40,095 nt of DNA, taken from IMG/VR virus record IMGVR_UViG_3300009159_000132, positions 1-40,095 of that record; one strand, given 5' to 3'. The position numbers were made by a program, and so were the translations under genes. Numbering within the stretch: position 1 is the stretch's first letter; each line of letters opens with the position of its first letter. Below, piece by piece: positions 1-40,095 of this stretch. The notes under the pieces are model-generated. The model saw only the letters and a list, made by a program, of their open reading frames with translations, ran no database searches and had not been told where the DNA came from. Origin of the DNA: a virus.

Positions 1-696
1 GACTCCAGACTTAATAGAGTTCGCTTCAGCCTCAGATGCCCAAAGTTTAATGATGGTGCTAGAAAAGAATTTGACTGCCATTCCCCCTGTGGGAATGTGA
101 CTAGCGTGCATAGATCCAAATTGGTTTCTCTGCTGAGAAATAAGAACGAGTAACGTATTCTTATTGGCGTAGTTAAGCATCTTGACCGCATGAGTCATAT
201 CCTTTGCCTCTGCACCAATTTGCTTGGTGTCTTGTAGTTCCTTTAGTTCTGACCCATCCTTCTCAAAGTAAATGGCGGGAAGTAATGCTGAGATAGAATC
301 AACAACAATAATATCTACATCAACCTCCATCAACTGAACCGCCACGTCTACCATATCATTGATAGTTTTAGCAGATGAATAGATTAGTTGCGACGAATCA
401 ACTCCAAGTTTCTCTGCCCAATCAGCAGAATATGAAGCCTCCGAATCAATCCATGCACAGACTTTTCCTTCCTGCTGTGCAGCAGCAATCATTTGAAGGC
501 AGAATGAAGACTTACCCGCAGATTTGTTGCCCCAGACTAGTACCTGACGACCATAACCAAACCCGCCTTTGAGTGCTAGATTAAGCCCAATGCTTGGAGT
601 AATCTGGCGCTCTGCATTTATATTCTGTGCAATCTGGATTCTTGCGCGAGTCTTTGGGTCTAGTTTTGCTAGAATATCTTCTGTGACCTGTGTCAT
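1..696 (-). CDS. RecA-like recombinase (3' end outside window)
   Basis: This gene encodes an ATP-dependent strand-exchange protein of the RecA/UvsX superfamily, expected to act in phage recombination and recombination-dependent replication. The first 232 residues are present and the frame is still open at base 1. A Walker A motif, GNKSAGKS, lies at residues 56-63 and a Walker B segment, DIIVVDS, near 128-134. The stretch SQQRNQFGSMHASH followed by a TGG at about 188-205 resembles the RecA L2 DNA-binding loop. The start ATG at 696 follows AAGGATAATAT, which contains a Shine-Dalgarno sequence. It is the last gene visible in a replication operon headed by the helicase. Its short N-terminus relative to bacterial RecA suggests a phage-type recombinase. 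Superfamily assignment is confident; the exact subfamily is not. Confidence 0.9.
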   Translation of the reverse strand, partial: MTQVTEDILAKLDPKTRARIQIAQNINAERQITPSIGLNLALKGGFGYGRQVLVWGNKSAGKSSFCLQMIAAAQQEGKVCAWIDSEASYSADWAEKLGVDSSQLIYSSAKTINDMVDVAVQLMEVDVDIIVVDSISALLPAIYFEKDGSELKELQDTKQIGAEAKDMTHAVKMLNYANKNTLLVLISQQRNQFGSMHASHIPTGGMAVKFFSSTIIKLWASEAEANSIKSGV

Positions 697-705
697 ATAT
701 TATCC

Positions 706-1035
706 TTAGAATTTATTTCCATGTAACTTGGGCCTACTAGTATTCATCTCAGTCTTTCTTGTTACCGCATCCTGTAGGGACATGTCCCCAACAAACCATC
801 GTTCGTTCATTCCAGCATAAAGGTCCATAGTGCGAATAAGAATATCAGCAAACTCTGCCATAACTTCTGTCTCACCCTTATCTTTACGAATAGCCTCTAG
901 TACTTCCGTAACCTCAGAATGAATCAGTGCTAGTTTGGTGCAGATAAATTCTATTGGAGCAACCTCATAGTTATCCCAAAAACCTTTTTTAACTGCGATG
1001 TCATGAAACTCATCTGATAGTTTATCAAGATTCAT
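706..1035 (-). CDS. MazG-like nucleotide pyrophosphohydrolase
   Basis: This 109-residue protein looks like an all-alpha NTP pyrophosphohydrolase of the MazG/dUTPase-2 superfamily. Members hydrolyse (d)NTPs to monophosphate and pyrophosphate and bind Mg2+ through acidic motifs. The motif pair is visible: EVTEVLEA at about 41-48 (ExxE) and EFADILIRTMDL at about 61-72 (ExxD). I chose the ATG at 1035 because GGAG sits six bases upstream; longer frames run into the previous gene. It overlaps the end of the upstream 70-codon gene by 11 bases and lies 9 bases before the recA-like gene, so it belongs to the replication operon. Likely roles are nucleotide-pool adjustment or removal of (p)ppGpp-like alarmones. 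Substrate cannot be inferred from sequence. Confidence 0.82.
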   Translation of the reverse strand: MNLDKLSDEFHDIAVKKGFWDNYEVAPIEFICTKLALIHSEVTEVLEAIRKDKGETEVMAEFADILIRTMDLYAGMNERWFVGDMSLQDAVTRKTEMNTSRPKLHGNKF

Positions 1036-1237
1036 CGTCATCTCCAGTGTCTGATAGATTAAATACAAATTCATTCGCTCTGTCGTCAAAGACTACAGAA
1101 ACTTGTTGACTAGAGTAATCTTTCTCAAAGTAACTGACAGGAATCCTATTGCTATCATAGTCAGTCATGAAAGACACAACTCCCGCAAGAAGCAGTGCCA
1201 CGTTGTCATAATTAGCCTCAACCTTAGGCTCGTTCAT
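1025..1237 (-). CDS. small acidic protein of unknown function
   Basis: This 70-codon gene lies between the DNA polymerase and the MazG-like gene. Its ATG overlaps the polymerase stop in an ATGA arrangement, and AAGGAG lies just upstream, inside the end of the polymerase gene. Both support real, coupled translation. The protein is acidic and ends in a run of aspartate and glutamate (DTGDDDES). It has a predicted helical N-terminal half and no motif I recognise. Its position suggests a replication accessory role, but no function is assigned. Confidence 0.7.
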   Translation of the reverse strand: MNEPKVEANYDNVALLLAGVVSFMTDYDSNRIPVSYFEKDYSSQQVSVVFDDRANEFVFNLSDTGDDDES

Positions 1238-4200
1238 AATATCTCCTTAATAAAGTTTGTTCCATCCTCTAACTTTCCAATTACCGGCTCACAAATTAGA
1301 CCCGCCCGCATCTTACCAAGGGCTTTGCTATAGATCTTGGGGAATGCAATGGCTCGCTTTAACTTCTTATCAGCATCAGACATAATAATGTGAGCCATCA
1401 TCTTATTCTGCTTAGTCCTATATGGAGTAAAATCAATCACCCCATACTCACCCGCTCCAGCGGGCAGAGAATCTGCGTGTAGATATCGAACAAATGGATC
1501 ATCCTTCTTATCCACTACATCCTCTATATTAACATATCTGTGAATTCTATTATCTCCTACTAGGAAGAAATACATGTTGCCAGTTTCAATCTGGCTATTC
1601 TCATTATGGAAAATACCAATCGATCCCGTGTCATCTACTAATTCCACTCTTGCCCAGCCATTCCCACGCTTGATTGACTTAACCATAGCAAACATGATAT
1701 AGCATCCCTGTTCCTCAAACTCATCCAATGGGTCAATCTGCGCCCTAATGTGTGGGGTTATTCCCTTTACATCAAACTTAGGAATGTTTAGGTATTCATA
1801 TAGATTCTCTGACTCTTCCCCAGTACGAGGATTATCATCAAACGCCGCCGCGCCAATCTTATTTAATGCAGCCACGGCCCTTGAATTAATCCCGCTACTC
1901 TTAGTCTTAGAAACTTCTACCAGATGCTCATAGTTTTTGAATGGCCTCGTATCAATAATCTTATTGCCAATGTTATCAGAGATAAACTTAATATTGGCAA
2001 GGCCAAATCGAATAGCATGACCCTGAATGCTAAAATCAATCTCCGATTCATTCACATGAGGAAGAAGAATCCTAATGCCAAGCCTCTTAGCCTCTAAAAG
2101 ATAGTCAGTCCTAGCATCCTTATCCCCCTCATTCTTTAACAGTGCGAACATAAACTCAGTCGGGTAGTAATGCTTGAGCCATGCTGTCCAGTATGAAAGC
2201 ATGGAATACGCAACAGCGTGTGATCGGTTAAACGAGTATCCCGCGTGTGCCTCAAAGTCGTGCCATAGTTGTTCCGCAACCTCTGCCGAGACATTCTTAG
2301 TTGCGCCTGCGACAAACTGAGCCTTGAACTTATCAAATTCATGCACATCCTTCTTTTTACCAATAATCTTACGGATCTTGTCTGCGTCTGACCATGACAT
2401 TCCAGCCAAGTTTACGCACGCCTGCATAACCTGTTCCTGATAAATGACCACTCCATATGTTTTTTCTAGGAATGGCCTCATTACTGGGTGGACATATTCT
2501 GTGACCTCTGTGCCCTTCTTACGGGCTATATACTTGGCACCCACAGTGTTCATGGCACCCGGTCGAACCAATGCATTAGATGCAGCAAGATCCTCAAAAT
2601 TATCTACGCCCATCTTCATCAGAAGATTAGTATAGGGAGTTGCCTCTGCCTGAAATACCCCCTTCGTAAATCCCAAAGTAAGGTCTAAATAAACCTTGGG
2701 ATCGTCCAAAGAGATATCCGAAAGAACAATCTTCTTGCCTGTCCTAGATTCAATAACCTTAATGGTATTAGAAATAACGGAAAGAGTCTTAAGTCCAAGC
2801 GCATCAATCTTAATCAAACCAATATCTGCCGCCTCATCCATGTCATAAGCAACAACAGGAATCCTACCAGTCACAGAATCAGAAGGATCCTTACGAGTTT
2901 CAATAGGAGCATAATTCCTGATAGGCTCCTTGGCTACAACAATACCAGCAGCGTGCATTCCACTACCACGAATTCTTCCCCGCAGGCTTGATGCTAGTTT
3001 AAGTACTTCAGGATATTTCTTGCGGAACTCCTCTGTATTGGGAGAGTTCTCGTATTCCTCAAACTTTTCGATACTCTTTAGAGCCTTGTTTACCTCATGA
3101 AGAGGAATCATAAAGACTCTTGCAGCGTCACGAATTACGCCCTTATCCTTGAAGAATTGATAAGTTGAGATAGAAGCAACATTCTTATACTTCTTCCTAA
3201 GGTATTCCTTAACCTCACCCCGCCTAGAATCTTCGAAGTCGGTGTCAATATCTGGAAAGTCACTACGCTCAATATTAATAAACCTACCGAATAGAAGGTC
3301 ATACTTAATTGGATCGACCTCTGTGATACCCAGTAGGTAGCATACAAGCGATCCTGCCGCTGAACCACGACCGGGACCAACGAGAATATCATTATCCTTA
3401 GACCAATTAATCATATCAGCAACCACTAGGAAGTAGGGAGCAAAACTCTTCTGCTTAATAACATCAAGTTCCTCCTCCAGACGATCCATGTATAACTTCT
3501 CATCGTCAATCTTACGAGACTTCCAACCTTCTAGGCAGAGTTCACGCAGTTTATCATTAGAACTACGCTTAGACACTGGCAATAGATTGACATTCTGAAC
3601 GTAGTCATAGTCACCAATCTGGTCAACAATATGCAGAGTATTCTCATACACATCGCTTCTCGTAATTCCCTGAGCCTCAAGGTGGGAAGTAATTTCAGCG
3701 CGTGACTGAATGTATACATCAATGTCCTTGAAACTAATCGGACGGTCTGGATATAGGTAGTCTAGGCGCTCAAAGATATCAGACATGTGGCGAGACTTCT
3801 CAAAGTCTGCCTCCTTGTTGGCATTAGGCTTGGTAGAAAGGATTAGCAATGCTTCCTCTACCGACCTCTGATCCTCAGTCGCAAAATGGCAGTCTGATGT
3901 AACAATAGGTCCAACGCTGTACTTATCTGATAGTTCTAGTAGTTTATGATTCAACGATGCAGGGTTATGCGGCTGAATCTCAACATAGAAATCCTTATCA
4001 AAACGATTCTTAAACCAATGCATCAGAGCATCGGCTCGCTCATAGTTTTCCTTTTCGATAGCCTTAGCAATCAAACCATTCATGCATCCAGATAGAACAA
4101 TAAGCCCATCACCATAGTCACTCAATAGTTCAAGGTCAATACGAGGCTTACGATAGAATCCTTCTGTCCATGCCATCTCTGAAAGATGGTGAAGATTCTT

Positions 4201-4509
4201 CAACCCCGCCTGATCCTTGGCAAGCAGAATGATGTGATTAAAAACCTGAGTGTTATCATCACGGCTCTTAATGTCACGACGGTCAAAGCGATCAGTCTCA
4301 GAAATGTAAGCCTCTACGCCTAGGATTGGCTTCATGCCAAGTTCCTTGGCCGCACGCTGCATATCACGGTGACTAGATAGAGTCCCATGATCGGTTACTG
4401 AAACTGCTGTCTGCCCAAGTTCCTTAGCAGCACTTAGTAGTTCGTGCGGGGAACAGAGTCCATCTAGGATTGAGTATTGTGAATGACAGTGTAGATGTGC
4501 GAAGTCCAT
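1234..4509 (-). CDS. dnaE: DNA polymerase III alpha subunit (C-family, DnaE-type)
   Basis: This 1091-residue C-family replicative polymerase is close to the bacterial DnaE length of about 1160. The N-terminal PHP domain starts at once with HLHCH (residues 5-9) and keeps TDHG, GVEAY, SGC and TSDCH. Its metal ligands therefore appear intact, and such PHP domains proofread in actinobacterial DnaE1. The polymerase core has GPGRGSAAGS (about 379-388), the palm aspartates in PDIDTDF (D420 and D422) and the third in GLIKIDALGL (D569), matching E. coli D401/D403/D555. YQEQVM and SHAVAYSMLSYWTAWLKHYYP follow the DnaE pattern. A helix-hairpin-helix region and an OB-like domain lie in the last 250 residues. 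I chose ATG 4509, preceded by AGAAGGATT, over a start 11 codons further out. A GC-rich hairpin separates it from ssb. Confidence 0.97.
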   Translation of the reverse strand: MDFAHLHCHSQYSILDGLCSPHELLSAAKELGQTAVSVTDHGTLSSHRDMQRAAKELGMKPILGVEAYISETDRFDRRDIKSRDDNTQVFNHIILLAKDQAGLKNLHHLSEMAWTEGFYRKPRIDLELLSDYGDGLIVLSGCMNGLIAKAIEKENYERADALMHWFKNRFDKDFYVEIQPHNPASLNHKLLELSDKYSVGPIVTSDCHFATEDQRSVEEALLILSTKPNANKEADFEKSRHMSDIFERLDYLYPDRPISFKDIDVYIQSRAEITSHLEAQGITRSDVYENTLHIVDQIGDYDYVQNVNLLPVSKRSSNDKLRELCLEGWKSRKIDDEKLYMDRLEEELDVIKQKSFAPYFLVVADMINWSKDNDILVGPGRGSAAGSLVCYLLGITEVDPIKYDLLFGRFINIERSDFPDIDTDFEDSRRGEVKEYLRKKYKNVASISTYQFFKDKGVIRDAARVFMIPLHEVNKALKSIEKFEEYENSPNTEEFRKKYPEVLKLASSLRGRIRGSGMHAAGIVVAKEPIRNYAPIETRKDPSDSVTGRIPVVAYDMDEAADIGLIKIDALGLKTLSVISNTIKVIESRTGKKIVLSDISLDDPKVYLDLTLGFTKGVFQAEATPYTNLLMKMGVDNFEDLAASNALVRPGAMNTVGAKYIARKKGTEVTEYVHPVMRPFLEKTYGVVIYQEQVMQACVNLAGMSWSDADKIRKIIGKKKDVHEFDKFKAQFVAGATKNVSAEVAEQLWHDFEAHAGYSFNRSHAVAYSMLSYWTAWLKHYYPTEFMFALLKNEGDKDARTDYLLEAKRLGIRILLPHVNESEIDFSIQGHAIRFGLANIKFISDNIGNKIIDTRPFKNYEHLVEVSKTKSSGINSRAVAALNKIGAAAFDDNPRTGEESENLYEYLNIPKFDVKGITPHIRAQIDPLDEFEEQGCYIMFAMVKSIKRGNGWARVELVDDTGSIGIFHNENSQIETGNMYFFLVGDNRIHRYVNIEDVVDKKDDPFVRYLHADSLPAGAGEYGVIDFTPYRTKQNKMMAHIIMSDADKKLKRAIAFPKIYSKALGKMRAGLICEPVIGKLEDGTNFIKEIL

Positions 4510-4531
4510 AATCCTTCTTTCAAATTGTAGA

Positions 4532-4554
4532 AGCGGGGGCAAAATGCCCCCGCT
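4532..4554 (-). terminator. GC-rich hairpin between ssb and dnaE
   Basis: A perfect 9-base-pair inverted repeat (AGCGGGGGC / GCCCCCGCT) with a 5-base loop lies between the ssb stop and the polymerase start. On the transcribed strand the right arm is followed by TTCTACAATTTG, which is not a good uridine tract. It may be a partial terminator or attenuator that lowers polymerase expression relative to SSB, or an mRNA-stabilising hairpin. The structure is certain from sequence; the function is inferred. Confidence 0.55.
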
Positions 4555-4575
4555 CCACTATAACACGGTGACGGT

Positions 4576-5247
4576 TTACCACTCAGCAGATGATGCCGCA
4601 ACTGATGGTGAGTGATCTGAGTCTGAATAAGCATTGCCTGTGTAGAATGCCTCTTGCTCTGCATAAGGAATATCACAGACAGCAATCTTCTCTAGATCAT
4701 GGAGTTCATACTTCTCCCCAGACTTAACCTCTGAAGTTGGTAGTGGGATGATACTGTAATTAGTATCAGTCTTTTCTCCTGTACGCTTTAGACGCCACAC
4801 AACATCCGTAATGCTGCCAGTCTCACCAGCATACTGGATAACCTCTGGGGTTGCAGACTTGGGGCCTGAACCCTGAGATAGAATGGCTACATATGGGTCT
4901 TCCGTGCCATCATCAACCAAGACGTTAATGTATAGACGACTACGACCCTTCCAGCCAGCCTTCATATCCTTACGGTGCTGCTCACAACCATAGCAACGGC
5001 CTTGATCATCAGCACTACAAAGTGCCTTACGACGGTAATCAACTGGATTAGTATGCTCTACAGCGATAAATCCTGCTCCGTAAGCAGAATCATAGTTCTT
5101 TGAGTCAGGATCAAGTTCCTGAAGGAAGCGGATCTTCACGCTTTGACCGTCGCCTAGTTTTACCCAACGACCCTTTTGTCTATCACTACTGTAACTTGGC
5201 CTATCAAGAATGTTATTCATTGCATTCAAACCTTTAACGATACCCAT
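4576..5247 (-). CDS. ssb: single-stranded DNA-binding protein with zinc site
   Basis: This 223-residue protein resembles phage gp32-like single-stranded DNA-binding proteins. The clearest mark is a C-x7-C-x2-C-x2-H cluster (C77, C85, C88, H91) inside what should be an OB-fold, comparable to the structural zinc in T4 gp32. Around it are basic and aromatic residues suited to DNA binding (KGRWVKLGDGQSVKIRF at about 25-41). The C-terminus is flexible and serine/aspartate-rich, ending in AEW, as expected for a tail that recruits partner proteins. It sits between primase and polymerase and has its own extended -10 promoter overlapping the primase stop, fitting the high copy number SSBs need. AGGAG lies 11 bases before the chosen ATG; ATG at codon 10 is an alternative start. 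Confidence 0.8.
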   Translation of the reverse strand: MGIVKGLNAMNNILDRPSYSSDRQKGRWVKLGDGQSVKIRFLQELDPDSKNYDSAYGAGFIAVEHTNPVDYRRKALCSADDQGRCYGCEQHRKDMKAGWKGRSRLYINVLVDDGTEDPYVAILSQGSGPKSATPEVIQYAGETGSITDVVWRLKRTGEKTDTNYSIIPLPTSEVKSGEKYELHDLEKIAVCDIPYAEQEAFYTGNAYSDSDHSPSVAASSAEW

Positions 5248-5297
5248 AATTTATTCTTCTCCTAATGTATTGGGCTATATGTATGCCCTGTTCTATT

Positions 5298-5306
5298 ATT
5301 ATACCA
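5298..5306 (-). promoter_or_regulatory. extended -10 promoter for ssb
   Basis: The minus strand reads TGGTATAAT, a perfect extended -10 box (TATAAT at 5303-5298). The hexamer 17 bases upstream is TTCCAT, so there is no good -35. It overlaps the last codon and stop of the primase gene and gives ssb its own start point with a leader of about 45 bases. Confidence 0.7.
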
Positions 5307-5307
5307 C

Positions 5308-6342
5308 TTAATACAGTCCAATGGAAGTGTATTCTACATGACTTACAGCATTTTTTATACAAGAAGTAATCTCTTGATCCGTCATCTCCCCCGCGTCCTT
5401 TGCTCCGTGAGGATAAACAGTATTACGATCATACATCGCCCAAGTAACTTCTTTATTCTTTAAGGAGGAGGCTATTGTCATTCCTAAGTCCCTGCCGGGA
5501 TTGTGTCCCTTACAATCACTAGGATAACATTTACGACAGTTATTGACAATATAGTCTGACTTATTATCGAAATCGGTCATGATAATTATTGACTGAAAGT
5601 TCCTATTAAGATTGCTTAGATTATCTGCTGAAATATACCCACCAAGAGTAGCAACAACATTCGGGAACCCGGCCTGATGAATTCTAATCGCATCAAAGGC
5701 CGATTCGCAGACAATCGCTGTTCCAGATGAACGCCTAGCCCTATTAATGTTAAACATAGTTTTACTTCTTGGTAGGCCACGAGAATTTTTGAATGACTTA
5801 TCTTTAATTCCGCGACCAACTAGACCGACTGGAATGCCGTCAGGACTATGAACCGGAACAATAATCATGTCCTGCTGCCCTGAGTATCCTAACTTAAAGT
5901 AATTAATTGATTCCTTATTGATACCTCTCTGCACTAGATAGGCTTGAGCGGTATCATTTGTTAGCATTTGATCATACATCTGATCTAACTTATTCTGAGG
6001 GAACTCCTGCCATTCAGGCTTATCCATTAGAACTGCCGCCAACTCATCCTCAAACGATACTTCAGTCTCAGTCTTTAAAGATTGGATAAGCCTCATAGCC
6101 TCAAAATCATTACGATGAGAGATATTCTTTACTAGTTCCAAGACCGTACCAGATGCATCACACGATGGGTTGAAGCATAAATACAAACCCTTCGTATGAC
6201 TTACTGAAAATGACGGGGTGTTGCGGTTACCATGAAATGGGCATAGGCACAGAAAATCATTATATGTTTCTGAGTTTACGTCTATGCCTAGTTCCCTGAG
6301 TATTCTTCTCACATGACTCTGTGTGTAGATATCAGTTAACAT
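5308..6342 (-). CDS. DnaG-type DNA primase
   Basis: This 344-residue primase makes RNA primers for replication. The N-terminal CHC2-type zinc-binding domain is seen as CPFH (C34, H37) with CFNPSC (C56, C61). A central core follows, then a TOPRIM domain with the catalytic glutamate in VCESAFDAI (E213) and the DxD pair in MTDFDN (D257, D259). It is much shorter than bacterial DnaG (about 580-600) and lacks a C-terminal helicase-binding domain. An unusual second Cys/His cluster, CRKCYPSDCKGH, is inserted after the TOPRIM DxD. I chose ATG 6342, preceded by TTAGGAAAAAA; the frame extends 35 codons further but that region overlaps the upstream gene. It follows the helicase and a small unknown gene. 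Confidence 0.92.
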   Translation of the reverse strand: MLTDIYTQSHVRRILRELGIDVNSETYNDFLCLCPFHGNRNTPSFSVSHTKGLYLCFNPSCDASGTVLELVKNISHRNDFEAMRLIQSLKTETEVSFEDELAAVLMDKPEWQEFPQNKLDQMYDQMLTNDTAQAYLVQRGINKESINYFKLGYSGQQDMIIVPVHSPDGIPVGLVGRGIKDKSFKNSRGLPRSKTMFNINRARRSSGTAIVCESAFDAIRIHQAGFPNVVATLGGYISADNLSNLNRNFQSIIIMTDFDNKSDYIVNNCRKCYPSDCKGHNPGRDLGMTIASSLKNKEVTWAMYDRNTVYPHGAKDAGEMTDQEITSCIKNAVSHVEYTSIGLY

Positions 6343-6349
6343 TTTTTTC

Positions 6350-6637
6350 CTAAGTGTTAGATCGTGGGATAAGCCTCTGCCCTGCATAACCATCATATAG
6401 CATTGCTTGTTTTGTTCCAACAAAAACGCCATGCAAATATATTTCAAAATTGTAATAATTTTTTATTTCATCATATGAGATATAAAATAGTGGATCTAAG
6501 TCTAACACTGGTATATATCCAGAATCTCTCATGCCATTAATAATAGTTTTTTCGTATTGAAATCTTAACCTTGGCAGATCAGAATCATCAGCAATGATGC
6601 CCTCTAAGCCGAATTTCTTTATTTTTTTATTTTGCAT
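6350..6637 (-). CDS. small protein of unknown function between helicase and primase
   Basis: This 95-codon gene encodes a basic protein beginning MQNKKIKKFGLEG. It has a central hydrophobic and acidic segment (PVLDLDPLFYISYDE) and looks like a compact alpha/beta fold. I chose ATG 6637, which has AAGGA seven bases upstream, over a TTG nine codons out. A strong promoter lies just ahead of it, overlapping the end of the helicase gene. The position between helicase and primase suggests a replication accessory role. I do not recognise a family. Confidence 0.7.
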   Translation of the reverse strand: MQNKKIKKFGLEGIIADDSDLPRLRFQYEKTIINGMRDSGYIPVLDLDPLFYISYDEIKNYYNFEIYLHGVFVGTKQAMLYDGYAGQRLIPRSNT

Positions 6638-6660
6638 GAGTACATCCTTAACTTGATACA

Positions 6661-6688
6661 ATTATACCAAATTACAGAGGATTGTCAT
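6661..6688 (-). promoter_or_regulatory. promoter with -35 and extended -10 ahead of the primase segment
   Basis: The minus strand has ATGACA (6688-6683), a 16-base spacer and TATAAT (6666-6661) preceded by TGG, so it has both a near-consensus -35 (5 of 6) and an extended -10. This is the best promoter in the window. It lies across the end of the helicase gene and should drive the 95-codon gene and primase. Confidence 0.75.
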
Positions 6689-7895
6689 ATATTTCTTTCA
6701 CGATACCCCGGTCAATATCCCAGTCAAGGTAAAAACCAAAGTCATTGCCGTGCCGATTCTTACGACTAACAATTTCAATGATATTAGTATCTGGAGTCCT
6801 ATGGATAGCAACAGCCATATCAGCATCATATTCGATTGCCTTTGACCATGCCACCTGATTAAGCATAGGAGGATTATCGTGATCAGAAACATCATCAGCC
6901 GTAGCCGCCGTAATATCAATTACCGGAATGTTATTCCTAACCGCAAGCAACTTAAACTCACGGGAAATATTACGGTTACGCTCAACCTCGCTATTAGACT
7001 TCTTAGTGTCATTAAACAGTTGATGATAGTCGCAAATAACTAGATCTGGACGATGCTGATCAATCTTACCCTGAACTGTCTGCGGAGTAACATCTCCCAT
7101 ACCCTCATTGGATACAAGGATAAACCCGCGCTTGTCAACAAACTTCTTAGACGCCCAGTGGTCGAAGTCATCGATGTTAATATCTCCACGGGAGAATTGG
7201 CTAGCACGGAATATACCGGAGCCTAGCATGGTGTAGATTCGGTCACGCATGTTCTCTGGACTCATCTCAAGGGAGACAATCATTGGCTTGAACCCTGCTT
7301 CCCATGCCTTACACGCAAGATAGGATGTGAACCACGTCTTTCCCCTACCCGGCCAACCAATAGCAACAATAAGGTGACCGGGAGCCATGCCAGTGTGATA
7401 GGCAAGGTCCATAGCCTTAAAACCAGTAGGAATGCCGGGTGAACCACCCATCTCAGCAGCGCGGTTACGAATTGCTTCAATGTGCTTCTCCGCTGCCTCC
7501 CAATCCGTTACGTCAACGTCACGAACGTTAGAGGTATAGCGAGATAGTTTTGACATTGATGACTGGATATCTGAAAGAACACGGGCTGCGGCGTCAGTCT
7601 TTAGATTGTTACCAGCCTTAAGAAGAGCATTGCGGATTTGAGCAGAAAGATATTCATCCTTCAACTTATCAAGATAATAGGCAGTTTCACCATTCGCTGT
7701 TACTGGATCAAAATCCTTGTACTTTTCTACAAGAACAGAAACATCTGGGACACCCTTAAACTTATAGTAGTAAGACTTTAGTCCCTCCCAAACATCACGG
7801 TGTGAGATAAAGATTTCATCTACATCATCAGCAAGAAGAACAGCGATATCCTTGTTCTGACAAACAGCACTAATTACTGCTGATTCGGTGTTCAT
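6672..7895 (-). CDS. DnaB-type replicative helicase
   Basis: This 407-residue hexameric helicase unwinds DNA at the fork. The N-terminal helical domain (about 1-130) is followed by a RecA-type ATPase domain. That domain has Walker A GWPGRGKT at 180-187, the catalytic glutamate in SLEMS near 210, and Walker B LVICDYHQL near 285-293. The segment AWSKAIEYDADMAVAIHR (about 349-366) and the following KNRHG fit the DnaB motifs for sensor and arginine contacts. It is slightly shorter than bacterial DnaB (about 470), losing part of the N-terminal domain. The start ATG overlaps the previous stop (ATGA) and follows GAAGAGGT. Three small genes lie just upstream, one of which could encode a loader. Confidence 0.94.
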   Translation of the reverse strand: MNTESAVISAVCQNKDIAVLLADDVDEIFISHRDVWEGLKSYYYKFKGVPDVSVLVEKYKDFDPVTANGETAYYLDKLKDEYLSAQIRNALLKAGNNLKTDAAARVLSDIQSSMSKLSRYTSNVRDVDVTDWEAAEKHIEAIRNRAAEMGGSPGIPTGFKAMDLAYHTGMAPGHLIVAIGWPGRGKTWFTSYLACKAWEAGFKPMIVSLEMSPENMRDRIYTMLGSGIFRASQFSRGDINIDDFDHWASKKFVDKRGFILVSNEGMGDVTPQTVQGKIDQHRPDLVICDYHQLFNDTKKSNSEVERNRNISREFKLLAVRNNIPVIDITAATADDVSDHDNPPMLNQVAWSKAIEYDADMAVAIHRTPDTNIIEIVSRKNRHGNDFGFYLDWDIDRGIVKEIYDNPL

Positions 7896-8215
7896 ACCTC
7901 TTCCACCATCTTCTTCGTAGCCTCCCTTATCTTAGCCCGACGAGTGCTGTCGGCCTCAGTCTTTGTTAGCATATCGTCTAGTCTATCAAAATTATACATG
8001 AACCAATTAAGAGAATGACGATTGCTACTGGTTGTCTTGAAATAGTAATGCATTAGTTCAACGCTACGATCATATCCTACGCTGTCAATTAAATCAATCA
8101 TCGCCCACTTATCTCGATATTTATTTATCTGACAGGGGCGATTGTAGTGTAGGGCGTATACTTTTACATAAGTATCTAGGAGCGCATAGGCTAATTTATT
8201 ATTTGGACTAGCCAT
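7892..8215 (-). CDS. 107-residue protein directly upstream of the helicase
   Basis: This basic, mainly helical protein has a conserved-looking core of aromatic residues (LMHYYFKTTSSNRHSLNWFMYNFDR) and a charged C-terminal helix (KIREATKKMVEEV). Its stop overlaps the helicase ATG, so the two are translationally coupled. A helix-rich protein encoded immediately before a replicative helicase would fit a helicase loader or N-terminal helicase partner, but no loader motif is visible and there is no ATPase domain. Function is unassigned. Confidence 0.72.
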   Translation of the reverse strand: MASPNNKLAYALLDTYVKVYALHYNRPCQINKYRDKWAMIDLIDSVGYDRSVELMHYYFKTTSSNRHSLNWFMYNFDRLDDMLTKTEADSTRRAKIREATKKMVEEV

Positions 8216-8423
8216 GCTTTAATTCCTTTTCCATCTCGCCAACTTTTTCAACAACCTTATTCTCTACAAACTCGTAGACTCTTTCGGTGGCGGAATCAAC
8301 TGTCTCACCATCACGAACAAAATCCTCAACACCTATAGATACACGAAGGCTCTCATAGTTACCAAGGTTACGGACATACTGAAGTTCAACCCTTACGTTT
8401 GTCGTGCCTTTTTGCACCGTCAT
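8208..8423 (-). CDS. 71-residue protein of unknown function
   Basis: This small protein begins with a beta-rich half (VELQYVRNLGNYESLRVSIGVED) followed by a helix (SATERVYEFVENKVVEKVGEMEKELK). The pattern resembles small conserved proteins seen near replication genes in actinobacteriophages, a resemblance I recall but cannot verify. It overlaps its upstream neighbour by 38 bases and its downstream neighbour by 8, consistent with a coupled operon. No catalytic motif is visible. Confidence 0.7.
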   Translation of the reverse strand: MTVQKGTTNVRVELQYVRNLGNYESLRVSIGVEDFVRDGETVDSATERVYEFVENKVVEKVGEMEKELKHG

Positions 8424-8607
8424 CTTGCTTCTCCTTACCAGTAAATCCTACGATTATCTTCTTCTCTTCCTCATTAACACTTTCCATCAAAGCATACCAT
8501 CTGTCTGAAATAGCCACAAGGGCTTCCACGTCGCGGTTTTCTGAAGCCAACTTCTCAGCATCGTTTAATGTTTTTACATAACGTTTCATAATTTTAATAC
8601 GATTCAT
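8386..8607 (-). CDS. 73-residue charged helical protein of unknown function
   Basis: The protein is rich in Lys, Glu and Asp, with one likely long helix (KTLNDAEKLASENRDVEALVA) and a lysine-rich C-terminus (KEKQDDGAKRHDKRKG) suited to nucleic-acid or protein contacts. I chose ATG 8607, three bases after the upstream stop, with weak ribosome-binding potential in GGTGA; ATG 8589 is an alternative. It overlaps the next gene by 38 bases. No family is recognised. Confidence 0.6.
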   Translation of the reverse strand: MNRIKIMKRYVKTLNDAEKLASENRDVEALVAISDRWYALMESVNEEEKKIIVGFTGKEKQDDGAKRHDKRKG

Positions 8608-8609
8608 TG

Positions 8610-9125
8610 TCACCAATCTGGTTGTTTCCATACAGGAGTAAATTCTCCGTCTGAAGATTTAACATAAAGTACAGTATCATTCTTAATTAATGATTCAAGT
8701 TCTCTTCTTGAAGGAGCATCGGTTGATCTTCTTTCTCCGTCTGCCCTTGGACGACCGCGATTTACCGTTAATAAATAATCATGAATCTGATAGATATCAT
8801 TTTCACTAAAATAGTATCTACCTTCACGGGTAGAATCTTCAATTAAATAACTTTTCTGAGGAGCATTTATCTTCCCCTCATAAATATATCTTAATATACT
8901 GAGGCGTTCTCTTCCAAGCATCATTGCTACCTGACTAACGCCATAAGCGCGTTGCATATTCCGCCTAGAGTCAGACAAGACATATGCAACACGCTTATGC
9001 TGTGGATAGTTCCATGCGATTAGCATATCCTCTGAACGAAAAACATTCAGAGTTTTATGCAACTCATCATTTAGGTAAAAATGCCTGAGCGTCTTAGAAG
9101 ACCTTTTTCTTTTTGGCTTAACCAT
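8610..9125 (-). CDS. helix-turn-helix DNA-binding protein with AT-hook
   Basis: This 171-residue putative DNA-binding protein has a MerR/excisionase-like winged HTH at about 60-115: YGVSQVAMMLGRERLSILRYIYEG, then a wing-like stretch ending in YYFSENDIYQI. A canonical AT-hook core follows (RGRPR at 123-127). The N-terminus is strongly basic (VKPKRKRSSK). The two elements together suggest a regulator or origin-binding protein that combines specific and minor-groove contacts. It lies at the junction between lysis genes and the replication operon. Regulation of early genes, or control of replication, is inference. The ATG at 9125 overlaps the zinc-ribbon gene and has only a weak Shine-Dalgarno (GGGAAA). 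Confidence 0.75.
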   Translation of the reverse strand: MVKPKRKRSSKTLRHFYLNDELHKTLNVFRSEDMLIAWNYPQHKRVAYVLSDSRRNMQRAYGVSQVAMMLGRERLSILRYIYEGKINAPQKSYLIEDSTREGRYYFSENDIYQIHDYLLTVNRGRPRADGERRSTDAPSRRELESLIKNDTVLYVKSSDGEFTPVWKQPDW

Positions 9126-9256
9126 TTTCCCAATCCACTAGATTCTTTTTTAACAAACCATCGTTTCCCGCACATAGAACAAAATAATTCTACATGAGTA
9201 CTAGAAGAAAAACAACGATCTATAAAGACTCTTCCATCACATTTTTTACAATGCAT
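9071..9256 (-). CDS. small zinc-ribbon protein
   Basis: This 61-residue protein has two CxxC knuckles about 21 residues apart (CKKC near the N-terminus and CSMC), the signature of a zinc ribbon. A basic stretch follows (GKRWFVKKES). AAAGG precedes two adjacent ATG codons; I chose the second (9256) for its better spacing. The last 55 bases overlap the HTH gene in a different frame, a larger overlap than elsewhere in the window. The conserved-looking cysteine pattern is the main support. It may be a nucleic-acid-binding or transcription-modulating protein. Confidence 0.65.
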   Translation of the reverse strand: MHCKKCDGRVFIDRCFSSSTHVELFCSMCGKRWFVKKESSGLGKWLSQKEKGLLRRSGIFT

Positions 9257-9265
9257 CATTAACCT

Positions 9266-9523
9266 TTACGGCTGAAGACTTTCTGGTTGTGCGTTTACAA
9301 CAACAGTTTCACTAGCAAGCGAAGGTCCACTATTTCCGATATTAGCACTAACAATTGAAGTTAGAACTGAAATTAAAGCAGCAGTACCTGAAACAGCAAG
9401 CGCCTGATTCCAATTAACATCTAGAACAGTAACTGCGCCAGCAGCAAAAACTGCAATTAATGCTTGAGCAAAAGTTTTTAACGCTCTTTCTAAAACGGCC
9501 AAACCAAAATCTTTGTTAAACAT
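9266..9523 (-). CDS. holin, r1t family
   Basis: This 85-residue membrane protein matches the phage r1t holin pattern. It has a short charged N-terminus, two hydrophobic segments (about 16-34, FAQALIAVFAAGAVTVL, and 42-62, LAVSGTAALISVLTSIVSANI) and a polar C-terminal tail. Holins oligomerise in the inner membrane and set the time of lysis. It lies just downstream of the metallophosphoesterase with a 9-base gap. No endolysin gene is adjacent, which is unusual for a lysis module. Confidence 0.85.
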   Translation of the reverse strand: MFNKDFGLAVLERALKTFAQALIAVFAAGAVTVLDVNWNQALAVSGTAALISVLTSIVSANIGNSGPSLASETVVVNAQPESLQP

Positions 9524-9532
9524 TTTTTCTCC

Positions 9533-10342
9533 TTAAGCGGTAATTTTCTTACCATCAACATAACAACTATAATCTTTAATCTTAACCAACGAAAGAAAAT
9601 GCTGGCCTTCGGAGACATATCCATAGATAAACCCTTGCTGCCAATTTCTTTGATTGCTGTAGTCAGCAGCATTAACATCCATAAGATGACCAATTTCGTA
9701 TCCCTCCAACTGCTGTCCAGTTAGTTCATACGTCTTATGGTAATCACCAACACGATGAGAGTGGCCTCTAATCAAAGAAACCCCCCACGCATCCATATCA
9801 GCCTTAACCGACTCACCACTATGCTTTGAGATAGCCTGACCATGATGAACATACATGTCATTAAACCTGTTAAAAGGAAGAGCATCATACCTATGAAAAG
9901 TTATATCATTCTTGTTCAAGTCATAGATAGTGTCTGGCGTAATATCTTCTAACAGATGTGGGGCCTTAGAGTTAAAATAACTTTCATGCCTAGTCCACCC
10001 ATGGTTTCCATCAAATAGGTGAACGTCTGCATCCTTAACAGTCTTCCTAATACTATTTAGAAATTCTGCTGAATCTTTCGACCCATCATTTTTAAGCCTA
10101 TCCAATGCTATTTGTTTTAACTCATCAGGAGGAGTATTTTTTAGATCTACTCCATAGAAAAGTTCTTCTTTCGATCCCGCCGACCAACGACTTGTCGCAT
10201 CAGCATTATCAATATCTCCAACCAGATCTACTAGATCTGGCTTAAAAGACTTTAAAACTTTAAGCCACAGATCGACTGCCCTTGCATCATGCAGCGGAAA
10301 TTGAATATCGCTACAAGCAAGATATTTTAGATCATTTGTCAT
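9533..10342 (-). CDS. calcineurin-like metallophosphoesterase
   Basis: This 269-residue enzyme belongs to the calcineurin-like metallophosphoesterase superfamily and uses two metal ions to hydrolyse phosphoester bonds. Motifs appear in order: CSDIQFPLHD (D12), VGDIDN (D43), DGNHGW (N113, H114), VHHGQ (H166, H167) and RGHSHR (H194, H196). The first motif is DxQ rather than the usual DxH, with a histidine four residues on, a variant I associate with phage members. The gene starts with AAAGG ahead of its ATG. It sits between tail genes and the holin, where an endolysin is often found. Substrates could be nucleotides, nucleic acids or a cell-wall phosphoester such as teichoic acid; sequence alone does not decide. 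Confidence 0.88.
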   Translation of the reverse strand: MTNDLKYLACSDIQFPLHDARAVDLWLKVLKSFKPDLVDLVGDIDNADATSRWSAGSKEELFYGVDLKNTPPDELKQIALDRLKNDGSKDSAEFLNSIRKTVKDADVHLFDGNHGWTRHESYFNSKAPHLLEDITPDTIYDLNKNDITFHRYDALPFNRFNDMYVHHGQAISKHSGESVKADMDAWGVSLIRGHSHRVGDYHKTYELTGQQLEGYEIGHLMDVNAADYSNQRNWQQGFIYGYVSEGQHFLSLVKIKDYSCYVDGKKITA

Positions 10343-10351
10343 TATTTTCCT

Positions 10352-10822
10352 TTATTGATTTTGATCCGACTCAAGCGCAATACCAATTATATTAATTTTG
10401 GCAACTGCTGCTGCTGTCGGTTGAGTTATTGTATAAATTCCAATTGTTACAACATCTGTTTCTAACTTTTTTACCCATGCTACTATGGGATAGGCACTAT
10501 TTCCCGTCACAGTAATATTAGAAAAAGTTAAACCACGGCCAGCCTTTGAAAGGTTAACAGATAAATCATTATGCGTATTAGATTTTGCTTGTAATGGTAC
10601 TGCAAATCTTCCAGAATAAACTCTAAAATTATTTGCTCCATACTGTCTAGTAAGAATAGTACTAGTAAGATTACTTTTACTTTGACTAGAAAGAAATACA
10701 TCACGATTTTCATAGCCGATATCTCCAAGAAAACTATCCATATCATTAACTTTATCAATAATATTAGTAATCAATTTTTGAGTTACTGAACCATTTGTTG
10801 ATGTATTAACTATCCCCGCCAT
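10352..10822 (-). CDS. probable minor virion protein, unknown
   Basis: This 156-residue protein has a helical N-terminal third (KLITNIIDKVNDMDSFLGDI) and a beta-rich remainder with many Thr, Ser and Asn (GLTFSNITVTGNSAYPIVAWV), typical of small tail-tip or spike proteins. Its ATG overlaps the stop of the coiled-coil gene upstream (TAATG). It follows the fibre gene, so attachment to the tail tip is plausible. No family is recognised. Confidence 0.65.
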   Translation of the reverse strand: MAGIVNTSTNGSVTQKLITNIIDKVNDMDSFLGDIGYENRDVFLSSQSKSNLTSTILTRQYGANNFRVYSGRFAVPLQAKSNTHNDLSVNLSKAGRGLTFSNITVTGNSAYPIVAWVKKLETDVVTIGIYTITQPTAAAVAKINIIGIALESDQNQ

Positions 10823-11016
10823 TATTTATCAGACTTTCCACTTCTTGCTTCCGCAAGGGCACTAATTAGTTCGTTGATTCTTTGATCTTTTGACTGAAGT
10901 TCCTGTGTCGCCTGCGCTTTTAGAACAGCAACTTTAGTCTCATACTCAGTAGTAATTTGACCAATACGATTCTGAAGTTCTTGAAGAACTAACTCTAGTG
11001 TTTGTGTTTGATCCAT
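10822..11016 (-). CDS. short coiled-coil protein
   Basis: This 64-residue protein is predicted to be almost entirely one coiled coil. Hydrophobic residues recur with heptad spacing through LELVLQELQNRIGQI and again through AQATQELQSKDQRINELISALAE. AAAGGAAAATC precedes its ATG, and an extended -10 promoter lies in the gap after the fibre gene. Its small size and position suggest a fibre or tail-tip assembly helper, but this is a guess. Confidence 0.65.
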   Translation of the reverse strand: MDQTQTLELVLQELQNRIGQITTEYETKVAVLKAQATQELQSKDQRINELISALAEARSGKSDK

Positions 11017-11039
11017 GATTTTCCTTTCGTTGAATTATT

Positions 11040-11048
11040 AGTATAGCA
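11040..11048 (-). promoter_or_regulatory. extended -10 promoter after the fibre gene
   Basis: The minus strand reads TGCTATACT in the 34-base gap between the fibre stop and the coiled-coil gene, followed about 20 bases on by the GAAAGG ribosome-binding site. No -35 box is apparent. It would drive the coiled-coil gene and the genes to the left, including metallophosphoesterase and holin. Confidence 0.6.
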
Positions 11049-11050
11049 TA

Positions 11051-14000
11051 TCATTTATTTACTAGGAATAGAAAACTAGCCGTTAAATTATCAATTTGAC
11101 TTTGTTGCTTTTGAACAACATCGACAAGCATTGCTACCATACCGCCATAATCAAGCGACTGATCTTCTCCCGATGGATTTAAATTAATAAATGGACGCAT
11201 AGATTGTATTTCTGCTACTTCCTCTAAAATAAAACCGCCGCGAGGACGACTCTCAGAATCTTCCTTCCAAGAAAACAGTCTTGGTTTAATTGACATAAAA
11301 TCTTGTTTATCTATTTCATAGTAATCAATTAAAGTTTTGGCTTTAAGAGATGATGTAATTAGTCTAATGTTATATCTATATCTTCCGTCTGAACATAATG
11401 AATAAACAATGTTTGTATTAGCCGTACCGCCCGCTGCTGGAATGTCAAAATATAAAGAAGATGCAGTGGCGGGTGTACCTATAGTACCACCCGCACCGTG
11501 GTAACTAATCCCCGTTAAAAATGAGTATGCTTGAGGTCTTATATATATACTTCCTTGATTACTATCCAAGTAAGTATTTCCCGTTGGTGAATTAACTAAA
11601 TAGGTATATGATCCACCAACAGTATTACCATTTCTCCAAACCATTCCTGTATATCCATCATAAAGAGGATCAAAAGTAATTGTGCTTCCATCTTCAGCAA
11701 TATATTTAGTTGGAATGATAGAGAATAATTGTAAAATATTTTCACGCGCCCATCCCGGCGACGCTGTACCAAGTTTTATCCAAGTAATTTTTTGAGGCAC
11801 AGTATTAAGTGTAGTCACACAAGCACTATACGCAAGTTGAGTTCTAACATAGGTTGACAAACTTGAAGTTCCGCTAACAGTATTAGTTTCTACTTGGAAT
11901 GGATAATTACCCGCATTAGATGTACTTGCTGTCGCATTCATATATACTGCTACTGTATTCCCAGCAGTTCCAGTAGTTATATTTAAACTTGATGCACCAA
12001 TAGAAAACCCACCAATTTGTCCACTAGTTGATGTTAATGCACCAGTATTAGTTACTCTAAAAGGTGCTGCGCCGCTTGTGCTACCCGCCCAGAATGATGT
12101 TGCTCCAGTAGACATTGCGACTTCCGTTGCTCCAGTTCCAGCAGTTAGACGATCCGCCGCCAGACTCCATCCACCAATACTTCCAGTTGATGCTATCACA
12201 GTACCAGATACATATGCACTTGTCATAGATGCGCCACCATTATATGAAACTCTAAATGGTGCAGTAGCGCGTGATGCAACTGATGAGCCAGCAAATATTG
12301 CTATTTCTGTTACTGCCGGTGAATTAGGAGCATAGAATCCCACAGAAGCATTGTATAACGATGTTGAATCTACTGTCCAGTTTCCTACATATCCAGCAGT
12401 AAAAATTATAGAACCAGCAACATAAGCATTAGACATTGATGCTGCGCCATTTGCTGCAACTCTGAATGGGGCACCTGTTTTGATTGCTGATCCTGCCCAA
12501 ATAGCAATATCAGTAGATGAGGATGGAAGGGCTAACCCTACAGTAGATGCTCCAGTTCCAGCATATAAAGAAGCACTAGTAATATTCCATCCACCAATTA
12601 CTCCAGCACTGGCACCAATGTTACCATTTCCAGCATCTAAGGTAAATGTATTTATTCCAGAAGAATTATAAGCAATAATACCATTTCTATTAAGAAGAAC
12701 CCTCGCTCCGGTCAAACTTGATGCTGCAACAAGTGTCCCACTACTAGTTATAAAAATATTTCCATCAAAAGATCCAGACTTTGCAGTAATATCTCCAGTA
12801 ATTGAAGCAGTTTGCCCATCCCATCCAATGAATGATGTGTTAGACCCAACTCTTAAATTTCCAGTAGTATACCAGTAGTTATTATTATCTAGCCATATTC
12901 CATGTTGTGTTCCATTTATCCCGGTGCCAAATCTCATGCTTGCGCCAGCAGTTACATATGATTGCCAGTTTGCCATACCTTTATAAAGAGAAACAATTGA
13001 ACTTGAGAAGACTGAAGCAGTGTTTGGAGTAATTGATACTGATCCAGTAAATGATCCGGTTATTCTAGTCCCAGATACTAATCCATAGCCAGCAATTATT
13101 TGTCCAATCATAGACCCAGATACCGTTGATGACAATGCTACTATTGAAGAACTTGCTGCTGCTGAGGCCGTAATATACTCTGATGCAGGAACTCCGAAAG
13201 GTATTACTATTGCTGATGGGCTAGATATGGTAAATGATGAAGTATTATTAATTTCATCATAACTTGCAATGGCTACTTCATAAACAAAACCGGGAATAAG
13301 ATTACCTATTTGATAAGATCCTGTTCCACTCACACTTGCCGCAAGGTTCTCATATTGATAAAATGCATCACCTTGTGCTCTTACCCTTAACCTTGCTCCT
13401 CTTAATGTTGTATCAATTGATTCATTCCACCTAGCAACTATATAACCGCTCATCCCGTTTGCCCCGCCAGAGTTTGATGCGGTTACCGTTAAACCTGTAG
13501 CATTTGACGGAGCAACAGTGTCAACTACAATTGGTGCAATAGGGGTAACAGATCCAGTATTACCATAAGGTCCGGCTTGGTTAAAAATATCAACATGTCT
13601 GGCTCTTATATATATTGGACTATAGGATGTAAATCCAGAATATTCCATGTATGTATTATTTCCGGTCCATACATCCGTAGAAGTAGCAAACAATGGATCA
13701 GTACTATAGTTAACTTGCGTATATGAATAATCTACAAATGATGCTGCAACCGCAGCCCAAGAAGCAGAGAATCCCTTAAGAATTGATGCTGTTATTATTA
13801 CAGGAGATTCTGTTGGAGCAGCATTTGCTGCTGTAAGGGCACTAGAAGAAGATATATTTCCACTTGTGTCCCTTGACGCTACGGATATAGTAATTGATGG
13901 GGAAGGAGTGGCTAGCCCGAAGAACGCCCTATTCTGCTCTAAGGTAAATGCAAAAGATTTATTTATAGTATTAAATGTTTGGTAGGTTACGCCTGATGGC

Positions 14001-14254
14001 TTTGCTATTGTTATTTTATAGTCAAGGAAGTCTGGGGTGTTACTTATATCCGGCCCGTCCCATGATGCAGTAAATGTATTAGTACTAAAATCTGCCTGTA
14101 AATTTGAAATCATATCTGGGGCAGTTATATCATAATCAGTTGTAAAAGTATAGATATTAGATGGAGCAGATTCTATTCCATTATTATCTTTAGCCACAAC
14201 ATAAAATTTATATGATGTATTAGTTTTTAATCCTTCAATTTTTATTCTAGCCAT
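11051..14254 (-). CDS. tail fibre with FN3 domains, tandem repeats and C-terminal chaperone
   Basis: This 1067-residue protein is probably the receptor-binding fibre. The N-terminal third contains fibronectin type III domains (for example VDYSYTQVNYS and IAPIVVDTVAPSNATGLTV). The first FN3 has only its C-terminal half (MARIKIEGLKTNTSYKFYV). The middle is beta-rich, with four related repeats of about 50-70 residues, each opening with a G-x-I/V-G-x-W/F pattern and carrying APFRV-like segments. The last 100 residues match the intramolecular chaperone (peptidase S74) pattern: SSLKAK, IKPRLFSW, GGFILEEVAEI and LDYGGMVAMLVDVVQKQQSQIDNL. Such domains trimerise the fibre and then cleave themselves off near the Ser-x-x-Lys. 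CTAGGAATATAA precedes the ATG. Confidence 0.85.
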   Translation of the reverse strand: MARIKIEGLKTNTSYKFYVVAKDNNGIESAPSNIYTFTTDYDITAPDMISNLQADFSTNTFTASWDGPDISNTPDFLDYKITIAKPSGVTYQTFNTINKSFAFTLEQNRAFFGLATPSPSITISVASRDTSGNISSSSALTAANAAPTESPVIITASILKGFSASWAAVAASFVDYSYTQVNYSTDPLFATSTDVWTGNNTYMEYSGFTSYSPIYIRARHVDIFNQAGPYGNTGSVTPIAPIVVDTVAPSNATGLTVTASNSGGANGMSGYIVARWNESIDTTLRGARLRVRAQGDAFYQYENLAASVSGTGSYQIGNLIPGFVYEVAIASYDEINNTSSFTISSPSAIVIPFGVPASEYITASAAASSSIVALSSTVSGSMIGQIIAGYGLVSGTRITGSFTGSVSITPNTASVFSSSIVSLYKGMANWQSYVTAGASMRFGTGINGTQHGIWLDNNNYWYTTGNLRVGSNTSFIGWDGQTASITGDITAKSGSFDGNIFITSSGTLVAASSLTGARVLLNRNGIIAYNSSGINTFTLDAGNGNIGASAGVIGGWNITSASLYAGTGASTVGLALPSSSTDIAIWAGSAIKTGAPFRVAANGAASMSNAYVAGSIIFTAGYVGNWTVDSTSLYNASVGFYAPNSPAVTEIAIFAGSSVASRATAPFRVSYNGGASMTSAYVSGTVIASTGSIGGWSLAADRLTAGTGATEVAMSTGATSFWAGSTSGAAPFRVTNTGALTSTSGQIGGFSIGASSLNITTGTAGNTVAVYMNATASTSNAGNYPFQVETNTVSGTSSLSTYVRTQLAYSACVTTLNTVPQKITWIKLGTASPGWARENILQLFSIIPTKYIAEDGSTITFDPLYDGYTGMVWRNGNTVGGSYTYLVNSPTGNTYLDSNQGSIYIRPQAYSFLTGISYHGAGGTIGTPATASSLYFDIPAAGGTANTNIVYSLCSDGRYRYNIRLITSSLKAKTLIDYYEIDKQDFMSIKPRLFSWKEDSESRPRGGFILEEVAEIQSMRPFINLNPSGEDQSLDYGGMVAMLVDVVQKQQSQIDNLTASFLFLVNK
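11885..12604 (-). repeat. four degenerate protein-coding repeats in the fibre
   Basis: Four units start near 12604, 12394, 12184 and 12024 (minus strand). They open with GVIGGWNI, GYVGNWTV, GSIGGWSL and GQIGGFSI and contain IAIWAGS, IAIFAGS and SFWAGS followed by APFRV-like segments. Units are about 70, 70, 53 and 46 residues. They probably form repeated beta-layers along the shaft and suggest growth by duplication. Confidence 0.75.
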
Positions 14255-14262
14255 TTATATTC

Positions 14263-15441
14263 CTAGGGAAACAAGAAGATTTCATATTCAATCTCAATCT
14301 CCTCTTCTGCCGCTTTTTGAATAGGTGTCGATAAAACAGATCTGGAAACTAGTCCTGCAAATATCGAAACGCTTTCAGTTTGACTAAATTTTAATGAATC
14401 TAAATAAACATCTACCGGACTCGCACTATTTACTCTTATCTCAAATTTAGATAATACATCATTGTATGTAGAATTTTTAATAATAGGAGTTTCAATGATC
14501 CATGGTCCTCCTGCTGGTATAGCAGTTTTTTGAATTATTGTTATATTATTAGTTGTTGTTCCAGTTGTATTGTCTTGACCAATAATAGTTACACTTGCTC
14601 CAGAGGCGGATGAATAAACAAGTAGTTTTCCTACATCATATGAGGAACTATATCTGACTGTTTCAACTGAAAGAGTTCCATAGTTTGAATTTAAATTACC
14701 AGTTGAAACTATAGAAGAACTAGAATCTCCATAAATCGAAAGGGCCGAAGAAGAAAAAGTAGAACTAAGTTTAAGTAAACTTGTTCCAAGTCTAGGGTAA
14801 TAGGCTGTACTAGCACTTGATACTGAAGAACCGCTGGACCATGAGCCAAATGAGATATCTTCACTAAAGTTAGTTAATATCTTACCATCAAAGTATGTTT
14901 CATTTGTTAGGTTACTTCCGTTAAACATACCAAGTTCATAAATTATACATTCTATGCCTTGGGGGATTCGTGATCTAAATTTAATGCTCTTTGAACTACT
15001 GAATGTTAATGAACTTCCCGCAAAGGTGGATTCAATTGGATGTGAAAGAACAACAGTGGTTCCATTAATTTTTGTTGTAGTAACTGTTGCGGATGAACTA
15101 ACTCCAGTTCCAGAAACTGAATAACCCAAACCTAGTCCAGTTGAACTAGAAACAGTAATTGATGTTGAATTAATTGTTCCACTAGAACTAATAGATAGAT
15201 TTACGCTATCAACTGGGAACTTAGTTAAAATAGGAACCCTTGATATTTCATAATATAATTTATAGTCAGAAACGGATGCCGCTGTATTAAAGGCTCCTGT
15301 GGCAATGAAAGATGACCAATCGGCTACGCTGTTTGCTAAATATTGAAGAATAATGCTTTTACCATTATTTGTAATCAAATTAGGGCTGGTGGCGATTAAT
15401 TCATTATTCTTATATATATTATAGATTCCACTTATATTCAT
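14263..15441 (-). CDS. tail-tip protein, unknown, Ser/Thr-rich beta
   Basis: This 392-residue protein starts MNISGIYNIYKNNELIATSPNLITNNGKS. That pattern of a short beta-hairpin followed by 'N-x-I-x-x-N-G' is common in phage tail and baseplate proteins. The rest is rich in Ser and Thr and looks all-beta. The region SGTINSTSITVSSSTGLGLGY resembles a small beta-repeat module, and the 180-residue C-terminal part looks like a carbohydrate-binding-type sandwich. I chose ATG 15441, in ATGA overlap with the upstream stop. It lies between the hub and fibre genes, so it is probably a connector or adhesin at the tail tip. Confidence 0.7.
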   Translation of the reverse strand: MNISGIYNIYKNNELIATSPNLITNNGKSIILQYLANSVADWSSFIATGAFNTAASVSDYKLYYEISRVPILTKFPVDSVNLSISSSGTINSTSITVSSSTGLGLGYSVSGTGVSSSATVTTTKINGTTVVLSHPIESTFAGSSLTFSSSKSIKFRSRIPQGIECIIYELGMFNGSNLTNETYFDGKILTNFSEDISFGSWSSGSSVSSASTAYYPRLGTSLLKLSSTFSSSALSIYGDSSSSIVSTGNLNSNYGTLSVETVRYSSSYDVGKLLVYSSASGASVTIIGQDNTTGTTTNNITIIQKTAIPAGGPWIIETPIIKNSTYNDVLSKFEIRVNSASPVDVYLDSLKFSQTESVSIFAGLVSRSVLSTPIQKAAEEEIEIEYEIFLFP

Positions 15442-15794
15442 GCAGTTACCCATCTAACAAGATATTCAGTTGCATTAGGAATATCATTTAATTCTATTAT
15501 AACTGAAACAGTTGAAATACTAGAACTTTTTGTAGGAGGAACAATTGTTTGGATTATGTTAAAAGAAGTACTATCTGGAGTTGCAAGTTCTGGATATACT
15601 GCAACTTGAACTAATTCTTCTGAGTGACTAGGAGGATCTTGCTGGTACTCTAGGTTAACAGAAGTAGAATTACTTTGATAATTTTCATTCACAGTAATTT
15701 CTGATGAGTTATCAGTAACACTAGGAGTTACCCCGTTTTTCCCGATCTGCTGTGAAATAAGATTAGTAATTATAGTATTAATAGAGTTCTGCAT
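15438..15794 (-). CDS. small tail-tip protein preceded by a leaderless promoter
   Basis: This 118-residue protein has a polar N-terminal half (Asn, Ser and Gln-rich) and a C-terminal beta-rich half ending in EYLVRWVTA, which looks like an FN3-type edge strand. No family is recognised. Its ATG has no Shine-Dalgarno. Instead TGCTATAAT ends six bases before the ATG, so the transcript should begin at or within a base or two of the A of the start codon. The gene is coupled to the next one through an ATGA overlap. Confidence 0.65.
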   Translation of the reverse strand: MQNSINTIITNLISQQIGKNGVTPSVTDNSSEITVNENYQSNSTSVNLEYQQDPPSHSEELVQVAVYPELATPDSTSFNIIQTIVPPTKSSSISTVSVIIELNDIPNATEYLVRWVTA

Positions 15795-15800
15795 ATAATA

Positions 15801-15809
15801 ATTATAGCA
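15801..15809 (-). promoter_or_regulatory. extended -10 promoter, predicted leaderless start
   Basis: The minus strand reads TGCTATAAT, then six bases (TATTAT), then ATG at 15794. The usual +1 is about seven bases after the -10, which places it on the A of the ATG. No -35 is seen at 17 bases upstream. The gap between the hub gene and this gene is only 23 bases, leaving no room for a leader. Confidence 0.7.
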
Positions 15810-15817
15810 TTCTAGTG

Positions 15818-18800
15818 TTAATTAGAGACATTTACGTTTCTAGCAATAACATTAGTACTAAATCCTCCATCTGAGAATGTATTTTCTATTGATGAAATAA
15901 TAACAATTCTATTTATATTTTTCTCTGGATAAACAAGTCTAACATAATCACCGATTTGAAGTGCAGGGTTTCCAAAAATTTCTAAATTATACATAGTATT
16001 CATTTCATTAATATTTTTGGAAATATCATTTATAATTTTTTCTGCCACACCAGAATTACTACTCCAAGGGGAGGTTATTTGTATCTTAGAAAGACCACTA
16101 TTAGATTTTATTGTTCTAGTCAATGTTTTTTCTGGAGATTCTGTTATTGATTTTCCTGATATCATAGCACCACGATAAGTTTCACCAGTTGTTTTTAATG
16201 AAACAACTTCGCTCATTCCATTTCTATAAACAACCTTACCTCTAAACGGAGAAGCAACTATAGTAGAATTATGTACCGCCCCCTCAGTAACAACTTGAGT
16301 AACATTTTTACCGTATGGAGACTGAACTTTTAAATCAAAGAATGGCATATTATTATTAAACTTAACATCATATATAATAATTCCTCTTAGAATTGGTTCT
16401 GCTCTTAAAGAAAAAGATCTACCCGGTGGTTTAAATCCAGTTAAACTATTATTACTAGATCCCCATCTAGAAGGGATACCAGTGTTACTATCTATAATGG
16501 TATCTAAATCAGAATATGACTCTCTATTTCCTACTTGATCATACCAAGTAACTTCTCTATCCATAGTTTGTAGTTTTGCCGCCGCTTGTATTTCTTGAAT
16601 TTTCATTGTGGTCGGACTATTATCATTCCTCATAAATATACCAAAGGTCCGGTCTTCTCTTTTAAATGATCTTAGATATGTAATTTTATTACTCATATTT
16701 GAGGTTATAGCACGTTGACCCTTTTGTATAAATTTCATTTGTTTATTATTAACTGAAATTTTAATATTTTTTCTTCTTTCATCTACAAGAACTGTAATGA
16801 CTTGTTGCTTTGCAGGATGGTTAGTAACCTTCACTCCAGTAAATACTTTTTTTCCATCTATAATTACATCTTTATGATTTGAATCCTGTTGGTAGGTAGA
16901 AGCAGTCGTTGGTGGGGTAAAAGCATCTAAAAGAAATTTATCTAATGAATAGAAAATAATATTTGAATCACTAGAGCGATCAACACTTGTTCTTACTAAT
17001 GCTCCATAGGTTCCTGACCGATTAGAAGGGAAGAATTCAATAAATAGTCCGTTCCCTTGATTAGGGTCAGTTGATATAAAAGTAATTGATCCAGAAGTAT
17101 TTCTAGCCGACGCTCCTAAAAATATTCCAAACCCATCTAAGTTATCTTGAGGATTGAAAACAAACCTATACCTTTCAAATGTGGCACTATCTTTTTCATG
17201 GAATCCAAAGTATGCTGTTCTATTGGCTGGTACTGCTAAATTATAAGCAGTAGTATTATCTGGTTCGAACCTTTGTTGGAGCCACATTCCCTTTTTCATT
17301 TTAGTTGGACCAGTGGCAGAAGTATTGGTAGCAATACCATAAAAGGCTGAGTCATCTTTTGCATTAGATGAATAATGTTCCGCCGCATTTGTTCCAAACA
17401 ATCCCCGCCTAACATTCATTAATTTTCCAGTTGTTCTATAAGATATTTTTGAAATATCTCTTACAACATAAGAATTAGTTCCAACTAAAGTTGGACTATT
17501 TTTAATTGCTCCAAGCGTGGTAGATACGTTAAAAGTAAATCTATCTGAACTAGGAACACTTTTTATAATAACGTTTTGGGAGAAATATTGCTGTGAATTA
17601 TCAGTTGAAAATAATCCAACGCTAACAATATCTCCTGACAAAAGTGAATGTGAGGTTGATGTTGAAGCAGTAATTAAATCTCCAACAGTTCCAGACCTAG
17701 TAAATCTAACAATTTGTTTTACATCATCTAGTGCATTAACTCGGGTGGTAACTTTTTGAGAGAGTTCATCTGGTGTTTTTATTATTTCTGTTTTATTGTA
17801 TCCAGATATGTACGGGGTAAATTCATACTCAAGGCCATCCCATGAAATTATTTCTCCTCCAATGGTGCCATACCCATTGAATGATGTTATTAATCTTGGC
17901 GCTCTTCCCGTCCCAAACCCAGAAGAACCACTACTGCTAAAGTCACCAGTTGAAATAGTATTATCTGATATTCCAATTGTATTAATTACATTTACGCAAA
18001 TTAATGCATTAGGTTCATTTGTAATCTCCCAAGCCTTTCTATCACTTTCCATTATTGAAAGATTAGCATTAAAATTAACAGCAGTTTTATCTAATGTTTT
18101 TCCGTTAATATCAAACGTGCTAGTTGTTACTGATCTTTCTTTATACTTAACACTAATTTCACCAACATCTTCCTTTTTGTTTATATTAGAAGAAATAATA
18201 TTTGGAAGATACCCCGTCGTAACGCTGCTGGTTAATTGAAAATAATTAGTAGTATCAGAATAAAAAGTTCCGCTAGCGGATTCTCTTAGAATATCTTTAA
18301 ACTGTAGAATTCCATTTTCATCAAAATAGAAAGAGACTTGGTATCCAATAAATATATCAGATAATACCTCCCACACATTTTGATCCTTATTACTATAAAA
18401 GATAGGAATTTGTCCACCAGTTTTTAAAAATATTTTATCTGATACTTTAGTTAATGAATTTACATCATAGTCAGAAAACTTTGATAATTGTAGTAATGCT
18501 TCCACCGCCTGCTTAATGCTTCCCGTCCTGTATGGTTGATATTCACTCATCATTAAGATGTCTGGCGCAGGGGTTTGCTGTAAAGTTTTTGCGTAATCAT
18601 TTAATTTAATTTTTACGGTTTCAATATCTTCATTCTCCCACTGGCTTGCGTACATGGTAGCATTTTTAATTATAGGAGCAGTATAATATTGATCATAATT
18701 ATCAATTATAGTAGTGTAGATTGTAAATTTTACATCTGGCTTAATTAATCCATTTAAAGGTGAATATTGATTATTATCAAATATTTGATAAAGAGGCCCA

Positions 18801-20176
18801 GTTTCTGTTCCAGTATATCTTGGTAGATTCTCTAATGTTATTTCTCCACTATTGCTACTTGCCAGCCCTACTGGAACCGGATAGTTTCCCTCATCAATAT
18901 TCATAGATGTGTTTGAACTTACTAAAAAGTTTGATAAGTTAACTGCTAGCCTAGGAGATATCTCTATTATTCTACTTCTAGATGCATTAAATTCAATTTT
19001 AATTCCTTGGATGGAAGCAGTATTTAAACTAAAGGCACCAGTAACAGGATCAATAATTGGAAGCCTTGATAGGTCTTCAGCAAAGTAACCAAGTCCATCA
19101 GAGGACCAACTACTAATTCCATTAAATCTTAATATTGTAGAACCCTTTAAAAGAAGTGGCGTCGCCGCTCCTGACGGAACAGTTGCCGTATAAATTGGAG
19201 TTGTACTCCACACATTATTCATTTTAAGGAAAACTTCAAAACTTGAATTAGGATAGAGTAATGATGTTCCACCATAATTTACATCTATATCTTGAGTTTT
19301 TATATATATTTGATTTGTTACAACTGGACTTGCATACTCAATATAAATATTGCTTACCGTCCCAGTTCCAGCCTGATTAGTTTTTGGAGGAATATAATAA
19401 ATACTTTCATTATATGGACCAATTAATGTTGGGATTAAAGCCGGTGAACTTATTTGATCAGAAAAAGCATCAGTAGCAATATGATATTTAGTAATTAAAC
19501 TATCAGTATTATTAAATAATAAATTTTCTAATAGTTGGTCCCCCGGCCTTATGGGGTCAGTAATCCAACCTAACCTGTCATGCTGAAATTCTTCCATTTC
19601 AATTGGATTAACATAACCAATTTTAAGGTTTTTTATTGTTACTGATACTGAAGCAGTACCAATATTATTTGTTGGGTACAAGTACAATGCAAGTTTGTCA
19701 AAGTACTTTAATGATTTTGAATTAGAGCAATAAAAAACTTCCTGCTTCTGATAAACATTTTCTTGTATGCTTATTGGAAGAGTATCAGAAAATTCTTCTA
19801 CAATAGTTCCAGACACATAAGGTTTTATAACTAAAGCAAAATCAGAGGCATCTATAGGGGTGCCAGTTATTGAATCTATTTTAATATCAAACATTAATCT
19901 AACAATATTACTTTTCATTGTTGTATTAAATGCAACATCTGGACTACAAATTAATTGTTGAGATTGTGTTGTAAACATAGCAGTAGATGCTGTAGGATAT
20001 GAGACATAGTATGAGTCTGGTGAGGTACGAGTTGTTGATGTTGGATAATATCCATAGATCGATGGCTCAGTATATCTATTATGATTCCACTGAGCAATAA
20101 TAGTTTGACTAGCACTATAAGAATAGTTATTGGCAAGCAGATTCATCATAGAGTCTTTAGCGGCTGATAAAGACAT
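15818..20176 (-). CDS. large tail hub / tail-associated protein
   Basis: This 1452-residue protein lies directly after the distal tail gene, with its ATG overlapping that stop (TAATG), the usual place for the hub (Tal/gp27-like) protein. The last 60 residues (LEIFGNPALQIGDYVRLVYPEKNINRIVIISSIENTFSDGGFSTNVIARNV) match the closing segment of phage hub proteins. A mid-to-late region (FVFNPQDNLDGFGIFLGAS, then VITVLVDERRKNIKISVNNKQMKF) looks like a lectin-type jelly roll. The N-terminal half is a long beta-rich structure with no motif I recognise. It probably closes the tail tube and anchors the tip proteins. It is much larger than typical hubs of 400-700 residues. Confidence 0.75.
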   Translation of the reverse strand: MSLSAAKDSMMNLLANNYSYSASQTIIAQWNHNRYTEPSIYGYYPTSTTRTSPDSYYVSYPTASTAMFTTQSQQLICSPDVAFNTTMKSNIVRLMFDIKIDSITGTPIDASDFALVIKPYVSGTIVEEFSDTLPISIQENVYQKQEVFYCSNSKSLKYFDKLALYLYPTNNIGTASVSVTIKNLKIGYVNPIEMEEFQHDRLGWITDPIRPGDQLLENLLFNNTDSLITKYHIATDAFSDQISSPALIPTLIGPYNESIYYIPPKTNQAGTGTVSNIYIEYASPVVTNQIYIKTQDIDVNYGGTSLLYPNSSFEVFLKMNNVWSTTPIYTATVPSGAATPLLLKGSTILRFNGISSWSSDGLGYFAEDLSRLPIIDPVTGAFSLNTASIQGIKIEFNASRSRIIEISPRLAVNLSNFLVSSNTSMNIDEGNYPVPVGLASSNSGEITLENLPRYTGTETGPLYQIFDNNQYSPLNGLIKPDVKFTIYTTIIDNYDQYYTAPIIKNATMYASQWENEDIETVKIKLNDYAKTLQQTPAPDILMMSEYQPYRTGSIKQAVEALLQLSKFSDYDVNSLTKVSDKIFLKTGGQIPIFYSNKDQNVWEVLSDIFIGYQVSFYFDENGILQFKDILRESASGTFYSDTTNYFQLTSSVTTGYLPNIISSNINKKEDVGEISVKYKERSVTTSTFDINGKTLDKTAVNFNANLSIMESDRKAWEITNEPNALICVNVINTIGISDNTISTGDFSSSGSSGFGTGRAPRLITSFNGYGTIGGEIISWDGLEYEFTPYISGYNKTEIIKTPDELSQKVTTRVNALDDVKQIVRFTRSGTVGDLITASTSTSHSLLSGDIVSVGLFSTDNSQQYFSQNVIIKSVPSSDRFTFNVSTTLGAIKNSPTLVGTNSYVVRDISKISYRTTGKLMNVRRGLFGTNAAEHYSSNAKDDSAFYGIATNTSATGPTKMKKGMWLQQRFEPDNTTAYNLAVPANRTAYFGFHEKDSATFERYRFVFNPQDNLDGFGIFLGASARNTSGSITFISTDPNQGNGLFIEFFPSNRSGTYGALVRTSVDRSSDSNIIFYSLDKFLLDAFTPPTTASTYQQDSNHKDVIIDGKKVFTGVKVTNHPAKQQVITVLVDERRKNIKISVNNKQMKFIQKGQRAITSNMSNKITYLRSFKREDRTFGIFMRNDNSPTTMKIQEIQAAAKLQTMDREVTWYDQVGNRESYSDLDTIIDSNTGIPSRWGSSNNSLTGFKPPGRSFSLRAEPILRGIIIYDVKFNNNMPFFDLKVQSPYGKNVTQVVTEGAVHNSTIVASPFRGKVVYRNGMSEVVSLKTTGETYRGAMISGKSITESPEKTLTRTIKSNSGLSKIQITSPWSSNSGVAEKIINDISKNINEMNTMYNLEIFGNPALQIGDYVRLVYPEKNINRIVIISSIENTFSDGGFSTNVIARNVNVSN

Positions 20177-20712
20177 TACGCTTCTCCAAGTGTAAGGTTA
20201 ACATTCCAAAGATCGTATTTACCTGTAGCAACAGTCCCGCCGCCATAAAATCTTTTATTAACATTACATGAAAATGAATCTATAAAGGCGGTCCAACTTA
20301 CTCCCGCTGCCGATGGCATCGCTGAAAGAATTGGATAGGGACTTGCGCTTGTGCCGGGTAGAGCAAGGCCAGAGTATAGTGGTGTCCCCGAACCTTGATC
20401 GGTAAAGGTAGTTACCGTAATAGAATTATTAAAGTTATTGTCGTAAAACTTTTGAAGTTCATATGCACCAGCACCATTATCTACAGTACCAGATGCACTA
20501 GATGGAAGATCAGTCCATGAAAGAGATAATTTCTTTTTAGTCGCTATAATATATTTTCTTTTCAATCCATTAGACAGTGTTACGCTTTTCTCATAACTTT
20601 CAAAAGAGGTCTGAAGAGGTGAACGTGAATGATCAGATAACATAAAACTAGCGGTGCTAGTTGAAGGATAATATCCAGTTAAAATAACTGCGGGGGCCAA
20701 TGCAAATATCAT
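20176..20712 (-). CDS. distal tail protein (Dit-like)
   Basis: This 178-residue protein lies between tape measure and hub and overlaps both by a base (TAATG at each junction), the canonical place for the distal tail protein. It contains YEKSVTLSNGLKRKYIIATKKKLSLSW and later beta-strands ending in KYDLWNVNLTLGEA, similar to minor tail proteins of siphophages of Gram-positive hosts. It should form the ring joining the tail tube to the hub. Assignment rests mainly on synteny and size. Confidence 0.72.
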   Translation of the reverse strand: MIFALAPAVILTGYYPSTSTASFMLSDHSRSPLQTSFESYEKSVTLSNGLKRKYIIATKKKLSLSWTDLPSSASGTVDNGAGAYELQKFYDNNFNNSITVTTFTDQGSGTPLYSGLALPGTSASPYPILSAMPSAAGVSWTAFIDSFSCNVNKRFYGGGTVATGKYDLWNVNLTLGEA

Positions 20713-23700
20713 TAAATCACCCGACTAACACTAATTGTTCTTTTCATTGATTTTTCTATTTCTCCTACAACCATTTGAGCAATAACTTGGGGGGAATGAT
20801 TAGATCCATTAATTGCAATATTATTTGTTACTGCTCCTAGACCCATTTTACCACTTGTTAGAGCGTCAAGCAAAGGGTTAACTTTATCAACTGTCTTTGT
20901 AGGAATTACTACTTCCCCTCCATGTACATATGCCATTACTTCTCCACCCTTAGAATATTGAACGGCACCACCCATTTCATATTTAGGAATCATTCCTCCA
21001 TCTTTAAATGAAAGTTTACTCATGTGCAAGCCCACCGCTTGCACTGGAGTGAGATTTTTATCTCTTGTTCCAGAACCTGTATCTCCGCTTTCAGTAACTG
21101 TTGGGCCAGATGTGAATCCATTAGATGCTCCAAGAACCCTACGCGCCTGAAGAAAACCATAACCACCATTAGTACTAGCATCAGACCAATAAAAATTACC
21201 GGGTGAAAAATCTCTATATGAAACTCCTGATCCTCCCTGCGACCCCAGCATCCTTCCACCACCAGCATAGAATGCAACGTGGTTAGGAGTTCCTTCTGGT
21301 CTAGTTAGATCTGCACGATTAGTTCTTGTTCTCCAAAATAAAAGATCACCGGGAGTTAGAGCACTTTTAGATACAGCCGACCCTCTACTCATTTGATCAG
21401 GAGAATATTGTGGAATATTTATCCCAGCCTGCTTTAGAACTAATCCAGTAAAGTTTGAGCATCCCAAACCTCTCGCAAAGGCGTCGGCCCAATTATCAGT
21501 ATAATTTCCCTGTGAATCATAACCAATCTTACCGACAAATTTTGATGCCCATCTCATTAATGCTGTACCACTATTGTCTTGGGTGCCGGTAGCAGTTGTT
21601 CCACCACTCATTAAACTAACAATTCCACCATTAGCATATTTCTTACGGTTTACTGAATCAAGGAAGCCCTTCCCATAATGATTAACCGACTCTGATTGAA
21701 TTACATATTCACCATTAGAAAGCATAGCGGGAACAAGATCTTCTTTCGGCCCGCCCGGTCCAGAAATATATCCTCCAGATGCCATCGGCGCACCCGGTCC
21801 AGTTCCTCCAACAGGAATTGGAATTACTTGATTGTTCTTCCCCCTACCAGTCCATCTAAATTTTCCCCCTTTAAATATAAAATCTCCATCAGGAATAGAA
21901 ACACTATCAACAGTAACTTGAGCACTAATCTCCTTTGACCTTGTACCAAATAATATCTCAACTTGTTTTTGTGCTTCTTCTGCCGTGATTCCCATTGCAA
22001 CTAATTGTCCAGTTAATCCATCAAGATGACTTTTCATACTATCCGGTCCAAGTCCCTGAGAAGGAGTCTGACTTACATATGCCCGTATCTCTTCAAATAC
22101 ATCCCTAGATGTTTTTCCTGTTTGAGTGACAGCCTTAGTAGTTCCTTCAGTAGCCTTAGTCGCAGCATTTGCCGCTGCCGCCACCGCATCAGCCATTTGT
22201 TTATTTCTATCTTCTTGCTTTCTTATTGCTTGAAGAGCATCAACTGCTGCCTTCTTTGATTTATCAATTGATTTTAGTGAATTTTGTGCGGTCGCTATTT
22301 TTTTATCTTCAGCAGCCTGTATACGTTTTTCTTTAGCATCTTGATTTTTTTGTTCTTGAGCCTGAGCCAACTCTAACTGTGCCTGATAGTATCCTAAAAA
22401 GTCTCCAGTAGATAATGATTCTGCCATTTTTTGCTTTAATGACATTTCATTCATTAAAGCATCTTGGTTAGCCTTTTGTTGATCAGCAAGTTTCCTTCTA
22501 GCATCACGTTCTTTATTAATTCCATCAATTATATCTTGTTGAATTTTTGTAAGTTTAGAGTATTTATCTTCAATTGCTTTATCTTCTGCCGTTCTTTTAT
22601 CTTCTTGAGCAAACTGAGCCTTAAGATCTGCTACTCTAGTGTCTTTTTTAGATGAAGATGTTTCTTTAGCCTTACTACTAGAAGTTTTTACAGGAGCAGT
22701 TCTTTCTCCTCCAGTAGCAGCAACTGCCGCATCAATTGCTTCAGTCCTAATCTGTTGAGTAATTATAATATTCATATATACAGGATCATAGGCACTCTTT
22801 CTAAATTCATCAAATCCAACAGTTAATCCTCTAACATTTAGTCCAACTGCCTTTAATATATTTGAATAACTAATCCCTTCTTTTCTAAGTTGTTCCATAG
22901 CGTCAGCCATTTCAGGGCTAGCCTCACGAACTTTTGCAGCAATAGCCTCAAATTGTGCTTCTGTTTGAGGAAGACCTTCAGATCCTTTAGAAAATACTGT
23001 ATCCATAGCATTAGAAAAATCTGATAAAGGAGTAGTATCAAAAGCATTAATAACAGAAGTAGCAAGTGCATCAAAATCAAGTTTCATTGCTTGTAGCAAT
23101 ATGGCCTGATCAGGAGTAATGATTGGAGTTGTTATTCCAAGCACTCCTGCGCCAGCAGCGCGGGCATCAAGTGCCGCTTGTAGTTCTGGTGCTTGTGCCT
23201 TTATATTAGCCTTTATTTCATCCAATTGAGACTTTAATGCTTCTGATGGAGTCATTCCCTCAAATTTCTCAACTTCAAATTTCATTCTAAAGGCAAGATC
23301 AACTCTTCCAGATGATTTAAGCAAGGCGGCAACGTCAAAATTTGCCTGTTCAGATGTCATACCACTAATTAAATCTGTTCTATATTTATCAGTTAAAATT
23401 TTAACTGCTTCATCTGGGTTAGCATCTTTAATACTATTAATAAAATCTATTGTTGTCTGATCCGTAGCATCTGAATATGACTGAGAAAGTTGTGAAACAG
23501 CATCAGATGCCTCCTTGCTTTTACCAATTAATCCTTCAATTTGAACATTGGCTAAATCATAAATTTTTATACCAAATAATTCAGCCGCCTTAGATCCAAT
23601 TTTCATAGAACTAGTTAATGTATTTTCATTTACCCTTGACAACTCATTTGTTACATCTAGTAATCCTTTAATAATTCCAATAGTTGCGCCAGCAGCAGCA

Positions 23701-26700
23701 CCATATGGACCAAACATCATGCCCATGCCAGCAAATTCAGCAGTTGTACCAGCAACACCTATTGCTTTCCCAACTCCACTACGTTGTTGCTCTGGAGATA
23801 ATGCACCTTGAGCGTAATTAGCAAGCATCCCACCGCCAATAGCAAGGCCCATACCACCACCAATTTTCCCTAATCCACCCATTTTTCCTAGTCCACCCAT
23901 TTTTCCGCGACTTGATATTTCACCAGCAGCAGCCTCCTGAGTATTAGTTTTTGCCACTAAAGCAGCAGTTTCAGCAGCCAATAATTCTTGTTTAGTTCTA
24001 AGTTTAGCCGCCTCTGCAAGTTTTCTATCTTCAATGATTAATTTATTTAATATATCAATCTCAGCCTGAGTTTTAGCCCCAACCTTTTCTGCTCTTTTAG
24101 TTTCTCCCTTCTTTGCGGCATAGTAAAGTCCATCTACATCTTGATGAAGACTATAATTTAAATTAGCGGCTTTTTCAGTTCTTTTGAGTTGAGTGGCTAA
24201 GGCTGTTTCGGAGGCTGATAATTCATTTGTATTAGCCTCAAGTTGAGAGAGTCCATACATACCTGAAAGAATAACATCTCCAGTAGAATGTCCTGTTCCT
24301 TTTTCAATTAAACCAAATGGCTTTGGCCTATTAATTTTGGCCACCTGTTCAAGTCTAGTCATTGCAACAGTTGGGTCAGCGGCATCAGATACTTGATCCA
24401 TAGTTCTTTTAAGTTCCAATGCAAATTTTTCTTGTCCTCCAACTATCTTTATTGCTTCTTCACGAACTTTTTCTGCTGCCTGTACAGAAGTTATTTTCCC
24501 TGACCTTAAGTCTTTACCAATTCTATTCAAGATGTCATTAATTCTTTCTGCTTCTGCACCTTTTTGCTTAGAAAAAATTGTTAAAGATGTGACATATTGA
24601 CCTGCACCCTGAGCAAATACTTCTTTGCTTAGATATAATTGTTGAAGAATTTCATTAATATTTGATAGTGATAAGTATCGTTGTATTTCTGGCATTTTCC
24701 TACCAGCAGCGAGCATTTGTCTTGTAAAAATTTCAATTCTTTTGCCAACAAGTTCTTCTTCAGAAAGAATTATTGATTCTGACATATTATGGAACTTATT
24801 TAATTTTTTCTGAATGTTAGCAACAATATCAGCGTCTCCTGCGCCACCTAGAAGTATACCGGCAGATGCCTGACTTGCTAAATCTTCTTCTCCCTGCCCA
24901 TATGATTTAAGGTGCATTTTTTCTGCTCCTCCATGTTTACCACCGCTAGCACTGGAGAATCCTCCATAACCTGCTAGAATAGCATTAATTTGAGATTGAG
25001 CCATTGAAGGACCAGCCGCCCCTGTTACTAGAGCGGTTGAACTTTTAGCAGAATTAGAAGTTAAAGCCATTAATTGTTCATTTAATCTTGTTAATGCTAA
25101 AGTAACAACATCAACTGCACCCGCCTCACCAACCATTTTTTCTGTAAATAAATCAACAGCATGACTAGCAGCAACTGTTTCTGCCGTAGCAACACTACCA
25201 AATCCTTTAAACCCATTCGCAAGATTTTTTATAGTAGCAATACCCTTAAACATATATCCAAAGAAGTTGCCAAAAACACCTCCAAGCATAATTACCGGAC
25301 CAATAAATGCTGTTACTCCAGCAAGAATAGATAGGAAATTTTTCAACGCTTCATTGCCGCCGATAAAATCAGATACTTTTGTAAATACTTCTAAAAACTT
25401 TGTCATAAATTCTGTAAACTTTTGTCCAAACGGGATCAACGATCCTTGAAAATCGGCTAGCGCGCGCGCATATCTTCCAGAAATTGATTCTGCTTGAGCC
25501 TTTAACTCAGCATCTGCTAGGGCAGCGGTTTCAACTGCTGAAGCACCCATAAGTTTAAATACTTGTTGAGTCTGACTTCCTTCTTTACCTAGGTTTGCTA
25601 GTAGTGCTGATATTCTTGAGAATTGAAATTTTCCAAAAACAGTTTCAATTGCTCTTGCACGCTCTAATGAACTAAGATTATCTAATTCTCTTCCAAGGAG
25701 CATAAATGTTTTAACTGGATCACCCTGAGTGGTGTCTACAATTCCTCTTAGATTTATTCCAACCTTATTAAGTTCTTCCGCCGTCTTCTTGCTTGGATTG
25801 ATAACAGATCCTAGTGCAGATTTAATAGCATTGGCAGATTCTGCTGCTGGCACTCCTGCCTCACGCATTGCTACCATCATTGCTGCGAGGTCTTTATATG
25901 ATCCACCAAGTTGTTTTATTACTGGGGCGGCTTTTGGAATGGCAGTAACGATATCTTGTAGGCTAGTACTAGTTTGGTTTTCTACAGCATTTAAGAAGTT
26001 AATAGATTCAGTTAAACCATCTGTACTCAACTTAAATACATTCTGTAAAGATACCGTTGCACGCATTGCTTCCTGTCTATCAATTTCTCCAAGGGTAGCA
26101 AGTCTGGATGTTTGGAGTGTGGCATTCAAAAGATCCTGCCCTTGCATTCCTGTAGCAGCGACATCAGCAGCAATAGCCGCTGTTTGTTCAACACCTTGCC
26201 CAAGCGTCTTAGCCAAATCCAGTGCAAGTGTAGTAACCTGTGCCTTAATAGCATCAGTTGCTTGCTTCGTAGCCGACGTTAATCCACTTCCATAAACCTT
26301 AGCCATTCTTGTAAGTTCTTTATCAAACCTCATAAATACGTCTGAAGCGGCTTTACCAAAAAGAGTAATAGGAACTGTAAGTCCAACAGTTAACTGACGA
26401 CCAGCCCATTGAGTATTCTTACCCCAATTGATAAGTTCTCCAGCACCATTTTTTAATGCTAAGTTATATAATCCCTGTTGAGTTCTTGCAATTTCCGTCG
26501 CCTTTGCAATCGTATCAATCTGCCTTGGAGTATCAACCATAACTCTTCCAGCATTAAATGGATCAGTTCTCATTACGGAGTTATTAAGTTTTACCTGTTG
26601 CTCCGCTAAAGCCCTCATATCACCTTGAGCAGCACGCGATCCATCGCGTACTACCTTAAAGTAATCATTTAATTTAAGTTTATTATCTTGCAGGCTTCGT

Positions 26701-26939
26701 CCAAATTTAGTTGTAGCATCATCAAGTTGAACTGTTTGTCTAGTAAAATTACCTGTTGACTGAACAATACGATCATACTCTGAAACTGCTGCTCGAATCT
26801 GAGACACACGTCCAGAATCAATTCCCACGCCGCCGATTTCTCTATTAAGTTGTTGGACCGTTGTTCTTAAAGCATTAATTTGACTTTGAACTGCTTTAAA
26901 ATCTCCAGTAGCAACAAAATTAAGTTCAATACGACTCAT
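20712..26939 (-). CDS. tape measure protein with NlpC/P60 peptidase domain
   Basis: This 2075-residue protein sets tail length and is injected with the DNA. The N-terminal part is a long coiled coil (QIDTIAKATEIARTQQGLYNL and similar). A TMP core follows (FGKAASDVFMRFDKELTRMAKVYGSG), with a mid-protein hydrophobic stretch (AGVTAFIGPVIMLGGVFGNFF) and a Gly-rich segment (GKMGGLGKMGGL). Near residues 1790-1935 is an NlpC/P60-type domain, with the catalytic Cys in GCSNFTG (about 1828) and His in PNHVAFYAGGGRMLG (about 1887). It probably cuts peptidoglycan during entry. At about 1.5 angstrom per residue the non-enzymatic part would give a tail of roughly 260-300 nm. GAGGGG lies nine bases upstream of the ATG. 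Confidence 0.95.
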   Translation of the reverse strand: MSRIELNFVATGDFKAVQSQINALRTTVQQLNREIGGVGIDSGRVSQIRAAVSEYDRIVQSTGNFTRQTVQLDDATTKFGRSLQDNKLKLNDYFKVVRDGSRAAQGDMRALAEQQVKLNNSVMRTDPFNAGRVMVDTPRQIDTIAKATEIARTQQGLYNLALKNGAGELINWGKNTQWAGRQLTVGLTVPITLFGKAASDVFMRFDKELTRMAKVYGSGLTSATKQATDAIKAQVTTLALDLAKTLGQGVEQTAAIAADVAATGMQGQDLLNATLQTSRLATLGEIDRQEAMRATVSLQNVFKLSTDGLTESINFLNAVENQTSTSLQDIVTAIPKAAPVIKQLGGSYKDLAAMMVAMREAGVPAAESANAIKSALGSVINPSKKTAEELNKVGINLRGIVDTTQGDPVKTFMLLGRELDNLSSLERARAIETVFGKFQFSRISALLANLGKEGSQTQQVFKLMGASAVETAALADAELKAQAESISGRYARALADFQGSLIPFGQKFTEFMTKFLEVFTKVSDFIGGNEALKNFLSILAGVTAFIGPVIMLGGVFGNFFGYMFKGIATIKNLANGFKGFGSVATAETVAASHAVDLFTEKMVGEAGAVDVVTLALTRLNEQLMALTSNSAKSSTALVTGAAGPSMAQSQINAILAGYGGFSSASGGKHGGAEKMHLKSYGQGEEDLASQASAGILLGGAGDADIVANIQKKLNKFHNMSESIILSEEELVGKRIEIFTRQMLAAGRKMPEIQRYLSLSNINEILQQLYLSKEVFAQGAGQYVTSLTIFSKQKGAEAERINDILNRIGKDLRSGKITSVQAAEKVREEAIKIVGGQEKFALELKRTMDQVSDAADPTVAMTRLEQVAKINRPKPFGLIEKGTGHSTGDVILSGMYGLSQLEANTNELSASETALATQLKRTEKAANLNYSLHQDVDGLYYAAKKGETKRAEKVGAKTQAEIDILNKLIIEDRKLAEAAKLRTKQELLAAETAALVAKTNTQEAAAGEISSRGKMGGLGKMGGLGKIGGGMGLAIGGGMLANYAQGALSPEQQRSGVGKAIGVAGTTAEFAGMGMMFGPYGAAAGATIGIIKGLLDVTNELSRVNENTLTSSMKIGSKAAELFGIKIYDLANVQIEGLIGKSKEASDAVSQLSQSYSDATDQTTIDFINSIKDANPDEAVKILTDKYRTDLISGMTSEQANFDVAALLKSSGRVDLAFRMKFEVEKFEGMTPSEALKSQLDEIKANIKAQAPELQAALDARAAGAGVLGITTPIITPDQAILLQAMKLDFDALATSVINAFDTTPLSDFSNAMDTVFSKGSEGLPQTEAQFEAIAAKVREASPEMADAMEQLRKEGISYSNILKAVGLNVRGLTVGFDEFRKSAYDPVYMNIIITQQIRTEAIDAAVAATGGERTAPVKTSSSKAKETSSSKKDTRVADLKAQFAQEDKRTAEDKAIEDKYSKLTKIQQDIIDGINKERDARRKLADQQKANQDALMNEMSLKQKMAESLSTGDFLGYYQAQLELAQAQEQKNQDAKEKRIQAAEDKKIATAQNSLKSIDKSKKAAVDALQAIRKQEDRNKQMADAVAAAANAATKATEGTTKAVTQTGKTSRDVFEEIRAYVSQTPSQGLGPDSMKSHLDGLTGQLVAMGITAEEAQKQVEILFGTRSKEISAQVTVDSVSIPDGDFIFKGGKFRWTGRGKNNQVIPIPVGGTGPGAPMASGGYISGPGGPKEDLVPAMLSNGEYVIQSESVNHYGKGFLDSVNRKKYANGGIVSLMSGGTTATGTQDNSGTALMRWASKFVGKIGYDSQGNYTDNWADAFARGLGCSNFTGLVLKQAGINIPQYSPDQMSRGSAVSKSALTPGDLLFWRTRTNRADLTRPEGTPNHVAFYAGGGRMLGSQGGSGVSYRDFSPGNFYWSDASTNGGYGFLQARRVLGASNGFTSGPTVTESGDTGSGTRDKNLTPVQAVGLHMSKLSFKDGGMIPKYEMGGAVQYSKGGEVMAYVHGGEVVIPTKTVDKVNPLLDALTSGKMGLGAVTNNIAINGSNHSPQVIAQMVVGEIEKSMKRTISVSRVI
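23857..23910 (-). repeat. three tandem 18-bp units in the tape measure
   Basis: Three adjacent 18-base units occur at 23857-23874, 23875-23892 and 23893-23910. The core is CCACCCATTTTTCC on the plus strand. They encode a Gly-Lys-Met/Ile-Gly-Gly-type repeat (GKMGGL) beside a hydrophobic Gly-rich segment. The change between units is small, so the expansion looks recent. Confidence 0.75.
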
Positions 26940-26942
26940 CGA

Positions 26943-27556
26943 CTACAACCCCTCAACTTCATACCCAAGCCCCATCCCAATGCCGAATCCGGCCTTTTGA
27001 GCACGCCCACCACTGAGGGTAGTAATATCTGGAGCGGTAGAGTCCTGTTCGTCAAGGTCGATACCTTGAATAGCGGCATTGAATTTTTTATCTCGCTCGT
27101 CCTTCTCTCTAAGAGATTTAATTGTTGCCAGTAATTCTTCGATAGTAAGACAGTCTTCAAGTTCATCATAATTTTTCCATCGACCTAACAAAAAAACTTC
27201 AGATTCTAGAGCAACAAGATCTAGTTCGTCCCAACTAGTGCTGCTCCCAGAAGATTTGGGTCGTTAAGTTTTAAGCCTCCAGCCACTTCAAGAATTTTCA
27301 TCATTGTTGGAACCTCGATAGATTCTTCAAATAAATCACGATCCTTAGAAAGTTCGGGTTTAATTTTTTCCATACAAACCATGCAGGCTTCAATAAAAAC
27401 ATCCATGGCTTCAGTTTCATCTTTTATATCTTCACTATCTAATTTTTTTATTACTTCCATAAATTTTCTTAAAGATTTAATTGGAAGTGGTCTAACATTA
27501 ATAACATCTCCACTAGAGAGTTCTATTTCAATCTCGTCATATACTTTGGTAGCCAA
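26943..27556 (-). CDS. tail assembly chaperone, long form made by -1 frameshift
   Basis: The long product is predicted to be 204 residues. It shares the first 99 codons of the short chaperone, then slips back one base at CCCAAAT (27260-27254) and continues in the overlapping frame to the stop at 26943. After the slip it reads SSGSSTSWDELDLVALESEVFLLGRW and ends in EKDERDKKFNAAIQGIDLDE plus a Gly-rich tail. This is the arrangement of lambda G/GT and most siphophages, where both forms help the tape measure fold before tail tube assembly. The downstream frame has no convincing start of its own: only a TTG at 27191, which falls in the middle of a conserved-looking segment. The tape measure gene follows three bases later. 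Confidence 0.85.
27221..27556 (-). CDS. tail assembly chaperone, short form
   Basis: This 111-residue protein is the unshifted form. The N-terminal half is beta-rich (YDEIEIELSSGDVINVRPLP) and the rest helical (LRKFMEVIKKLDS through VPTMMKILEVAGGLKL). The start is a TTG codon four bases after AGGAGG, the strongest ribosome-binding site in this part of the window. An extended -10 promoter (TGATATAAT) lies about 25 bases upstream. A -1 shift at CCCAAAT near its end yields the longer form. Confidence 0.85.
   Translation of the reverse strand: MATKVYDEIEIELSSGDVINVRPLPIKSLRKFMEVIKKLDSEDIKDETEAMDVFIEACMVCMEKIKPELSKDRDLFEESIEVPTMMKILEVAGGLKLNDPNLLGAALVGTN
27254..27260 (-). promoter_or_regulatory. 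-1 frameshift slippery heptamer CCCAAAT
   Basis: In the zero frame the codons are GAC CCA AAT, so the heptamer is C CCA AAT, an exact X XXY YYZ site. The -1 frame is open across it but is closed by a TAA a few codons upstream. The two frames fuse to 205 codons including stop with no remainder. A 6-bp hairpin (CTAGTT / AACTAG, 27221-27238) follows 15 bases downstream and includes the zero-frame stop. Confidence 0.85.
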
Positions 27557-27578
27557 AATTCCTCCTACTTTCTTTTAA

Positions 27579-27587
27579 ATTATATCA
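27579..27587 (-). promoter_or_regulatory. extended -10 promoter for chaperone and tape measure
   Basis: The minus strand reads TGATATAAT between the terminator after the major tail gene and AGGAGG of the chaperone. No -35 is evident at 16-18 bases. It would restart transcription for the long tail segment after termination. Confidence 0.7.
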
Positions 27588-27617
27588 AAATAACTATTAA
27601 ACGCATAAAAGACTAAA

Positions 27618-27633
27618 CCCCGCCGAAGCGGGG
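27618..27633 (-). terminator. intrinsic terminator after the major tail gene
   Basis: On the minus strand CCCCGC TTCG GCGGGG forms a 6-bp GC stem with a UUCG tetraloop, followed by TTTAGTCTTTTAT. It lies 28 bases after the major tail stop. It should cut most readthrough into the tail chaperone genes, so the major tail protein is made in excess. Confidence 0.8.
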
Positions 27634-27660
27634 CAAGCCTTTATTAAGTTGTATTTAATA

Positions 27661-28362
27661 CTATCCTACAAATGCGGTGCCACTGTAAAGACGGTCAATA
27701 ATCTTTCCGTATTCACTACCGGGGTATGTGGTATCTGGAAGACACCTGAATGTTACCGGGAATGTTGTTGCTGTATCACGCTTAAGTGAATGACCAACTG
27801 TATCCATAGAAACAACACGACGAGCATAGTATACACGCTCAGTGTTTTGACTAGCACTGGGAGAAGCATTATTACTAGCACCCCAAACAGCACCTTCTGG
27901 AGCAGATTGACTTACAAATATAAGTGATCTTTCCACTGGTTCTGCGCCCAGAGAGCCTGCCGCAAGGTTCAGAACTGTAGATCCTGCGTTATAAGTAACA
28001 GTTCCAGCATTACCAAACGCAACTTCTAGGTTTCCTAGTGTTGCTTCTGCAAGAGTGGTCTTTAGGGTAACTTTTAGAGATTGCTTAAAGATCTTTGCAA
28101 CGTCCAGTAATTGATCAACCATAACCTCACCGTAACTAGGTTCATAGGATAAATCAATACCTTCAGATGTTAGACCGGCCTCAATCCATGAGCCTGATCC
28201 TAATGCTGGATTCCAACTTGCTGTTCTTGTTGCAAGGACGGCAGACTGAGCACCAGTCAGCGCCCCGGCAGGATCTAGATTTGGTCTAGAGGCACCAGAA
28301 CTTGCGCTATAGAATATGTTAGCAGCGCCAACTACGATATTTTTAACTTCGGGTAGAGCCAT
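27661..28362 (-). CDS. major tail protein
   Basis: This 233-residue protein has the size, beta-rich composition and position of a siphophage tail tube protein. It follows the tail terminator gene and precedes a transcription terminator and the chaperone/tape measure genes. The stretch YEPSYGEVMVDQLLDVAKIFKQSLKVTLKTTLAEATLGNLEVAFG is the typical core of tail tubes with an LAEATLxNLxxAxG pattern. It is flanked by its own promoter and terminator, fitting a high-copy structural protein. GGTGAAAAAATAA precedes the ATG. Confidence 0.9.
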   Translation of the reverse strand: MALPEVKNIVVGAANIFYSASSGASRPNLDPAGALTGAQSAVLATRTASWNPALGSGSWIEAGLTSEGIDLSYEPSYGEVMVDQLLDVAKIFKQSLKVTLKTTLAEATLGNLEVAFGNAGTVTYNAGSTVLNLAAGSLGAEPVERSLIFVSQSAPEGAVWGASNNASPSASQNTERVYYARRVVSMDTVGHSLKRDTATTFPVTFRCLPDTTYPGSEYGKIIDRLYSGTAFVG

Positions 28363-28417
28363 TTATTTTTTCACCACCTTTATTTTTTGAATAATTTGGT
28401 GACACTTCCTCAATATC

Positions 28418-28446
28418 ATATTACCACAGAATGGACCTTTGGTCAG
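28418..28446 (-). promoter_or_regulatory. promoter for the major tail gene
   Basis: The minus strand has CTGACC (28446-28441), a 17-base spacer and TAATAT (28423-28418) preceded by TGG. Both boxes are imperfect but correctly spaced. It gives a leader of about 50 bases before the major tail ATG. It lies in an 80-base gap that otherwise holds only the ribosome-binding site. Confidence 0.55.
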
Positions 28447-28949
28447 GAACTGAATCTACCGTTAGATTTAATATCTCTGACATATTGATAGGACAGTTTA
28501 ACTGTTCCGGCAAGCACCCCGCCCTCGTTCTCTCCATAGTCAGGAGACATTATTCCAGAAAGATAAATATTTAAAAATTTAAATGGACTAGCCCCTAGAT
28601 TATTTATATCTGCTGCTGAATAATCATATCTTCTAAATAAATCTTTTGATAATTCAATAATTTCAAATATTTTTCCGTAATCATTTGATACTATTGTTAA
28701 GGTAACTTCTTCTTCACAGATCCAATAATCACTAGAATACATTAAAGTTTCAATATCATAAACAATATATGGAGCGCCGGGAAGTAAATTTTGAAACTCA
28801 GGGACTTGTTGTGATGGTATTATTGGAATTAAATAACTACTGAATGATTCTGCCCAATAATCATTCTCATCTAAAATAGATGATGATTTTAATTCTTGCC
28901 ATAACAATGATCTCATATTAGAGAATGCAAGTTTTTTATAGTCTACCAT
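28443..28949 (-). CDS. tail terminator / tail completion protein
   Basis: This 168-residue protein follows the neck gene through a TAATG overlap and precedes the major tail gene, the usual place of the tail completion (gpU/Tc1-like) protein. It contains VPEFQNLLPGAPYIVYDIETLMYSSDYWICEEEVTLTIVS, similar to that family, in which the first half adopts an alpha/beta fold with an intact central sheet. It should cap the growing tail tube and join it to the head. Assignment rests on synteny and general pattern. Confidence 0.75.
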   Translation of the reverse strand: MVDYKKLAFSNMRSLLWQELKSSSILDENDYWAESFSSYLIPIIPSQQVPEFQNLLPGAPYIVYDIETLMYSSDYWICEEEVTLTIVSNDYGKIFEIIELSKDLFRRYDYSAADINNLGASPFKFLNIYLSGIMSPDYGENEGGVLAGTVKLSYQYVRDIKSNGRFSS

Positions 28950-29665
28950 TAAAATTCACGCTCTCCAGAATCAAATTTATCACAAATATTTTTTATGCAC
29001 GCCGATACTTCTGATGAAGTAAACGTATTCTTAGACATTGTTCTTGCAATATCTTTTTCTATTTTATAAAAAATTTTACTTGATTCAACAGATTTGCTTA
29101 ACATTGAATTTTGCCATTTGATTGAGTACTTCTCAAGTGACCGTGTGGTGAGCCTGCCACCGGGATTTCTAATAGTAATTAAAGTACCCCTTGGTCTGAA
29201 TATTATTTTCCCTGAGGGAGCAAATGCTATATTACGAGTTGCAATAAAAGAAACTGACTTTCCCGCTTCCATAACCGCCGCCTTATCCTTAAAAATACCA
29301 GATCTCTTAACATATTTTCCTGTCTTACCCGGCTTTAAAAGAACTTTAGATATAGGTGCTCTAGTTTTTGATTTTTTTAGAACAATATCTATAATTGCTC
29401 TATTATCTACAACAGAGTTTCTTTTTAATTTAAATAATCTTGCTGAATCTAATCCAACTCGATTCCACTCATATATATGATGCATATTTTTTTTATTAGA
29501 TTTTGAGTAATTATTTAAATCTTTTATGAATTTTTTTGATGCTATTACAGAACTTGCGCGTGCAATATTAGCCATGTTTCTTTGCTTTGGAATATCCTGT
29601 AAAGATTCAGATATATTATTCAATGACTTATCTAGTTTACGAGTGTCTATTTTAACGAGAATCAT
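28949..29665 (-). CDS. neck protein, HK97 gp10-like
   Basis: This 238-residue basic protein lies between the head-tail stopper and tail terminator. The helical N-terminal part (MILVKIDTRKLDKSLNNISE...KFIKDLNNY) resembles HK97-gp10-like neck proteins, with a more beta-rich middle (FAPSGKIIFRPRGTLITIRNPGG). It is longer than typical gp10 members (about 120-160), with a large extra segment. It overlaps the upstream gene by 14 bases. Placement is by gene order. Confidence 0.65.
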   Translation of the reverse strand: MILVKIDTRKLDKSLNNISESLQDIPKQRNMANIARASSVIASKKFIKDLNNYSKSNKKNMHHIYEWNRVGLDSARLFKLKRNSVVDNRAIIDIVLKKSKTRAPISKVLLKPGKTGKYVKRSGIFKDKAAVMEAGKSVSFIATRNIAFAPSGKIIFRPRGTLITIRNPGGRLTTRSLEKYSIKWQNSMLSKSVESSKIFYKIEKDIARTMSKNTFTSSEVSACIKNICDKFDSGEREF

Positions 29666-30095
29666 TTAATTGCACCTGAACTCTTTCTAGCGTTACATCA
29701 TAATGAGAAAATCTACTAAACGGGTCGGTCATCGCATGACATGAAACCACTTCAAAAACTGTAGGAGTAGGTGCCAGTAATTCAGACTCAACATATATAT
29801 ATTCATTATTAGAAGATCGAATGCCAGATATCCTCCACCTCTTAGATAACTTTGAAATAAACTTTCCCCTTAACTGAAGTGTTTCTGAATATCCATTAAT
29901 TCCATTAGAAAACTGCTTCCCATCTCCATGAGTAGACACCCCACTGCTCTTAGTTGGCTCTAGAAGACACTTTACGCTTCTTTTATATTCCCAGTGACGT
30001 TCTATGGAGCCAGTATCTGAATTCTGTACATTCTCCTGCTCATAGACATCTACAGTCATATTCATTATGGTTGAGATATATGAATTAGGAAACAT
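29652..30095 (-). CDS. head-tail stopper protein
   Basis: This 147-residue beta-rich protein (VDVYEQENVQNSDTGSIERHWEYKRSVKCLLEP) has the typical pattern of head-closure/stopper proteins (SPP1 gp16 / HK97 Hc1 type): an N-terminal beta strand, a barrel and a VSC-type strand near the end. It lies between connector and neck genes. Its ATG directly follows the previous stop (TAAATG). It should plug the connector after DNA packaging and bind the tail. Confidence 0.72.
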   Translation of the reverse strand: MFPNSYISTIMNMTVDVYEQENVQNSDTGSIERHWEYKRSVKCLLEPTKSSGVSTHGDGKQFSNGINGYSETLQLRGKFISKLSKRWRISGIRSSNNEYIYVESELLAPTPTVFEVVSCHAMTDPFSRFSHYDVTLERVQVQLNDSR

Positions 30096-31040
30096 TTATA
30101 TCAGCACAATTCCAATATTTTTATAGGCATCTAGAATGGAGTCTACTATAGCATTCCCAGTACCAAGGTAGGCCGCTGAATTAAGTTCAAATGATATTTC
30201 GCTAAGATTTATTTTATTGAGATACTTATTTCTCCATTGATAATCATTAGATAAAATATCTGATACTAACATCACGGTCGCCGCGCGGATATCTTGAGGG
30301 ACATATTGCCATCCTATTACACCCGTAACCGTATATCTTTTATTGTCCTTAAACCTACCGGGATTAATTCTAGTAGCAACACCATACTCTTGGCTTGTTC
30401 GTGGCACAGAGGTGCCGTCCTGAGACGTTAAGAGGTATAGTGTCTTTCCCGTGTCACTAAGAGCAACAGCATATCCAAGATCATTGTATCCAGTTGAAGC
30501 ATTATATACAAGGATGTCTTCTTCATAAACATAGGAGGCCGACAACATTTTTTCTGTTAAGAATAGAGAGTCAGAGCCAATGCCATAAATAGTTTGGCTC
30601 CCCGTCCTCTTATTAAATTTTTGCATTGTATAATTTTCTATTTGAATCCTAGCAAGTCTCTCAGCAAATAATATCTGTTCAGGATCTATATAGTTTTCAT
30701 CTGAAGTTTCTACCCCAATCTTCAATTCAGAAACAATTTCTGGAAGAGTTGCGTAAGGCGTAACAATTGCTGCAAAACTATTTTCTGACACAGAAGAAGA
30801 ATTAAAACTATACTGCCATGCTACTCTTATATTTCTATCAACAGAGGATAAAGATGGAGTAACTTGATAATAGTACTGCCCTTTCGCACCATCATAAATA
30901 GCCGATCCAGACTCAACTAGCACATCTGTTTCGGCATCGTACACCTTAACAATTGGTAGTGAATCTGGATCAGTGGCTACATTGTTTTTATAAAAAACGG
31001 TAGTGTGCTTGTGGAACGTGTTATTAAATATTTCGTGCAA
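30096..31040 (-). CDS. head-tail connector (adaptor) with extra N-terminal beta domain
   Basis: The last 200 residues look like a phage head-tail adaptor: a helical segment (DPEQILFAERLARIQIENYTMQKF) and then VPQDIRAATVMLVSDILSNDYQWRNKYLNKINLSEISFELN, which matches gp6/gp15-type connectors that form a ring under the portal. The first ~100 residues (VKVYDAETDVLVESGSAIYDGAKGQYYYQVTPS) form a separate beta-sandwich-like domain rarely seen on connectors. It follows the small helical-domain gene by 15 bases. Confidence 0.75.
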   Translation of the reverse strand: MHEIFNNTFHKHTTVFYKNNVATDPDSLPIVKVYDAETDVLVESGSAIYDGAKGQYYYQVTPSLSSVDRNIRVAWQYSFNSSSVSENSFAAIVTPYATLPEIVSELKIGVETSDENYIDPEQILFAERLARIQIENYTMQKFNKRTGSQTIYGIGSDSLFLTEKMLSASYVYEEDILVYNASTGYNDLGYAVALSDTGKTLYLLTSQDGTSVPRTSQEYGVATRINPGRFKDNKRYTVTGVIGWQYVPQDIRAATVMLVSDILSNDYQWRNKYLNKINLSEISFELNSAAYLGTGNAIVDSILDAYKNIGIVLI

Positions 31041-31055
31041 TTATGACGCCTCCAG

Positions 31056-31463
31056 TCAGGAATAATATTCCTGAATTTCTTTTGGTGTGGCTGGTCTAAA
31101 GCCCTGTTCATTATCAAATATTACTTGTGCCTGCCATGCTGACATAGCAACATAAGGATGATCTCTGGTAAATGTAAATCCGCCAGTCTCATAAAGATTA
31201 TTCTGTCTATCCATTTTTACTAAGATTGTATCTTCATTGGTATTTGGAAGATTAAGTTTTTGATTTCTTACCTGTAAGTCATCGACATATTCTGTGACAT
31301 CATCTTTTTCTGACGCAAAAAACTTTTCGTATAAATCGAATGTAACTCCTTCTTCATCTAGGATGGCTAGAAGTTGTTTCTTTGTTTTGGCTCCTTCTAG
31401 GTCAACGCCGAATCCATCTGCGACAGTTCGCAATTCATCTAATTTCATTGAATCGAATGACAT
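31056..31463 (-). CDS. head protein with SAP/HeH-like N-terminal domain
   Basis: This 135-residue protein opens with MKLDELRTVADGFGVDLEGAKTKKQLLAILDEEG, the helix-extended-helix pattern shared by SAP, LEM and HeH domains, which often bind DNA or act as small adaptors. The C-terminal half (DHPYVAMSAWQAQVIFDNEQGFRPATPKEIQEYY) is less typical. It lies just after the capsid gene and is preceded by a promoter and AAGAAAGG. A capsid-associated or connector-adjacent role is probable. The domain call is moderately secure and the exact function unknown. Confidence 0.72.
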   Translation of the reverse strand: MSFDSMKLDELRTVADGFGVDLEGAKTKKQLLAILDEEGVTFDLYEKFFASEKDDVTEYVDDLQVRNQKLNLPNTNEDTILVKMDRQNNLYETGGFTFTRDHPYVAMSAWQAQVIFDNEQGFRPATPKEIQEYYS

Positions 31464-31488
31464 ATTTTAACCTTTCTTCTTTAAAACT

Positions 31489-31497
31489 AGTATACCA
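31489..31497 (-). promoter_or_regulatory. extended -10 promoter after the capsid terminator
   Basis: The minus strand reads TGGTATACT just past the capsid terminator and about 25 bases ahead of the ATG of the SAP/HeH-like gene. No -35 is evident. It restarts transcription for the connector and neck genes. Confidence 0.65.
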
Positions 31498-31506
31498 GAA
31501 AACAGA

Positions 31507-31532
31507 AAAGAGAGGGCATAAGCCCTCTCTTT
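31507..31532 (-). terminator. intrinsic terminator after the major capsid gene
   Basis: An 11-bp perfect inverted repeat (AAAGAGAGGGC / GCCCTCTCTTT, 4-base loop) lies 18 bases after the capsid stop. On the minus strand it is followed by TCTGTTTTCTGG, giving a U-rich tail. It is a convincing intrinsic terminator ahead of the connector genes. Confidence 0.85.
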
Positions 31533-31549
31533 CCCGCGATAGAAAACTA

Positions 31550-32653
31550 TCAGACAGCAGTGGATGAAGTCCACTTGGTTGCAGTTGTTGGACTGCTAAG
31601 AGCACCGGAGGTGCTAGTTGTTGATACGGAGGCACTTGTAGTTCCACCGATTAAGATGTTCTTTACAACAACGTGAGCATCAAGATTCTCAATTGCACAT
31701 CCTACACGAATGTAGAGGGTGTACTCAATTGTGTCCTTCTTGGGCTGGAACGTACGGTAAACTGTGATATCACGCTTAATACCCACAATGAAGTTCTGGG
31801 GGAATGTAAGGTGTAATTCACCTAATGTTGCTGTTTCTGGCATTAACGGAACGTTAATAACGGGAATTCCAAACGCGAATGGAGTGACCGAACCGGGTCC
31901 ACCATCGTTTGCAGCGACATCTCCACGGATAACTCCTGAAGAGATATCAAATGGAGTACCGAAGTTTGCTGTGTTTGTATTGATTGCAAGGTTGTATAGA
32001 TAATCCTGCACTAAGTTTGAACTTGTGAAGAATCTCAACTGATTACGACGTTGCTTGTATCTACGGGGTAGAGCCTTGATAGCCTGATTGAATACAGACA
32101 TACCTAGACCGCTACTGTAAGCGTCTACAACGTTAGCGCCAGCACGGGCCAAAACAGAGAACCCGCTGAATGCGCTAAGAAGTGGATCACCACTTGCAGC
32201 ATCACCAGCAAGAAGCAAATCTTCAATGTCGTTACCAGCCTGAGTTGCCATCATTCTTGCGATGTGGTCTTCCAGATCAGTACCTTCAATGTTGTCCTCA
32301 AGTGTCTCGCTGGAAAGTTCCCAGTCAAGACGTAGTTTCTTTGTAGTTAAAGAAACTTTTGAGAAGTAGGCTTCTGCATTATAGATTGGATCGGCTGAAG
32401 TCTGACCAGTAAAATCTCTTGGACGTGCTTGGTTAGCAGCGCGGAGAATTCTTTGACCAACGTTCACCTTATCAATATCAACTGTGTCTGACTTCATGCG
32501 GATTGTGCGAGCAGCCTTTGTAAGCACTGTAGCGTCCCACATGTAGTCAATGAATCGGTTAGACTGATCTGGGTATAGTAGACCATTGTTGTTACTGGTA
32601 CTGTTACCTAGATCAGTTGTATCAATTACTTTTTGTAGTAATTCATTACTCAT
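31550..32653 (-). CDS. major capsid protein, HK97 fold
   Basis: This 367-residue protein has the HK97-type pattern. There is an N-terminal arm, then RFIDYMWDATVLTKAARTIRMKSDTVDIDKVNVG. The P-domain region ELSSETLEDNIEGTDLEDHIARMMATQAGNDIEDLLLAGD follows, then an A-domain with RRNQLRFFTSSNLVQDYLYNLA and a late beta-rich region ending in HVVVKNILIGG. It follows the protease/scaffold gene with a promoter (TATAAT) overlapping that gene's end and is followed by a strong terminator. The start is ATG 32653, with AGGTGA eight bases upstream; a GTG four codons earlier has worse spacing. It should assemble as pentamers and hexamers in the icosahedral head. Confidence 0.94.
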   Translation of the reverse strand: MSNELLQKVIDTTDLGNSTSNNNGLLYPDQSNRFIDYMWDATVLTKAARTIRMKSDTVDIDKVNVGQRILRAANQARPRDFTGQTSADPIYNAEAYFSKVSLTTKKLRLDWELSSETLEDNIEGTDLEDHIARMMATQAGNDIEDLLLAGDAASGDPLLSAFSGFSVLARAGANVVDAYSSGLGMSVFNQAIKALPRRYKQRRNQLRFFTSSNLVQDYLYNLAINTNTANFGTPFDISSGVIRGDVAANDGGPGSVTPFAFGIPVINVPLMPETATLGELHLTFPQNFIVGIKRDITVYRTFQPKKDTIEYTLYIRVGCAIENLDAHVVVKNILIGGTTSASVSTTSTSGALSSPTTATKWTSSTAV

Positions 32654-32682
32654 TTTTATTTTCACCTACCTTTCAATTTTTT

Positions 32683-32688
32683 ATTATA
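32683..32688 (-). promoter_or_regulatory. -10 promoter candidate for the capsid gene
   Basis: TATAAT occurs on the minus strand 30 bases ahead of the capsid start. It lacks the TG of the extended form and has no good -35, so it is weaker than the others. Its position overlaps the last codons of the protease gene. Confidence 0.45.
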
Positions 32689-33190
32689 GGTCTTGGACAT
32701 TGAGGAAGTGTCCTTTCCAAATGCTTTTTTGAAGTGTAACTTCTTCTGATGACCCATCAAAGTCATTAGATTTTTTTACCGCAGTAGATGATTCATAAGC
32801 ATTCATTCTACTGTGTAAGTCTTCGATTGATTTTTTCATTTCTCCATAGGAATCGTGCATGTTACTAATTTTACCACGCATTTCGTTAACAATTTCTTCA
32901 ACTGTTGAAACGTTATTTGTAGCCTTAGCAATACCAGCATCAATTTTATCTGTCACGACGGCTTTTAGGTCGTCTAGCATTTTGGCGAAATCAAATTCTT
33001 CCGTCACCGCAGGATCAGCAGACTTCTCAACAACATCTTCTTCTACTGTTTCTTCAACAGTTTCATCAGCAGAATCTGACTCTTCTTGAACGTCTCCTGT
33101 CTCATCGGCAACTTCTTCAGTAGCAATTTCTTCTACATCATCAACACTCTTAACGAGTTCTGTTGATTCTACTGAGAGTTCTTCAGACAT
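32684..33190 (-). CDS. capsid scaffolding protein from internal start
   Basis: A nested gene of 168 codons is in frame within the 3' half of the protease gene. Its ATG at 33190 is preceded by AAAGGAGGT with a six-base spacer, one of the most complete ribosome-binding sites in the window, in the middle of a coding region. The product is acidic, coiled and begins MSEELSVES. The lambda C/Nu3 pair is the known parallel. It should be made in excess over the full protease-scaffold fusion. Confidence 0.8.
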   Translation of the reverse strand: MSEELSVESTELVKSVDDVEEIATEEVADETGDVQEESDSADETVEETVEEDVVEKSADPAVTEEFDFAKMLDDLKAVVTDKIDAGIAKATNNVSTVEEIVNEMRGKISNMHDSYGEMKKSIEDLHSRMNAYESSTAVKKSNDFDGSSEEVTLQKSIWKGHFLNVQDL

Positions 33191-33940
33191 GTCTGTACCT
33201 CCTTTAGTTATATTTTTGTTTAAGTACGAATCTACTTTATCTTTAATGTCAATAGATTTTGTACTTTCAATATTTTCTATCCATCCGATATTTTCCATAG
33301 ACTTGTTGCATACTGTGCAAGAGGAATCCTCAGAATCTGAGGAGACAGCAATCTCATCAGTTGCACACCAGAAAACATTTTCAGTTTGAATATCCATAGC
33401 GGAACCTTTATATATAGGTCCATCTACACCTTTTTGAATTGAAAAAATATTGGCTAGGGGATTGGCGGGGTTATCCACCAAACTTAATTCATAAAGTTCA
33501 TAGTCACTAACTTTTCTAATAGACTTGTTTAATTCTTTATTAAACTCATCTTCGGAGTCAACAATGTTTCCGCCAATAGAGAAACCAGTAAGGGTGCCAT
33601 CAAGAACTTTCTCCCAAGTGTTCTCAGCGCCCTTTGAGATGTATGTAGTTACGAATACGCCCTTATAGGTTTCTCCGCTTTTACTATCATAGAAAGATTG
33701 TTGTTTAAAAGATAATACTTTACCTACTGCCACTGGCTGATGCATCTCACGAAGGTTTCCACGAAAACGATCAAAGGCTTTCTGAGAAGCCTCTGATGTA
33801 ATTATGTCTCCATGCTTGTCAATATTATCTAATGACGCAAACCCAGACACGGTTCTATTTTCCTTATCTACCTTAGAAAAGGGAACGGAAATATGCAACC
33901 TGTCGCCATCGTTGTGCCATTCGGCCTTTTTAATATTCAT
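32684..33940 (-). CDS. prohead maturation protease fused to scaffold
   Basis: The N-terminal half (about 1-170) matches the phage prohead protease (peptidase U35/S78-like) pattern, with catalytic His in LREMHQPV (H67) and Ser in TGFSIGG (S121), and a conserved acidic stretch near YELYELSLVDNPANP. A linker with C192 and CTVC (C208, C211) follows. The C-terminal half is acidic and coiled (VDDVEEIATEEVADETG...), typical of a scaffold or delta domain. An internal ATG at codon 251 with AAAGGAGGT upstream probably makes the scaffold alone. The 418 residues combine processing and scaffold roles in one gene. The start ATG 33940 has no Shine-Dalgarno and may have a very short leader. Confidence 0.85.
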   Translation of the reverse strand: MNIKKAEWHNDGDRLHISVPFSKVDKENRTVSGFASLDNIDKHGDIITSEASQKAFDRFRGNLREMHQPVAVGKVLSFKQQSFYDSKSGETYKGVFVTTYISKGAENTWEKVLDGTLTGFSIGGNIVDSEDEFNKELNKSIRKVSDYELYELSLVDNPANPLANIFSIQKGVDGPIYKGSAMDIQTENVFWCATDEIAVSSDSEDSSCTVCNKSMENIGWIENIESTKSIDIKDKVDSYLNKNITKGGTDMSEELSVESTELVKSVDDVEEIATEEVADETGDVQEESDSADETVEETVEEDVVEKSADPAVTEEFDFAKMLDDLKAVVTDKIDAGIAKATNNVSTVEEIVNEMRGKISNMHDSYGEMKKSIEDLHSRMNAYESSTAVKKSNDFDGSSEEVTLQKSIWKGHFLNVQDL

Positions 33941-33949
33941 CTTATTGAA

Positions 33950-33977
33950 AGGATAGCAATATTTTAATAAAAATCAA
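33950..33977 (-). promoter_or_regulatory. weak promoter candidate for the protease gene
   Basis: The minus strand has TTGATT (33977-33972), 16 bases, then TATCCT (33955-33950) preceded by TGC, nine bases before the ATG. The predicted leader is two or three bases, so the protease may be leaderless or nearly so. Both boxes are imperfect. Confidence 0.35.
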
Positions 33978-33983
33978 AATACG

Positions 33984-35561
33984 TTATACTTTACGACCTT
34001 CTCCCTGTGGATTTCTGGCTTCGCCAGTTTGATCTGGAGCATTAGCCTGTCTCTGTTGATCTCTACTTCTATTTCCTGATGCTTGAGTTCTTTGCTCTGC
34101 TGCGCCCTGAGCAGTAAGAACAACTGGAGAATCTGCGCCCGGTCGGGCGGGAAGACCCTTTCTAACCCTAACATCATTAGGAGTAAGAACTTGAGTTCTG
34201 AGGTACCTTTCATCAATTCTACTTTGAGTATCCTCATCAGTAAGAGTAAGTTCATTAAACTTTAGAACAAAGATATCGGTCAGTTCTTTTATTATCTGAT
34301 TAATCTTATCCTCAACAAAGTCTTGAGTGGGACGACACACTTGCTCCTTGAATGTTTTATCAGCATCTCTAGCACTAGCCAAAGAAACCCCATCGGGCAT
34401 TCCAACTTTAGAAATTGGTACACGGTGAGCCATAAGAATCTGATCCCGATTCTCTGCCCGATAGTTCTTAAATGAAGAGTCTTGAACGTCAGCCTCTACC
34501 GGCTCCATCTTAAACTCTACCTTGGCATTATCATTATCAGCCGGGAGGGGGATATAAAGAGTTCTATGATTCTTACCCTTTAATCCAGTATGAAAAAACT
34601 CAAGCAGTTTTCTTTCTGAATCAGCAGTAAGTTTTGCTCCCTTTACAACAATGATGTATCTAGGAACGGCCTTATTCTCAAAATAATCAATATTAAACTT
34701 TGAGGCAAACTCGTCACCAGCAATAGCGTTCGTTGCCGAAACAACATCTGGGATTCCATAGAAAGTATTAGTTGGAGTATATTTCTTCAGATGCAAAATC
34801 TCATTTGGCTTTGCATCATTACCCATTGGGTCTGGCGTTGCAGTCTCTCCAAAGTTTCTAAAGTAAGTATACTTGTTGTATACGATCTGTATATACCCGT
34901 CCCTCATCCTTCTTACCCGCATCGTGTGCGAAGGGATATGACCTATGTATCCAACACGACCAGTGCTTGTTCTACCAACCTCAACATAGCCATTACCCGT
35001 TGTCTCAAGGTCCGTCATTACTTTTTTCATAACCTCAGAAAAACTATCTTCATCGTTTAATGACTCAAGATATTCTCTCAGGTCACTCTTGGACTTAGAT
35101 AGTTTTTTTCTTAGTTTTTGTAGTTTATCAGGGGAGTCAAGGGCATCTTCAATCTTATCTAGAGTCCTGTAGGTTTCTTTAAAGTCATATCCTAGCCCAA
35201 CAACATTGGAAACTTTAACATTAACTGCTGAATGATGAGCCGCATTGATTTCGTAGATCCTTGAAAGGTACTCAAGGTTATATGGAGGAATAACAACCTC
35301 AAAAAGGGAGTATCCGTTTATAGCAAGGGGGTCAGCACCTTTAGTTCCTGCCCCACCCTGACCTTCATATACTTTTTCTAGTCTAGAAAATTTTCTTTTT
35401 GCGGCAGCACTTAATCCTGTAATCTTTGACAGACTCTTTGGCATGGCGGCAAAGGGGTCGGTAGTTGTGACATCTCCATTAATAACTATGTCAGCACTAC
35501 TTTTAATTCGTACTAGTTGTTCCTCAAAGTCATCTTCGACTACTCGCCTAGAGTGTTCCAT
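33984..35561 (-). CDS. portal protein
   Basis: This 525-residue protein has the phage portal pattern. It includes EINAAHHSAVNVKVSNVVGLGYDFKETYRTLD (N-terminal core), a stem with VMTDLETTGNGYVEVGRTSTG, and GIPDVVSATNAIAGDEFASKFNIDYFENKAVPRYIIVV. Then comes ILMAHRVPISKVGMPDG, plus a C-terminal disordered Gln/Arg-rich tail. It forms the dodecameric vertex for DNA packaging. I chose ATG 35561, giving a 14-base overlap with the upstream gene; a start 12 codons further out is possible. Terminase genes would be expected nearby but are not in the window. Confidence 0.94.
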   Translation of the reverse strand: MEHSRRVVEDDFEEQLVRIKSSADIVINGDVTTTDPFAAMPKSLSKITGLSAAAKRKFSRLEKVYEGQGGAGTKGADPLAINGYSLFEVVIPPYNLEYLSRIYEINAAHHSAVNVKVSNVVGLGYDFKETYRTLDKIEDALDSPDKLQKLRKKLSKSKSDLREYLESLNDEDSFSEVMKKVMTDLETTGNGYVEVGRTSTGRVGYIGHIPSHTMRVRRMRDGYIQIVYNKYTYFRNFGETATPDPMGNDAKPNEILHLKKYTPTNTFYGIPDVVSATNAIAGDEFASKFNIDYFENKAVPRYIIVVKGAKLTADSERKLLEFFHTGLKGKNHRTLYIPLPADNDNAKVEFKMEPVEADVQDSSFKNYRAENRDQILMAHRVPISKVGMPDGVSLASARDADKTFKEQVCRPTQDFVEDKINQIIKELTDIFVLKFNELTLTDEDTQSRIDERYLRTQVLTPNDVRVRKGLPARPGADSPVVLTAQGAAEQRTQASGNRSRDQQRQANAPDQTGEARNPQGEGRKV

Positions 35562-35877
35562 GTAGTTTTCTTCCCTCAAGTTCTTCCTTGGCCGCAAAAT
35601 AGTCTAGTTCATCAGGGACTAGACCTAGGTTTAGTCTAGCCATTTGATGGTCATATTGTTCTTGAGTAATTGGTCGGTGGCCGGAAAGGAATATGGCTTC
35701 ACCGCCATCAACTCCACAAATTAATGCAGCACGTCGAAGTTTCTCTATTTGGTTACGATCTTCTTTCTTAGACATAATCTGAAGAAGATCGCCATCTTCA
35801 TTTTTAATTACTTTACCTTCTGGGGTTTTCCAGATGTACACGCCCCAATTATATTCTTCTATAAGTTTTCTTTTCAT
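35548..35877 (-). CDS. small pre-portal protein of unknown function
   Basis: This 109-residue protein (MKRKLIEEYNWGVYIWKTPEGKVIKNEDGDLLQIMS...) has an N-terminal beta-hairpin and a helical C-terminal half ending in ELDYFAAKEELEGRK. Similar small genes ahead of portal genes occur in actinobacteriophages, as I recall, without a known function. It is preceded by TGGTATCAT ending six bases before ATG, predicting a leaderless transcript. An in-frame ATG 12 codons upstream lacks a ribosome-binding site. Confidence 0.7.
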   Translation of the reverse strand: MKRKLIEEYNWGVYIWKTPEGKVIKNEDGDLLQIMSKKEDRNQIEKLRRAALICGVDGGEAIFLSGHRPITQEQYDHQMARLNLGLVPDELDYFAAKEELEGRKLHGTL

Positions 35878-35883
35878 AACACA

Positions 35884-35892
35884 ATGATACCA
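35884..35892 (-). promoter_or_regulatory. extended -10 promoter, predicted leaderless start
   Basis: The minus strand reads TGGTATCAT, then TGTGTT, then ATG (35877). The spacing is six bases, identical to that at 15794. An AT-only palindrome (35892-35908) lies directly upstream, where the -35 region would be. Confidence 0.65.
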
Positions 35893-35908
35893 CTTTTTAT
35901 AAAAAAGT
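35892..35908. other. AT-rich palindrome in the pre-portal promoter
   Basis: ACTTTTT and AAAAAGT form 7-base arms around a 3-base centre. It abuts the TGG of the extended -10. It may be an operator or a curved, UP-like element rather than a hairpin terminator, since it has no GC stem. Confidence 0.4.
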
Positions 35909-35943
35909 AACATTTATGTCTACTGGCATACCAATTATTTACT

Positions 35944-38388
35944 CTAACTTGTATAAACTTGCCAGTTCTTGTTCAATAATGTTACTGAATCTGGAAGGCA
36001 TTGTACATTTAAATATTTATTGTCGTCATCAGAAACTGAAACTACCCTTCTTCCAAATACTTGTCCATATCTATTCTTTGCATAACTTGCTGTGTATGGA
36101 AATACTGATACTTTATCAAAAGAATGGGAGAACGATGCCGTTCCATCAGATTTTGAAAATAAATAAAAGGCAGAGGTATCAGAAACTGGAGTTGTAAGAG
36201 AAGATTGTATAAAATAATGTTGTCTTGACTTAATAGTTGTCGATCCAGAAACTGCATCTTCCCCATTTACACTTGCTGTCATTCCAGAAAAATTTAATAA
36301 ATATGTATTGGATGCAGCGCTATATATGAGTGCCATGCTAGCGGAAGGACTATTGTCTATGATAAATTGTGTAGTTGTTGATAATGTATCAGATATACCA
36401 ATTAGTAAATCTATTTGACCAATGTTGTCAAAGTCCGTATCTGATTTTGAAACAGAAATTATGCTCTGTGGAATTTGTAAAAACCCAATATTATTTTGTT
36501 TGTAAACATTTAATAGTCTTTCTGGATGATTAACTACTCCACTAGATGTTGTTAGTAATGCTGGGTATGATCCAGCAGAATAACTAGCGGCGGTGAAGTT
36601 ATAAAGATATAACCTATTTATATTAGTATTCTTGATGGAATCAAAAATACTATTATTATAATACCCAGCCATTGAAGCACTAATTGCTAAATAGGAAGAA
36701 GATGATGGAATATCAATAATAGATTCATTATTGATTGATGAGGATGCTCCATTAATATACATTGTATATTTTATGTTATCTGAGTCATAAGCCATAAAAT
36801 AATTTTTAGTTTTTTCTGGAATTGGTAATGCAATCCAAGCCTCAGCCTCGCGGTACTGATAAGGATTCCAAACAATAGATCCTGTAGAATTTTTTGTTGG
36901 AGTAGTCAATCCAGCATAAACATATTGTGGACTATTAGCATATGTTTCATTAAAATCTAGTTGTTGATTTCCTCCAGCAACAATGTATCCATTTGAAGCC
37001 GCATAGTATCTATTGAATAAGTATACTTTGGCGTAATCGGTTGTTATCTTATCTGAGAATGTATAAGAAAATGAACCACTTCCATCAGCAAGTTCCGCTA
37101 ATACTGTTGATCCAGAAAAACTAATATTTACTGTTTTCGGTGGCTTTTGGCTTACTGATGCTGATATTGATGTCAGAATAGTGGATGATCCAGTCCCTAA
37201 AATTATTTTAGACGAAGCGGAATCTATTGCTATATAAAAGTCTCCTACGCTGCTATTCTCTACAAACAATAAAGAATTTTCAGAAGTAAACTTTCCATTT
37301 CCAACCCCACCAAATCTTATTGATATTCCATCATTAACAAAATTATTTGTATAATCATTTGACAATAAACTAAATCCACCAACAGATGCTACAGAATAAC
37401 TTCCAGAATTATTTACTACCCCTAAAGAGTTATTATCTAATGAAAATGCATTAAAATTTGGACTTGTTTTAATTTTAATATATGGATCAGTATAAGTATT
37501 ATATAGATCTGTTCCATAAAAGTCTTGCGTCACTTGATCATTTCTAGCAATTTTTTGATTAAATGTAACTATTTCATTTAATAATGGAGAACCTATTTTA
37601 GATATATATTTATCAAAATTTCCTACATCAAGGAGTGCGTAATATCTACTTGCAATGTTCTGTTCACTTAAAGCATATGAATAAAATGAAATCATTGAAA
37701 CTAAAAGATTTTGAGTATTATCACTACATGAAAATTCGGCTACAGTCCTTCCCGCAATTTTGGGGGAAAAGAATATTTTTTTAGATAATTGATCTATTAA
37801 TGTATCAGCCCTAACCATATTTATGTACATTTCTGGTCTTCCTGATTTAAAGTTTATTACAATATGTTTAGATTCTTTTATTGGATATCCAGAAACTGAT
37901 GATCTATATATAATGTATCCATCTGAAGAATAAACATTTAAATAAAATTCATTAGTTACAGAATTATAAGATAGTCCAACATTTGCTTGAGAATTGTATA
38001 TTCCAAACCTAGCAAAATCTTGATTTGAAGTTCTATCATAGTTCTTAGATAATAAAAATTCAACTGCAAACGGTAATCTTTCATCACCCTGAGAGAATCT
38101 TCCCACTCCAACAGTATTTACACTTAAAGCATTATTTTCAGTAATCGATATTTTATTACTTGAATTTATATTAAATGTATAATTTTCAGACGCTAAAGCA
38201 AAAAAGGGGATTTGTTTTGAGTAACTTGCGCCGACAGCCAATGTAGCCTTAAGATAATCTCTGTTAGTTAAATCATCAATCGAATTAGAGGCGGGAATAT
38301 ATGGACCAAAAACTGCTGTAGGAGTATGACTTAAAACAAGATCCTCATACGTCTTTGATCCATAGATAGTAGTAGATGTTACTGGCAT
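35944..38388 (-). CDS. large beta-rich virion surface protein, lectin-like
   Basis: This 814-residue protein is rich in Ser, Asn and Tyr and looks all-beta. Two or more concanavalin/LamG-type jelly rolls are suggested by FARFGIYNSQANVGLSYNSVTNEFYLNVYSSDG, with SKHIVINFKSGRPEMYINMV, and by a second region near NYFMAYDSDNIKYTMYINGASSSINN. A glycan-binding or decorating role on the head or tail is likely. It lies upstream of the portal instead of with the tail genes. It follows TGATATAAT and GGCGGG. No catalytic residues are apparent. Confidence 0.72.
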   Translation of the reverse strand: MPVTSTTIYGSKTYEDLVLSHTPTAVFGPYIPASNSIDDLTNRDYLKATLAVGASYSKQIPFFALASENYTFNINSSNKISITENNALSVNTVGVGRFSQGDERLPFAVEFLLSKNYDRTSNQDFARFGIYNSQANVGLSYNSVTNEFYLNVYSSDGYIIYRSSVSGYPIKESKHIVINFKSGRPEMYINMVRADTLIDQLSKKIFFSPKIAGRTVAEFSCSDNTQNLLVSMISFYSYALSEQNIASRYYALLDVGNFDKYISKIGSPLLNEIVTFNQKIARNDQVTQDFYGTDLYNTYTDPYIKIKTSPNFNAFSLDNNSLGVVNNSGSYSVASVGGFSLLSNDYTNNFVNDGISIRFGGVGNGKFTSENSLLFVENSSVGDFYIAIDSASSKIILGTGSSTILTSISASVSQKPPKTVNISFSGSTVLAELADGSGSFSYTFSDKITTDYAKVYLFNRYYAASNGYIVAGGNQQLDFNETYANSPQYVYAGLTTPTKNSTGSIVWNPYQYREAEAWIALPIPEKTKNYFMAYDSDNIKYTMYINGASSSINNESIIDIPSSSSYLAISASMAGYYNNSIFDSIKNTNINRLYLYNFTAASYSAGSYPALLTTSSGVVNHPERLLNVYKQNNIGFLQIPQSIISVSKSDTDFDNIGQIDLLIGISDTLSTTTQFIIDNSPSASMALIYSAASNTYLLNFSGMTASVNGEDAVSGSTTIKSRQHYFIQSSLTTPVSDTSAFYLFSKSDGTASFSHSFDKVSVFPYTASYAKNRYGQVFGRRVVSVSDDDNKYLNVQCLPDSVTLLNKNWQVYTS

Positions 38389-38416
38389 TAATTATTTACC
38401 CGCCTTGTTTATTTTA

Positions 38417-38425
38417 ATTATATCA
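38417..38425 (-). promoter_or_regulatory. extended -10 promoter for the lectin-like gene
   Basis: TGATATAAT occurs on the minus strand 29 bases before the ATG at 38388, with GGCGGG between. No -35 is evident. It lies within the 172-base gap, just after a 33-codon ORF. Confidence 0.65.
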
Positions 38426-38434
38426 GAATAATTA

Positions 38435-38536
38435 TCAATATCGCGGTGGCCAGAGAACTCCTTGATATTGAACATTAATTTTTGGCTGAGTAATAATAAG
38501 GATTGCTTGAATGGGCGTTCTGAATGCCTTTGCCAT
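38435..38536 (-). CDS. candidate 33-residue peptide
   Basis: A short ORF reads MAKAFRTPIQAILI...QYQGVLWPPRY and fills most of the 172-base gap upstream of the lectin-like gene. The composition (a hydrophobic stretch then WPPRY) is not random-looking. A TATAAT lies about 14 bases upstream of the ATG without a clear Shine-Dalgarno (only GAGCAG). It could be a real small virion peptide or a remnant of a larger gene. Support is limited. Confidence 0.4.
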   Translation of the reverse strand: MAKAFRTPIQAILIITQPKINVQYQGVLWPPRY

Positions 38537-38561
38537 TAATACTGCTCTATTAAATTATATC

Positions 38562-39272
38562 TTATATTGGAGAAACTATAAGATTATATGAGAAGGAAGT
38601 AGGGGACGACCCTGCGGTTGTAATTACCGTTAATGATGTGCCTGAACGAGACATAGAGTGGGAAGGAGTGGTAATAAGACCATATATATAATCAGAGCCT
38701 CCAGAAAGAAATGTTTGGTCCAACCCCACAAAATACGTCCACCCTCCTTTATTAATCCATGTTATTGCAGAAGAAGTACCAGTAGATGTAATTGTACCAG
38801 TAACATTAGCCTCAACCTTAAAACATAAATTATTAGTAAATCTATCTTTCCAGTTACTTGATTGGGTGCCGGGGTATCCAGAAGTTCCGCTGCTTGTATA
38901 TGTCCAATTTACTCCATGCATTTGTATACCGGGAGTACGACCACTACCTAGTGGAGGGCTTGGCGTATTGCCAACTGCACTTATATTTAAAGATAAAGTT
39001 GTAGAGGTTACTGTATCATTTGCTGGTATGGCACTTGTATCATATCTAACATGCCATTGAGTTGAGTAATATGTATCTGGATACGGTGGATATTTATTTA
39101 TTTGACCACCGGGGTTGACCCAAAGATAGGGAACGTTATAATTACTATTAATATCTGCGGCTTGTGCTACTGCTGTCGGTCCAAGGCTTGCTTCAGAAAT
39201 TTCTGCTGTATCATAAAGAATATCATTATAATTTGTAGTATTTTTATCAAGATTACAAACATAGGTAGGCAT
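38562..39272 (-). CDS. probable virion protein, unknown
   Basis: This 236-residue beta-rich protein (NVPYLWVNPGGQINKYPPYPDTYYSTQWHVRYDTSAIPANDTVTSTTLSLNISA) resembles the DNRLRE-type or carbohydrate-binding-like beta sandwiches found in virion and surface proteins. The later part has TSSAITWINKGGWTYFVGLDQ and a Ser-rich C-terminus. Its ATG overlaps the upstream stop. I do not recognise a specific family. Confidence 0.65.
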   Translation of the reverse strand: MPTYVCNLDKNTTNYNDILYDTAEISEASLGPTAVAQAADINSNYNVPYLWVNPGGQINKYPPYPDTYYSTQWHVRYDTSAIPANDTVTSTTLSLNISAVGNTPSPPLGSGRTPGIQMHGVNWTYTSSGTSGYPGTQSSNWKDRFTNNLCFKVEANVTGTITSTGTSSAITWINKGGWTYFVGLDQTFLSGGSDYIYGLITTPSHSMSRSGTSLTVITTAGSSPTSFSYNLIVSPI

Positions 39273-39547
39273 TAGATAGTCGCCACGCTACGAACAAGAT
39301 TAGAAACCAATTTATGAGTTGAAGAAATTGGATCGCCATTATGATAAAATCCTGACCAATGCAGCGGGAAATCTAAAAATACTGGTACACCAAAATACGT
39401 TGCTTCTGCATAATCAATTTTAAAAGTAGTATCATAACAATCAAAACCGGCAATAGTTGCAACCACCGCTCCATCTCTAAACGTATGTGGAGAACCTAAA
39501 GAATTCATTGCCACTACCATATCAACTACATCTTGCTCTACACTCAT
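39272..39547 (-). CDS. 91-residue protein of unknown function
   Basis: This small protein (VVDMVVAMNSLGSPHTFRDGAVVATIAGFDCYDTTFKIDYAEATYFGVPVFLD) looks alpha/beta, with a beta-hairpin and a few conserved-looking aromatics. It is in tight overlap with both neighbours: its ATG overlaps the propeller gene's stop and its stop overlaps the next ATG. Function is unknown; it may assist the DUF4915-like protein or be a virion component. Confidence 0.65.
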   Translation of the reverse strand: MSVEQDVVDMVVAMNSLGSPHTFRDGAVVATIAGFDCYDTTFKIDYAEATYFGVPVFLDFPLHWSGFYHNGDPISSTHKLVSNLVRSVATI

Positions 39548-40095
39548 TATGTTAAAGCCTTATCAGTAATATTAATGTCAAAGATCTCTTGAACATCTAA
39601 AGGCTCAAAATCTTCTTGCTGACCAGTATTTTTATTTATTATTGCAATTCCCGGTTGTGCCATCGGGTCAGCCGTAATTTCTGGAAAAGCAGTCAATTTT
39701 CCTTGAGATATCCCCACAAGAACATAATCACCTATTTGTAAAATTCCGCGTGACCATCCAGATAATTCGGTGACAACAGTATAATTACTGTCTCCCGGCA
39801 ACCATTTGCATAACTGAGAGTTTCCAGAATTACAAAACCATAAAACATTATCTATAATTTTTGGAGAATGTGGAAAGAATAAATTATTTAAAACAATATT
39901 ATTATTTGTTACATCTATTATTAATCCTTTTGAAATACGAGCCTCATCCCTCCAACCCTGAGGAATATCAGATAATCCAAGAACACTTACATATTTTGGA
40001 TAACCATCTTGAAGTGCAACACCATTAATCCATGAACGAGCATCAAATGTTTCTGGAGTAACATTGGGAATAGGCCAGTATATTTCATCTATTCC
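39547..40095 (-). CDS. DUF4915/TIGR03032-like beta-propeller (5' end outside window)
   Basis: The last 183 residues of a longer protein are visible, open at the right edge. Repeats with the propeller pattern are clear: SWINGVALQDGYPKYVSVLGLSD, QGWRDEARISKGLIIDV, FFPHSPK, VLWFCNSGNSQLCKW, WSRGILQIGDYVLVGIS and PGIAIINKNTGQ, ending in VQEIFDI. I recognise these as the family motifs (NG-x-A-x-x-x-G-x-P-x-Y-V-x-x-L-G, MPHSPR, LNSGTG, RGL...VGLS, GIAV...TG, EIFDV). The family is mainly bacterial, without a well-defined function. Here it lies upstream of virion genes with no glycosyltransferase visible in the window. The start is not visible. Confidence 0.8.
   Translation of the reverse strand, partial: GIDEIYWPIPNVTPETFDARSWINGVALQDGYPKYVSVLGLSDIPQGWRDEARISKGLIIDVTNNNIVLNNLFFPHSPKIIDNVLWFCNSGNSQLCKWLPGDSNYTVVTELSGWSRGILQIGDYVLVGISQGKLTAFPEITADPMAQPGIAIINKNTGQQEDFEPLDVQEIFDINITDKALT

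Follow-up and report, generated by a model that had tools for sequence, protein, structure and literature searches.

Beta-propellers are found in the receptor-binding proteins of the phages phi11 and PRD1 and possibly in a phiKZ baseplate protein (PMC4901313). A precedent for modification of a surface protein by a linked enzyme is HMW1C, a GT41 enzyme that acts in the cytoplasm to glycosylate a giant adhesin (PMC3983070). Here we describe a phage gene of DUF4915/TIGR03032, a family without an assigned function; in the open-access literature, we found no paper naming DUF4915 or TIGR03032. The gene lies at the end of the window, that is, the whole stretch of DNA that was analysed, an entire IMG/VR record of 40,095 bp classed as linear. 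The new points are a phage cassette containing this gene and a family-wide link of DUF4915 to protein modification.

A divergent DUF4915 gene in a late phage operon

The genes of the late operon are encoded on the minus strand in the order DUF4915, 91-aa protein, 236-aa fibre-like protein, 814-aa protein, a small protein, portal, protease and major capsid protein. The main features are as follows (other contigs and genomes are designated by L numbers).

39547..40095, minus strand: DUF4915 beta-propeller, C-terminal 182 aa (PF16261 E=4.3e-36; 59% identity to the 287-aa protein of L141)
39272..39547, minus strand: 91-aa partner protein, its start overlapping the DUF4915 stop (TAATG); homologues 37-47% identical
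38562..39272, minus strand: fibre-like protein of 236 aa with 27% Ser+Thr, encoded by the third cassette gene and without a match in Pfam or PHROG
35944..38388, minus strand: virion-type protein of 814 aa, encoded between cassette and portal gene; homologues at the equivalent place in L003, L063 and L064
33984..35597, minus strand: portal protein (PF04860 E=2.8e-35; 76-77% identity to L064/L050, 53% to Coruscant)
32684..33940, minus strand: head maturation protease (phrog_9427 E=4e-124; 45% identity to Coruscant)
31550..32665, minus strand: major capsid protein (phrog_1623 E=2.5e-87; 54% identity to Streptomyces phage capsid proteins)

Since the DUF4915 stop overlaps the following start codon and the operon continues into the portal, protease and capsid genes, the DUF4915 gene belongs to the phage, and the description of the operon in an earlier note, as one leading to virion genes, was borne out. 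The window portal, protease and capsid resemble those of Stanwilliamsviridae phages of Streptomyces (45-54% identity), related portals are encoded by about 500 viral contig stretches, and the host is probably an actinobacterium. Coruscant (Stanwilliamsviridae) has portal, protease and capsid genes in equal order and a LamG-domain protein (Laminin_G_3) upstream of the portal gene. This protein is the positional counterpart of the window's 814-aa protein, which has no Pfam match of its own. In contrast to the window, Coruscant encodes a LysM/amidase protein at the site equivalent to the cassette, followed by the LamG-domain protein and the portal. The window phage may be of freshwater type, judged from the context of the sample number; its G+C content is 32-43%, and no tRNA genes were found in the window. 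The phage has its own genes for a RecA-like protein, a DNA polymerase III alpha subunit, a primase and a DnaB-like helicase, which lie past the tail genes in the downstream direction, on the minus strand (1-696 and 1234-7895).

The DUF4915 frame is open at its 5' end and runs off the contig end, and by comparison with the L141 relative about 105 N-terminal residues are absent. The motifs from which the earlier note had recognised the family (FPHSPK, CNSGNS, WSRGILQIGDYVLVGIS and EIFDI) are all present in this frame, and membership in DUF4915 was confirmed at 125 bits, far over the gathering score of 35. The profile was not matched end to end: the window protein, truncated by the contig end, covers positions 134-306 of 316, and in full-length phage members (L064, 130 bits; L141, 150; L142, 119; L050, 108) the match starts only at about position 97 and covers about 205 residues. 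TIGR03032 is the best NCBIfam match of the phage proteins (E down to 8e-42, in L141), but the window protein scored only 121 bits (E=5e-35) against a curated cut-off of 251.5; a cyanobacterial control reached 421 bits. Because the four full-length phage homologues scored 96-143 bits as well, the shortfall is not due to truncation alone, and the assignment to TIGR03032 has to be given up in its curated sense. The window gene is placed in a divergent, phage-specific branch of DUF4915, outside strict TIGR03032.

An AlphaFold2 model of the L141 protein, built with 76 sequences, reached a pLDDT of 94.9 and a pTM of 0.92, and this confident fold of a 59%-identical relative agrees with the beta-propeller proposed in the earlier note. 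The model matched 1227 PDB chains at E<=0.001, with TM values of 0.6-0.68; designed six-bladed propellers, the Kelch domains of Keap1/KLHL3 and LRP propellers were the top matches, and sequence profiles gave only weak propeller matches against the PDB. The phage propeller is thus predicted to have, likely, six blades (TM about 0.6-0.68). In L141 numbering, phage members keep N129 (except L050), W153-R154, P180-H181-(S/T)182-P183 (PHSP reads PHTP in L142), R221-G222 and E275. They lack C126-H127 and the N-terminal STYQ, PMG and TGD motifs; the Cys-His of DRCHLNG is replaced by Ser/Ala-Trp in five phage members, and L229 retains the Cys and not the His. Given the loss of these invariant residues, function may have changed in the phage branch.

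A three-gene cassette in phages with different head genes

Single-protein searches for relatives of the propeller among phages and viral contigs gave no match, nor did searches of 50,697 phage records with the window and L064 propellers. Alignments were required, and alignment-based searches identified phage relatives in L050, L064, L140/L141 (near-identical contigs from two samples), L142 and L229. DUF4915, a gene for a protein of about 90 aa and a fibre-like gene are consecutive in the window, L064, L141, L142 and L229, with the homologues of the 91-aa protein directly after DUF4915; the ~90-aa gene is missing from a sixth phage that carries the propeller. Among viral contigs, the ~90-aa protein was found adjoining DUF4915 only; an AlphaFold2 model of the L064 homologue (pLDDT 90) gave no significant fold match. 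The third gene occupies the equivalent place in the four other contigs and encodes a protein with a similar N-terminus (M-A/P-T-Y), a common sandwich-like motif, 24-35% Ser+Thr and, over the whole set, a length of 236-1032 aa. In L141 an adjacent gene encodes a Gp80 fibre protein, and in L064 the neighbours include collagen-like and head-decoration-like proteins.

Their portals, 76-77% identical to that of the window, place L050 and L064 in its clade; the L141 capsid is Gordonia-phage-like (42%), and L142 has a different gene order. A cassette of propeller, ~90-aa protein and variable, Ser/Thr-rich fibre-like protein recurs across phages with different head genes, which is new here. None of 24 records with a relative of the window's head protease contained DUF4915, and therefore the cassette is sporadic in the clade. 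The window propeller is nearer to that of L141 (59%), whose head genes are unrelated, than to that of L064 (54%) from its own clade, suggesting that the cassette has been exchanged between phages; the tree leaves the relevant fork open. The six phage proteins group together in this tree, which holds 82 sequences (support 88); four of the six are starred (96).

Propeller identity among the window, L064, L141 and L142 is 51-59% (35-41% with L229); in cellular genomes the best full-span match reaches 38% (up to 43% over shorter segments). The ~90-aa proteins are 37-54% identical among the phage copies, and the fibre-like genes gave only partial, low-scoring matches of 24-40%. The propeller is therefore constant and the fibre variable, given these identities and the spread in fibre length. 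Such a pattern, as read from the alignments, is the reverse of what is predicted for a receptor-binding tip, and it leans slightly toward a conserved accessory role on the neighbouring fibre over a variable adhesin tip.

The phage contigs yielded no modifying enzyme. Sulfotransferases were absent from every phage record tested, all of which are fragments; GT2 was absent from the window and gave no match above threshold in any cassette contig, all likewise fragments, and L141 encodes a weak GT2-like protein two genes upstream of the propeller. A protein with an APS-kinase-like P-loop and an NMN-adenylyltransferase-like part is encoded directly upstream of the propeller in L142 (3940-4725) and L229 (4305-5126). 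The L141 phage has it at another site, and it is also present in several phages that are related to the window phage and lack DUF4915 in the sequence available (for example L146, 3749-4486). By sequence it looks NadR-like and may have a role in NAD metabolism; a link to sulfation through this gene is weakened by that likeness and by its frequency in related phages without DUF4915.

DUF4915 genes were also seen in other viral settings. A half-length DUF4915 (about 200 aa) is encoded by another phage (L059, 7863-8462, and L058), with a 1339-aa ORF directly after it and large structural-looking ORFs before it. In L057 (2066-3713), a viral contig of 16.5 kb that has a packaging-ATPase-like ORF and is possibly a tailless phage, a full cellular-type DUF4915 gene is followed by a glycine-rich fibre-like gene. 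L051 and L052, although flagged as viral, grouped with Roseobacteraceae or Paracoccaceae sequences and were set aside as probably bacterial or prophage-flanking.

Fusions and neighbours of cellular DUF4915 proteins

The cellular sample comprised 79 loci, from which 14 long or extended proteins were scanned for domains. DUF4915 was found in all 14, together with TPR (7), GT9-like (4), Sulfotransfer_3 (3), Asp_Arg_Hydrox (3), GNAT (2) and GT41 (1) domains; a 1901-aa protein of Acaryochloris has the order DUF4915-TPR-GT41. A hydroxylase, a sulfotransferase and DUF4915 are joined in one open frame in two genomes (L152 and L165) and also in L217, an actinobacterial lake MAG, and this Asp/Asn hydroxylase-sulfotransferase-DUF4915 three-domain protein is apparently undescribed so far. 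Actinobacterial genomes with DUF4915 proteins are L156, L216 and L217. A protein of Synechococcus phage S-SCSM1 annotated as "coatomer subunit alpha" (L061, 7812-8663) is a weak, distant relative of DUF4915 and sits inside a long sugar-nucleotide and glycosyltransferase cluster.

Some neighbours of the cellular genes are giant repeat adhesins and GT41-TPR proteins: among 60 immediate neighbours, we counted FG-GAP (8), GT41 (6), RTX (4), Big_9 (4), cadherin (3) and Calx-beta (2). Same-strand downstream genes encoded proteins of at least 900 aa in 15 of 42 cases but in only 7 of 327 among distant genes, for which Fisher's test gives P=5e-11. Within 10 kb of DUF4915 in 30 genomes, GT41 was observed 6 times (0.26 expected) and APS kinase 3 times (0.29 expected). 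In these statistics P-values serve as guides only, the loci being related and picked by similarity and the gene counts merged by eye. A simple hydropathy test, crude in that it also flags few of the giant neighbours, detected no signal-peptide-like N-terminus among 65 cellular members. The fusion of DUF4915 to several different protein modifiers, with giant adhesins adjacent, argues for a recogniser of client proteins, not for a single chemistry.

Possible roles of the phage propeller and comparison with known systems

Our preferred reading, to which we give nearly as much credence as doubt, is that the phage uses on its own fibre an intracellular propeller whose role is to recognise long surface proteins and aid their modification or assembly. 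We infer the cytosolic action, the fibre as client and the outcome: the propeller would act inside the infected cell and would recognise the nascent or assembling fibre encoded beside it. Together with the small partner, it would support either modification of the fibre, carried out by enzymes of the host or by phage enzymes that have escaped notice, or its folding and assembly, and the cellular relatives would appear to do likewise for giant surface adhesins. This reading is consistent with the presence of the cassette in five phage contigs of different lineages, with the better conservation of the propeller than of the fibre, and with the cellular fusions (TPR, GT41, GT9-like, sulfotransferase, hydroxylase, GNAT), the adhesin and GT41 neighbours and the 0/65 signal-peptide-like N-termini; HMW1C serves as its precedent (PMC3983070). 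Against it stand the lost invariant residues and the lack of a sulfotransferase or an above-threshold GT2 in the cassette contigs, which are fragments. The wider proposal that DUF4915 is a client-recognition propeller for cytosolic O-glycosylation, sulfation and hydroxylation of giant adhesins, of which phages carry a stripped-down, mobile version for their own fibres, we put forward with considerable reserve.

A virion component, that is, a structural or receptor-binding module that would join the 91-aa and fibre-like proteins in a head or tail fibre complex and bind a surface glycan, is the main rival, a reasonable though less than even prospect. The gene does lie among fibre genes, including those for Gp80 in L141 and the collagen-like and head-decoration-like proteins in L064, and propellers serve in the phage proteins named at the outset (PMC4901313). 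However, the propeller is the conserved gene and not the variable one, no phage copy is fused to fibre or trimerisation domains, and the fusion partners of the cellular relatives are cytosolic enzymes and not adhesins. An action on host surface polymers or on a host DUF4915-linked modification system, altering the surface of the infected cell, is unlikely: actinobacterial genomes do have DUF4915 proteins, and the distant S-SCSM1 protein lies in a sugar and glycosyltransferase cluster, but the phage gene belongs to the late virion operon, together with a fibre partner, rather than to the early genes, and its branch is strongly diverged from the cellular forms. That the gene, lying at the very end of the contig, is a host gene, an assembly error or contamination is highly improbable in view of the one-base overlap with the next phage gene, the propeller and partner in four other phage contigs and the closer identity of the phage copies to one another (51-59%) than to the best full-span cellular match (38%); the host insertion considered in the earlier note is likewise rejected through the cassette common to several phages.

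The links to GT41, sulfotransferase, hydroxylase and giant adhesins give DUF4915/TIGR03032 a concrete hypothesis, and the phage cassette shrinks the problem to three small co-encoded genes. The idea of the earlier note that a phage member could be a route to the function of the family is supported. If the reading of an intracellular, client-recognising propeller is true, a propeller module moving from phage to phage would modify or chaperone phage fibres.

Compared with Pfam DUF4915, the phage members share the conserved N, WR, PHSP, RG and E positions and differ in an N-terminal quarter unmatched by the profile and in the changed Cys-His of DRCHLNG, STYQ, PMG and TGD; from TIGR03032 they differ in their length of 270-291 aa and their scores (96-143 bits versus the cut-off of 251.5). 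With phi11 Gp45 and PRD1 P2 they have in common a beta-propeller fold in a phage, but those are five-bladed domains within larger virion proteins (PMC4901313), whereas the propeller described here is stand-alone, predicted to be six-bladed and of another family. The cellular DUF4915 loci resemble HMW1C/HMW1 in that a modifier gene is linked to a giant surface adhesin, with the difference that DUF4915 is no glycosyltransferase itself and is instead fused or adjacent to them.
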